From Polytrichum commune (lineage: Eukaryota; Streptophyta; Polytrichopsida; Polytrichales; Polytrichaceae), in contig OX485804.1 in assembly GCA_950295325.1 (NCBI GenBank), forward strand, positions 43,710,001-43,774,000: DNA of 64,000 nt, in the 5' to 3' direction. Under the pieces are notes generated by a model that saw only the letters and a program-made list of their open reading frames with translations, was not told the origin of the DNA and ran no database searches. Numbering within the stretch: position 1 is the stretch's first letter; each line of letters opens with the position of its first letter. This document shows positions 1 to 64,000 of this stretch, piece after piece. Both the position numbers and the translations under genes were made by a program.

Positions 1-12
1 ATGGAACAATAT

Positions 13-218
13 CTTACATGCACCTCCCAAGAGCCTCAATTCGGTCTATGCTTCTCCTCCCTCTTCCAGTGCTGGAACCAAATTCATTCTCATGCCCAGG
101 CCTTCCCTCTCCAGCATTATAATTACCTCGACCACCTCGCTGTCTACAAGAAGAGGTAAATTGGTTGCTGCCTTCTCTTTGGGACGCAGAGTGAGATGAT
201 GTCCCACCTTGTTGTCTG
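13..218 (-). other. possible internal exon (unrecognised, Gly/Arg/Ser-rich)
   Basis: On the minus strand an open frame runs from a candidate acceptor (a TTTTAAG tract ending near 219) to the window edge, where a donor-like GTAAGA lies at about position 12. The peptide is rich in Gly, Arg, Ser and Gln, with short RGGRG- and GRGRR-like runs, as in low-complexity linkers of RNA-binding proteins. I do not recognise a domain. It could be a later exon of the same minus-strand unit whose first-exon candidates lie at 1575-1702 and 1989-2119, but nothing in the sequence proves the link. A chance ORF is equally possible. Confidence 0.15.
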
Positions 219-410
219 CTTAAAAGAAATCCAGAGTCAGTGTAGGAAGAATCCACAGGTAACAAAATGTAGCTGATGAGGTACATGGCCTAATTGTGGG
301 TACTTCCCAACTCCACAGGCATTTCTGGCCACTAAATTGTCTCAGATATTGTCGCATCTGATTACCATTTGTGAATCACAAAGGTAGTCATTTTGAGTTT
401 CAGAATTGGA

Positions 411-690
411 ACAAGGATGGAAAAGTTACAAGCACCCAAAGTGAAGATTCTCCAACACTGTAAATGATTGCATAAAGGCCCTCCCAATTGTGTTCACTCT
501 TGAACCTAACATGGTGTCTAACTTTTGAGCACATAGGCCAATCTCATCATAACAAATGTTATTTCAATGTCCATTCTTAACTACTTAGCCTTTGCCACAT
601 ACCACTCAATTATAGGCATCTGTTCAAGAAGAGTGACCCCAAAAGGCACAAGTACCTTAGTGCGAACCACGACTTGAATGCAAAGCTCCA
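411..690 (+). repeat. dispersed repeat family A, copy 1
   Basis: Diverged copy of a repeat seen at least ten times in the window. Shared landmarks are 'aaagtgaagattc', 'cctcccaattgtgtt', 'gagcacataggccaatctc', a 'ccattctt...ccacaccacacaccactcaa' block and 'aagagtgaccaaattaggc'. No coding capacity or clear terminal repeats were found, so it is probably a non-autonomous element of unassigned class. The remaining sequence from 226 to 1388 shows no other feature I can support. Confidence 0.6.
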
Positions 691-1574
691 CTGACCTCTT
701 CCTAAATTCTGAGTCCTTTAAAGCCCCAGCTACTACCTCCTAGCTTAATTCCAAACTCAATACAATTGGAGACAGTGTAGAAGTGATCGAGAATCCCAAA
801 AAAACCCTATATTCACTTCCCTATTACCCTCCCAAATGTCAGGACATTACAACAAGACGCAGCGCATTGAGGAAAAGAAACAGAGACATGGCAATGACAT
901 GCAGCCTCCTTCTCACAGCATCCCCTAGGAAGCAAACCAGCTCCCTAGGGCGTGGATTCTTTTTAGATGGGGACACTAGATAGAAGCGGAGGAAATTTTA
1001 TTTTAGTTTTTTTTTAAAACCCTCCTATTGCTCTTCTGTTCATATCACCCTGTGATTCACACAGGGAGGAAGCGCCCATTGCAGGTGAAGTTTAACTGTC
1101 ATTTGAATAGTTGCCCATAGCAAGAAAAGAGAATGACTCCCAAGTAGGTCGGACAGTCACCTTTAACACCTGGGGATGCTTGAGAGATGGGAGGTGTTGT
1201 GTACACACATTAAAGAGAGCATCCAGAGGACTACTCCTTCTGCACTTGTGCATTCACAAGGTATTTTGTGGGCAGAGAATACTTCACTTGTGTCATGACG
1301 TTGTCCCCTTACTTTTTTTTCCCTCCTCCTAAATTATGTTGGCACAAGAGAGGGGTACTGCTACTAGCAGTGCTAGTGACTCAAGTTTTGACAGGGGACC
1401 CGACAAACGAGTGCACCACAACATCATCTGATCAATACTCTCACCCCAAAAACAAAGAGATTCAAAACTCCATGGGGATCCAACAAACCAAACAAGTACA
1501 CCACACCATCATCTGATCACACAACCTAATTTCCAAGGTAGAATAAAAAATCCAGCCAATGGAAAACTGCATAC

Positions 1575-1702
1575 CTGGAGACAGGGGTGAAATCACGCTG
1601 AGGATCTCCCCCTCCTTCCACCGGCCCACCCGCGCTGTTAGCTGCCGTGCCAGGACCACCGAAGGAACCCCTCCTTCCACCTCTTTCTCCTCTGCCAGCC
1701 AT
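1575..1702 (-). CDS. candidate first exon, duplicated copy 1 (unknown protein)
   Basis: Starting at the ATG at 1702-1700, the minus strand encodes a Gly-rich peptide beginning MAGRGERGG and ending ...DFTPVS just before a consensus donor (CAG|GTATGCAG, GT at 1574-1573). It is 42 codons plus 2 nt long. Compared with copy 2 (1989-2119) it has one 3-nt indel and mostly conservative changes, and the frame and the donor are both kept. That pattern suggests past coding constraint. I do not recognise the family. The 3' partner exon is unknown, so a duplicated promoter and exon of an inactive gene is also possible. Confidence 0.3.
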
Positions 1703-1988
1703 CATGACTGGCATATGCAGCCTCAAAGTGCACACTTCCAACTCCACAGACACGTTTGGCCAATGTTCAATTCCACTGCCAATAGTCGCATCCGGTTAGT
1801 TCTGACAGGGGACCCGACAAACGAGTGCACCACAACATCATCTGATCAATACTCTCACCCCAAAAACAAAGAGATTCAAAACTCCATGGGGATCCAACAA
1901 ACCAAACAAGTACACCACACCATCATCTGATCACACAACCTAATTTCCAAGGTAGAATAAAAAATCCAGCCAGTGGACAACTGCATAC

Positions 1989-2119
1989 CTGGAAACAGGG
2001 GGGAAATCACGCTGAGAATCTCCCCCTCCTTCCACCGCCCCACCCGCGCTGTTAGCTGCCGTGCCAGGACCACCGACAGAACCCTTCCTTTCACCTCCTC
2101 CTCCTCCTCTACCAGCCAT
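1989..2119 (-). CDS. candidate first exon, duplicated copy 2 (unknown protein)
   Basis: Second copy of the Gly-rich exon. It begins MAGRGGGGGERKG at the ATG at 2119-2117, shares the block GGPGTAANSAGG with copy 1, and ends ...DFPPVS at a donor GT (1988-1987). It is 43 codons plus 2 nt, one codon longer than copy 1. If read through the donor, the frame runs only about 20 further residues before a stop, which fits splicing better than a single-exon gene. No domain was recognised, and transcript evidence is not available here. Confidence 0.3.
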
Positions 2120-2289
2120 CGTGGCTGAGGTATGCGGCCTCCAAGTGCGCACTTCCGACTCCACAGACACGTTTGGCCAACGTTCAATTCGACTGCCAAT
2201 AGTCTCATCCGGTTGTCAGTTGCAAATCCCGAGGTTGGCATGTCATTTCAAGATTAATCATACTGGGAATTTAGATGCAAAAGCTGTAA

Positions 2290-2510
2290 GAGGTCAAAAC
2301 GAAGATTCTCATTCTCTTTCTCCTTTAAGTGATCACCTGAGCCCTCCCAATTGCGATGTTAGCTATTAAACCTAAACCTAAAATGGTGTCTGTAGGTTGA
2401 GCACATAGTCCAATCTCGGCTTACGGTCCGTTCTCAACTACAAAACTTGCCAAATACCTAGCAAACACAGGTATCCGATTACGAAGAGTGACCCAATGAG
2501 GAATTAGGCC
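2290..2510 (+). repeat. repeat family A, copy 2
   Basis: Carries the family A landmarks 'aagattctcattctctttctc', 'gagccctcccaattgcgatgtt', 'gagcacatagtccaatctc' and 'tacgaagagtgacccaatgagg'. It lies directly beside the duplicated exon region. The following sequence to 2950 shows no supported feature. Confidence 0.6.
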
Positions 2511-2953
2511 CACTTACCTTGTATGGAAAAATCTGGCACAAGAAGAAGACGAAGATGAAGGCGCGGAGTTATAAGGACTCCTGACAGAACTTGAAGCTCC
2601 TAAGCCTAAACCCCGGTGCGCGAGTGCACACAACAGCTGAATGCGTGAGGAAGCCAGTGTGGAGGGAAAACAGAAACACAAATTCCCTCAAGTTCAAGTT
2701 GTGAGCTCCTAACCCTAGTCTAATTTGGATTCTTCATCACCTTCACCATCGTTCCCCGTGAATGCGTCCAAGGAGTGTTCCTCACGGTGACTGGAGCAGC
2801 TCAGAAGCTACCATTCACAGGGTTAATGAATGACACTGAAATTCCTAGCAGGCCAAATTTGGGCTTATGGATGACACTTGAGGCAAATTTATCATCCAAG
2901 TGAATGAAATGAAATGAAATTGATTTTAGAGTTCGGGAAGCCGAAAGGCTTGG

Positions 2954-3693
2954 GGTGAGGTTCCATGTAGGCCGCTTGCCCACCAGATTCTAGTGTGAAT
3001 AAGGATAAACCTGCCCGAATGTAGAGGAAATTTGATGGGGTAGGGTTCTTATGTGCCAACTACACTATATATGATATTTAGTGCCACATGGTATGTTATT
3101 TCACTATGGTAACTTTCCAGATGACACTTCTTATGAATGAGTGAAAGAGATTTCGTCATGGATGATGGATGAGTTCATCCATTGGCCACAGAACCCTACC
3201 TTCTCTTGGCAGCAACTTGTGATGAAATATTGTCATGGATGATTCAAATTTGGATGACAAATCACTTGGTAAGTTAATGTCGAATGTCAAATGTGGTAAT
3301 GTCAAATAATGTTGGGTTAACATTTAGTGTTGGTGACACTACACCGCGGTTTACAATTAGTATCGAGCAAGACAATTAGAATTGGTGACACTGAATATCA
3401 TATTCCATGTAGCTACTCCCATATTCTCAAATCTAGGCCCACCTATTAATTTACTCCTCCAGGTTAAAAGCTCGTTTTCCTTCTAAAAGTGGTCTTCAAT
3501 CCTTTGGTGGTTGGTACTTGCATGTTTAAGTGACTAGTGTGAGTGCATGAAAGTCTAGCATCATGTGTCCATGGCTCTCCACATTCAAGCAAACCACCAG
3601 AATGTGGATGGATGGCGACTTGGGTTTGATGTGAACACCTCCAACCCACTACTATCTAGAATATTGTGAGCAAGTAGCCTACATGGAAATTCA
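2954..3693 (+). mobile_element. TIR element family C, copy 1 (interrupted)
   Basis: The left end reads GTGAGGTTCCATGTAGGCC..., and the right end contains its inverted form (...AGCCTACATGGAAATTCAC), giving imperfect terminal inverted repeats of about 35-40 bp that include 'agattctagtg'. The internal 'gtgtccatggctctccacattc' and 'aaccaccagaatgtgg' blocks are shared with copy 2. Subtracting the nested MITE at 3063-3409, the element is about 390 bp. It has no coding capacity, so it is a MITE of unassigned superfamily. Confidence 0.7.
3063..3409. mobile_element. TA-target MITE (Tc1/mariner-like TIR), nested
   Basis: The 347-bp element starts CACTATATATGATATTTAGTG and ends with the inverted equivalent ...CACTGAATATCATATTCCATG. 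It is flanked by TA on both sides (3061-3062 and 3410-3411). The neighbouring copy of the host repeat keeps the uninterrupted site, with a single TA at 3865-3866 in 'gccaactagctactccc', which proves the insertion and the TA duplication. It is non-coding. The TA target and CA...TG ends fit a Stowaway-type or Tc1/mariner-mobilised MITE. Related copies lie at 18761-19228 and 20528-20755. Confidence 0.85.
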
Positions 3694-3758
3694 CTCTCAT
3701 GGGACTAAAAGTATATCAAGATGGTGTCAAACTGCCCGATTCCCTAGAGTGGCTTATG

Positions 3759-4175
3759 GTGAGTTTCCATGTAAGCCGCTCGTCCATCAGATTCTAGTGT
3801 GAATAAGGACCAACATGCCCAAATGAAGAGGGAATCTAGTGGGATAGGGTTCATATGTGCCAACTAGCTACTCCCATCTTCTCAAATTTGGGCCCACCTA
3901 CTAACCTCCTCCTCCTCCCAATTACCAAGGATGGAGTATTAGACCAACATTGGTTCTCTTGAGTCTTTAACAAGTCTTAATCCTTTGGTGACTAGCACTT
4001 GTAGGTTAAAGATTATTTAGTGGGCACATGAAAGTCTAGCGGCCCATGTCCACAACCCTTCACATTCTAGTGAACCACCAAAATGTGGTTGGCTGGTGGC
4101 TTGTGCCTACATGCAAACACCTCTTACCCACCATTATCTAGAATCTAGTGGGCGAGTGGCCTACATGGATATGCA
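3759..4175 (+). mobile_element. TIR element family C, copy 2 (uninterrupted)
   Basis: About 417 bp. It begins GTGAGTTTCCATGTAAGCC and ends near GCCTACATGGATATGCAC, its inverted repeat. It holds the empty site for the MITE nested in copy 1. The two copies are only 65 bp apart in direct orientation. The sequence from 4180 to 5000 is AT-rich with no feature I can support. Confidence 0.7.
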
Positions 4176-5009
4176 CCCTTAGTGCAGTAGCCTCCATGAG
4201 GTAGAGGCTATTTTCAACTTGATGGAATTGAAAGAAAGACTTGAGACTCCCTACTAGGTACGATCTTCTCAAATAGTGATTAAAACTTATCTCTAATGGA
4301 GTTATATAGGGGACACTCCAACACAAAGTGTGCTTCGTTTTCAACTACATGTACCAAAAGGAAGTTGCTACAAAGGTAACAATAGGTATCATCATGTTCC
4401 TCATGAATTTTTATTATCGATGACAATCATCCTATTCAAATATGTATGAAAATATGGTTCGTTCACAATAAATTTTTAAAGTCGAGAATGAACTAAGTTT
4501 CCCCTTTTGTTTATATATTACTATATATAGTAATATTTATTTATTTGGATTGAAAATTGTCAATTTTCTATGGACTTTTTTTTCTCTCCTCAAAATGTAT
4601 ATCTATTCTTAATATACCTAATCTTGATATTTTGGGCGATGATTTTATTACATATATGTAACACAATTTCTTGAAGTTTAATGATTTTAAATCGATTGTA
4701 AGCAAATCATGAAAATTACTAAATATTGCCACCGCATTGATGTGATCTTAAATCAATTGCAACAACTTTTCTTTTAGCCACTATAAAATTTGAAGTCTAG
4801 AAAGCTTAGTTTTTAGACGATCTAATGAAACCACAATACCCTATGGGAAGCTAAGGGTTAAAGAACATGAATTCCCAATTATACAACCACCATATACACA
4901 AATTATATGAGCCTCACCAAGCTTATAAATCATATTTTGTATCTTTGTGGGTTTGAATTCTAATCATGCACATTGTCTTAAGGTAGATGGGTTGTAAACA
5001 ATCACTTTT

Positions 5010-5350
5010 TCCAACTATTCTACTTCTCCCATGATGTTAAACACACAATTAGTACGAGATGGTTAGCAAGTTTAATTTGTGGTTGTAGCAACTTTCCTTA
5101 TACTCTTTGGAGCTTATTATGAACATCTTATTCATTGTGAAAGTGACCATTCTTGTGTTTGTTGAATGGTCATATGGGTTCCCCGCAATCATGTTAACTT
5201 TTGAGCCTAGAATAATTAACGTATTCTAAGCACACATGCCAACCTCTTTTTAACACATGTCTTTTTGGTGCACATTCTTGGATGCATGTCTAACCACACA
5301 CCACTCCAATATAGGTGTATGAAAAAAAATGATTGAATTATGCATTTCTA
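5010..5350 (+). repeat. repeat family A, copy 3
   Basis: A longer copy that includes the 5' part of the family: 'tttttccaactattctacttctcc', 'cacacaattagtacgagatggttagcaa', 'gcaactttcctcata', 'cattgaatggtcatat' and the shared 3' part up to 'gtgtatgaaaaaaaatgattgaatta'. Confidence 0.7.
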
Positions 5351-5739
5351 TCTTTTGTCAAGAAGAAAACAAAAATATACTCATACTTGACATTGATGAT
5401 CAAAATAGAATGTATATATTTGCATCCAAAGGCACATGGGCTGCCCATTTCAACTAAACTCTTTAGTAACATCAAAGTCTTCATCTAATTCAAAAAATGA
5501 TCTTGAAGAATAAGTTGATTTTAGATAGGGTCACTTTTGACACAATTAGTTTTAAATGGAAGGTTGGAGCTTAATTGTACTTCGAGAGGCTAGGTATGGG
5601 CTAGATTAGCATATTTTAGGATAGCATTAGGATCTATAGGCTATGGTATATGCAATGTGGGATATGACATATGCTATGCTATGATATATAGCCAAATATC
5701 TTAGGCTAGGTATGGGCTAGATTAGGCACATCTACCTTA

Positions 5740-6065
5740 GGATATGAAACACATGATTGGTATGAGATAGTTATCAAATTCAAATTGAGGCCATAGCCAC
5801 TTTCCTCATAATTTTAAGAGCTTATATGAATATCTTACTCATTATCAAAGTGAAGAACCTTGTGCTCATTGAATGCTCGTACACCCCCCAATATATATAT
5901 ATATATATATTATTGAGCTCAATACAATTACCATATTTTGAGTCCAAAATCCAATCTCTTTTAAACACGTGTCTTTTTTATGCAATTTTGGAGCCACACC
6001 AAACCACTATCACTCAAATGTAGGTGTATGTTGAAGGTTAGTATCCAAATTAGGCATGTCTACCT
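5740..6065 (+). repeat. repeat family A, copy 4, with a (TA)n tract
   Basis: Carries 'gatatgaaacacatgattggtatgagatagttatcaaa', 'catatgaatatcttactcattatcaaagtgaagaacctt' (interrupted wording) and the 3' block ending 'aaattaggcatgtctacctt'. A (TA)n microsatellite at about 5890-5912 has grown at the C-rich junction where other copies carry CCCCC or long C runs. Confidence 0.7.
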
Positions 6066-6229
6066 TTTTGCACCATTCATTTCACAATGAGGACCATGAT
6101 TGTAAATAGTGCAGGCCAGACTACATCAAGTACAACAAATAGCTTGGGCAAATTGTGTGACTCGCCTTGGGCAACGCTATCATGTGTGTGGCCCACATTG
6201 TGCATCATCGTGCAAGGAAATAGTGTGAA

Positions 6230-6440
6230 ACCCTAGTTACACTTGTATGGCAAGAGGGAATTATTGCATGTGAGTGTACCTTTGATTCATGCAATATAAA
6301 AGCCATGAAATAGCATGCACCGTGGAGGTTTCTATTTTAGTTGATTGACACTAGAATCAACTTCAAAGACCCCAAAGGACTAGGGGGAAGTCATTTCAAA
6401 TGAATTGGCCACAAACCTATTAGGGATCAAGCCTTGAGGG
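6230..6440 (+). repeat. dispersed repeat family D, copy 1
   Basis: Shares 'attgcatgtgagtgtacct', 'ccatgaaatagcatgc', 'ttgattgacactagaatc' and following sequence with copies at about 21090-21310 and 26940-27140. Non-coding and of unknown class. It ends next to a 9-G run. The sequence from 6450 to 8385 holds a (TTC)n tract near 7210 and otherwise nothing I can support. Confidence 0.5.
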
Positions 6441-8385
6441 GGGGGGGTGCATGCATGGTTGAAATCTAAAATGACATGTGTGTATCACCCCTAAGTTAAT
6501 ATCCCTAACATAAAAGTTCTTAGGTCACCAATAAAGTGTATACGTACAAAGTTATAGGTTAGAACTAGCGTCAAGTATTTACACAAGTTCGAAAATTTGT
6601 AAAACAATTAAATGCCTAGCATACATATAGTACCCCAAAAACATGATGCCTATAACCTCAATGTAGGCTTATAACTCTTATTGCACTAGAAACAACCCTA
6701 GTATATCTACCAAATGAGAGTTATTAATCACCTACAACTATGTGTAGTTTGTATTCCTTACGTTAGGTAATGCTCTTTTTGTGCACCCACATGGATAGGT
6801 ACGGGCAATATTGTATGCACCCTCGTGGGATCAAGTTTTATGTGGGATGGTTGAGGGGCTCATCACACTGCCCAATTCTAACACCATCCATCAATATATT
6901 CGGTTGTAGTAGTGTGAAAAGTGGTGGGCCAATGTTTATTTTCTGAATATAATCCCCATCAATTTCATGGTTGGAACCATAAGGAAAGTTTGGTGTGATC
7001 AGGACACGAGAGAGACTTACGCTCATAAGTTGTTTTTGGGTTGTAGATTGAAGCATAATGAAATCTTTAGTTTTACATGTGCAAATCCAAGAATATCCTT
7101 GAAATCTCATGTCTCTTTGATAATATAATGTTCATTGAATGTGTAGAAAGATATGCACTTATTTTTCTTCATCCCCAATGACTAAGATGACAAATATAAA
7201 ATGGCATTCTTCTTCTTCTTCTTCTTCTTGGTTTGAATATGGTTGAAGGTGATATGATAGTTTGGATTGTTTTTGTTCTTATTTTGTCAGGGTCCATTTG
7301 ATTTGTCTTGGTTAGGGCCTTAACATTCTCTCCCACCTAAGCATTTGAAGCTTTACTTTAGAAGGACTTTGTTTTGTCTTAACATGTTTTCATCTCTTTA
7401 TACCATAGGGTGGGTGGGTGACTTAGAACAATTTAGTTAGAATGGTGACCAGAGATATGGTTAACATATCCCAAAATTTGGTGTTTTTGGATATAATATA
7501 CCAAGTCAAATAATTTATCTTCATTTTGGGTAATGGAGCATGTGTGTGTTGTTTGTGCCATTGAGTGTGTAATGACAACAATTTTGAAACCTAAGTTATT
7601 GAAGTTCATAATTTATGGTCGTCAATACAAAAGCAACTACCATTTGGAGCTCAATGTTTCATGGTGCCATTTCTGGATAACTAAGTCTTAGTTTTGGTAC
7701 TCAAATTGTTAGAAATACCTCTATCTTTAATCTTTGGATTTGATATTTCACTATTCTTATTTTCTTGAATTTGTTACAAAAAAAGTAAGAGGCTTAAAAA
7801 ACACCTCCTTCACAATTTGTAAGTGATTATATGCACCCTTAAAACACAGTGAGTTAGATAATTAGGTACATGAAGAGTCCATCTAATTAGTCTGGGCCAT
7901 CAACCCTTGGTTGCACATGATAGACAACCCTCCCCCTGGAATCACACCCCCAATCCATGCTTAATATGTGTGTAGAAATTCTAGTAATTTCAATTGTGAC
8001 ATGATTATTCATCTTAATTTGAGTGATCCTTGAACACAAAGGTGCAATCATTTTACAAATGAAATCAAGGTTGACATGTTCGAGAAGTATGATGACATTG
8101 CCAATAACTTGTAAGGGAAAAAAAAAATGAAAATTTCGTGCATCGAGATATTTGGACACCATTCATATAGAATTATATTGACATGGTTCATTTGCACTTT
8201 ATGAACTTCAATTACTTGAATCCTAAGTTACTATGTTTTCCAAAATTCCAAACACAAAAATGTCAATTTGCACTCCACCCTTTGACATGTGAATCATGGT
8301 GAAGCCCTAAGCTTCAAAACCTTCAACCCTAGTGTGTCCCGCTTCGAAAAATTAGGGTTTTTTAATTTGTTGTACTTGGACGGAA

Positions 8386-9161
8386 TCATTGTTTTGGGAG
8401 AAACAAGAGAGAGAGAAGGCCGTGATTCATGAAAGGAATTGAGGGTTCGGAGGTGGTCCGGGTGACGATTCTTCGAGGGGTCAAATCTTGTTCGGTCGAC
8501 GGTTGCGTGTGCAAGCTTTCAGTTTCTTCTTCACCTTCTTCAGGCTTCGTGATCGAAGATGATACCATGCTCCATAGGCATCGACCACCTTTGTACTGGA
8601 TTCTTGGCATCCTGCTGGTTTGAGCAACGCGGTAAGGATCAAGCTCTGAGACGACGCGATTGGGTTGTGGTGGCCGCAATTTGGAGCTATCCGCATTCGA
8701 AGGTTGGATGGAATCACCGGACTTTGATTGGCAACAAGTTGTCGAATCTTTAGTCGAAGGTATATCTAACAAATGATCTTGGGTTCTTGAATTATCCATA
8801 TCTGGTAGAAGTGGTGTGGAAATTTGTGTGGAGTGGATGGAGGTTTGAGAGTCGGAGCGAGAAAATAACGTGTCTTCGGTTTGAGACTCATCGTCTAGAA
8901 ATTGATCAACATTTCTTGAAACGTGAGATAGGTCAACTTGAATGTCTTTATCTTCTGATGTTGGCGGAAATGAGGTGAGCGTGTCGGCCACAACAAACTG
9001 AATGGAATTGGTGGATGTGGACCGTGAAATTGCCATTTCATCCGCGGACTTTTAGGTTGAAAGTGTTCGTCAAGAGCATTGATAATGCTTTCAACAAATT
9101 TCTCTCTGATCACGAGCTTTAGATAGTTTAGCTCTGTCCTCGTCTGCTGCTGCTCTTGCAC
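8386..9161 (-). pseudogene. unrecognised ORF pair with an apparent frameshift
   Basis: A 216-codon minus-strand frame (9036 to 8386) is Ser/Thr/Asp-rich and looks disordered, with no known domain. Upstream, a second frame starting MQEQQQTRTEL at 9161 encodes a plausible helical segment (LKLVIREKFVESIINAL). Near 9047-9040, at an A-run, it would read into the 216-codon frame if one base were gained or lost. Together they look like one broken protein of about 250 aa. Length is the main argument, since composition here is not unusual. It may be a transposon-derived gene or a chance ORF. No neighbour helps. Confidence 0.25.
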
Positions 9162-9399
9162 TTACTCTTTAGATTTCTATTCATCCAATTATGGAATCAA
9201 CTTCTCTCGGAACACGATATGGATCCATTTGTGTGTCTCGAACCTTCAACTTAGGATGATTGAGGTCAATATCTATTCAGTAGAGCATTGCATAATGATT
9301 CTGGAATTTGTGCCACATAATGCCATTTTTCGGGCAATGTGGACTCTTAAGTACGACATATCATATATGGAAATCATAAACATGAAGTTTTCTTTTAAA

Positions 9400-12130
9400 T
9401 GTGATGAGAATTATATACACGAGCAGAGGGTTAGGTTAGAATGAGGTTGCTTCACAACAATTTGTAAGGTGAACGTTGCTGACATTAGAGATACAAGGAG
9501 GTATTCATGAAGAGACACGTCAAATCACAAAACGATCAATGTGAAATTTGTTGTGAGTTTGTTGTGGGGTCAAAAATTGATGCACGCGCTTGAAAAACTC
9601 GCGCAGGAATTCAGTCATTGTTCTACGCATGCACTTGGCAGAATAGAAATGTAGAGATGAGGAGGGGGAGCGGGAGGGGGGGGGGGGGGAAGAGAAAAAT
9701 CTTTCAAATTCTACAAGAGATGTGGTCATGATCTTGAACGAGCCCTGCAAAAGTTGGGAATTATGGTTGATAACTGTGTGGTAACAAAATTGTTGCAGGT
9801 TGGAACTATGAAGCACAAGGAAGAGATTCAAGGACCATGTTCTTTCAAGAACATGGTGTCAAGAACAATGAGGTCCTACGAAGAGACCAAAATTGATATC
9901 CAACTTCAGATATCTTCCAAGGAAGAAAAATACACGTTGATTGAAAGTGGAGGGATTGCCATTGGGACATCAAATCTTTTGTGAGACTTTCAAGGAACAA
10001 GAGCAACGTGGAGTTGTCTTTTTTGTATAGTGCTGAAGGGAGAAACTCAATCATGGTTACCAACAAGGTATGTGGGTGTTATTCGGTTCATTATTCATGT
10101 TCTCCAACTTCTACCGAATCTTAAATTTACACAACAAAACTTGTGTTGCATTAGCTTAGGGTACACCCTAACCTATTTGTTGCGGTTTTTTTCTTGTGTG
10201 AGAGGAAACGTAACATTGAGTATGATAAGCACGTTGTTTAGTGGCCTCTCACACTTCAACTTTGAAACGATAATGAAGAATAAGTTTATGAAACACCATG
10301 TATGTCGTTGGCATTTTTGTGCAAGGAATGTCAATGTAGAGACTCACACAAAGCATGAGTCTGGGTTGCAAGATACTAGATTAGGAGGTGGGAATGATGT
10401 CAATGGGGAGCAAGGATCTCTTTTGTAATGTGTGCAAAGATTGGTTTCAAACTCTATCATGGAACATTTTTGAGGGACTCCCTCATACAACATCTGTGAA
10501 TATGGTTGTGGAAGATGTGTAACACCATTGACTGGCTAACTTCATTAGGACATCCTTTGTACATCAAAACTTGGAGTTCAATGTCTACATGGTCAATCAT
10601 GTCATCCATTGTAACATTCTAAAATCATTTTTTTGTTTGTGTGAATGTGTTCCACAGCTTTGGAGCTTGTGAATCCAACAAAGCTTATGGAGGTCTCTGA
10701 CTATGACAAAGATCAACTCAAATGACAATTTCATTGCCATGCAGTCCCTGAAGGGGAAAAACCATGGGCAAGTGACATGAAGATTTCAGATTACTGAATA
10801 CATTATTTGGAACCATTTAGATTGGAAAGGAATTGGGAGCCCATTGCCTCCTAGACGAGATTTAATCAAATCAAGTGTTGGGCCTCAGGTGACCACTTAG
10901 TGAACCCTTTCTTGATACATACAAATGATATTAGTTTTAGGTGCCTTTTGGATATGCAATCCATTGATATGTAATTCACGCATGTGTGTATAGAGATTTG
11001 ATTCATTTCCTGCACGTATATAAAAACTAGCAGATTACAAAGGCACATAACATTAATCAAGCTAATTGAGGCGCTCTATTTTTATCATGGGAGGGTTATG
11101 AGACACATTGTTAAAGAGTTGCTCGCCTCCCTTTGCTAACCAGCCCCACAACTTCACATTTGGTACCTAATATGATGGTACCATGTACCAAGAGGTAGGT
11201 TAGTGTGATGTGGTGGGTTGCAAGGAGCTCCTACATAAGCCGATATTAGTACTTCGTTGGGTCATTGAATGAAATAGGAAATGTTGGTACTGGGATGTGG
11301 ATGATATTGGAAATGTCGGTATTGGGAAATGTCTCTCCTGGGCTTGCCAGATACAAGGCATGCTCATCCATTGTACGTAACAACTTTTCTTTCAGGTACA
11401 AACGAATTTGAAGTTTAGAAAGCCGAGTTTTGAGATGATCTAATGACACCACAATACGCTCCACGAAGTTAAGGGTTAAGTTACATCTATTAGGGTGTAG
11501 CCTAAGATATTAATGAAGGTAACACCACATGAATCGACCAAGGAGTTCCTAAACTACTTGCTGGTGGGTCGGATGACCTCCAAGGATGTAGAAAATCCTC
11601 GCCAATATACATGACAAGAGGACCCAACATTTTGAAAAGATTACCCATTTCAAAGAATGTTAGATATTTTCGTTTGAGCTCATGAAAAGTGATGTTGAAA
11701 TAGGTCCATCCCAATCACTTAGCCAATGGGTCCACTACTGCAAAAGTTAACCTAATATGGATCATCAGGAGGTACAAATACAAAATCTCCCATGATGGCC
11801 ACCTTCCAAGAGGAAAGCAATATCCTTACCCTGAAGCTTAATAACACATGATCAGTGTAAGAGAGAACAACCACCCATTGTTTCGTTTTATTTTATTTAT
11901 CAAATAAAAAACCCAATTTTTTTTGAGTCATTGAACGATGCAATCATAAGTATGAGTTGAAGACTAAAGGTGAGTGGGTTTCTTTGTTGACCAGGGCTTG
12001 CAACCACTTTCCAAAAACTTCAATCCAGCTTACACTGGGTTCACAATAGATGGCCGATTTCAAGACCAAAATTTACCACTTGCCAGCGCTTGGAACCTAC
12101 GATTGCTAATACATGCTTCACACCACTGCT
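9400..12130. other. intergenic sequence without a supported gene
   Basis: Contains a 14-G run at about 9676-9689 and two plus-strand frames (9754-9984 and 10030-10428) with no recognisable domain and no continuity. The rest is AT-rich. I see no repeat family member here with confidence. Confidence 0.4.
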
Positions 12131-12879
12131 TGGGAAGAACCGGTGGTTAGGGCCGCTTTACACCTAGAGGCCAGGCCAATTCGTTGTGTAAGAGGCTTGA
12201 AATCCTCACTTGTGATTGGTCAAAAGGCTGAAATCGGCCCCAACCCCTTTACACCTAGAGGCCGGGCCAATTTGGTGATATGAAATTTTTAATCAAAAAA
12301 TCCATGGTATGACACTGCTCAAGCTCGTTGAATTGGGTGCACCCAAAATGAAAGGCCATTTCTTGGCCTCGGGGCCAATGCCAAATTCCCCAAAAAAACG
12401 CTTTCTTTAATTAAACATGAGTTTTTTTAGCAAACCATATCCATTAGATTGTGTGGAAACATGGACGGCTCTATGCTAGATTATGCTAGATCCATTGGAT
12501 TATGCTAGGTTTATTGGATTGGCCTAGCGTCTTGGCCCTAAGGCCTTTACATATGGAATAATTGGCCCTCATTATAATCTTATTATAATGTGTAGTTGAG
12601 GCCAGCCTCCAACCCAAAAGGGGCTGAAATTTCATGCAATTGGCCTGGCCTCTAGGTGTAAAGCAACCCTTAGTTACAGATGAACCAATTGAGTTTGAGA
12701 AATAACTGGTTGAAGTTGGAGACTTCAGGAGAATTACCCATCATTATAGAGGAATCTATAGAAGAATATACCTCACATGAATGATAGCAAACCCGAAAGA
12801 TGGCAACATGTAACCGGTTGGATTTAGAATCACTAGGATCTTGACCAACTATATATGCCCACAAACTTCATGGCCACTG
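12131..12879 (+). mobile_element. repeat family B, copy 1, split by a MITE
   Basis: Family B in this orientation runs from 'gggaagaaccg..cgctagttacagatgaacc' through 'gttgagtttgagaaataacc', 'ggaatctatagaa', 'caacatgtaaccggttgga' and 'actaggatcttgaccaa' to 'tgcccaaaaactccccggacactg'. In this copy the first 19 bases (12131-12149) are separated from the rest (12670-12879) by the MITE at 12150-12669. The uninterrupted copies read straight through this point. It is non-coding, about 225 bp when complete, and of unassigned superfamily. Confidence 0.8.
12150..12669. mobile_element. PIF/Harbinger-like MITE (520 bp), TTA target duplication
   Basis: The ends begin GGGCCGCTTTACACC (left) and, inverted on the right, GGGTTGCTTTACACC. 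Both continue TAGAGGCCAGGCCAATT, giving terminal repeats of about 32 bp. TTA flanks both sides (12147-12149 and 12670-12672). A further internal copy of the end sequence lies at about 12245-12275. The 3-bp TTA duplication and the GGGCC terminus are typical of Tourist-type (PIF/Harbinger) elements. It carries no transposase. Confidence 0.85.
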
Positions 12880-12999
12880 CTTCACACTGTTCAGGGCTTT
12901 GTTGTCCCGCATGTGTTTATTATTAGGAGTAGCATTGAGGACTTCCACTTTTTAAAAGTTATTTTTAGTTCGATTGCAGGAAAGCAAGGTGGATGGGTC

Positions 13000-13480
13000 T
13001 GAAATGGTTACTTTTTCCAACTAGTCCACTTCTCCTTGGATATGAAACATGCAATTAGTACAAGATGGTTAGCAAACCTCAATCAAGCCCATACCCCCTT
13101 TCCTCATAGTTTTTGGGGTTCATATGCAATTCTTATTCATTATCTAAGCGAAGATTCTTGCGCTCATTAAATGGTCATACAAACCTCACCTCCTCCCCCT
13201 TGATTAGATTCACTATTGAGATTAGAATGGTTATCATATTCTGAGCACACAATCCAATCTATTTTAAACACATGATTTTTTGGTTTCCATTCTTGAAATC
13301 ACGCCAAACCGCATACCACTCAAATCTAGGTGTCCGATTAAGAGAAGCAACCAAATTAGGCATATCTATCTTAGAGCTAGAGAGACACCAACTATGAGTG
13401 GGCGTGAATGAGAGACGCTCCACCCTTGACCATAACCATGGAGTTAAATCTAAATTTGGAATGGATTTATGGAGCATGGT
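13000..13480 (+). repeat. repeat family A, copy 5 (long)
   Basis: Among the longest copies. It runs from 'ggtctgaaatggttactttttccaactagtccacttctcc' to 'attaggcatatctatcttagagc'. Its 'ccaactagtccacttc' is an intact version of the site into which the MITE at 47960-48494 inserted in another family A copy. A 13-G run follows at 13608-13620. Confidence 0.75.
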
Positions 13481-13499
13481 TGAGTGATATTATCACATG

Positions 13500-14880
13500 T
13501 CGGAGATGATCCCTATTGGCAAGTATTCTAATGTTGTGTTAAGTTATGACCACTGCAACTTAAGCTAATTTCATACCTTCATTTTGGTTTTTTTGTTCTT
13601 GTCAAGCGGGGGGGGGGGGGATGAAGAAGATGTTAAGTAGGTGTTTGAATATCCTTTTGTCAATCATACAATTACACAACTCTTTGATTGTAATCCGTGG
13701 GACTAGGGTATCAGATGAGCATACCTGAACTCCTTTACACAACTACTTTAATTTCGAGATTATCCGTTCTATAGGGAGCACTCAAAGTCTCGCAAGGGAT
13801 GGTTGCAATGGACAAGATTTCTTCTAGTGCATGTGAAAAATAAACCCGAAATAGATCGATGAAAAGGAAATGAGTCTGATGTGGATGATACTGCATGTGA
13901 GCAAATGAGTAGGTGAAGGTACTGAAATCAGAGCATGGAAGAACATATGAAGTTATCGCAGGAGATGATTGCTTGGGCCGAATTGAAACCATGCACTCGT
14001 GACCAACGAGTTTCATGATCGAAATGATCAATATTGTAAAGTCTCTTGGTGAGGTGGAATGATTCACGTCTCCAGTCAGTTTTAGGCATTCAAAAAATTC
14101 TCAGGACGGGTCTTCCAATTAAAGCACTCTCAAGGAGTTTATCTTATCTCAGGCATGGATGGGTATGGATGCATTGCTAGTTGCAAGTTTGTATTGAATA
14201 TAAACCCCATCTTTGCGATGTCACAAAACATAATTTGCTATTTAGATGTTGCTGATCGTGCGATTCTTTGGTTGTATCAAAAATTGTGGCTACAATTGGT
14301 AGATCAGTGTTCTCGTAAGTGGACGTAATGTTCAGTGTGGTAAGTTTTGTGTGCTTGAGGTCATCACAAATCTGCAGAAGCTAAATTATTATGTTAAAAA
14401 GATCAATTATTGAAATAACATCCTAATTAATATCATGAGAATCACGTTATCCTCTTTATATCATCTACTATGTGCCCACATTATGCTACTACATACCAAA
14501 GGTTGGTTGTAACATAATTATGTTCTACACCGGTAGGTGTAATCTCAATGTATTAATTCCACATTGGGAAGTTTGTGTTGGTATTATTTGGATTACTTTC
14601 TGTGATCACTCGTTGTAATTTCCTTTTGTGCACAGGGAGCATCAAAGAATGGGATAAACCTCAAGATGCACCCAGCAACATAGCAATGTCAAGTCATGAT
14701 TCTATTTACAATATTCTGCCGAGTCACCGCGACTCTGGTTGTATTCAGATTTTGTGGCTACAATTGCTGGATCAGTGGACTCGAACAAACGTAGAATGCT
14801 CTACGATATATAATTTTACCTTGCAATAATATATAGCTAGAGGACGATGGCGATTATTTCGATGAATCCACCAGTTCAAA
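13500..14880. other. intergenic; short direct repeat pair
   Basis: No gene is supported. A segment at about 14265-14340 ('ttggttgtatcaaaaattgtggctacaattggtagatcagtg') recurs at about 14735-14810 ('tggttgtattcagattttgtggctacaattgctggatcagtg'), with about 460 bp between them. Function unknown. The pair may mark an old duplication or the ends of an unrecognised insertion. Confidence 0.4.
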
Positions 14881-15100
14881 TGGGGAGATCCAACTGCTAG
14901 TTACAGATGAGCCGGTTGAGTTTGAGAAACAACCGTTGCAAGTTCGAACCTTTAGGTAAGTTGCCGATCACTTTGAAGGAATCTATCGAATATACCTTAG
15001 CTTAACAAAGAAAACTCGAAAGATATCGACATGCAAGCAGTTGGATTTGGAAACACTTGGATCTCGACCAATTTTGCCCAAAACCTCCCTGGACCTCTGT
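14881..15100 (+). mobile_element. repeat family B, copy 2
   Basis: Near full-length copy beginning 'tggggagatccaactgctagttacagatgagc' and ending near 'caaaacctccctggacctctg'. It stands head-to-tail with copy 3, only a few bases apart. Confidence 0.8.
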
Positions 15101-15105
15101 GAACA

Positions 15106-15300
15106 AGGAGACCCCCGACTGCTAGTTACAGATGAGCCAGTTCAAGCCTGAAACTTTCAGCAAATTCTCGATCACTTTACAGGAATCTATAGAATATACC
15201 TCAATAAAGAAAACCGAAATAAAGACACCAACATGCAAGCAGTTGGACTTGGAAACACTTGGATCTCCACCAATTTTTGCCCAAAACCTCCCCGGACACG
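15106..15300 (+). mobile_element. repeat family B, copy 3 (tandem with copy 2)
   Basis: Begins 'gacccccgactgctagttacagatgagcc' and ends 'caaaacctccccggacac'. It lacks the 'gagtttgagaaataacc' block, an internal deletion relative to copy 2. Direct abutment of two copies suggests a tandem duplication or insertion at a shared end. From 15310 to 15985 nothing else is supported, except a segment near 15838-15870 ('ggagttttggtcggaagttggttgttt') that recurs near 30970-31000. Confidence 0.75.
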
Positions 15301-15989
15301 ACTCCACAACCCCATTACCTGGAACACTTCCTCCGCGATCAAAGACTTGAATCACGGTGAAATTGTGCAGTTGGAGAAGAAAGCCCGATTTATTTGAGGT
15401 TTGGACGAGATGTAATGAGAATGTGGATAATACATGTACAAAGAGCTATATATAACCACCTTTCCGGTCATCATGAAACCACAACGCACAATACATAGTA
15501 TACTTACACTGGAGTTGCTTGATGTTGAAAAAGAATGTGCTTAATCATGGAGGAACCACATCTAAAAACGCTGTTTGCTTCCACCAATTTTATACATAGT
15601 TTCTGTACAATATCGTGTTCAAATACATTACAAGACTTCCTGTATGATGATTTGAATCTCTTGAATGTGGGTTAGCAAGAAATGACTTTTGAGGGTTATT
15701 ATGTTGTTATGTCCTCACGGTGTTAAACCCCATGTGGAGGTTCAGGTCGATCCTACTTCCTCATTACAGACCTCTTTACTCACATGTCATCTGTAGTTTA
15801 ATCACCTTAAACTACAACATTATAATTATCCTTTGATCCATCCGGAGTTTTGGTCGGAAGTTGGTTGTTTTGCATACAATAGAGTTGTCTTGAAATCCTC
15901 TCAAAGAGGGACGAAATTGAGGGTTCGATCCTTCCTTGAGGCTAGCTCATCGTGTTTCGGAGCCTGTTTTGAAAGTTGGGCGCAAATTT

Positions 15990-16190
15990 TGAGATGAACC
16001 AGTTGAGTTTGAAAAATAACCGGTTCAAATTCAAAGCTTCAGGAAAGTTACCAGTCCGTTTAGAGGAATTTACAGACTATTCCTCAATTCAACAAAGAAA
16101 AACCGAAAGAAGTCAACATGTAAATAACCGGTTGGTCTTGGAAACACTAGGATCTTGACTGATTGTGCCCCAAAAAACTCCCCGAACACT
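15990..16190 (+). mobile_element. repeat family B, copy 4 (5' truncated)
   Basis: Starts at 'agatgaaccagttgagtttgaaaaataaccgg' and runs to 'aaaactccccgaacactg', so it lacks the outer left end. Confidence 0.75.
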
Positions 16191-16474
16191 GGGAGGCGGT
16201 TTCGGGTTTATTAAAAATATCAGCTCAATTAGATGTGTGACAATGGCTTTATGTGGCCACTCTTTGTTAATTGGGCACCCAATTGAGTGGTACATACAAC
16301 ATGGCAACTTGAAGGCTCGTATACTGATAATGTGTTGACTTCACAATAATAAGTGTGATTAGGGTTGCCTCTTCAGTTACCCATGAAAATAATATTGGGT
16401 CATAACCAGAGCACAACTTATAACTTTCTTTAATCATGCGTATAGAAACCACAAAAATTGTGTGCGCGTGTGTG

Positions 16475-16860
16475 TATATATATATATAGTTAAATTATGG
16501 TAGTGTGAAATGTCAATAATTTAGTGTGGGATAACCTAATTGTACATATCAATGTAGTTAGGAAACGACACCATAACATGTGTTATGATGTGATTGAAAC
16601 TACACCTTTCACACTTATTAATGTGAAATCAACATTTGAAGTTATGGATTGTTATAGCTTTTTATTAAGAGTACATATGTGTGTGTCTATATATATATAT
16701 AGATTCTACCAAGTAAATCATGTCTTGTTCGTGGATGTGCATGTTACCTTTTTATGTCATATGGGTTAAAATTTGATACATTATTAGCAATGTGAAACTA
16801 GGGCATAACTCCAAGTGGTAAACCACAATAACATGTGTGAAAGGTGTAGTGCTCAAAATA
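16475..16860. repeat. AT-rich segment with TA microsatellites and an inverted pair
   Basis: Contains two short (TA)n tracts (about 16474-16487 and 16691-16701), the motif 'acctaattgtacatatcaatgtag' that recurs near 26740, 30130 and 30365, and an inverted pair 'gtgaaactacacctttcacac'/'gtgtgaaaggtgtagtgc' about 230 bp apart. Probably a degraded TIR element, limits uncertain. Confidence 0.35.
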
Positions 16861-17239
16861 CACTAAAACGGCAATCTAGGCTATGTGATCACTTAAAGAG
16901 AAAGAGAAACGTCAATTTTACCTTTCAGACAAATCTCGATGCATATCAAACACCAAATCTACTGAATTTGGAAATGACAATGTGCACATTTCACAATTGC
17001 TGCTAATGGATGAGCCAATTCCCGATTCGATCCAAGGGTCAAAAATTGTGCGTGGAGTTGGAAGTGCCCACAACAGGGCCACATTCGTTGTCTGGGAGGT
17101 TTCCTCAAATGTCTTTATGAAATGCTGCTTCGGTTTGTACGAGCCAGAATGGCATTAAGAAAGTAGGATGACGACATGAAACTGAGCGGAATGGTTATGG
17201 AGTGGCCACTGGCAACATGGATGTGCTCATCTTCAGACC

Positions 17240-17853
17240 GTGTCTGTGGAGATTATGGGCTTCATCGGCTGAGATCCTACTGTTTTCGAGACCAACTTGT
17301 TGAATGTTGACATCAGTGTCTGCGGAGATTTTTGGGCTTCATCGGTTGAGATCCTAGTGTTTCCAAGACCAGCTTGTTGAATGTTGACATCAGTGTCCGG
17401 GGAGATTTTTGGGCTTCATCGGTTTAGATCCTACTGTTTTCGAGACCGACTTGTTGAATGTTGACATCAGTGTCTGCGGAGATTTTTGGGCTTCATCGGT
17501 TGAGATCCTAGTGTTTCCAAGACCAGCTTGTTGAATGTTGACATCGGTGTCTGCGGAGATTTTTGGGCTTCATCAGTTGAGATCCTAATGTTTCCAAGAC
17601 CACCTTGTTGAATGTTGACATCAGTGTCCGGGGAGATTTTTGGGCTTCATCAGTTGAGATCCTAGTGCTTTCGAGACCAACTTGTTGAATGTTGACATCG
17701 GTGTCTGCGGAGATTTTTGGGCTTCACCAGTTGAGATCCTAGTGTTTCCAAGACCAGCTTGTTGAATGTTGACATCAGTGTCCGGGGGGATTTTTGGGCT
17801 TCGTCGGTTGAGATCTTAGGCTTCTAAATCCAACCGCTAACATGTTGACATCT
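17240..17853 (-). repeat. minisatellite: about 8 tandem copies of a 77-bp unit
   Basis: Units start with 'gtgtc' at 17240, 17316, 17393, 17470, 17547, 17624, 17701 and 17778 (the first interval is 76 bp, the rest 77). Each reads 'gtgtcYgSggagatttttggg...' to '...ttgttgaatgttgacatc'. Two unit types alternate loosely: 'ctgcgg...tttccaagaccagctt' and 'ccgggg...tttcgagaccaactt'. The unit equals the terminal 77 bp of family B in reverse orientation (compare 62478-62560), so the array arose by repeated duplication of a transposon end. Confidence 0.9.
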
Positions 17854-17975
17854 TTCGGTTTTTCTTTATTAAATTGGGGCATATTCTATACGTTCCTCTG
17901 AATGATCGGTAAATTTCTCTGAACTCTTGAACTTCAACCGGTTCATCTGTAACTAGCAGCCGGGTCATTGTATGT
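17778..17975 (-). mobile_element. repeat family B, copy 5 (parent of the tandem array)
   Basis: Reverse-orientation family B copy. Its first 77 bp are the last unit of the array. The rest reads 'acatctttcggtttttctttatt', 'tgatcggtaaatttctctgaa', 'aacttcaaccggttcatctgtaactagcag'. The far end is followed by a (TACA/TATG)n microsatellite at about 17975-18045. Confidence 0.8.
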
Positions 17976-18319
17976 ATGTGTGTTTGTATACCTCATACAT
18001 ACATACACATATACACATATATACATACATATATACATACAAGGGTTAAGAGCCTTTCCAAAGTTTTCCTAAAGGGAAGCCCATAAATGTTGAAAACACA
18101 TGTCATGTGTTCCGAAAGTTTGAGAGTACAACTATGCGGTAACGTACATTGTTCCAAACGCTTTTAAATTGGTTTCTTGGGAGCGAGGGTCATGGAATTC
18201 ACATGTAGTACCACTATCCATTCGAATGGGCCCCCACCTCGTCGGATCAAGATCCCCTTTGCATAATATTCCTTTGGCATTCATCAAGATACTCATTCAT
18301 GCGTGAGCCTTCATTGAAT

Positions 18320-18515
18320 GGGGAGAACCGACCGCTAGTTACGGATGAGTTGGTTGAGTTTGAGAAATGACCGGTTGAAGTTCAAGGCTCTAGGAAAATT
18401 ACCGATCATTTGAGAGGAATCTATGGGCGATACCTTGAATTAACAAAGAGACACCAAAAGGTTATTACATGTAAGTAGTTGGACTTGGAAACACTAGGGT
18501 TTTGACTGATTAAGG
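18320..18515 (+). mobile_element. repeat family B, copy 6 (3' truncated)
   Basis: Begins 'ggggagaaccgaccgctagttacggatgag' and is recognisable to 'ggaaacactagggttttgactgatta'. The terminal 'ccccggacac' part is missing. Confidence 0.75.
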
Positions 18516-18760
18516 TAGATGAGGCTAATGGTGGACACCTCCAGCCATGTGGAATCATCCAGCCAACGGATTTGAGCATGAGAAGCTTGAGCAAGTTAGC
18601 AATCACAAATCTAAACCAAAAAATATTGAAATCGTTGAAATCAGAGTTGAGGAAGGTGTTCATTTAGGTTTTAGAATTAAAGATTCTTTGCTTCTCAATA
18701 TGATGTTTTAGGGGGGGAGGGGAGGAACTCTTCCATTGTTCGATGTGGACGAGATCACTA

Positions 18761-19228
18761 CACTCAATATTGTGTTTAGTGCCATATGATATTTTATGTC
18801 ACTATCATGGTAATTTATTTAGATGACACTTTGTATGAATAAGTGTACAAATACTATCATGGATGATGGATGAACATGTTATGTTCATCCATTGGCCAAA
18901 ACTCTACTACTCTTGTCGCTCACTCTTCTCTAGGTTGCACCTCCATCTTAGCAACTCCGTGTGTGCAAGTTTGCTTGATGCAATGATTTGGTATAATGTG
19001 CATCCTAATAAATTTGTGATGAGATATTGTCATGGACGATTTGGATGAAAGGTCACTTAGTAAGTGACAGTAATTGCAACATTGTAAATCTATAATTCCC
19101 AAATAAAATTACAAGGAATGACAAATAATGTTTTGTTAACATTTAGTGTTGGTGACACTACACCGGAACTTACAATTAGCATTAACCAAGACAATCAGAT
19201 TTAGTGACACCAAATACAATATTCAATG
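18761..19228. mobile_element. TA-target MITE (468 bp), relative of 3063-3409
   Basis: Begins CACTCAATATTGTGTTTAGTG and ends with the inverted ...CACCAAATACAATATTCAATG, with TA on both sides (18759-18760 and 19229-19230). It shares internal blocks with the 3063-3409 element: 'catggatgatggatga', 'gatgagatattgtcatgga', 'aacatttagtgttggtgacactacaccg'. Non-coding. Confidence 0.8.
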
Positions 19229-20527
19229 TAGCAAATTCTACATAAATCCTTAATTGATGAAAACCAAGTTTAATGTCAATATTGAATGTGTCATGTCTCT
19301 AAAGTGGTCATGGGTAAAATGAAATGTTGCCAAACTAGCTCTTCATTATAAAATACCCACAATACAAGTTGGTCGGCACCTCATAGTCACATGTCGCCTC
19401 CTAATTTGCCCACCTCAGGCACAAAAAGTAAGCTTGTTAGGATTTAGTGGGTAACACTTCTATTCATGAAGGATGGTGGGTGTAGTTTAATTTTGGCAAA
19501 GGTGACTAACCCAAATATCATCAACCCGATTCAGGAACCTAACCGAATTAGCCTCATCTGCCTTGTGCCCAAAGGTCTTTCCGGACACCAGAGCCAACTG
19601 AGACTTCCAATTTCAATTCCTTCGTGCTTATCAAGATACCATAGCTCTCTAGCAATTTGGACACCATTCTACCTAATAATTAATTAAAGTGCAAAAGTGA
19701 GTTAGGCAACCCAAAAAACAATATTCTAAAATTGGGTTGATTCACAAAGTAATTTAGAATAAGTTAGACATTCATCCAAGTCATTTCTATATTTTATGAA
19801 TGGTTTTCCTAATCCCATCTATGGCAGCTACAATTAACCTAAACACCTCCCTTAACCAACATTCCTTACCCTAAAGTTTGTCTTTTACTCGTACGTCAGG
19901 GTTTTGCTTGGCAATATAGTTTGCTCTAGTTTGATGCTACTTTGTTGGATTCAAGTGAATGTCACTATGCATTATTATGATTTCAGGCACTATTTGGATG
20001 TTATTTCTCTTTGCTATGTACACTCAATGAAATTAACTTCCCCAGAAATTTAGACACCTTTAAATTTAATCATTTTTTGCCCAAGCCACTAGAGAGCTAC
20101 GGTCTCCTCTCCTCTCCTCTCCTCTCCTCCGGGCATCTATGTCTCGTACCTTTAAGTTACCTCATCACTTCTTAAGTTATTAGGAGGCTACTCGTACACA
20201 TGTTGGCTGGCGACAAAAACGGAAAAGGTGTGTGTGGAGCTTCAAATTATAAAAAAGTAAAAAATTGACCCGACCTTGAATACGTCGATGTGGTAGTTTA
20301 TTGTTCCTCGATTGTTGTGTGCATGCTCAAAGAGATCCCCCCACGTTTCTCTTGCCAAGAACTATTATGCTTAGCCCCGGACTTACTTCCCGAGCCTTTA
20401 AAAAGAGAGGGTAGGGTTGTTTTTTGAGCGCATGTCACTTGATGTTGGTTGTGAGAATTTCATGGATATGTTTTAAGGCTAAAAGTGGGATATATCCGTA
20501 AGCTCTTGAGACATGGAAGATGAACTA

Positions 20528-20755
20528 CATTGAATATTGTAATTAGTGTCATATGGTAGTTTATGTCATCCTAACAATTTTGTAATGAAGTATTGTTATG
20601 AATGATTGGAATTTGGATGAAAAAACGCTTGGTAAGTGACATTATGCCCAAAGTTTTTTTTGCAAGGAATGATAAATTATGTTAGGTGAACATTTAGTGT
20701 TGGTGACACTACATGGGTGATTTATAATTAGTCTTGAGAAAGACAAATAGAAGAT
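20528..20755. mobile_element. TA-target MITE, 3'-truncated copy
   Basis: Left end CATTGAATATTGTAATTAGTG preceded by TA (20526-20527). Internal 'gaagtattgttatgaatgattggaatttggatga' and 'catttagtgttggtgacactaca' match the 3063 and 18761 elements. The right terminal repeat is not recognisable. The preceding interval (19230-20520) holds a (CTCCT)n tract at about 20105-20130 and no supported gene. Confidence 0.65.
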
Positions 20756-21089
20756 GTTAAGCATGGCATAAAGAAAAAGACAAAAGACAAAAGACAGAGA
20801 AAACACCATTGGTGTTCATGTAAAGTTTGCATTGAAGTGGCAATCATTACTTGGAGTCAACACCCTGACATGAGCTTGCAACACAACAAAAACATGACCA
20901 TTTCCCATTTTAATATGTTTCTACATATTCTAATTATCTCCGAATTGCACGTGTTGGTCAAGTGTCTATGGGTAGATAACCATGTTGGCATGTTGTTTAG
21001 AGTATTTCCAATTGCGGATGAATGAGCTCAGTAGGATTAATGTAGGGTAGAAATCATCCATCAACCAAAAAGTGGTTTGCATGGGAAGT

Positions 21090-21310
21090 TAGGTAGAGTG
21101 CTTGGTGAAAGAATGATCGCATACGAGTGTACGTACCTCTCATTAGTCCAAAAAATAAGAGCCTTGAAATAGTATGTGATCAAAAGTGTATATAATTTGA
21201 AGTTGATTTGACATTGGAATTAGTTCTAGTATGAGTTTATTATTTAGTTTGGTCAATCACATTCAATATGAATCAACCACAAACTTGTAGGGGGTCACGA
21301 CTTAACATGG
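21090..21310 (+). repeat. dispersed repeat family D, copy 2
   Basis: Shares 'gaatgatcgcatacgagtgtacgtacctctcatt', 'gccttgaaatagtatg' and 'gttgatttgacattggaattag' with the copies at 6230 and 26940. From 21320 to 22570 I see no supported feature. Confidence 0.5.
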
Positions 21311-22581
21311 AAGATGATAGGTACATTCCTCTGCAACAATTCCATCCCGGTGTCTGGACTACATTGATTATGGTAAATATTGTTGGCCATGTATAGTGTA
21401 ACTTACCTTTTGTATCCCTATGGTGTGGCTCAATGTACTACGCCATCACACATAATAACATCGTGCAACACTAGTTACGCTTCAAAAACTACTCATCGTG
21501 TTCTCATTCTTTTTCAATTAGTTGTGGATAAGATATCAATTGAAAGCAATTGAGAGTACGAAACATAGACCATGAATTCACTTCCTATGTCTCTAAACTG
21601 TGGGAGGAAACACCAAAAATTGACTTGCATGCATTTCAGGAAGGTGTACGCATCTAATCTTTGAATGGTCACTACCACCAAATGGTTAAAACTCATGAGG
21701 TGATCTTAGAGTCCTTAGAAAGAGCACAAGAACATTGATGGGTCATTGTTTGTGGAATGCAAGCAAAATTTGAAGGAGATTACATCATTTAATTCTTAGA
21801 CCTTTGATGTTATATAGTGTGGATTGGTAAGTGGGCATAAGCACAATCAGGTACACAACTCCATTACCCTGCATAGGTTTAAGTGAAAGTGACTCAAAAA
21901 TATATACTAACTTTGAATTTTGTGAAGGAAAAAAATCATAAACATTTGGAAAACATTGATCTACAAACCATAAAATTTATGTTGACAAAAAAAATTCAAG
22001 AAGAGTCTACATATTTTAGAAGACAGAGCAAGCAATGTGCAAGCAAATATATTGAACACGTAATTGTTTGGAATTTTTTTAAATAGGATAAAATTACATT
22101 AAACTGATGTTTTCTACAAATCTTTGTAATTCTGCCTAAAGTTTATAATGATTTCAAGGAATGTGGAATAACAAATCCAACTTCAAAATATTTAAGGTCA
22201 TGAAATCTACATCCAATATCAAATTTAGCCAGTACCTTTTGAGCAATACTTTTAATGATAGGTTTTAAAAATCTCATCTTAATATTTCATATTTGAGTAC
22301 CTAACATAGCAATAGAAGGCACCATGAATTTTTTTTAATCTAAACAACACTTTGCTACTACTTTTAGGCATTTGACCAATAAAATTATGGTTTTAGTATA
22401 CCAAAGCATTTTTTTCGTACACTTGACCATGCTTGCTCCCAAGTAGTGTGCTCCCACATTACTATCCTTAATGCTTTTGGTGTGAACACCTCATTAATAG
22501 TATGGCCCACTGATTTTACCATAATCATTGTAGTGTTGGGTGCAAGGCATATAACTTACCCATCGGGATATAAGTCAACTA

Positions 22582-22945
22582 TTTATGGTATTTAGTGTCA
22601 CATGCTACATAGTGTAATTTACCCTAATTTTGAGGTGTATGCTCGGTTACGCTAATGATGAACAACTTCTTTACTAGTGTCACCTCTTGACACATGGCGT
22701 TCAAGTGCACTTACTAATATCTTGGCATGAGTATCCTCAACAGTGTATGCTTATGTTACACAATGGCCAACAAGTTGATGAAAGTGTACACAAATGACAC
22801 TTGCTCAAGAACACGTTCCTCTTACACACTAAAATGTAAACCACATGTCATTTGCATTAGTATGCTCAATATTATCTTCCCCTTGCATACTAAAACACAA
22901 AAATATCATCTCAAAGTATCCCAAAGGACTACGCTACATGTTAAG
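22582..22945 (+). mobile_element. TA-target MITE, copy of 47960-48494 (3' truncated)
   Basis: Begins after TA with TTTATGGTATTTAGTGTCAC and aligns through 'gaggtgtatgctcggttacgctaatgat', 'tgacacatggcgttcaagtg', 'acacaatggccaacaagttg' and 'caagtatcccaa..gactacgc' with the complete copy at 47960-48494. The right inverted repeat is lost near 22945. Confidence 0.7.
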
Positions 22946-22959
22946 ATGTGAAATTGATG

Positions 22960-25410
22960 ATTTGGCCCTTTGACCACTTTGTGGTTTCCCGTGCATTTAG
23001 GGGTTGTGTGTCCTTTTATCCTTTCCCTTGGCCAAATTTCACAAGAAACCCACCAACAAACCACGAAATTGAAGAGGAAGGATCATCATTTCAATCTTGG
23101 AAAAGACCAAGAGGATGCTCTATAAGGTAAGCGGCTACATTGGTTGAAAAGGCAAATCTCTCAATGAACTTGTAACAAAGTTGAGTCACTATTGACTACA
23201 AGTGTACTTGAGAATCATTTGAAGATGGAGATACAAAAGAGTTGTCTGTAAAGTAAAGCAGATGAAGCCATGGGTTTAATCCCGAACCCCAGGTTTATGA
23301 GAATTAACACAAAAGCCACCCAAGTTTTCTTAATGTTTGAATTACTATACACAAAGAGTGGTGTTGGGCTATTAAAAATCAACTTTTTAGATGTCCTACT
23401 ACAATAGGTGGACCATTTGTTATGGGTATAATGGATGGGTGGGTTTTTTCTTTTTCTTTTTCCTTTTGAGGTCATTTGTTGGTTTGACAAGGCTCATAAA
23501 CATCCAAGATTTGAATAAGAATAACCATTGAGATCAAACGCAATGAGCCGTATGAGAGTAATAAGGTTAGGAAAGTTTGGCTAGGGTCCTATTAAGATAG
23601 GTGCATTTTCTAGGGACAATCCTAGCCATGCTATTTAACTAACTAAAGGATACATTGGGCAACCAAAGCCATGATGTAGATTTCTTCGTTGTAGTCTAAA
23701 CAAAAATGATTACATTATGGTTTTTGGTCGGAATAAAGAACCCTCTACAGTATGGACGATACTATGAGTTCACCAATGGCTAGCCCAAACCAAAACAAAT
23801 CAATTTGAACCACCCTTTATGGAAATGCAATTGTCACCACTTAACACGGGTTCCCCTCATAGAAGTATGATATCATGTATATGGATAAGAAGTTGTCTCC
23901 AAGCGAAACATAAGGATACCTTCAACCTACAAACAAACAAACAAAATAAATAAATAAATGCCAAACATGTAGAGGTGATTTTGAAATATATTAAACCCTA
24001 TGAAAATTGATTTTTGTATTTCAAAAAAAGGATGAAAACTTTCTCCCGAAATGTATGTAATGACATTCCAAAATCATTTTTTAATGTCATGAAGTTTGCC
24101 AAGAACAATAAAAAATATTTGCATATACAAATTTGTCTAAAAACCTTAGAGTCTTGCTACACAAGCTAGTCACTAACCCGAAAGGGTCATGTGACTGGCT
24201 CTTAGGATCCTCGGAATCTATGCAAAGTGGTTTGACATTGCTCAATCGACATAATTTACTTTCTTTTGGATTCCACTTAGAAGGCTTGAAGATGATGGAT
24301 ATATATGGGGCTCTTCTCAACACCGAGCTTTGCACATATTTCATCGTCTATGTGGCTACTTGTGCACAAACTCCAATAGAACCAATGTATCAATCACCCC
24401 AAACGTTCATGACAAGCTTCTACACTTTTATCTTAAAATCACTTGCATAATATCCTCTAGGTTCATTTTCTTATTAAACGGTGATGTTACTTGAATCTCC
24501 CTTAATATGGTAAAATGAAGTTCTTGCAATGGGTCCTTTGGAGGAGTATGAAGCCGCTTTGAACCGCAAAATGTGGTGAAGGGGGAGGTCCTTGATGGAT
24601 TTAACTCCATTTCGTGTGTTAAGATAGTAATGGCTCATCGAATTCACGTGATATTTAACTTGAGAAAAAACATGTCCCTTGTATGAGAACGAAGTATTTG
24701 ATTCCCTTGAGTTGCAATTGGGGTTCTCTCCCTTGTGATTGTACTCTTATTCTCTTGTGATTTAAGTTTCTACAATTCGTACCCAAAAAAATTGATGTCA
24801 CTATCACATTGTAATAAGTAGATGTGAAACTTTATCCCTCACATATGATTTCCAAACAAATAAGAGTGTCTTCGACCTCACGCAATCATAATGAAATGTA
24901 AAGATCCACGACTTACAACTTGTTACTACGTTGACATATTATGCACCCATAGTAAAACCCCGATTAAGTACGCACCCGTTTAAGTATGCATCCCGGTTAA
25001 GTGTGCATTTTTTTTTGACAAAAATTAGGGTTCATACTTTATTGTTTGAACATGTCATGCAGAGTCATTTGTTGGGAATGCATGATTTCGTCACGTTTGA
25101 CGAATCAAAGGGTCTAGAAAGCGATTTGAGTAAAGTACGCATTCATCAATGACAAAAAAAATTGATAATCCATGCGGGTGTACATGGATATAGAGGGCGG
25201 TGTGGATAAGAATGTCATGCATCAACATTCGACAATATGACAAGTAATCTCTTTCAAGTTGTCCTAATTTTTGGCATTTGGCCTTGGTCCGCCACGTGGC
25301 TCCAACTGCATTCGAGAGTGATTGTGTTAGATGACTTTGGATGTTGCATGTCACCAAAGGGATGACAATGTTTATACCCATTCTCTAATCTTTCGTACTA
25401 GCCCATGTGA
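22960..25410. other. intergenic without supported features
   Basis: AT-rich sequence. Frames at 24087-24450 on both strands overlap each other and encode nothing I recognise. A stretch near 24950-25010 repeats 'aagta/ygc...ttaagt' three times. No terminal repeats or coding domains were seen. Confidence 0.3.
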
Positions 25411-25414
25411 AGGT

Positions 25415-25680
25415 GATGGCTACTAGAGAGTCATGCGGGCAGGCAAAGGACAGGGAGGATTCGTATGTGCCAACCAACCACTGTAATCTTTCAGGTTTAG
25501 TGGGTGCCTAGAAAGTCTACTGGCCCATGGTCACAACCCTCCACATTCTAGTAGACAACCTAATGTGGCTTGTTGGTTGGTTGCGTGCTTTTGTTATCTT
25601 CACAAGAACACATCCAACCCACTATTATCTAGAATCTAGTGGGTCAACAACGAACACAAAAACCCACCCTTCAATCGCCC
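25415..25680 (+). mobile_element. TIR element family C, copy 3 (diverged)
   Basis: Shares 'gcccatggtcacaaccctccacattctagt', 'aatgtggcttgttggttg' and 'cccactattatctagaatctagtggg' with the copies at 2954 and 3759. The left end is poorly preserved. A (TATG)/(CATG) microsatellite lies downstream at 25920-25955. Confidence 0.6.
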
Positions 25681-26939
25681 CATCTACCATTATCTAAAAG
25701 TTGGCAAAATTGAGGGTTGAGATTTCCAAATCGGCAAAACAAACTTGTCCCTGTCCATCTTGCATGACAAACATTGAATGTATGATTGCAGGGTGTTATC
25801 AAGCGAACGTCGAGTGAGCTCTACATGGCCACCAGTTTTAAGAAAACACATGATTTTCATGACGACCACTTTTGATTTGGTGCCAAAAGAAAAATGCCAA
25901 CTAATTTGGTTGGTCCATATTATGTATGTATGTATGTATGCATGTATGCATGCATGTGATTAGTATGCCATGAAAATTTGATGTGCCATGTTAATTAAAG
26001 TGGCATGCATGACTTGTCATGTAGCAACAAGTGTCCCGTGAGGCAATTGGGAACTATTAAAAAAATACATTTACCTAATAAATTTAAATATGTATATAGA
26101 TGGCCAAAGATTTGTTAGGCTCTTCTAATGTTTTGGCATGACAAGATTCAAATCAATTCCCAAAAGAAACAAAACACAAATTCTTCTATTGGATGATCCA
26201 TATTTTCATCTCCCAATCATTTATAGGGTTTCTTATAGATTTTGGATCTATTATGCAACTCTTCACTTGTACCTCCCAGAAAATAGGCTCCAATTGATGC
26301 CCAAATCCACCTATGTTCATATATTGTTGTGATCTTCTAAAATGCGAAACCTTGACGATTCAAAAGTTTCTTAAATGTTATAAGACTTCGACTCGTTATC
26401 ATCCATATACTTAGATTTGTTGAATGTTGAATGTTTTCTATCTAAGGATGCTCAAAGAAAGGGCTTTAAGATGATAACCTTCGAAATCAAAACCCCCTTG
26501 AGGAACAAAGTTGTTAATAATCTCTACATCAACCTAAATGCACTTATCAATGTACACTAGTTATGTGTGCGATTAGGCCGCCCCAAGCTAATGTTTTGGC
26601 AACAACAATACATGATTTTGTTTTCAGTTTTTGTATTGTATTGTGTTTCTCCACCTGTGGTTGCTATAGGGCTGAATAAACAAAGTTATAGGCTTTTGTG
26701 ATATGATTTTGACCCAAGGCAATTTTCATGGGTAAAGAGGCAACCTAATTGCACATATGAGTGTAGACAAGCTTCAAAACTTGGCTTCAAGAGAGAAGAT
26801 ATACTCGTCAACTCATAAATGACACAGGTGATACACTTTTTTTATTGGTGTTTTTTTGTTTTGTTTTGTCACCAATGAGCTCCGGAAATAAGAGAAAATG
26901 AGCCCAGTTCCAACATATGCAGGGGTTCACAAACCCTTC

Positions 26940-27128
26940 CTTCTAAAATGCAACAAAGAGAGGCAATAATTGTATATGAGCATACCTCTCATTCATCCAA
27001 CATTATACATACAACCTTGAAATAGTAAGCATGCAGTAGAGGTTGATTCTTTTAGTTGACTTGACACTGGAATTAGCTTCAAATCGCCCCAAATTAGTAT
27101 TCTCGAAGGCATTTGAGACGATTCCATA
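26940..27128 (+). repeat. dispersed repeat family D, copy 3
   Basis: Shares 'gagcatacctctcattcatccaa', 'ccttgaaatagtaagcatgc' and 'gttgacttgacactggaattagcttcaa' with copies 1 and 2. It runs directly into a Stowaway-like end. Confidence 0.5.
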
Positions 27129-27210
27129 CTCCCTCTATCCCAAAATGATTGTCCTATTTTCTAACTTTGGCGAGATTAAGGCCCGTTGACCATTGACTAA
27201 GTTGACTTTT
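27129..27210 (+). mobile_element. Stowaway-like MITE left end (partial)
   Basis: After a TA at 27127-27128 the sequence reads CTCCCTCTATCCCAAAATGA, a close match to the classical plant Stowaway terminal motif (CTCCCTCCGTCCCAAAATAA from established knowledge). I cannot find the matching inverted right end downstream, so this is a fragment or a very diverged copy. The segment at 27240-27420 shares blocks ('ggatgaa', 'ggccaattcattccaa') with 55200-55400. Confidence 0.5.
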
Positions 27211-27596
27211 AAAATATAGAACTTGTAGGGGTCCAAGTTTTTATGGGCTCGGTATTTGTGGTGTTTGAGTAAACTCATCTATCGTGGATGAAGGGGCTCC
27301 AATAAATTACTATTTAAAAAAATCTCCTATAAGATCGAGGGCCAATTCATTCCAACTCAACAGTATTAGACTAATTCAGGTCTCTGACTCTATTTTCGGA
27401 GTCAAACCGTCCGAAACTGGACATTGACATGTTATAGTACGAATCATTGCGTTTTCACCTTCATAACGGATGAGTTTACGTAGACACCATGAACCCCTAG
27501 CCGTTTTTTAATGATGGATGGATGAGAAGAACGCTCCTATACGAATACACACACACTCTCCCTCCCTTCCTCCCAATGGAACACTGAGCAAGGAAC

Positions 27597-27818
27597 GAGA
27601 AGAACCAACCGCTCGTTACAAATGAAGTAGTTGAGTTTGAGAAATTACCGGCCAAAGTTCAAAATTTCCGGAAAATTACGCATCATTTTAGAGAAATGTG
27701 TGGAATGTACCTCAAATTAGGAAAGAAAAATTAATGAAAGATCACAACATGCAACCGGTGGGACTTGGAAATTACACTAGAATTTTGACCAATTATGCCC
27801 AAAAATCTCCCCGGACAC
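27597..27818 (+). mobile_element. repeat family B, copy 7
   Basis: Complete copy from 'agaagaaccaaccgctcgttac' to 'aaaaatctccccggacac'. The flanks 'gagcaagg' (left) and 'gagcagta' (right) could be a decayed 8-bp target duplication, but this is not certain. Downstream (27820-28080) a motif with 'tcattgaat..ggtcag.gacatga' repeats about four times at 40-50 bp spacing. Confidence 0.75.
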
Positions 27819-28539
27819 GGAGCAGTAAGTTTCATGACCCTGGGTTCATTGAATGTGGTCAGGGACATGACATGTGTAAGCTTTGGTTCATTGTATTTGG
27901 TCAGAGACATGACACATAAAACTAGTTGCGGTTCATTGAATCTGGTCAGAAACATGGAGCCATGGCCTTTGTTCCCACACTGGGCACCAGTGAACATGAA
28001 ACCACCAGGGAAACGAGGGCAACTGCTGGTTGGGCATCTAGATTCACTGTATCTCACTCCCAGGTGCAATGTATCTGGTCAAGTTTTTCTTTCTTTCTTT
28101 CTTTTTTCCAAAAACCGAAAAAACAAGTGTAATTCTCCATAAGCGAATATATTCGATTTAGCGGCATAAAACGTTTCATGAATGGGGAAAATTCCTTTGT
28201 TGCGATGTACAACTTTCCCATGAGAATGGGGCTTTTGGAATCGACAAAACGGGAGGGCTAAATCCAAGATGTTGTTTCCTTCTATTTGGAGCCGTTAATT
28301 TGGGGGAACGCCGTCAAATATCCAAGGAATAAATAACAATAAGTAAGAGATATTTGTAAATATCTAAAATTTAACTAGAAAGCATGTCATAAAGTAGGTT
28401 AGAGAGGAATTGGGGTGGGTTATCTATGAGGTTGACTTGTGCACGTTTTTGATGATCGTGACTATTGAAAGTATACCGAAGGATATGTTGGACACCAAAG
28501 CCATTAATGTAGTAGTTGTTGTTATTTCATGAACCTATT

Positions 28540-28990
28540 TGCATGACGTTGCTTTTCGTTTGGAACATAATCTTGGACGTTACTAGGTTAGAGCTAATCT
28601 TGAACACACAAATGTGCTTTCTCTGTGAGATCGAGGTGCCTAATTCAGTTGTTAATCTTAAGTGGGATTTTTGACACCTATATTTGAGTGGTATGAGATT
28701 TGGTGCGGCTCCGAGAATGGATACCAAAAAGAAGTGTTCTTAAAGTGATTGGAATATATGCTCAATACACAAAAACCATTCTAGACTCGACAATCAACTT
28801 TATATTGGGGGAGAGGGAGGTTGCACCGTTGCATGACCATTTAAAGAGCAGAAGAATCTTCACTTTTGACAGCGAATAAAATATTCATATGGACTCCAAA
28901 AATGACGAGGAAAGTGACTACTGCCTCGATTTGGATTCGCTAACCATGTCATACTAATCGCGTGTTTCATATCCTAGAAAAAGAAAAAGG
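28540..28990 (-). repeat. repeat family A, copy 6 (reverse)
   Basis: Reverse copy with 'gacacctatatttgagtggtatgagatttggtgcggc', 'gaatggataccaaaaagaagtg', 'ctaaccatgtcatactaatcgcgtgtttcatatcct'. The homologous C-rich junction here reads 'ggggga'. It is followed by a (GAAGGA)n-like tract at 28978-29010. Confidence 0.7.
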
Positions 28991-29330
28991 AGAAGGAGAA
29001 GGAGAAGAAGTGGGCTTGTAATTTTTTATTTATTTAAGAAGAGTAAATATTGAAGACTCGCCTACCTTATATCACTAACATGTATTATTGAACACATAGG
29101 AGAAGTCCCTTTGGACATGTAACCCTCCCTCCCTTTGTTGAAAAATAACATATGAAGTGAGTGGTTTGTTTATCTATTGCATTACTTATTTATCTCAACT
29201 CCCACTGCAGATGCAAATTATTTCAGATAATAGAACATTTACCATGTCCAGGTTCATCGAATGTTTGTGAACATGGGCAATAATGCCCTTTTACGACAAC
29301 TAACAAACATAAAGGTTTATGAAGGAAGGG

Positions 29331-29527
29331 GGAGGAGAACTGACCGCTAGTTACAGATGAACCAGTTGAAGGTTCCAAAGACTTCCGGAAAATTACGGAA
29401 CCTTCAAACCCTAAAGTCTTGAATATAGAATATACCTCGAATTATATATTTAAAAAACCAACAAAAAAATCACAAGATGTAACTGGAGTTTTGACCGATG
29501 ATATGCCAAAAATCTCTATAGACACTG
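29331..29527 (+). mobile_element. repeat family B, copy 8
   Basis: From 'ggaggagaactgaccgctagttacagatgaacc' to 'aaatctctatagacactg'. The flanks 'tatgaaggaa' (left) and 'tataaggaa' (right) may be a decayed target duplication of about 8 bp, which would suit a hAT-type element. The ends do not settle it. Confidence 0.7.
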
Positions 29528-29666
29528 TATAAGGAATTCAAGTCCTATTGTGTGCGATTGGACCTTTGGGAACCGGGAATAGTCTCATCCAATTAGCAAT
29601 AAAAAATCACAAAGATGGTCGTTGCAAGCTTTAGATTTGGAGTTGAAATGTTAAAGTTATAAAGAG

Positions 29667-29818
29667 GAGAAACGTGACCATGATGAAATTGTGAGAGCCC
29701 AAAAGAAAGTGTCCAAGGGCCATTCCAAGACACCTTCAAAATCATGTAGTGTGGTCACGGGTCCTCAAGTGTAGTGTGAAGTCATATGTGACTGCGTCCT
29801 CAACCAAATGCTATTCGT
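29667..29818. mobile_element. partial PIF/Harbinger-like MITE (34187/44102 family)
   Basis: Internal segment 'gaccatgatgaaattgtgagagcccaaaagaaagtgtcc' through 'ggtcctcaagtgtagtgtgaagtcatatgtgac' to 'caaccaaatgctatt', matching the left third of the complete elements at 34187 and 44102. Both termini are absent. Confidence 0.75.
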
Positions 29819-30735
29819 AGGTAAATGAGCATGTATTTGTGAATTTAATATCACTCGGTAAAAATTTCAACCCTTGCTAACTTCGAGACTTGGAAAAATA
29901 GTGTGTGTTTTGGGAATTAGCACCACATATACTATTAGGATATATATAATATGTATATGATATAATATATATTGGGATAATTAGTGTAGTTACAAATGAA
30001 CCAATTGAGTTTGAGAAATAACCAATTGAAGTCCAAGTTATACAAATGAGTAAACAAAATTTGTGTGTATTGTAATTTAGATTAGACATGAGGTAATTTG
30101 CATGGGTAAAGAGGCAACCTACTTGCAAAGGTAATCTAATTGCACATATCAACGTAGAAATTATGATTATGTAGTCGTGGTAATCAAATCACCTTCGGTC
30201 AAAATTACTTTGAATCAAAATGAGAAGACAAAAACCTTATAACTTTATTTATTCCTATGTAAATCCGTCACAACTCACAATACCAAAGAGTTTATTATAT
30301 TTTGTTTAATGTGAGAGTAAATATTCAAAATAGTGTGGAATTTTGATATACGAGTGTGGGGCAACCTAATTACACATATCAATGTAAGTTTCTTTATAAG
30401 TTTCTTTATAAGTTTCTTAAAGTGCTTTAGTGAAGGTGATACTAAATCTCTATACACTATGAAATTAGTGCCACTAAAAGATTTAGGAAGCATTGGTCAT
30501 TTCATCATTATTTATTAAAAATACTACTCATAGTAGCATTGTTCATTGAAAGCATCGGTAATTGGCATTGTTCACTAACGAGCGTGTGTTTCCTTATAAG
30601 TGTATTTAATCATTTTAACAAACATCTTAGAACATGCATTAATTTTCTTGAATTCTATGGTAAATGAACATGTATTCATGAACTCAATGTCACTTGGTGA
30701 TAAAATTCAGCCCTCAATAACTTAGAGATTAAATG
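29819..30735. repeat. pair of direct repeats about 75 bp long, 840 bp apart
   Basis: The segment 29819-29893 ('ggtaaatgagcatgtatttgtgaatttaatatcactcgg') recurs at 30659-30735 ('ggtaaatgaacatgtattcatgaactcaatgtcacttgg'). Between them lie a family B fragment (29984-30035) and two copies of 'ggcaacctaattRcacatatcaa'. This may be an old duplication, since no coding or LTR hallmarks were seen. Confidence 0.45.
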
Positions 30736-31373
30736 CTCAATCAATCATTCCATGATTGATCTACCTTCTTTTACTTAGTTCAAATCTCCGATTTAATGTT
30801 GTTCCATTCCACTCACGCATATCCTCCAACCTCGGTGACAACCTTGAGCATAATCCTAATCAATCCTTTAATCCCCTCACAATATCAATGAGACGATTGT
30901 GAGGCCATCACAACCACTTTGGTACAGGAGGGCTCATTCACTACATTAGAGTTATCCATTAACTCAACCGGAGTTTTAGTAGGGAGTTGGTTGTTTCGCA
31001 TGCATACCTTTCCATGTTCAGTAAGTTTTGGGTGCATGCTTGGAGTCAATGCGGAGGTTTGAATGAAGGACATTCCATATGGGTTCATTGGGTACCAAAC
31101 TCATTTTGGCATCTTTTGGGACAACTATCATTAAGAATTCTCCTCTCCCGTCCCTCACAAGATATTTCACAAACAATAGACTAGAATGAGGTGTTTGAAC
31201 ATCCCAACCCACAATAGAACTTAGTTCACAAACTCTTATACCGAACTATCAACATGCTTCTCATGCAATTCCCATGCAAAAATGCTTACATGCTCATACA
31301 CAAAAGGCGAGAATATTTCACCGAAATTTAATCCTCAATTAGACTTGTACATGGTGCAATCCCCTCTAGTTCT

Positions 31374-31794
31374 TGGGGTGATCACACCCCCTTACGTTTC
31401 ATAACCACTTGCGATAAAAGTTTGCTACCCTATATTATATGCCATATATCATTTTAAAAATTATGATATTTTTTCTACATATGCATAACCATTGATAATG
31501 TATATTTTATATTTTTTGAAAATTTTAGGCATCTTCATTTTTGTAGGAATTGTTTTAGTTCAATTATGCGTCATTCTAGTTAGAAACGGCATGTTTTATA
31601 AAACAAAAAAAACAAATCATCAAATTTGGTTACCATATTTTACTATGTAGTAGATATTGTGTACATCTACTCATGAAAGGGGGGGGGGGGGGGAAAAAAC
31701 TCGTTTTGGTGATGCTTTATGTAAAAAGAGGATTTATTTATTTATTTTTAATCGCACGTGGTGTTCAACTTGACAATGGATTGCACCCCACGGG
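31374..31794. mobile_element. MITE with inverted ends and a candidate 10-bp target duplication
   Basis: The right end '...cgcacgtggtgttcaacttgacaatgg' is the inverse of the preserved left end of the sister copy at 32125. Here the left end is decayed but still reads 'ttggggtgatcacacc'. CTCTAGTTCT occurs immediately on both sides (31364-31373 and 31795-31804), a plausible 8-10 bp target duplication as made by hAT or Mutator-like transposases. It carries a 15-G run at about 31679-31693. Non-coding. Confidence 0.65.
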
Positions 31795-32114
31795 CTCTAG
31801 TTCTACACAATATAGATTTGTGACCCAATGTACATCTCCGGAGGGTTGATTCTTCTTTGGAAACCTACAAAACGTGCGTGGGTGACTATGAAATAAAACC
31901 CCCTATATACATGAAAGTTATAAAAGAAAAGAAAAGAAAATGTATACAACTAACAATAGCCTAGAAAATGGACTCATGTATTTATACTAAGTTCTTCAAT
32001 TGAATGTGATGAATGCCTCCACTACATACAGAGAATTAAATCGTGAAGTAACCTTTGTCACATAAACAATCATCTTTCACTTTCCAATGAGAAAAGTCAT
32101 TGAACATGTTCTTA

Positions 32115-32530
32115 GTCCATGGGGAGTTCACTCCATTGTCAAGTTGAACATCACGTGCGAACAAAGTTTGCTACCCCTATATTACATGCCCTAGAATTTT
32201 TTTAAATTTATGATGTTTTTTCTACATATACACAACCAATGATAGTATCTTTTTTATGTTCTACTGAAATTTTTAGTCATCTTCATTTTTGTAGTAATTG
32301 TTTTAGTTCAATTTTGTGTCATTCTAGTTTAAAATGGTATGTTTTATAAGAAAACAAATCATCAAATTTGGTTACCATTTTTTACTATGTAATAGATACC
32401 GTGTATATCTACTCATGAAAACAAATTGATAAAATTTTGACCCATTTTGGTGATGCTTTATAGAAAAGTAGATTTTTTTTTGTTCGCACGTGGTGTTCAA
32501 CTTGACAATGGAGTGACCTCCCCGTGTTTT
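32115..32530. mobile_element. MITE, sister copy of 31374-31794
   Basis: Terminal inverted repeats of about 45 bp: left 'ggggagttcactccattgtcaagttgaacatcacgtgcg', right its inverse ending 'acaatggagtgacctcccc'. The interior aligns with the 31374 copy ('aaagtttgctacc', 'catcttcatttttgtag', 'gtatatctactcatgaaa', 'ttttggtgatgcttta'). The two copies are in the same orientation about 300 bp apart. A clear target duplication was not found for this copy. Confidence 0.75.
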
Positions 32531-32539
32531 AATCATAGG

Positions 32540-34180
32540 ATATAATTCTGAATTATTTGACCTTGAAATACACATCAAGTAGTTATTAAGGTAAATGGGA
32601 TGAAACTAGCATATATATTGCTATCTTCTTTATAAACCCATGGGGGGGGGGGTTTTGTACATCTACCTTTGCTTCAAAAAAATCAATAGCCATTTTGAAT
32701 GTACACACTAGAGAAAAGCAATACCTCTCCATTATGTATAATATGTACACTAATGCCTAAGATAATACCCCTTTCTACACTCACATTAGTCCATACGTGG
32801 TATGAAGAGTCCACTCCCCCCCCCCCCCGCCCCCCGGGGTGTACATCCAACTTCTCTTAATCAAAAGGTTTGCATGTTTCTCAAAGTTGACTCCATGTCA
32901 TCAATCACACTCAAAATCAAATTGATGCATAGACGATGGTCCAAGGAGCCATGCATGCTTCTCCTCTTGAGTATGATATGGACTAAGGAATCGCCTACAA
33001 AGCCCCCAACACATTCATAGGCTTGGGTAAATCCATATTGCAAAGGATCAATCCATAATCCTACATCAATGTAATCAACTCCCAAAGACTATTGCCAATC
33101 CAACAGAGGTTTAAGGTTAAAAGAAATAATATATAGGAAAAATGGTCTATATACTTACAAGAAGACATGTGCCAAATCCCAAGACTACACATTCTCCAAT
33201 CAAACCATGGTCTCCTCATATCTTCTCCTTTCCCAAACTCCTATACCCTGACCCTAATTTACACATGCCAATTAAATTTCTAGTCATAACTAAGTTTCTT
33301 TCACATTGTTTTTCCTATTCCATTTCAAATTTGCAAAAAGTTGACTCCACATCAACCCACATTAAATCCACCATGACTATACACTTAGAATGACCCACAT
33401 TGATTTTTTTCTTCCCGCAATAATAGGACAATTTAGTGTAGTTCCAACTAGAGAATTATAACAATACACTAGTGTGGAGGTCTGAACTGTGACTTAGAAC
33501 AATGAGTTTTTGTAGTGGGATAGGCTATCTAAGTGGACTCATACTTTCGCCACTTAGAGGCATCCGACTAAGAATTAGACCAAGTCCCCCCCCCCGTGGG
33601 TGAAATTCTTATGTATGCCAAGATCTTATTTCCTTTTGAAGTGTTCAAATGCTCTGGATGAGAGGTGTAAGAACAATACATCTTTGTTCCAAAACATGTT
33701 TCAATGTCACTATTGCATTTTCAACATACCCATAATTTCCTCCTCAACGGGTATGTAGGGATTGTTTAGATCAAATTCCAATCATAGTTGATGCACTCAT
33801 ATGCATTAATAATGGGTCCAATTTCACTCTCTACAAATTCCCATGCCAGTTATTCTATTAAGGTATTGGGGTTTAGGGTTAGAGTTTTTTGTCAATTTCA
33901 TCCAAGGTATCATTTTCATAGCCTCATTTTCATCCAAACTAACACTTATCAAGGTGAATTCGTTGAAGAGGGGAGCATAATTTTTTCTTATAAATTCTCT
34001 TAGTAATTAACAATCAAAATTGACACAATATTTTTTGGATTTTTTTTTGGGAAAGTGCAATTTTCCTTAACACATATGCGATTTTTACACTTATTAGGTG
34101 GATTGTATTTTGGTAAGAATGGCATGTGAATCCAAAACGGACACCAAGAATCACATGAAGTGGGCGCGCGTCTTTCTTGG
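32540..34180. other. intergenic with long C/G tracts, no supported gene
   Basis: Contains G or C runs near 32642, 32815-32835 and 33587. Frames in this region (for example 32802-33020) overlap the tracts and encode no domain I recognise. Confidence 0.3.
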
Positions 34181-34186
34181 TTCTTA

Positions 34187-34678
34187 GGGCCACTTCAAAC
34201 ATAAGCCAAGCCCCACGACCATGAAATCGTGAGAGCCCAAAAGAAAGTGTCCGAAGGCCGTCCCAAGACACCTCCATGTAGTGTGGTCACGGACCCTCAA
34301 GTGTAGTTGAAGTCATATGTGACCAAGCCCTCAACCAAACGTTTTTCCAATGAATTTTCATTCATGCAGGTCCTCAGACATGATAAAATAGAATAAATCT
34401 ACAATTGTGAGCATTTGGAGTGCCATGGTCTCCCGGTTATGTGCTAGGCCTACCTCCAAGAGGTCATTTTTGAAAATAGCCCAAGTGACCATGCAACATG
34501 ATCCATTTGATGCCATGTAGGAATCCATGTAGACTGTACACCCATCTTGCATTCACATAATCCGTTGGTCCCTCAAGCGTAGTGGGAAGCGAACTTGGAC
34601 CGGCTCCGCCTTTTCCACCAATGAGAGTGCTTGAAGCGTAATGGTCACGGGCACTCAGTCTCATGCGTGAAGTGACCC
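34187..34678. mobile_element. PIF/Harbinger-like MITE (492 bp), TTA target duplication
   Basis: Left end GGGCCACTTCAAACATAAG, right end inverted (...TGCGTGAAGTGACCC), flanked by TTA (34184-34186 and 34679-34681). It is homologous along its whole length to 44102-44602, with shared 'gtgagagcccaaaagaaagtgtcc', 'ggtcctca.acatgataaaatagaataa', 'gcgaacttggaccggctccgcc' and 'caccaatgagagtgcttgaag'. Short in-element ORFs are shadows, and no transposase is encoded. Confidence 0.85.
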
Positions 34679-34889
34679 TTAATTCATTGGCATGGCTTTT
34701 CGGCCTTATATCTCAAAAAATTAAAAATTAAACAAAACAAAACAAAATGGACTCCGATTGTAAAGTGGTGGGGTTCTTCTAAAATGTAGTATACTTATTA
34801 CAAGCACCTCTTCTCCATTTCAAATTCTCAGAAGAACCAAAAGCTACTAGAATTGACTTCTCACTTAATAAAAGTATCCGTTCGTAGGC

Positions 34890-35210
34890 TCACGCGCCGC
34901 CGAGGCGCCGCGCGGCTCCTTTTTTTAACTTAATTCCTGCCGTAAACGCGCGCGTCAGTCAGCGGCAGGAGTTTTATATTGAAGCGTACGGCCAGAGTAC
35001 ATGGATGAAGCCGGGTGTCTTGCGGCCGCCACGAGCCGCCGTATGCCGCGGAAGAGGACGGGCGAAGCCACCACATGCACAATTGGCACCAGCGTTTAGA
35101 CTGCGCGTGGGGGTTGCGTCAGCCACGTGGCAGAGGGTGGAGCTATGAGACAGAGAAGTGCCTGACACGTGGCCAGTCTCACACGCTTCTTGGACTCCCT
35201 CCTTAAACAT
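34890..35210. promoter_or_regulatory. GC-rich island with two G-box/ABRE-type motifs
   Basis: In otherwise AT-rich DNA this 320-bp block is strongly GC- and CpG-rich ('gcgccgccgaggcgccgcgcgg', 'aaacgcgcgcgtcag', 'ttgcggccgcc'). It carries GCCACGTGGC at 35122-35131 and GACACGTGGCC at 35164-35174, both with the ACGTGGC core bound by plant bZIP/bHLH factors. It resembles a promoter or 5' region, but no convincing coding exon follows in either direction. A 78-codon minus-strand frame (35210-34974) is compositionally biased and not recognised. It could be a captured promoter fragment or a TE terminus. Confidence 0.35.
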
Positions 35211-35219
35211 ATTAAGCAG

Positions 35220-36547
35220 CTAGCTGGTGATACCAGAGTTCGGGAAGTTTTTGAAGCCTTAGTGGCTAATTGCCGGTAGTTGCTACGAAGGGTCGGATTT
35301 TTCCCAATTTACATCAGCAACAGCCGGTCTTTTGTAAAATCAATCGGCCAATTGCCTATATTTTCATATTTTCATATTTTCATATTTTGATTGGCCAATA
35401 TCCGATTAAATGGAATTCATATCGGCACTAATTGTTTAAAAAATGTATGAAAAGTTATTAGAAATCATTTCTTAGTACAAAATCTTGAATAAGTGAAAAG
35501 AAAGGCATGTTCAAAACTTTAAATTTGAAGAGTTAATATCCTTGGTAGGAATTAAACCTAGCATTGCCTTCACCGCTTGAAGGCCAAGGGTCCCCCAATT
35601 CTTCATAGAAGCAATTGGATTTGGTCATGGAAAGGTTGCATAATTCAAAAAGTTTAAGGTTTAGGGTACTTCCTCAAGTGCATCATCAGATACCCCAAAC
35701 AAATAGCGCTCTGGATGCTTCTGGCTGAAATCTAGTAACTCACAAGAAGAATCGGCTACATTTCCGGGACATTTTCTAGTCCATCGGCTGATTGCCGGAG
35801 GATTGAAATTACAGTCGGATTGCCATCCGATGGTTGGAAATTTGGACCGGCCATGAGGGGAAATCCATCGGCTAATAATGAACTAGCTGTCGGTTTTCCC
35901 CGAACATAGGGTGATACTAGTCTCTCTCTTTCTTGTGATAAAAAAAAACCTTTCATAAATTATACTTGCTTATCAACAACTTTGCAAGACACAACATGAT
36001 TGTTCCCTATGGTTTTGACATTCCACATTGTTTTGAATATTTACTACCACACATTTATAGGGAACAATCAAAACACATGTCCGTTCTTGGGGCCACACCT
36101 AACCACATCTTGAATTATAAGAAAATGACCGAGTATGGGTTGTCTACATGAAGCTTAGGTTGGGTGTACATAGGTTTTTTGTTTGTGGCACCTACCGTGG
36201 GGGATGTGGTATAAACCAAAGTATATAACCGATGCACGGTATCAATAGTGAGCATCGATAATGGTATTAAAGAATCTATGGGTATCGTAATTATGATCTT
36301 AGTTATATATTGATACTTGCTTGTTTCTCAAGGTGAGAGAACTTTCAAAATACCCATTTATTATTTGGGTTAGTGCCATTCTACACCATATTGACAATAG
36401 GACGATACTACCTACGTGTGAAGGCTCTTGCATGCTATATAGATGCAAATGGTATTGAAACCGAAAAAAAAATGTTGAATATCCATACCCTACTGGTATC
36501 AAAAAATGTGAAATCCTTATTATAGGTATCTGATATCTATCTATCTA

Positions 36548-36591
<44 letters not shown>

Positions 36592-37960
36592 GATACCAGC
36601 TCCACATTGGCAAAAACTTACCTCTCCTAACTTGTTTGTTATTTAGTTTAGTTTGGTTTATTCAATTCATTTAGTTTATCTAGACTAAATCAAAGTCTCT
36701 GGCCTTAATTTTGGGGTTAATTTTGCTTACATTGCAATTTCATGGGCTATATGACGTTTCTCAACATCTTGACCCTCCCCATGATAGGTGTCACATAACT
36801 TCATATGTCCACATTACGGTTAGAGCTCAAAAAAATCTAGAGGGTTTAAAACACCCTTACATGGACCTTAGTTTTTTTTAAATGCCTCGATATTGGACCC
36901 ATTGTTTTAGGAGATTAGTAACTGGGAAGAATATTTTCTTGGATGGACACTGCCAAAAATTTGGCAGGATGGTGATGCCACATTAGCACCACTTCATATT
37001 GCCATACCTTGGACCCAGAACCACGTGCAAACCCCTTGGGTCCAAAGTTTGCTCAACCAATGGGATCGCTTGATTTTGGAACTTTTTTTGGTCTTGGACC
37101 CTAGTGTACTAAGCCCACATTTAAAGCTTAGCATGACTCCAAAAAGGACCCCTCCACATTTTCATAGGTTGAGTCAGTCTTTATCCTTTCTCTTGGGATT
37201 CGGCCAATGATTTATGCTTTGAGGTAGGTCGGACATGTAGCTAATTAGGTGGGGAGTTGATGAGTTGGCGGACAAAATAGACATTTTAGCTCGATTTTCA
37301 AGTGACGGGTGACATCCATGGATGGTCTTTAACACATGACTCAATTGACTAGAATTGAGTATATTCCTTCCTTCACATTTTATTGCAAAGATAGAGAATT
37401 GTAAGGATTAACCCCATGACAATCATGTTTTTTTTAAGGGGGGGGGGGGTTGAATTGTCCTCATAAGTATATGATTATTTCCAAGCATTTTCCACAAAAT
37501 GGGCTACCATTACACTAAATGTGTTCTTGACTACTTTTCAAAGCTCCATCCATTATGGACAAAGTAATGCTCGAAGGTCAAGAGGTCCAAGCACGACTAC
37601 CTACTAGACATGATGATTTTGACACCCTATCCTATGGACCCTCCAATCATGGAGATCGAAGGCATGAATTGAAGGCATGGAAAAGAGAGGGTTATGCTAT
37701 AGAGACGTCATCATCTTCTCCAATACGGGAACACCAAATCATGTGCCAAATGATTATGGATATGGAAACTAACAATCATAATTTGGATCCTTTAGTGCCA
37801 CCTCAAATGCCTAAACCATCCACATTGTTTTTGATAGTAAAATAGTACAATGGCCCACATTAAATTCTAAAAAACAAATCATGTGAATAAGCATTTGACT
37901 CCATCGTCTACAATTTTGGTGTCTAGTCACCCGGCTTGGACCCACAACCTCGTGATTTGA
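35220..37960. other. intergenic with microsatellites
   Basis: Holds a (TTTTCATA)n tract at about 35360-35388 and a (TCTA)(TA)n microsatellite at about 36534-36589. The plus-strand frame at 37555-37845 (96 codons, starting MDKVMLEGQEVQ) is hydrophilic and unrecognised. No gene is supported. Confidence 0.35.
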
Positions 37961-37974
37961 ATTGCTTCCATTGC

Positions 37975-38205
37975 AATGAATGGACGAAGTTCAAGACTTC
38001 AGGGAATAACCGATCGATTTTGAGGAATCTATGGAATATACCTCAAATTAGTGAAGAAAAGCCGAAAGATCACGTAACCAGTTGGGACTTGGAAATACTA
38101 GGATTGTGGCCTCTTTTTCTTTTTCTTTTTCATTTTTTAACCCTGAGATCTTGAACTTCAACTGGTTATTTTAAACCTCAACCGGTGCATCTGTAACTAT
38201 ATAGT
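37975..38205. mobile_element. repeat family B, copy 9, palindromic arrangement
   Basis: The first part (37975-38110) reads in the plus direction from 'gaagttcaagacttcagg' to 'gggacttggaaatactaggat'. The second part (38145-38205) is the opposite strand of the same family, reading 'gatcttgaacttcaactggttat...aaacctcaaccggtgcatctgtaactat'. The copy therefore has two inverted halves joined by a (TTTTTC)n tract. Confidence 0.65.
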
Positions 38206-38689
38206 GGATGGTATCCCCGTTCAATGCGTGAGGGCCTTCAAGCAATGGAGAATATGTCAACATGGTTTTTAACCCTTAAAGGACAATGCTGCCCCACGGG
38301 CTTGGTATTATTTTGGGAGAATCTTGTTCAAAACTTCTACTCCATTGCACCAAATGGGGTTTTTAGAATGCCAAATCGAGCACCTTAGCAAGATCTATAC
38401 TTCTTTAGAATAGAGCCTATGTAAATTAATTGGTTAATCATGCTTAACATGAATTTTAAAAGATATTTTGGGTGTGGTATCGGGAAAGCATATGTCCTTT
38501 AAGGGTTAAGAGGGATCCTCTTGACAAACTTATGGTCATGCTTTTTCTTTTTCTTTTTTTTTGCGATACAATTGAAACTTTTATTTCAATGTTAAAATAC
38601 CCTCACCCCATCATCAAGGTCATGTTAAGAGAGAGTGGCGGGCTCTCTTGGGTGCATCCAATGAAACCAAAGCATCTCATGCCCTGTAA

Positions 38690-39330
38690 GAACTTGATAC
38701 ACAGTTAACAAAGCTAATGATAGGCGTTCTAATGTGCCAATGAATAGTTCTAGTGCTATCTCTATGGTAGAGAAGTTCTTTTTGTTCATCATAGATGGCG
38801 GTCCTATCTACATCTTTGTGTGTTGTATCCCAAGCAATTCTAGCATAATCAAGAAGGTTGTGCTATATCATTTGTATGGTTTTGGTAATCTCCCATCTAT
38901 TGTTGTTGAATGTGAGATCATTCCTTTCGATCCAAAGAGTCCACAACGTGATGCCCTTAAGTAAAAATCAAATTCTAGAGATTTTGCTAAGCGAAGTGGG
39001 AAATTTTATGCCAAAGATCCCATGTTGCCAATCAAGTGGTTTCCATGGTCCACTTTGTCTCCCCTTCGCTTTCATGAAATTCATGATGCCAATGGAGAAG
39101 TCATGTGAGCTAGCCTGCAAACCCAAATCTATGCATAACGGTTTCCGGGATGTTGGCGTTGCACATATGGTAGGTATCATCCGCATCTTTGAGGAAATGC
39201 ACATGCCAAGAGTTTACCACAACAACTTTGTGACAAATTGACCAAATGAATGTGACTTCCTTTTGACTATGAGTTCTAACCCAAACATTTATCCTTTTGA
39301 GTTTAAGGCTAGGAGTGATCATGCCATGTC
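38690..39330 (-). pseudogene. LINE relic: zf-RVT and C-terminal region
   Basis: Minus-strand frames with two frameshifts or stops give a peptide resembling the C-terminal part of plant non-LTR retrotransposon ORF2. There is a Cys/His cluster (HMCNANIPETVMHRFG, matching the CxLC...ET..H.F pattern of zf-RVT) at about 39155-39110. Next comes a degraded middle, then LWTLWIERNDLTFNNN at about 38930-38880, the hallmark W..W.ERN motif downstream of the zinc-binding region in these elements. The frame then continues HNLLDYARIAW after a stop. It shares strand with the endonuclease relic at 41843-42420, so both are probably parts of one element. Non-functional. Confidence 0.6.
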
Positions 39331-39849
39331 ATTTGGTGGTAATTGACATGGGTTGTGGATTTTTTGCCTAGAGGAGGTGCCTTCCAAGGCCATAATTATA
39401 GCTAAGGAAGTCTTCCCCTGAGCTCCATCTAACTGAATGGGGTCCACCTCGAGCATATCTCTCTTTCCAATGTCGATGTCCCGGCTAGGGTTTTTTTTCT
39501 TCTCCTATATTGATTGTGTTGATCCTAACTGACCTATACCATCTTGACTTAATGCTAGCATTACCTTCCTTAAAGTTTCCCTAATCAAGGCTCCCAGTGT
39601 TCATTGGAATTTGAAAGTGTTGTAACATGGGAGGGGGAAAGGGTGCCCATGAACAAACCCCCAATGGTGGTCTAAACAACTCAAAACTTTGAAAGATGGC
39701 CTGTGCCTATTTCTATCAAGAAGTGGATCAAAATGTGGCCCAAGCCCTTAACCCCCCCCCAATGTTGGTATAGTCTTGGTCTAGTAGGGTTCCTGTGAGC
39801 CAAATTTTTGGTCACTTAGTAAACTATAGGCTTATAGTTGAACTTTGGA

Positions 39850-41840
39850 TGGATTCATCCTAGAGGATGAATATAGTTAAACCATAGACTAGGAAGTTAT
39901 AACTATTATCATGGCCATAGGAGGCCTTAGTCGGTTACTGTAACTATCGTCTTTCTCTCTCGCTGAGCTAAGAGGGCTGGCGAGGAGGAGGAAGCCAGAC
40001 ATTGCATGATTATAGTTGAGCGCATTGTAGAACCATAGGCGTGTCTCCCTCAGCACCGAGAGCGGGCGAGGACCATTGTTGAACTATTTTCCTTTTTAAG
40101 TAAACACCGCAGTGATTGCGGGTTGCTGTTTTCTATGAAAGAACATTGTTATTGTGAATGGAATTTGTCGAGTGACCGAGAGCGAGTCGAACTATGTCCT
40201 GACTTCAGAGAGTGCGTGTGAATTGTGACACTCTAATCTGGAATTGAAATATTGATTCAATGTGAGTGAAGGTGAGCAAGTAAAGAAGGATTGAGAGAAA
40301 AGTAGTTTACCACTGATTGACGGAGAAAGTGAAGGAGCTTATGAGGAATCAGAGAGGGAATTAAGAGTGAAAGCTATTGGCGAATGGAGTTGAACATTGT
40401 GTAACCATAATCAAAGCGAAGGCTCTCGAATATAGTTGAGTAATCTGGAGCGGAGAATTGAATAAGTATGAGAGTGAATAGGAGAATTTCTAAGATGAAG
40501 AAAGTCGAGTGAGTTGTGAATGATGAACGGAGAGTAAAAGGTGTACACATTTAGATCATTGTGAGTAATTGAGATGGAGAAGGAATAAGAAAAGTAAACC
40601 AGGAGCGAGTAAGCGAGAGATCTCGACCATAGTTGAATTACATGGAGTCGAGTGTCAGAAAGGGAGAATGTTGAATGAGATAACTATTGTATGACCGAAA
40701 AGTATAGTTGTCCGAACAGGAAACCATCTGTTGAGAACCACACGAGGGTGAAGCTCAGTAAAACTATAAGCAGAGGAAGTTACCTATAATGTGGAGAGAG
40801 AAAGGAATTCTGAAACCCTCGGAGCAGAGCAATGGAATGTTGGCAGAGAGGGAGAGATTGAGTATAGAGAAAACTATATTCGGGTAGCTTTGGGAGAGAG
40901 GCATACCTGAGAGAGAGAGAGGGCGAGGGAGTCGAACAATCGTCAGGTAAGGCCTGAAGGCCAAGTGTCGGGCGATAGTGTAACTATTGACGATTGTTAA
41001 GGCCTAAGATGGGCACTGAGAGGAAGTGTAAGGCCAAAGGCCAGTTGATAGGGAGGAATGATTATTGTTGAAATTTGTGAGAGACTATTTTGAGTGAGAT
41101 GATCATAGTTCAGCCAAATGAGTCCATAGTTGAAACGTGAATTTAGGCTGATAGGGTTGTAATTGAGAAGAACGGAATTTAAGAGAGAATCTCAATCAAC
41201 TGAATTGATGAGAAGTCACTTCTGATCAATTGGTTAGAGGAGAAAGTGAGGATTATAAGAGGGATTAAAAGCAAGTAAGTTATAATTAACTTTGGATTAT
41301 CAAGAAGACCTAGGCATAAGTTAATTTATTTTCAATTGGAGTTATAATTGTTAATTAGTCAAGAGACTTGATGTGAATAAACCCAATCAACTATTATCTT
41401 GTGTGTTACCCTGGTTGTTATTGTTGCAGGTTGTGCAGGGCAGCCAAGATTATAGCTTGACTGATAATGGTTAATTGCATAAGTCGTGAGTAATGATTAA
41501 ATCCGGAGATAAGGAATGAACAATTGTTTTGTATTGGAATTAACATTGACCAAGTAATGAAGGAGTTGTTTTGAATTGAAGATGCATTGGCCAATGATTA
41601 CCAAAGACAATTGTGATACTCAAAGATTATTGTTCTCGAAAGACTATTGTTATACAATCTCATGGCGAGATGGTTACTACTGAGACTGACACACATACCC
41701 TACTGACTGAGAAAGATTGAAAGGGAAACCAAGAGAGACAAGGAGAGTAAAAGACATATCAGTCGTGTTTTAGAGTGAAGATAGCAACCCCTTGGTCTAA
41801 TTAATGAACTATGAAGTGACAAATGCTTGTAATAGACACC
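39850..41840. other. purine-rich island of unknown origin inside the LINE
   Basis: About 2 kb whose plus strand is strongly enriched in G and A ('gagagagagagggcgaggg', 'gaggaggaggaagcc') and rich in short words such as 'atagttgaa', 'aactattg', 'cattgttga'. No ORF of note was found on either strand. It sits where the reverse-transcriptase core of the surrounding LINE should be. No clear terminal repeats were seen. A solo LTR, another transposon or a rearranged segment are all possible. Confidence 0.4.
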
Positions 41841-41842
41841 AG

Positions 41843-42420
41843 TTAAGTCTTCCTTGAGAGTCTGTACCCTGGGTTTGGGTTATTTAAGTGAAAGCAAAAA
41901 CCTACTATAGTTCCATTGGGGTTTGTGTAGGCATAAAATATATTTAGTCTAGATAGTATCCTAGCATCTCCCAACCTACCATTGTTCCATGTGTATATAG
42001 TGTTATTCAAACCCATCTTGAATGCCAAAGGTCATTTTAGCTTGGGCCCATGCATTTCCCCCCTCCCTTGGAACATCTTGTTGTTATGTGTGGACCTATC
42101 CCTTTCATTTTCGACCATATTCCAATCTCCGCCAAACACCCACTTGCCCCCCCCCCCCCTCCCCCCTTTACTTGCATTGGGTACCCCATAATCCTTAACT
42201 TCGGCATGCAAAATATTGCACTTAAAAAATTCCTATGAAGTAGTTCACCAATTTTATTAGCTCTCTCAATATGAAGCTTGTGCTCTTGGATAAAAAAAAA
42301 TGGCAATACTAGGCTTAAAGTCCCAAAGGTACCCTCTCAAGGCTGGGGCTAAAAGATGATCATTTAGCAACTCATGTTATATGATAGAAGTTGTATTTTC
42401 ATACGAGTGGGTTATTGGTA
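41843..42420 (-). pseudogene. LINE relic: apurinic-type endonuclease domain
   Basis: Reading the minus strand, KIQLLSYNM (about 42415) is followed by a frame containing FFIQEHKLHIERANKIGELL, like the start of a LINE endonuclease (xxFxQExxL). A frameshift at the C-run (about 42150-42166) leads to GGDWNMVENERDRST (42132-42088), the GGDFN-type motif. After one stop comes YTWNNGRLGDARILSRL (about 41992-41942), the ...TW.N.....IxSRLDR motif. Motif order and spacing are right for plant L1-type elements. The usual D after SRL is N here. Broken by frameshift and stop, so not functional. The RT domain that should follow is replaced by the purine-rich island. Confidence 0.75.
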
Positions 42421-42999
42421 AAGGATGCAAGTGTTCATGCAGTTTTAGTTTCCCCTTTCCTTTGGGTTTTGTGCGCCTTTGCTTGTTAATGCTAGGACAT
42501 GGCCTTCTATGGGTTGTTGGTTCATTCCTTTGTTGGGTTTGTCACCTCCTCTTATGTTTAGCATTGCCTCAACCCTTTGTGTGAGGTGACCATTGCCTTC
42601 CCCTCCATTAGTTGCTTGCTAGTCTCGGGCCTTTGGGCAACAAACCTTATTTTGGGCAATGGTCGGTTGAGTGAGGCCTTTTCCTATCATTTTTTAGTTC
42701 CCATTCTCAACCCTGATTTCCAATTTGAACTCATTGCATTCCATGATATTGTGCATTAACAATAGGCAAAAATGACATCACACTGGTAAATAGTTGTAAT
42801 CAAGTAGGATTTGATGTGCAGTTTCCCCTTCTTCGCACTCAATCTTAATTGAGATGACATATTGAGGTGGCATATCCCTCTGAGAGATCTAATGCTATAC
42901 AAAATCTTGGGTTTTTCGCAAGATCATTGTTGGTATCAAAATCCTAATTGATTTGCAATAAGGATGATATTATGCCTATACACTAATGATATGCTTTTG

Positions 43000-43432
43000 A
43001 GTGTAACCCATGTCGGAATCCTTAGGGTTTCTTAGGTATCTGGATTCAATCTAGGTACCCATTGTTGCATCACATGTGTCCCCACATCATATTTATCCTA
43101 TCAATTCATCAAAAGTTGTGTAATGACATCAACATTCTCAATTTTCTAGTAGAAGAACCCCCTATCCACATGTTGCAATTTCACTACATCTATAGCTACA
43201 AAATTGCATTGATGGCAGTTAACCAAAGGTTTTGGGTTACAACATTAAGTCGTCTACCTATGAACTTACCAATGAGTGTGTGTTGGGTAAGGTAGTCATC
43301 CCTAGGTTGGATCTCAACTTGGTCGATTTGGACTGCTTTGGAGCTGAGATTGATTAAGATGCCGCTATTGTTTCTCACCATTCCGTGTGGTATTTTCTCA
43401 CCCTCAGTTGCTCTCAATGGGTTCAAACCCAA
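43000..43432 (-). pseudogene. possible LINE ORF1 (DUF4283-like) relic
   Basis: The minus-strand frame includes LTQHTLIGKFIGRRLNVV and a following hydrophobic/aromatic segment. This recalls the 'LVGKFLG.RP....V..W' start of the DUF4283 gag-like domain of plant L1-type ORF1 proteins. Position upstream of the endonuclease relic on the same strand supports the reading. Downstream the frame breaks into several stops. The match is short and made by eye. Confidence 0.4.
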
Positions 43433-44101
43433 CCGGGTAATGCGTCCTGAGTTGCTGCATTCAAATCGTCTAATTCCATCAATGTGACGGACATCTGGAT
43501 TTGGATCCCTATGTTCAGTACATGTCTTCCATCCATTCCATGACCAAGATCCCTTGAGAATGCCGCTTGTCCTTACGCTACTTCAGTCAAGATGTCCATT
43601 GTCATGCGGATTTGATCAACATAGCTTGGGACCAATGTTGGTATGGTATTGTTTTTTATTCAATTAAAAAAATGCCATCATACGGGTATCTATAATGAGG
43701 ATCTCATATATATTTATTTAATACCAATAAAATATGTGCATTTGACATGTTTTCCTCTTCTTCTTTTTTACATGTTATTTGGATCTATATACCATGCAAG
43801 AACCTTCATACCTAGGTGACAACAACACCTTAGTACCAATGTGATTTAAAGTGGTATAATGTATTGACCCAACTAATAACTTGGGTATAGGTGCAAAGAT
43901 GCTCTCACCTTGACATAATCCACCAAATATAATTATAGGATGGTTATCACAATTTTGATACCAACGGGTAAGCTCTTTGATACCAATATCATTGATGTCG
44001 ATTATGAGAGCCTATGCACCACATCATCAACACAGGTCGAATCCTCAAATGCCAACCCTAAACATGGACCACTGTAGGTGTGAGGATCCACCTCCAACTT
44101 A

Positions 44102-44602
44102 GGGCCACTTCACACACGAGCCAAGAGCCGTGACCATGAAATTGCGAGAGCCCATAAGAAAGTGTCCAAAGGCCGTCCCAACACACCTCCAAAAAATCAG
44201 GTAGGGTGGTCACGGACCCTCAAGTGTAGTGTGAAGCCATACGTGATCGGGCCCTCAACCAAATGCTATTTCAGTGAATTTCTATTCACGCGGGTCCTCA
44301 CACATGATAAAATAGAATAAACCAACGGTTGTGAGCGTTCAGAGTGCCATGGTCTCCCGGTTTCGTGTTAGGCAAACCTCCAAGAAATGGTTTTTGAAAA
44401 TAGTTTAAGTGACCATGAAACATGATCCACTCGATTCCATGTAGGAATCCATGTAGACTTTACATCCATCTTGCATTCACATACTCCGTCGGTCCCTCAA
44501 GCGTAGAGGGAAGCGAACTTGGACCGGCTCCGCCGTTTCCACCAATGAGAGTGCTTGAAGTGTACTGGTCACGGGCTCTCAGTCTCGTGTGTGAACTGGC
44601 CC
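44102..44602. mobile_element. PIF/Harbinger-like MITE (501 bp), TTA target duplication
   Basis: Left GGGCCACTTCACACACGAG, right end the inverse with one mismatch (...CTCGTGTGTGAACTGGCCC), flanked by TTA (44099-44101 and 44603-44605). It is better preserved than its relative at 34187-34678. Non-coding. The 108-codon frame crossing the right end is not a gene. Confidence 0.9.
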
Positions 44603-44929
44603 TTAACTTGAGTGTCTCTTTGCTAACGTACACAACTTTCTTTTATTTTCTGATAGAAGAAACGAATGATAGATGCAACTTACCAGGCATATTTAAAATG
44701 TGCCTGAGAATATTCACATATTCCCTGCAACACCAAAGCCAAATGTAAGGAAAAACCGTCTTGACCATGTGACGATCCGTTCGAGTCTCAGAGGGGATCA
44801 TCCCTTAGCAGATGCTATGGCAATTTGTAAGTTAGCTTAGTACATTAGTATGTGCCATAAGGATATTCTCGCCTGTTTTGTTGGCTAAATGACTGCCATT
44901 GCTTATAGTATTTGAATCCCACGGTCAAT

Positions 44930-45084
44930 GTATGGGGAGACTTGACCCGCTACGCTCTTTTGTGTGTCATTATTAGTGTGGGTTACCATTCGGAGTTTTG
45001 TGTTGCTCTAACATTTTTACAAACATTGTCGTTTTTTTACCAGCTAAGTTATATCATATTCTTCAGTGTGCATGCTAACTACAC
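44930..45084. mobile_element. partial TA-target MITE (51743/52537 family), left remnant
   Basis: 'attagtgtgggttaccattcggagttttgtgttgctctaac' matches the left arm 'attagtgcatgttaactattcggagttgcgc...' of the 51743-51943 and 52537-52755 elements. It is cut by the Harbinger-like element that begins at 45088. Confidence 0.45.
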
Positions 45085-45087
45085 TAA

Positions 45088-45605
45088 TGGGGCATTCCCA
45101 CCTGACATTAGTGAGAAGTAGTTTTAGTTATCTAGGGTTCACACATACGGCTCTTTTTAGTGCCGAGCCTAGGTGGCAAATGATGTGGCATGGCTTAAAA
45201 GTGGAGGTTTTAAGCCTCAACCACCGACCCTCCCATCGGTACCTAAACATGAGGCAAGAATATAGGAACTTTAAAAGTGTCGCCTCCCACCCTTGTGATT
45301 GGTTGCTTTTTAGTCTTAGCTATGAGGGCACGAGGAGCTTCATTAACAAAAACCGATGGTAATTAAGATAGGTGAGTAGTAAGGCATTTGGGGATGGGAC
45401 AAAAACTACCCAACATTCATGGCTTGGTAGATAAAACCATGAACATGTGTGAAAGCTACTTAACTAAAACCTACTTGAAAATCTCCGGAGCAAGTTCTTG
45501 TAGGTGCATTGGGATAGTCGGATGCCTCCGCTATAACCGAGGGAGCTTTACCCGGTTTTTAGGAAATACTTTGGGTCTTAACTAAAGTCAGGTGGGAATG
45601 CCCCA
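45088..45605. mobile_element. PIF/Harbinger-like MITE (518 bp), perfect 19-bp TIRs, TAA duplication
   Basis: The terminal inverted repeats TGGGGCATTCCCACCTGAC are identical at both ends, with TAA on each side (45085-45087 and 45606-45608). Target type and termini indicate PIF/Harbinger. Perfect ends suggest that it is younger than its neighbours. It carries no transposase, and the internal 98-codon frame shows no domain. It separates remnants of another MITE on its two sides. Confidence 0.85.
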
Positions 45606-45608
45606 TAA

Positions 45609-45770
45609 TTGTGTTGTTTAATGTCACATACTATTTGGGGTTATGATACGTTGTAATTGCTTGGTGTGTTTTTTTCTTTTTCTTTTTCTTTTTTGTAATT
45701 GACGAAGGTTGAATTGGTTGTTTGGACATTATAGAACATTAACATCTTTACTTGGTGCCATATAAGGTGT
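45609..45770. mobile_element. partial MITE (49320-49546 family)
   Basis: 'gttgtttaatgtcacatactatttggggttatg' and 'ggttgtttggacattatagaacattaacatctttacttggtgcc' match the left arm and middle of the complete element at 49320-49546. Interrupted by a (TTTTTC)n tract. Confidence 0.55.
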
Positions 45771-45779
45771 CATGTAGAG

Positions 45780-47950
45780 TTTTCATCCATTTGAATTCGT
45801 TCGGTCCCTGAAGCCCTTAGGGCCTAGTGTCAAGTGAATTCTATATATTGTCGATGAACGGTGATATTGCATTGGTTGCGATACACTACACTACACTTTC
45901 TTTATAAGCTTTGTGACTGGACAACTGTAACATTACACATATGATGAGTTGTGTTCATGGGTGTCGCAATACATTCGAGAATAAAGCCTCTGGATGTCGG
46001 AATCCCAATGCTTTAGAATGCAATTGAAGCCAAAGGCATCTAAACACAACACATCAACTGAATAATGTTATGACTAATACAAATAAGCAAAAAAAAATTC
46101 TAAGGATACATGTTATTGGTCAAGTGACTTCAAGCTTGCACTTTTAGTACCACGGTAAGTCCCAACCATAACTATAACGTTTTAAAGCCATTGTGGGAGG
46201 TGCCGTCCACTTCCTATTGTGATGCAAGGCCACCAAGGCATGCGAATATTGGAGCTTTGTGTACGATAACCCTACTATTCACCCATCACCCACGCAAAGT
46301 GTCAACGCTTTCAAACGGCATCCAACTTTGCAAAATTTATGAGACACAAGTTATTATTGAAAAATCCCAACCCAAATGGGTGGCAACCAACCTTTTTGTC
46401 TATATAGTGATCTTGTGGGCCCTAAAATTTTCATCTAATCTCTTGTTTCAATCTCCCTAGAGGAAAATTTTCTCTCTTGTCTCATAAAAGCGTAATGTTG
46501 ACTTTGTGCAAGTGTACTAAGAAAAATTGTATTTAGGCAACCTTAAAAGGCAAACTCCACCTCTACATGCACTTGCATCTTGGTCCGCACCTTGTCTCAA
46601 ACATGCTCTTGTAGATAGAGAGATAGAAATGACAACCTTGTAAGGCAAGCCTACGAGAAGAGTCTCTTCACCCAAGGGATATTGCCATCTATTGCTCTTA
46701 TATAATGACTCAAGGTCTTTCAAGCTCCCAACATGGAGGCAAAGTCCCAACTTGTGAGCCTCAAGTAATCACTAAAATATGCCCAATTATCATTAAAGTC
46801 GGATCTTGATTATTTTATGCAAATATATTCGCAGGACTTGGGTTGAGAGTTGGGTCTAACATTTTGCTTGATCCAACTCACAACACAAGTCTCAAGCTTC
46901 ACCTCCAAAAAGTGTTGCCATGTAGGCATCCATGTCATACTTGGGACTTAGGACTTGGGACCCCATGTGAACCGGCCCTATTTCCAACGTCAAAGAAGGC
47001 TAAAACAAAGGCAACACCTAGCCTACGTATTATTTTAGGGCACTTTAGTTGCATGACCGAGAAGTTTGCCCTTTGCAATCATTCCACTTGCTCAAAGAAT
47101 ATAAGGGTTGGGAAGGGGGGGGGGGAGAGGAGGAGAAGAGGAGGAGGAAGGGGTAGGGTGCAACAATATTCGCCTTCAACTTTTTCTATAACTTGGGAAT
47201 CAAGACATAACATTATTCAACTGTGTGTTTATGTTCCAGTCTACATTTAGCATATGATATGGGCTTCCACTATCTTACCTTCATGTAAGAAACTTAGAAA
47301 AAGGAAGGAACTGACGTCGGTACGAATAATGAATAGTGTTGGTTTGAATAGTAAGAATATTATGAATAGTGCCGGTATTTTCAATGCTATTTTCTATTCA
47401 TAGTAATAAAAGGGAACAATATTGTGATGAATAATGTATCATGTGAATTTTCCTAGGATGAACAATAATGCATGTGCATAGTGTCGGGTATAACTCCACC
47501 CAAAATTTCAAGTTTAGCATGAATGTATGAATAGTTTATGAATATTCCCACCTTGTTCAAGGGCCCACAAAATAGAAATGACATATTCTAGGGACATGGA
47601 ACCGATTTGCGCGACTGCATAATGTTATGGTTGGGTTTACTTTGATCACAAGTCCAATAAACTTAGGAATGTATCACACCTCTTCATGAACCTTACATTT
47701 TGACTTGAGGATGTAGTGCCACATGAAACCCCTTTTCACCCGTTGATAATTTTAATTTGAACCCTTGTATTACAAAGGGCCTTGGATCCAAAATTTTGCG
47801 TTCAACCAATAAGAGCGTTTGCTTTCAGAGTTTATCCTTGGGCCTAGACCCTTATGTAAACCCACCCTATAATAATAAATGCCACACTTCGGAGGTTCAC
47901 CATTGGTAAACTAACTAAAGGCATAATGTACACTTTGTCCATTTGATTTT
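45780..47950. other. intergenic; fragments only
   Basis: A solitary 'actgaataatgttatgac' near 46055 matches the end of the hairpin MITE family F. The segment at 47775-47870 shares wording with 37015-37120 ('ttgg.tccaaa.ttt...caaccaat'). A purine tract lies at 47110-47155. No gene is supported. Confidence 0.35.
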
Positions 47951-47959
47951 CTCCAACTA

Positions 47960-48494
47960 CATTGTTTATGGTATTTAATGTCACATGCGAAATAGTGTCC
48001 CTGACCCTATTTTGAGGCGTATGCTAGGTTACACTAATGATCACCAAACTTCACCATTAGTGTCACCTCGTGACACTTGGCATTCAAGTGTGCTTACTGG
48101 TATTGACATGAGTATGTTCAATAGTGTGATGAGGTGTATGCCTATGTTACACAATGGACTACAAGTTGAGTAAAGTGTACACAAATGACACATGGCATTA
48201 ATATGCTCAAGAATATCTTCCTCTTGCATACTAAACTATAAACACATGACACATGCCACTAGTATGCTCAATAATATTTCCCCCTGCATACCAAAACGCA
48301 AAACTTATCATCTCAAGTATCCCAATGTGCTACGCGAAATGTCATGATGTAAATATCTTCCACTTTAAGAAAGTTACTTATGTTGACTAATAGTATCATA
48401 CACGCAATTAGCAGATGTGACACTTTGAGACCTCTAGGCATCTAGTTTAGGCCATTTGCAAGTAGTGTACATGACACTAAACACCATAAACAAT
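47960..48494. mobile_element. TA-target MITE (535 bp), complete
   Basis: Left CATTGTTTATGGTATTTAATG, right its inverse ...ACTAAACACCATAAACAATG, with TA at 47958-47959 and 48495-48496. It is inserted at 'ccaacTAgcccacttcc', a site intact in the family A copy at 13000, which identifies the target. Interior 'ttttgaggcgtatgctaggttacactaatgat' and 'gacacttggcattcaagtg' match the truncated copy at 22582. Non-coding. Confidence 0.85.
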
Positions 48495-48496
48495 GT

Positions 48497-48860
48497 AGCC
48501 CACTTCCCCTAGGACATGAGACACGTGGTTAGTACAAAATGTTGAGAAAATCCAAATTAAGACCATAGCCAATTTCCTCATAATTTCAGAACCTCACATG
48601 AATACCTTATTCCCATCATCAAAGTGAAGATTCTTGTCCTCATTACATGGTCATCTAGACCCCCCCCCCCCCCTCCCAATTATGTTAACTATTGACCCAA
48701 GAATGGTTATCACATTCGGAGCATTTAATCCAACCTCTTTCCAACACAAGTTTTTCTCATAATCCATTCATTCATGGAGCCTCATCAAACCACACACCAC
48801 TCAATTAGAGGTGTCCGAATTACGATCACAAGTAACCGAATTAGGCACGCCTACTGTAAG
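48497..48860 (+). repeat. repeat family A, copy 7
   Basis: Follows the MITE directly ('cccacttcccctaggacatgagacacgtggttagtac') and ends 'gtaaccgaattaggcacgcctac'. At the family's C-rich junction this copy has expanded to 14 C (about 48660-48673). Confidence 0.75.
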
Positions 48861-49095
48861 TGATTGAATCACATCACCCAGTGTATAAGAACAGGCCCCC
48901 TGGTTGGCTAGGAATCTGCGGGTGGGACCCACGGAATTTTCTTACGTGGCCGCTGCGTCTGATGACTCATCATCAGCATCTCTTTCGAGTAAGGTTCTTC
49001 TATGCGTGGGCCCCACCCAGTCCACCTGTCAAACCCACCATACTTTGGCATGTAATTAATAAATATAGTTACCCTTTACTTTTGTTTTTGCTCTA

Positions 49096-49314
49096 CACTG
49101 GAGTATACCAATTAATGTATGTTACGAGTCGGAGTTATGTGATGCTATAACTATTTTAATGAGAATATGGTATTTTACCGAGCAAAGTTATTTATGTTCT
49201 GTAATATGGGAACAATGTATTGAGCTTTCGTTAGTAAAATTTGAACTTCTGAGTAAGATTTTATTGCACGGCGTAACTTTGAATAATAGCATGCACTAAT
49301 TGGGGTAATCAGTG
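49096..49314. mobile_element. TIR MITE, 51743/52537 family
   Basis: Left 'cactggagtataccaattaatgtatgttacgagtcggag', right inverse 'aatagcatgcactaattggggtaatcagtg'. TA precedes the left end, and the expected TA on the right is mutated (GA). Middle shares 'gatgctataactattttaatgagaat'. Confidence 0.7.
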
Positions 49315-49319
49315 GACTA

Positions 49320-49546
49320 AGTTTTTGTTATGGTATTTAGTGTCACTTACTATTTGGAATTACGCAGGAAAATAACTTCTTATTGAAGAGTTTGGTTATT
49401 TTACTAGAAAAAGTTGGATAGGTTATTCGGGCGTTATAGAGCATTAATGGCTTTGCTTGGTAGAAATATTTTCTTGCTTAATAAATAGTTTATTGCATTA
49501 TTAATACTTTGAATAGTAAGTGACACTAAATACCGTAAACGATGTG
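49320..49546. mobile_element. TA-target MITE (227 bp), adjacent to the previous one
   Basis: Left 'agtttttgttatggtatttagtgtcacttactat', right inverse 'atagtaagtgacactaaataccgtaaacgatgtg', flanked by TA at 49318-49319 and 49547-49548. The ends relate it to 47960-48494, while the middle ('ggcgttatagagcattaatggctttgcttggta') relates it to 52537-52755, so the families share parts. Confidence 0.8.
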
Positions 49547-49862
49547 TACTATCCTCGTTGCTAATAAGTTGCCTATAAAAGAAATGTGGCCTTAGTGTTG
49601 TGGGCACATACTACTACACCCACAATCTTCGATGTTGGATCGAACCGGGAAGTGTCACATTTGGTTAGCAATTGCAAATCATGCATATTGTCATTTCAAG
49701 TTTCATATCGGAGTTGAGATGCAAAAGCTACAACATGTCAAAGTGAAGAATTTCTTTCTCTTTAAGTGTTCACATAGGTTATCCTTATTATGATTGATTG
49801 TTTGATTGTATATATATAGAATGCTCTTATATATAATACAAAAGCATATTAGCAAACCTTTA

Positions 49863-50227
49863 GATAGATAGAAACTCCAGTCCCTTTTTAGCAAGGGGCC
49901 GGCGTGAATAAAGTGTCCGTTCGTAATGTTAATGACCCGATGCCCACCGGACAAGGGGACATTGGGGCAATACTACTCTCCCCTTTCGAGGATGGGCACT
50001 ATAGTGACACACTATACTAGTTCCTAGCTAGCCACTAGTGCCTTGAAGATACCGGACATGGTATCCCCCCAAAGGGCTTTGAGGTACCCATACAACAAGG
50101 TCCAAGGACCCCCCATAGTTGGGTGGACTAAGGTGGTGAGCACCACGCCGGCATGGGGAATAGAACCCACAACCTCCTCATTGGGGGGCCATGAGCCCTA
50201 ACCACCAAGCCAAGGCCCGTGGTGCCT
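49863..50227 (-). mobile_element. complete tRNA-derived SINE (365 bp)
   Basis: On the minus strand the element starts near 50222 with a tRNA-like head. An A-box-like TGGCTTGGTGGTTA (50212-50199) is followed about 30 nt later by a B-box-like GGGTTCTATTCC (50168-50157), the internal RNA polymerase III promoter layout. It ends in a short (TATC)n tail (ttctatctatc at 49873-49863). Both sides carry the 11-bp direct repeat GCAAACCTTTA (49852-49862 and 50228-50238), a target-site duplication from LINE-type integration. It has no protein coding, and mobilisation would depend on a LINE partner. No other copy was recognised in the window. Confidence 0.85.
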
Positions 50228-50239
50228 GCAAACCTTTAC

Positions 50240-51735
50240 ATTATAGAGAGTTTAGCTTGTCATTTTTGGAGTCAAGGTGAGTAATTTCCAAATTCTTAAA
50301 GTGAAAGCCATAGATTACTTTTATTCGTTCTCTTTTGGATATATGTAACTTGGATATGCGCCTATATGTTAGATCCCATTTATAGGTCATTATTCGTGAT
50401 ATGTGCAGTTGCCTTGTCATTTATACCCGTTTACTTATTTATATTGTGTATATGTGTGTGTAACTTGGGTATATACAATGAGGTTTTTTCGTGGATACTT
50501 GTATTTTTTTTTATGCCATTCATGTCTATATATGAAACAACCCAATTGGTCCAACATATATTGGACAACCTCTTGGGCTATGGAACCTCAAACGACCCAA
50601 CTACTCAAATTCCAATTTGCTCAGTATATGGGGAACCACTAGAATTCCATCTTCTTCCGCAATACAACCTCTCCCCTTCTACCTAGTTTGGTTTTTCCTT
50701 AAATTCTATGAAATGGTCTCAACTCTTATCTCACTACACTAAACCCCATAATCAAAACCTATGTGTCAATTGCCACAACAGAGGTGCTCATCCCTACTTC
50801 CCACACTCCTTGTCCACCTAGGCACACATTCATACTCCCTCGTGAACAACAGCAACACACATGACAGACAACAACAACCTCCTATCTTGGCATGGCTACT
50901 CTCATGCACAACACCCCCATGCACATGCCTTGCCAAAAATCACCATGATATTGTCTCCATCTTTGGTTTACACCCAAATGACAACCCCCCCCTTCACCCC
51001 TACCCCCAGGATCAAACTCCAATTGTTTGGATTCACACATTGTCACAATCGACACCCTGACACGGGCATTGTGCAGATAACCGATAAATATGCACATGTC
51101 CTTATTATGTTTTGTAATAAAGGATGGGTTGTTCTGCCCCTTATGTGTCATTACCATTGGTGGCTGCAGCAGTATCCACCTCCACCCCATTGAATTCCTC
51201 AAAGCACTTGACAAACCTAAATGCTCCATTAAACAACTCACAACGACACTCCACCAACGCTCAATCAAACGACTCACATATATCATCCTTAATAACACAA
51301 TGACTTGAAAAGCGCCAAGCCACCATCCCTATACATCAAATTCTCATGCTCCCTCCACATCCTACAATCCACCTATTATCATAGGCCATAACCCTCCCCA
51401 AGGGATGGGCGAGTGAACCAAATTAGTTCAAATCAACCCCATGCTAATCTTATTTTTCTATATCATGCAAGAACCTAGCATACCTACTTAAAACCATCTT
51501 AGCACCAACATAACATCAAGAAGGTATCAACCTACTCAATAATCATCATGTATATATGCAAACCGAGCCTCGCCTTATGATGCCCGTGAAATACGAATGT
51601 TGGACTGGTATTATAATTATTCAGATGTCGGTCAAGTGGAGTCTTTGATACCATGTATTCCCCTCTATACCAGTCCAACATTCATCATGACCGACGAGGG
51701 CATAAAACCTTATAACTAAGCACTTAATCAACAAC
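50240..51735. other. no supported gene
   Basis: Several overlapping frames at 50366-51300 on both strands reach about 100-138 codons. They overlap each other, are Pro/His/Gln-rich from C-rich DNA, and show no known domain or splice pattern, so I do not call them. Confidence 0.3.
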
Positions 51736-51742
51736 TTTGCTA

Positions 51743-51943
51743 CACCGATTATCCCAATTAGTGCGTGTTACTATTCAGAGTTATGCAGTATAATAACGTC
51801 TTACTCAAGAGTTCAATAGATTGTTCAGACATTATAGAACGTCATAATTGAGTTTGTTTGGTAAAACGTTACATTCTCGTTAAATGGTTATAGCACTACG
51901 TAACTCCGAGTAGTAACACACACACTAATTGGGATCACGAGTG
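51743..51943. mobile_element. TA-target MITE (201 bp)
   Basis: Left 'caccgattatcccaattagtgcgtgttactattc', right inverse 'agtagtaacacacacactaattgggatcacgagtg', flanked by TA (51741-51742 and 51944-51945). It is short and largely palindromic. The inner part reads 'gacattatagaacgt...tttggtaaaacgttac'. Confidence 0.85.
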
Positions 51944-52234
51944 TAGTCCCCAAGAAAATTCCTCCAACTTCCCGACACACTGTAAAGATTTTCTACAAGC
52001 GGATAAGATTCCCGAGAATATACTAAGGGATGGGACGCGGCTTGCTGTCATGGAACTCAATGCTCACGAATAATGGTACAGTGCAACTTCCTCGAAGGAA
52101 GGGTTTAGGGGCGGTTCGAGCTTTGGGGAGGTTTATGCCGAGGAATAAAGAAAAAGAAAAGAGGAAAAGAAAAAGAAGAAGAGAAGGGAATAAGAATAAG
52201 AAGAAGAAGTTGGTGGTATTCATGCATCGACATG

Positions 52235-52419
52235 CATAACATCATTTAGCAGTGTGCATTTGTTCATGTGGGTCGTGAAGAATGTAATCATAGGATATCC
52301 CAGCCTAGTGCAAGGAGACTCAAATCAAGTCTTAATCTGCACTAGGTTGGGTGGGGCAATCCTATGGTCATATTCGCAAGGCCCACATGAACATTCGCAG
52401 ATTGCTTAATAATGTTATG
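52235..52419. mobile_element. hairpin MITE family F, copy 1 (185 bp)
   Basis: Ends CATAACATCATTTAGCA and, inverted, CATAACATTATTAAGCA. The arms of about 80 bp are complementary nearly throughout ('catgtgggtcgtgaagaatgtaatcataggat...cctagtgca' against 'gcactaggtt...aatcctatggtcatattcgcaaggcccacatg'), leaving a loop of only about 25 nt. A transcript would fold into a long hairpin, a possible source of small RNAs. Related copies lie at 55575-55765 and about 63448-63593. Confidence 0.8.
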
Positions 52420-52536
52420 TGATTGTGAGCTTGTTTTCTTTCTTATATATATCGGACATTGTAAGTGGGTGTGTGAGAGTCCGAAGTTGCTCCCACTTCT
52501 TGTGTGAAATGAAGCACAAATAGCAACATATGACTA

Positions 52537-52755
52537 CATTGATTATCCCAATTAGTGCATGTTAACTATTCGGAGTTGCGCAAATGCAACAACATCTTTA
52601 CTCAAGCGTTAGTTGTTACTAACGAGTGTTCAGTAGGTTGTTTGGGCATTATAGAATGTAAATGACTTTGCTTGGTAAAACGTTACATTCTTATTAAATA
52701 GTTATAGCACTATGTAACTCCAAATAGTAACATGCACTAATTGGGATTCATAGTG
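52537..52755. mobile_element. TA-target MITE (219 bp)
   Basis: Left 'cattgattatcccaattagtgcatgttaactattcggag', right inverse 'ccaaatagtaacatgcactaattgggattcatagtg', flanked by TA (52535-52536 and 52756-52757). Closely related to 51743-51943, 600 bp upstream. Confidence 0.85.
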
Positions 52756-52789
52756 TAGCAATTTGAAATCCTGTTTGTAGTAGCTATTT

Positions 52790-53050
52790 TCTCATGGTTT
52801 TTGGAGGTCATGTGAAAGTCTTATTCATATTCAAAGTGAAGATTCTTCTTCATATTGATTGATCATATAAGGTTTCATGATTATGTTGAACATTGAAGCT
52901 AGGATGGTTGATGAATTTTGAACATAGACCTAGTCCGATTTTTTTTACGTGCATATCTTTTTGGTGTCTGTTCTTATATCCACACCTAACCATACACCAC
53001 TCAATCATAGGTGTCAATATTAGAAGTGTAACTAGACTGGGTTTGCTTAT
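52790..53050 (+). repeat. repeat family A, copy 8
   Basis: 'gtgaaagtcttattcatattcaaagtgaagattcttc', 'cacacctaaccatacaccactcaatcataggtgtc' and 'attagaagtgtaactagactgggtttgc'. The Tc1-like element is inserted at its 3' end. Confidence 0.65.
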
Positions 53051-53056
53051 CTTATA

Positions 53057-54453
53057 CAATGACTTCCAAAAGTAATGCAGCACCCTTCATAAACCTACAA
53101 AATTGACATTTTCTCATAAACGGGAAAACCTTACATCGCATGGTGCCAACATAATTCAAGTAAAGTATGTAGCTAGCTTCACATCAATTTCCATGGTGAT
53201 TGGACTCATAAGCCAACAATAAATGGTAAAAATATGAATTTGGGGTGTTGCATTACTTTTGGCACTTTTGACATTATTATGTTCTGGGATATATGAACCT
53301 CGTTGGATGACCTTGAAAATGTTGCAAAACATATGAAAAAATGTAGTTTATTTGTTGATCATTTTGTATCAATGCTATGCTACTTGGCTAGTATTTGGGA
53401 TATCCTCCTTTCGCTTTCAACAATGCGTGCACTCTGTTGGGCATTGATTTTAGTGGCGTATGTACAATTCCCACCTCTATGTTGTTCCATTCATCATGTA
53501 GCTTCTTCCAAAGGTCATCCTTGGTAGTGGGGAGATTTTTGTGGAGTTGGAGGCACTGGTCCACTTTGTTATAGGGTTCATGTCAGGGGATTGTGGACTC
53601 CATGGCAATACGATGATTCTGTGATCATTGAACCATTTGACTATTGACGTACTAGTATGCTTTGGGTCATTATCTTGTTGGTACACCCATTCCTCTATTT
53701 CTTTATGAACTTCACAACTGACATGCTTAGGCTTTCATGTAAGATGTTATGTTAATACTCATTTTTCATTGCTTCTTCATTTTTTGTCAGCTCCCCAACG
53801 CCCTCCCAACTCATGCAACCCCAAACTATGACGTTCCCCATGCCTCACCCAACATCACTCTCGACCATGGGACCCCACAATGTAGAATTTATATTCATAT
53901 ATATACCACTTTCCTCCACTTACTGTAGTCAAGGACTACAAACTGTAGTCCTTGGCGTTCTAGTGCTCTTCTTCTTGTGTTGGGGGAAGTTGTGATATTT
54001 GAAATCTCTTGAAGAACCCTTTGACATTTTACTGCACCAATCATGCCAAGTAACAATCATCCCTCTCACTAAAAATGTGTGGATTCCTCGACTTTCCCTT
54101 ATCTTCCAACTTCCCCATAGCTCTGTAACGTTTGATGATGCGACTAACTGTTGATGGTGTTATTCCTAGTTTGTTGGCTATTGAACCAAGGACCTCGTGA
54201 ATGCAAAGCAAAAGTGTTAAGTAGTGAGTTATGACATACTATAACATGGATTGCTCCGTAATTCAACAAATTTGAAAGAGTTCTAGAAGTAATGCAACAC
54301 CTCAAATTTTACGCTTTAACCACCTACTGCCGGCCTATGAGTCCAATGACCATGGAAATTGACACAAGGCTAGCTACATATCATGTTTAGATTGTGTTGG
54401 CATCACGTGACATAAGCTTTTCCCGTTTTCGGCATTACTTTTGGAAGTCATTG
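53057..54453 (-). mobile_element. complete Tc1-like DNA transposon (1,397 bp), inactivated
   Basis: Ends CAATGACTTCCAAAAGTAAT and, inverted, the same sequence at the right. Each is flanked by TA (53055-53056 and 54454-54455). The terminal inverted repeats are long, about 205 bp, sharing blocks such as 'tgtagctagc', 'tcaatttccatgg', 'attggactcata' and 'ggtgttgcattact'. Each TIR also carries CCAAAAGTAATGC at its outer end and its inverse at its inner end (53066-53078 with 53250-53262, and 54283-54295 with 54432-54444). Size, TA target and the encoded protein relic identify a Tc1/mariner-superfamily element of the Tc1 branch, rare in plants, where the usual members are mariner-like. Confidence 0.92.
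53398..54240 (-). pseudogene. Tc1-like transposase relic
   Basis: Minus-strand frames, broken by stops and shifts, show in order: the N-terminal HTH piece ITPSTVSRIIKRYRAMG (about 54162-54112); a catalytic-core start reading KVVYIYEYKFYIVGSHGRE (about 53925-53869), where families normally have FSDE, so the first Asp is replaced by Tyr; a stretch like VWGCMSWEGVGEL (about 53815) out of frame; QQDNDPKHTS (about 53680-53650) with the second catalytic Asp; SPQSPDMNPITKW (about 53590), where the usual NPIE glutamate is Thr; and the C-terminus LKAKGGYPKY followed by stop (53398-53400), typical of Tc1 proteins. It spans about 280 codons against about 340 for a full protein, so internal sequence has been lost. 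Loss of two catalytic residues makes it inactive. Confidence 0.9.
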
Positions 54454-54455
54454 TA

Positions 54456-55570
54456 TATAGTGTGACATGACATTAGAAATGATGAGTGGCCATGTTGAAA
54501 ATCTAAGTGACCCCCATGACTTCTCTTGTAGAAGCATGTTTTCATGTCACCTTATGTGGTTCCACCCAATTATTGCAAGATCACTTACGTGAGTCGATGA
54601 TGAACAATGTGGGCCACATAAATAAGATGTATGGTGTGATGTAATTATCACAAATTTTTCACGTTCTTTGTAGGTATCCACACTAAGGGGCGGTTCACAT
54701 CAACACCATAGCTAGGTAGTATGGATCACTTGAATTCAATGGTAAGTAGACTACCCCACTTGGGGGCCCAAGTGAGAAAGTGCATTGGTACTTTGTATGG
54801 TCTCCGCGTAAACCCAAAGATCCCATAAGGAAGGAGGGAAGGGGGGGGGGGGGGGGGGGGGATGGATAAGTTTATTTAATTTTCATCTCGATGATGTGAG
54901 TCACACGGTCAATTGAATACACTAACACGGTCGTGAGATTTTAAAAGTCATCATCATTAGGAACTCCGCCTTGGTTGCTTGAAAGAAGGTGTTGAAGAAA
55001 TTACACTCGGAGGAACCATGAAACCATTATCTACCTAAACCATGTAAGATGGGCTTCTCATTCATTTGAAAATGGTGTTGGTCTCATGTATAAACCCAAC
55101 ACATAACTAAGAGCCAATCGCATCTTTAAGAATTCAAGACTTGGTCCCTCGCTCTAGTCGTTGTATAAACCACCTCTAACTTGGTAACTACATTTCTCTC
55201 AAACAATAATGCTCAACAAGATAAAGAGGGCTTGATAATGATTTAGGGGATGATTTAGGTCATCCCATCATTGTAGATGAAAGGGATCCACTAAACCCAA
55301 GCCCCTATTAGGTTGGGAGCCAATTCATTCCAATATGACCCAAGGAGAGGAAATTTGGTGTCTCTAATACCATTATTGGTGTTGAATATACTAAATCTTA
55401 ACCATTCATGCTACAAAATACTTCATTGCTTTGCACTTTCCTCTATAATTTAGGGCAGAGTTTGTGTAATTGGAATTTGACCAATGAGGTCTCCTTGGAT
55501 TCTTGGTCCGTTGTAGGAAGAAGAGGATGTACGTAACCACCTCTTTATCTAAGGTGAGGGATACATGAGT
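54456..55570. other. intergenic with a 21-G tract
   Basis: A 21-G run lies at 54841-54861, the longest homopolymer in the window. 'taaggggcggttcacatcaa' at about 54686-54705 resembles a PIF/Harbinger end preceded by TAA, but no partner end was found. No gene is supported. Confidence 0.35.
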
Positions 55571-55574
55571 TGGG

Positions 55575-55765
55575 CATAACATTATTTAGCTACTATCAGC
55601 CATTCTATTCTAATAATATCAATAAATTACTTCATCCGAGTTTTCAGCTTGAATCTGTTAATGTTGTGCTATATTGTGAGAATAATAACCATAGTATACT
55701 TTTGAATAAAATTTGGTTCATTCCTGGCCCAACCCAACATATAGACTCAACTAAATAATGTTATG
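55575..55765. mobile_element. hairpin MITE family F, copy 2 (191 bp)
   Basis: Left CATAACATTATTTAGCTA, right inverse ...AAATAATGTTATG. The arms are less complementary than in copy 1 (52235-52419). No clear target duplication was seen. Confidence 0.6.
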
Positions 55766-55769
55766 GGTC

Positions 55770-56575
55770 CCCTCTAATCTCACTGAAGGTAAAAAAGAAG
55801 AAGTCATGTAGTCAACTATTTTATAACACAAACATTCATTTTTTCAACTAATTAAACTCTATAATGAGTACGAAAGACCTTACATCAATGCATTGGGACC
55901 GTTAACTAGACACATGTTATCAATAGACCCCCTTCACCTCCACAAAATTAGCATGGACCCAACTCAAAGAACAAGAGTATCTTGTCTCTTCCCAAAAATG
56001 TGGAAGATGCATATTTTTCAAAACCCATTTACTTTGGTAAGATTGGTGGGGACCCATTTCAAAGAACAAAGACAATTAGCCTTGGGCCAAACCTATGAGA
56101 GACACATTTTACTAGATTGTAGGGGCCCAACATAAAGAACATAAATTCTAACTTTGGCCCCAACATGGGGAAGATTTTAAAGTTTTTTACTTCTTAATAA
56201 ATCCCCTTCACCTCGATAAAATTAGTGGGGGCCCAACTCAAAAAATACTATCTAGCTGTAACCCAAACTTGCTGGTGTGGGCTAGGGGGGCCCCATGTAA
56301 GAATAGTGGGGCCCCAACTTAAAAGGTAGGCATCTAACCTTGGCTCAAAACTACAGGGATCAAGTTATCACTAGACTTCCTTTAGCTTAACAAGATGGGG
56401 TTAGCAACACATCATATCACCTGAGTGTTGTCAATGAACATGAATCCATAACACAAACCGACATGGAATGATAAAATCTTACCCCTTCTATGTTTTTTTA
56501 TCGATTCACCCCAATTTAATGCCACTTGACTAATTCAAGATCTTAAAAAAAAGAAAAAAAGAAATCCTTGAGCTG
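55770..56575. other. intergenic, no supported gene
   Basis: Repeats the phrase 'ggggcccaac..aaagaac' loosely five times between 55890 and 56340, each with 'ccccttcacctc.a.aaaattag', suggesting a degenerate tandem repeat of about 80-130 bp. No ORF of interest. Confidence 0.3.
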
Positions 56576-56582
56576 TACACTA

Positions 56583-56780
56583 CACTATTTATCCCAATTG
56601 GCGCATGCTACTATTTGAAGTTATGCAATGCTATAATATTCTACCAAGCATAGTCAATTATGTTTTATAACGTCTGAACAACCTATTAAACTTTTGTCAA
56701 TAAAAAATGAGCTTTTAAATAAGACGTTATTACACTGTGTAACCCTTGGAAAAGTACCACGTGCTCATTGGGATAATCAG
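56583..56780. mobile_element. TIR MITE, 51743/52537 family (198 bp)
   Basis: Left 'cactatttatcccaattggcgcatgctactattt', right inverse 'aaagtaccacgtgctcattgggataatcag'. TA precedes the left end (56581-56582), and the right-hand TA has decayed. It lies just upstream of the DUF506 gene's 5' region. Confidence 0.7.
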
Positions 56781-56799
56781 CATTTTCACCCTCCCTTCC

Positions 56800-58020
56800 C
56801 CTTTCTACCCGGCCACGTTTTTACCAGGTTTTTGTTTACCGCGGTAAATAAAGGTGGACCCCACCGCAAAGAGCAAGACCTGGCCCCGCTCATGTGCTCA
56901 TGTGCTCATTCATTCACATCGCGGGTGACCCGTGATCTGGCTCCCACCCGGCCCAGTCTCCTGGCAGCTTGGTCGATGGCTATAGGAAACTGGCTGTGCA
57001 GCGATGGTGGCAGAAGACTCCTCTCCCAGCCAGCAAGCAAGCAATCTCCTCTTTCTCTCGCTCTTTCGCTCTCTCAAATTTCATGAATCCTCGCCATAAC
57101 TCGTGGAACTCAATCCGATCTCTCTTTCTTGTGTGATAATTCCCTGCATAAGTGGTGTTAATTTGCAGCTGGAGAATCAACCCGCTTTGTTGTTTCCCGG
57201 TACCCTACTTAAGCTACCTTGCTTGTACAGGAGCAGCCAAATTTGGGCACAAAGCTTGCTGCCGAAGCTGCTGCTGCAGTCAGTCACGGGGGTGAGTGGG
57301 GGTGGGTGTGAGGAGTAACTTAAGTGGCATATGTTATTGGAGACGTAACGGTGAAGAACGTTGCCGTGGAGATAATTAGTGTTGTAGCCAAGTTGAGGGA
57401 TCGAAGGTGGACGGGTGCAGTTGCGAGTTCGGTTCATTGTGGTGTAGTGTGGTGTGGTGCGGTGTGGTGCGCTGTCGTGGGGGTGGATCGGTTCTTAATT
57501 TTGAGGTGGTGTGGGCAGTCGTATATGTGTGGGGGACAGGTCGAGTTTGGATAGTTTGGTTTCGGGGTAAGGTTCGTCAATTGGATTGGGGCTCGAGTTT
57601 TCTTGTTCCAGGTTTGCGAGCAGGCAGATATGTAAACGTGTTTGGTTTCGGATTTCGCAACATTGCGTGCAAGAGCTACGAGAGGTGGGCGAGGGTTTCG
57701 TCTTCTTACCAGTGAAGGAAACAAGGAGTCCGTCTCGTGTGAATGACGATTCAGGTTGCGCACACGCCCGCGGATCGTCTGCACACTTCCTCGTCGGATT
57801 ACGCATGAGCTGCTTCACATATCTTTGCCTTACTATCTTCTTCTTCTCTTTCTCCTTCTTTGACGTTCCTTCAAGCAAATGAGGTCGAGACACGAAGAAC
57901 AGATGCAGCCATCATCAGCAATGGATAACTGAGTCGAGAATTCTTCTTCTTCTTCTTTTTCTTCCAGATCAATATTCGTCAATATTCGTGCTCATATCCA
58001 TTGTGCACTAGGAAATCAAA
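56800..58020 (+). promoter_or_regulatory. upstream region / probable 5' UTR of the DUF506 gene
   Basis: Base composition changes from AT-rich repeats to mixed, CpG-containing sequence. It contains a GTGTGGTGCG-type repeat at about 57435-57480 and pyrimidine-rich tracts (cttcttcttctttttcttcc at about 57940-57965) common in plant 5' leaders. Three TA-starting or CACGT motifs occur, but I cannot fix a TATA box or transcription start. Overlapping frames on both strands here (for example 57434-57893) look like shadows of this composition. Confidence 0.4.
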
Positions 58021-60178
58021 ATGCCGGGTCTCATGGCTCTCAGGCCAATGGCGGCGGCGTCGAAGGCACGGCGGGGCACATCAAGGCTGACAGAGAAGAT
58101 GGCCGAGGAGAGGGAACACAGAAGACCTGCTGCACATCCCGTAACGCACTTCCGAGCTGCCAGCTCGAAGGTGCATCCCATCAACATGCCTCATGTGCAA
58201 TCCGATTCTCACCCTTTCAGGAGCAAGCAGGTCACTGATCCGCTGCCAGATAACGTGAGAGCACGGCTTGTGAACGGCGGTACTGATGCCGTAGATGTAG
58301 AGATTAAGCAGTTGAATTACAGCTCAAGTGGCAGCGAGCATGAGCCAAGCTCCATGTGCTTGGCAGCCATGGTGCATGAGTTCATGGAAGAAGTGGAGGT
58401 GGGGAAATGTGGGCGCGCCAGGTGCAATTGCGAAAGCGGCTCTTGCAACGGTGGTGCAGGTGGGCTTGAAGACGATGACACAAAGTCCAGCCTTGGTGGC
58501 GAGCTTTCTGAAGTCTTACAGGTAACCTTCATTCATCAGTATTATTACTTTTGCACAAACAAAGAAGCCAGGTCTTCGTCATTCGAGCCAAAAGCATGCA
58601 GATGTTTCCCATTTTCCGCTACTACTACGTCTTTATGCGGTTGCCGATTCATTTTCTAAAGTGATGTTTAAGAAGAATGTTATCCTGATGGCTTTAGTGT
58701 CGATATCAGATATAAGGAAACCGAACCTGGTCAGGATCCTTGTAACCTCAAATTGTCGATGTTTTGTTATGTCGACTCGATCTTGACGTAGTCTCAATTG
58801 CTACGACTTATGTGGTCGTGCAGACTTTGAGTCCTTGCGTAACCGCCGAGGAGAATGCCGTGTTGGCCAAGGTGGTGAAAGCAATGACTGCCATTGAAGA
58901 GGATAAATGCGCTAACAGTGGAATCTGCTCGAGACGGAGAGTCATGACGCAGCTCCGGGAGCTTGGTTACAATGCCGCTCTCTGCAAGTCTCGGTGGGAA
59001 CATGCGGGCACCTTCCCAGGAGGTTAGTAGGTTTTGCAACCTGTCGCTATATTGAGGCTAACGAAACCCTGATGTCTCTTCTTTAGGCGAGAACATGTGT
59101 ACATCAGCACCTTGTACAATTGCAACTGCAAGTTATTAAGAACAGATGTGGAACAATGTTCCCACAGAATCTGTCGAAAGTGCATACTCTCTGAAGAATT
59201 CAAGAACAATTTTCCACCCTTTAAGGAGCATATTCTCGAGGGATATATTAGGGAACCTCGGTGATTCGGAGCACAATGTCATTTCTCTCTGGACGCTGCA
59301 AATCGCGAAGAGAGGAAGCTGATAGTGATCTTTGTGTTGTAAAATGCGCAGGGGACTATGAATACATAGACGTCGTCTTCAAAAGCAGCAACGATGGAGC
59401 AAAGCAGGAGAGGTTGATCGTGGACATCGACTTTCAAGCTCAGTTTGACATTGCAAGGCCCACTTACCAGTACAAAAGCATCGTCCAGGCGCTCCCACCC
59501 GTGTACGTGGGCACGTCGGATCGATTACAACGAATTCTGAATGTGATGTGTGACGCGATCAAGAGCTCCTTGAAGAAGAAAAGCATGTTCCTTCCACCAT
59601 GGAGGAAGCCCGAGTACATCAAAGCCAAGTGGTTCTCCTCATACAAGAGAACCACCAACGAAGCTGCTTCCCAAACCAAACAGACGAATGAGACAAACAT
59701 CTCTTCTATAGCTGTCAAAGGAAAACAATGGGACAAGAAGTTCACAGATGCCATGGAACTCGAGTTCGAGATAGCAGCCGGGTCAAGGCCATTATCGAAA
59801 CTAGGGATGACGATGAATGGGATGGACTCGTCTTCCTCAATTAGGGCAACAACAACATCGAAACTAGTCTCTGAAGATCAGAAGGAGCTTGAGGGAGCTG
59901 TGCATGGAGCCAACAGGTTACAATTCCTCTTCAATAACTTCCAAGCTGAGAAAGTCGCTGATCCTGGTCACGATGTAATCTGGGCAACTGTGAATGCAGA
60001 GTGGCAGCCACCCGCCCCTCTGCCCCGAGCTGTTCCGATGCGGTCAGCAGGTCTGGCATCCATTTTAAGGGAAGCAGGGTTGATTAGCGTCGACAGATCA
60101 TCAAAGCCCAAACTCGTTAAACAGGGAAATGGTAATATCTCAGGATCAATTGCCGACACGCTGATCAAGATTTCCTGA
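58021..60178 (+). CDS. DUF506 (PDDEXK-like) family protein, three exons, 508 aa
   Basis: Exons 58021-58521, 58824-59022 and 59352-60178 join in frame (1,527 nt with stop). All junctions are GT-AG with good donors (CAG|GTAACC and GAG|GTTAGT). Introns are 302 and 329 bp, with phases 0 and 1. The start ATG (context AAAATGCC) is the first in the exon. Residues 1-170 are a variable N-terminal part with a Cys-rich patch (CGRARCNCESGSC, about 137-149). The conserved domain covers about 168-329: ENAVLAKVVKA, CSRRRVMTQLRELGYNAALCKSRW, YEYIDVV at 236-242, RLIVDIDFQAQFDIARPT at 254-271, LPPVYVGTSDRL at 281-292 and LPPWRKPEYIKAKW at 314-327. A 180-residue tail ends in an EWQPP...GLASILREAG motif also seen in relatives. 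These are hallmarks of PF04720, a plant-specific family with a nuclease-like fold and no proven enzyme activity. Arabidopsis members (RXR1, RXR3) limit root-hair growth, so this may be a growth regulator by inference. No frameshifts or stops were seen. Confidence 0.93.
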
Positions 60179-60424
60179 ACGGCAAGGTCGATCTCCTGCT
60201 CAACTTGCGACTTCCCATGGGCATGCCATCCGATCCGTCCCCCGTCTAGGATTGCTTACTTGGGTGTCTCCGAAAGTTGCTAACCTTCACAAATTAGCAA
60301 TCCACGCAGGAGTCCATCTTGTCAGATCTGTAAACATGTGTTATTTCTCCACAGTCGATGTTCATATATCCTGACCTGATAGTGTGTACCTAAAAATCTT
60401 ACCTAGTAGTAGTATTAGTTTGAT
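60179..60424 (+). other. probable 3' UTR and downstream flank of the DUF506 gene
   Basis: No canonical AATAAA was found in the first 250 nt. Mixed-composition sequence follows the TGA at 60176-60178 and gives way to repeated segments at 60425. Confidence 0.35.
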
Positions 60425-61545
60425 CTTAACCGTGCATATCCTTCGAAGCCAGAAGGATCGGAAATTGGAGAATTGGCTGCATACGAGGAGCTTGGAATTG
60501 CGAACCCTAGCCATCATCACCATGAATCTCTGCAAGGATTTTTGGTTTGAATAAGTGTGCCCGTAACCATGGTACACGGCTGGAAGTACAGGGGTCGACC
60601 ATCAGCCCACAATATTGCTGAACATGAGGAGTTTTGATTTTGTATTATAATACTATAGATGTACCAAAAAAGGATCTTGAGCGGTAGTGGGATTCGAGAA
60701 GTATATGCTTTTCCAACACCCCGCTGAGTGTTGTCCATGTGCAGAGCAAATAGTGAATTGAATTATATTCGGATTATGATGATTCACGGTTTGCAATATG
60801 ATATGTTCACTCTTGGTGTACCCATTTCGGAGATGATGATGCTGTTGGTTCTGCACATTGCCATAGATTCTTAAGCATGGGTACGTGTCCTTCGAAACCA
60901 GACAGATTGGAAATTGGCTGTATAGGAGAGTGGATATTGACATTGCAATCTGAACCCTAGCCATCACCATAAATCTCTGTAAGGTTCTTGGGAACCAAAT
61001 CCTTGCTTGAGGTAGACAACCCTTATTCGGTTACTTTTCTTACTAGGATACCTCTATTGGAGTGGTATGTGATTCGGTGTGGCTTCAAGAATGGATATCA
61101 GAAAGGCATCGTGTGCTTCAAAGAGATTGGACTGCGTGCTCAAAAAATGATAACCATTATTGGTTCACATATCAACAGAATTGGGGGGCAGGGCGTATAT
61201 GACCAAGTAATGAGTGAGAGTCTTCACTTTGATAGTGGGTATGATATTCATATGACCTCTGAAAATAATGAGGAAAGTGGCTATGGCCTTGATTTGGATT
61301 TGCTAACCATCTTGTACTAATCTTGTCTTTCATATCCCAGGAGAATTGGGCTAGTCATGAAAAGTAACCATTTAGGACCCATCTATCGTATTTTCATTTC
61401 CACCAGTATGTCCATGTGCAGAGGAAGTACTGAATCATACTTGATGTTTGTAGGCGAAATTTTTGACTTTGGCTTGCAATATGATATACTTACTCTTTGG
61501 GTTTCCAGTGAGATGTTCATTCTGCACATTGAATAGACTAACAAC
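60425..61545 (+). repeat. duplicated segments in the gene's 3' flank
   Basis: 60425-60545 ('ccttcgaagccagaaggatcggaaattgg', 'gaaccctagccatcatcaccatgaatctctgcaagg') recurs at about 60870-60992. A second block at about 60733-60868 ('tccatgtgcagagcaaatagtga', 'ttgcaatatgatatgttcactctt', 'ttctgcacattg') recurs at about 61410-61545. The order and the different offsets (about 445 and 675 bp) suggest successive local duplications, with family A sequence inserted between. Confidence 0.65.
61000..61400 (-). repeat. repeat family A, copy 9 (reverse, long)
   Basis: 'ctctattggagtggtatgtgattcggtgtggcttcaagaatggatatc', 'gaaagtggctatggccttgatttggatttgctaaccatcttgtactaatcttg', ending 'gggctagtcatgaaaagtaaccatttaggacccatc'. 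It is the mirror of the copy at 13000-13390. The 110-codon frame here is a by-product. Confidence 0.75.
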
Positions 61546-61745
61546 ATCATTAAGGTATGTGGGCCTCATTTAGTAACTCTTCTCAATTGAATGCCTATAA
61601 TATTGAGTGGTATGTCGGCAAGGCTTGTTGTCAAGAATGTATTGGAGTATGTGCTCAAAATATACACATTATTCTAGATTCAAGTCTCAACACAATTGGG
61701 AGTGCCTATGTGAGCGTTTAATGAGTAAGGGAACCTCCATATTGG
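61545..61745 (-). repeat. repeat family A, copy 10 (reverse, partial)
   Basis: 'tctcaattgaatgcctataatattgagtggtatgtcgg', 'aagaatgtattggagtatgtgctcaaaat' and 'acaattgggagtgcc' correspond to the 3' half of the family. From 61750 to 62270 nothing further is supported. Confidence 0.6.
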
Positions 61746-62229
61746 ACTCATAAATTTTGCATCCCTATTCCGATTTGAAACTTGAATCATTTGACAATCT
61801 CTGATTCACAGATGCTAACTGGACAAGATTGAAATCCCAAGTCGGTCCACTTGTCAGGAATAAGTGTGGAGTTGGAGCTGCCAGCACCTTATATGCTGGA
61901 CTTCTAGCTTGCATATAGCTAGTGTGACAATTTATGAAGTTACACTCGGGCATTTTAAGGGTTTTGGGAGGACAGAAGCACACTTCAATTGTCTATTTCC
62001 TTCAAGTTATGTAGCCCTATCGTGGAATCTTCCAACCCCACATACAATTTTGGCCGTTGGAGCAGATCAGGAATTCTCTCCTCTGGTTAGTAAGTGCGAT
62101 GAAGCACAAAGACAGTTATTTCAAGCTGCAGAATCGAACTTGACATGCAAAAGTTCTGATCGGTCAAAATGATGTTTCTTGAGACTCTTTCAGAGAACAC
62201 ACATGCCCTGCGATTCTGTTCACTCTTAA

Positions 62230-62385
62230 AACTGAGTTGGTTAAGAAATTCAAACCATGTAGTTTAAAACTCATCGTAAGACATGATTTTTTTATGTCCA
62301 TTCATAACCACAAGCTTTGTCATATACCACGCAAATATAGGTCTCTGATTACGAAGAGTGACCACATAAGGCCCACATAGGTTAC
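62230..62385 (+). repeat. repeat family A, copy 11 (partial)
   Basis: 'tttatgtccattcataaccacaagctttgtcatataccac' and 'ctctgattacgaagagtgaccacataaggc' match the 3' half of the family. Confidence 0.55.
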
Positions 62386-62477
62386 ATGCTCTTACAACCA
62401 GTCCAGTAAACATCCATGGTATGATGAATGTCAACAATATTCCGAGATCACACAGTTTGAACTATCACTCTCCCAAA

Positions 62478-62693
62478 CAGTGTATGGGGAGAATTTTGGG
62501 CATAATCGGTGAAGGTCCTAGAGATTCCAAGTCCAACCGGTTACATGTCAGCATCTTCCGGTTTTTCTTTATTGATTTGAGGCATATTCTGTATTATCCT
62601 CTAAAATGATGGATATTTTTCCTGATGTCTTGAACTTTCAACCAGTTATTTCTCAAACTCAACCGCTTCATCTACAACTAGGAATCGTTCTCC
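62478..62693 (-). mobile_element. repeat family B, copy 10 (reverse, complete)
   Basis: From 'cagtgtatggggagaattttgggcataatcgg' to 'catctacaactaggaatcgttctcc'. Its first 77 bp correspond to one unit of the 17240-17853 array ('gtgtatggggag...tgtcagcatc'), which supports the origin of that array. Confidence 0.8.
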
Positions 62694-63109
62694 TGGTTCA
62701 TTGGCCCCAAAATCCAATTACACGAAGTTAACATTAATACTGATTGATGTTTGGGATACTGAATCGAAAGATGCTACAGGGTCTCCTTTGGACTGAAGTG
62801 GCCAACTGATGACAAACGCCTTCAAGGCTCACAAGATGGTTTAACAGTGTTCAAGAATTTTATTCATTTCTTCTTCCTTTTTTTCCCCTAAAAATGTCAG
62901 TGGCAGCTGCATCTGCATCAAACTGGGAACTCAATTGGGCGAGATGGGTTCTTTCTTCTCTGACAAGAAGCAAGAAGAAATTTATGATGATAAATGTATG
63001 TTAGTTCAACTGACTGTACTTCACAGAAATTCTCCAGAGTGTGGTTAAATGTGTGATTACAATTTACAGTACAAAGATTGAAGTACTTTATCTCACGAGT
63101 TTCATGATT

Positions 63110-63300
63110 CTACGGACTGTAAGGTATGCGGGGTTTATTTATTCGGTCACTCTTCATAATTGAACACCTATATATATTGGAACTGTAAATGGCAAAGGCT
63201 TGCAGTTAAAAACAGACACCACAAAGACATGTGTCAAAGATGAGGTTGGAATATGTGCTCAAACTGTAGACACCATCCTCTAACTTGAGTCGTGTTGGAA
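63110..63300 (-). repeat. repeat family A, copy 12 (reverse, partial)
   Basis: 'ttcggtcactcttcataattgaacacctatatatattgg', 'gaggttggaatatgtgctcaaactg' and 'acttgagtcgtgttgg'. Confidence 0.55.
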
Positions 63301-63447
63301 TAGGAAGGAATCATCACCAAGTTTTCTATCGATAAATCTTGTAACATATTCATCCACTCTGGAAATCACGTGGTTGTAATTATCACTCGGTTTCTTCCAC
63401 AAGATGGGTTAATGATCTACTACAATAATAAATTTTCAATCATGACA

Positions 63448-63593
63448 TTACTCAACGTTTAGCTCTTGTTTCGTGGGCCCTTAGAATGTAACAGTGGGAT
63501 GCTCGAAAAGCTACACAAGGAGACTCAAATTCAAAATGAGCTCCCAACATCCCACTGTCATATTCTCAAGGCCCGCATTGCTGAATAATGTTA
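63448..63593. mobile_element. hairpin MITE family F, copy 3 (diverged left arm)
   Basis: Left 'cattactcaacgtttagctc..gtttcgtgggcccttagaatgtaacagtgggatg', right inverse 'catcccactgtcatattctcaaggcccgcattgctgaataatg'. The loop keeps 'caaggagactcaaat' as in copy 1. From 63600 to the window end nothing else is supported. Confidence 0.7.
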
Positions 63594-64000
63594 TAATCCG
63601 TATCATAGATTTCAAAACCATCTAGTGGAAGAGAGCCAATGGTAAGACCCTGCAAGATTCTCGTAGTGATCAGACGATACATTTTGCAGTATGTTCATAT
63701 AGACATCTTTTGATTTTGATTTTGGCCCCAAAATCCATTGTTGTGCACACAACAGATCAAGATCACCGTGGATAAGTTGTAGACATATAAAATATAAGTT
63801 GAGTGGTGATCCATTTAGTAGCTCTCAATTCTTTGAAATGAAAGAGTGTGAAGAGGATCTCTTTGGATACCTTTAATATTCTCCTAGTATAATACGAATG
63901 AGAGAAGTTTTGGTGTATTTGTGGTGTTAGTTGTACCATAACTTCTTGTTCTTCCTTGTACACACTTCTCCTGGTTTTGGATAAAGGAATGCAGCCCTAT

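Follow-up and report, generated by a model that had tools for sequence, protein, structure and literature searches.

A probable fossil copy of an old Tc1-type DNA transposon family in the genome of the moss Polytrichum commune

We analyzed 64,000 nucleotides of the Polytrichum commune genome (assembly GCA_950295325.1, contig OX485804.1, positions 43,710,001 to 43,774,000, forward strand; hereafter the window, from whose first letter the element's positions are counted) and found an element that is very probably a fossil, non-autonomous copy of an old family of Tc1-type cut-and-paste DNA transposons in a plant. This reading is based on the ends of the element, its TA target site, the spacing of its catalytic motifs, the copy number of its family, and the decay of those copies, each of which we observed directly. 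The features of the window copy are as follows.

53055–53056: left TA target-site duplication, read in the sequence.
53057–54453: the element, window copy, 1,397 bp, with inverted ends CAATG...CATTG beside TA.
53057–53270, plus strand: left terminal inverted repeat region, approximately 210 bp, defined by inverted stretches and by a 220-nt match (81%) to the right end in sister copy L007.
53066–53085, plus strand: left outer end site, core CCAAAAGTAATGCAACACCC with 1 mismatch, located by inverted-repeat and core-site searches.
53243–53262, minus strand: left inner end site, in the opposite orientation to the left outer site, 95% complementary, 0 mismatches to the core.
53388–54185 (high-coordinate end approximate), minus strand, several frames: transposase relic, frameshifted, with internal deletions.
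53570–53571, minus strand: junction of a 13-nt deletion through which the catalytic Glu codon is lost, from alignment to sister copies.
53672–53674, minus strand: second catalytic Asp codon (within QQDNDPKHTS), retained, from translation and alignment.
53897–53899, minus strand: first catalytic Asp position, which reads Tyr (TAT), from translation and alignment.
54180–54181, minus strand: junction of a deletion of approximately 87 nt in the N-terminal part, from alignment.
54276–54308, plus strand: right inner end site, in the opposite orientation to the right outer site, 3 mismatches to the core.
54276–54453, minus strand: right terminal inverted repeat, approximately 36 nt shorter than in L007, the loss lying near 54428–54432.
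54432–54453, minus strand: right outer end site, 22 nt, the same as the left end.
54454–54455: right TA target-site duplication, read in the sequence.

The outermost 22 nt of the window copy are identical in inverted orientation, or 26 nt when the flanking TATA is counted. Inward of these, the terminal inverted repeats are long, continuing as a 114-nt stretch of 76% identity and a 33-nt inner stretch of 85%. TA stands to the left of the element in all seven sister copies displayed; on the right, TA is found in L007 and TG in L009. The termini read CAATG in the window copy and CAGTG, CATTG, or further variants in other copies, and the TA duplication and CAGT-type ends expected of Tc1 (DD34E) elements are both present. 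A preliminary description of this DNA had called the transposon complete, with both ends and TA duplications. The ends at 53057 and 54453 and their TA dinucleotides are borne out, whereas the claim of completeness fails on internal losses: aligned with six sister copies, the window copy lacks approximately 13, 50, 71, 22, and 87 alignment columns.

We estimate the transposase at approximately 340 aa when whole. The HTH, QQDNDPKHTS, SPDMNPI, and LKAKGGYPKY-stop motifs first reported for the relic can all be read on the minus strand where they had been placed, the last of them closing the relic with a stop codon at 53388–53390. By alignment, part of the N terminus lies inside the 87-nt gap. Against Pfam, the window piece scored 27.8 bits with HTH_28, a general HTH model (cut-off 25), and 16.2 bits with DDE_3, below the cut-off of 28.6. 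With its catalytic Glu codon lost and Tyr encoded where the first Asp should stand, the window copy is unable to make a working transposase and can do nothing now.

Judged by its sequence, the window family is Tc1-type, with DD34E rather than DD39D spacing. Mariner-like elements are widespread in plant genomes (PMC4054914), and on that ground the window element could be taken for a plant mariner (DD39D, PlantMar), a reading against which its motif spacing and domain matches speak. In all 11 pieces, the third catalytic position lies 34 residues past the second Asp; its context is SPDMNPIEHLW. At that position, the 28 readable copies among 30 aligned carry Glu (13), Lys (14), or a stop (1), so that the residue is Glu or Lys, and never Asp, in 27 of 28. 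Much of the Lys can be accounted for because the Glu codon is preceded by C in the common reading, which makes it part of a CG site, and C>T at such sites averages 34%. Asp occupies the second catalytic position in 25 of the 30. Sister copies also matched domain models, one exceeding the cut-off for each: L027 for HTH_Tnp_Tc3_2 (36.2 bits, cut-off 31.5), a match that likewise argues against PlantMar, and L006 for DDE_3 (30.6 bits, cut-off 28.6), with L008 (23.0 bits) and L014 (23.1 bits) below the DDE_3 cut-off. No mariner Pfam model was among the matches listed at E ≤1 for five family pieces (for the first piece, the best 25 of 29), and the excerpts of PMC7325037 drawn on here report no PlantMar element from Bryophyta. 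We rejected the plant mariner reading, which has next to no chance of being correct, on the motif and domain evidence, the DD39D triad being absent; the original placement in the Tc1 branch, rather than among plant mariners, holds on the spacing of 34 together with Glu. PlantMar and the window family belong to the same superfamily and share a TA target, and they differ in spacing and third residue. Over 136 columns, a piece of L014 from the catalytic region shares 37% identity with the Sleeping Beauty transposase SB100X; its identity to the genome's other Tc1 proteins does not exceed 39%, and to an IS630-like protein (L001) it is 14%. A 12-row tree in which SB100X is the one outside Tc1 protein sets the window family on a long branch of unsettled position.

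We searched the host genome (G000; 407.8 Mb, of which seven contigs make up 406.1 Mb) with the family DNA and scored 40 of 89 first-look candidates. All 40, the window included, sit at separate places across the seven large contigs, C1–C7, and L063, found through the end motif, brings the family to at least 41 copies. The end motif itself (≤3 mismatches) occurs at 51 genomic sites and at none for a reversed control, far above chance, and 10 pairs among the 51 represent two-ended elements. Two-ended copies free of large inserts (n = 5, not counting the window copy) measure 1.43–1.77 kb. Among the 51 end sites we found no short MITE derivatives: the only facing pairs closer than 1.3 kb, at 211 and 219 bp, each consist of the outer and inner site of one element.

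The junctions between element and host were visible in paralogues of the flanks. A left-flank relative (L059) matches to 2 nt from the left edge of the element and then stops, and a right-flank relative (L064) matches from the fifth base past the right edge. A search for an empty site with the two flanks joined returned one-sided paralogues and none across both. Within the left flank, positions 52530–52760 constitute a very common host repeat (3,773 first-look candidates, 40 scored) with inverted sub-parts.

The element's best-known relatives occur in animals and fungi (PMC4054914), as would suit fungal or animal DNA assembled into the plant genome by contamination. We rejected this explanation, which is very improbable, on copy number and host-repeat flanks. 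The 40 candidates occupy 40 places on all seven large contigs, the copies stand approximately 14% from their majority, and the flanks are repeats of the host. The same flanks and contig distribution uphold the original view that the element lies in plant DNA.

The window family is old and decayed. Among 30 aligned copies, pairwise identity has a median of 76.5% (range, 48%–84%), and copies differ from the column majority by a median of 13.9%. At the rate of 1% per million years used in PMC4054914, a divergence of approximately 14% gives a crude age of roughly 14 million years. C>T changes amount to 34% at CG and 13% elsewhere, the pattern that methylation decay would give. None of the window-family copies read has an intact transposase frame. 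In a stretch of 272 codons from the majority reading, divergence is 15.7% at first, 14.7% at second, and 13.7% at third codon positions (p = 0.006); because third positions diverge least, this comparison across copies gives no sign of purifying selection on the protein after insertion. The same pattern, in which third positions are not the most changed, counts against a domesticated or still useful sequence, as do the frameshifts, the deletions, and the lost Glu codon of the window copy. We found nothing in support of domestication and rejected it as extremely unlikely on the broken frames and the codon-position pattern.

The first catalytic residue bears on how the family arose. Of 21 readable copies, 3 have Asp there, and the others have Tyr (10), Asn (5), Cys (2), or Ser (1). 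Because G>T averages only about 3% in the family, the 10 Tyr codons cannot have arisen independently by decay of a single intact source. In 17 of 1,655 columns, a second letter of transversion type is common. When copies were sorted by their first-Asp codon, 5 columns differed at p < 0.01, the codon's own column included; permutation gave an expectation of 1.6 columns, and 8 of 200 permutations reached 5, a weak subfamily signal tied to this codon. Taken together, the Tyr excess, the transversion-type columns, and the weak subfamily signal make a single source unlikely. There were probably several, some of them already without the first Asp and moved in trans by the transposase of another element.

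By analogy with the known Tc1/Sleeping Beauty pathway, we propose that a transposase of approximately 340 aa would, at the active stage of the family, have bound two sites at each end. The ends would then have been paired and cut at the CARTG termini, and the element joined to TA, which would thereby have been duplicated. Some source elements with Tyr in place of the first Asp would probably have been mobilized in this way by the transposase of another element, and the resulting copies would have decayed through methylation-type change.

The arrangement of the end sites sets the window family apart from Sleeping Beauty, a Tc1 element of fish. The two resemble each other in protein (the 37% identity to SB100X over 136 columns) and in the possession of long ends with two sites each, approximately 220 bp in Sleeping Beauty, where the two sites of an end are direct repeats of each other (PMC7827188). 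In the window family, the direct orientation typical of the Sleeping Beauty IR/DR structure is absent, and of 13 copies examined, nine have inverted sites at each end. These nine carry four 20-nt core sites (≤5 mismatches) in the order outer-forward, inner-reverse, inner-forward, outer-reverse, and the outer and inner sites of an end are mostly 174–184 bp apart; base-shuffled elements yielded 0.005–0.035 core hits each by chance. The remaining copies depart from this order, L021 and L063 lacking the left inner site, L028 retaining the right pair only, and L016 missing the left outer site and bearing an extra weak one (5 mismatches). A distant young family (L049–L052) shows the same inverted pairing at four of four loci, three of them having it at both ends and L052 at one. 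The arrangement is not general, because the ends of L034 carry direct repeats 178–189 bp apart. This Tc1-type element (L034:110–2879) has long nested inverted-repeat ends (306 and 283 nt, 95%–96%) composed of those direct units. L033 showed neither a direct nor an inverted inner pair among the matches listed, the orientation in L042 and its kin cannot be told because their inner site is nearly palindromic, and L037 and L048 had no end pair in the stretch read.

An inner site that faces the outer one, in contrast to the Sleeping Beauty arrangement, is possibly new; listings from literature searches showed no description of it, which is weak evidence of absence. If both sites bind transposase, the facing sites of the window family and of L049–L052 might imply a different geometry of end pairing, an idea we regard as rather unlikely. 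We infer binding at both sites solely from their duplication.

The genome holds other Tc1-type families as well. Domain searches returned at least 150 matches to HTH_Tnp_Tc3_2 (150 scored of 337 first-look candidates) and at least 149 to DDE_3 (from 150 scored of 457). Beside L033/L034, these families comprise L041–L047 with L053 (copies 94%–97% alike), L039, a minus-strand copy, with L049–L052 (96%–98%), and L048, L054, and L055 (91%–92%). They differ from the window family, to which their catalytic parts are at most 39% identical; two are young, and as a set they look younger than the window family. The spacing of 34 with Glu was read in L033, L034, L038, L039, L042, L047, L049, L050, L051, and L053, and HTH_Tnp_Tc3_2 and DDE_3 matches occur together in L033, L034, L042, and L049. 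Open transposase frames span 340 aa in L049 and 404–405 aa in L042 and L044; the frames listed for L035, L040, L045, L052, and L054 included no long protein. A separate, IS630-like DDE_3 family (L001:994–2052 and L002) has a 352-aa open frame and no HTH_Tnp_Tc3_2 match.

Further observations concern the assembly at large. It contains 58 chlorophyll a/b-binding matches, 14 of which are genes of equal score in a dense cluster of approximately 95 kb (G000:C5:1751760–1846160). One LHCII protein of the genome scored highest with a two-stretch LHCI-2 chain, 9vfj (512 bits), then with 8htu (461) and 7xqp (459), and lower with 8c29 (438) and 5zji (431). Among these structures, 8HTU is named PpPSI-L and 5ZJI ZmPSI-LHCI-LHCII (PMC10005731), and 7XQP comes from the moss Physcomitrium patens and 5ZJI from maize (PMC13066549); the ranking suggests, short of proof, a moss host. 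DDE_3 and HTH_Tnp_Tc3_2 matches on a small contig, C59, repeat those at C1:37.83 Mb with the same scores, which suggests that C59 is a duplicate contig.

The preliminary description had regarded a Tc1-type element in a plant as unexpected. That view is outdated: Liu and Yang described Tc1-like DD34E elements with TA duplications in moss in 2014, and Tc1 fragments in nine angiosperms (PMC4054914). The find is real and, because moss Tc1 has been in print since 2014, not surprising; it is a new family of an already known kind of plant element. Its closest described counterparts are PpTc1 and PpTc2 of Physcomitrium patens, which resemble it in their Tc1-type transposase (338 aa, against our estimate of approximately 340), TA duplication, CAGT-type ends, and moss host (PMC4054914). 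Those elements measure 1,584 and 1,709 bp, with terminal inverted repeats given as 33 bp, a distance of approximately 2% from their consensus, and intact open reading frames (PMC4054914), whereas the window family has elements of 1.43–1.77 kb, inverted ends of approximately 210 bp, and a divergence of approximately 14%, a contrast drawn from the published description of PpTc1 and PpTc2.

In published trees, the Tc1 elements of moss fall next to those of fungi: horizontal transfers of Tc1-mariner elements were proposed in 2016 with a moss transposase inside the basidiomycete clade (PMC4905642), and PpTc1 and PpTc2 were placed closer to fungal than to plant elements in 2020, with transfer involving moss and fungi proposed (PMC7466625). 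Horizontal transfer, with fungi as one example of a donor, may likewise have brought in the window family ahead of its old spread, a possibility that is reasonable but that we put somewhat below even. Vertical descent with loss elsewhere fits equally well, and searches covering viral and prokaryote records, rather than plant or fungal genomes, found no relatives: none in viral contigs for one family piece and for two other Tc1 proteins of the genome, and none in prokaryote genomes for one other Tc1 protein. Any arrival was not recent, because the copies are old.

Few Tc1 elements of plants have been published, and the fossil reading adds one old family to them, which is relevant to the number of times Tc1 entered land plants. 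The frequent loss of the first catalytic Asp suggests that crippled sources spread in trans. If transposase binds them, the inverted end sites would offer a variant helpful in working out the pairing of Tc1 ends.
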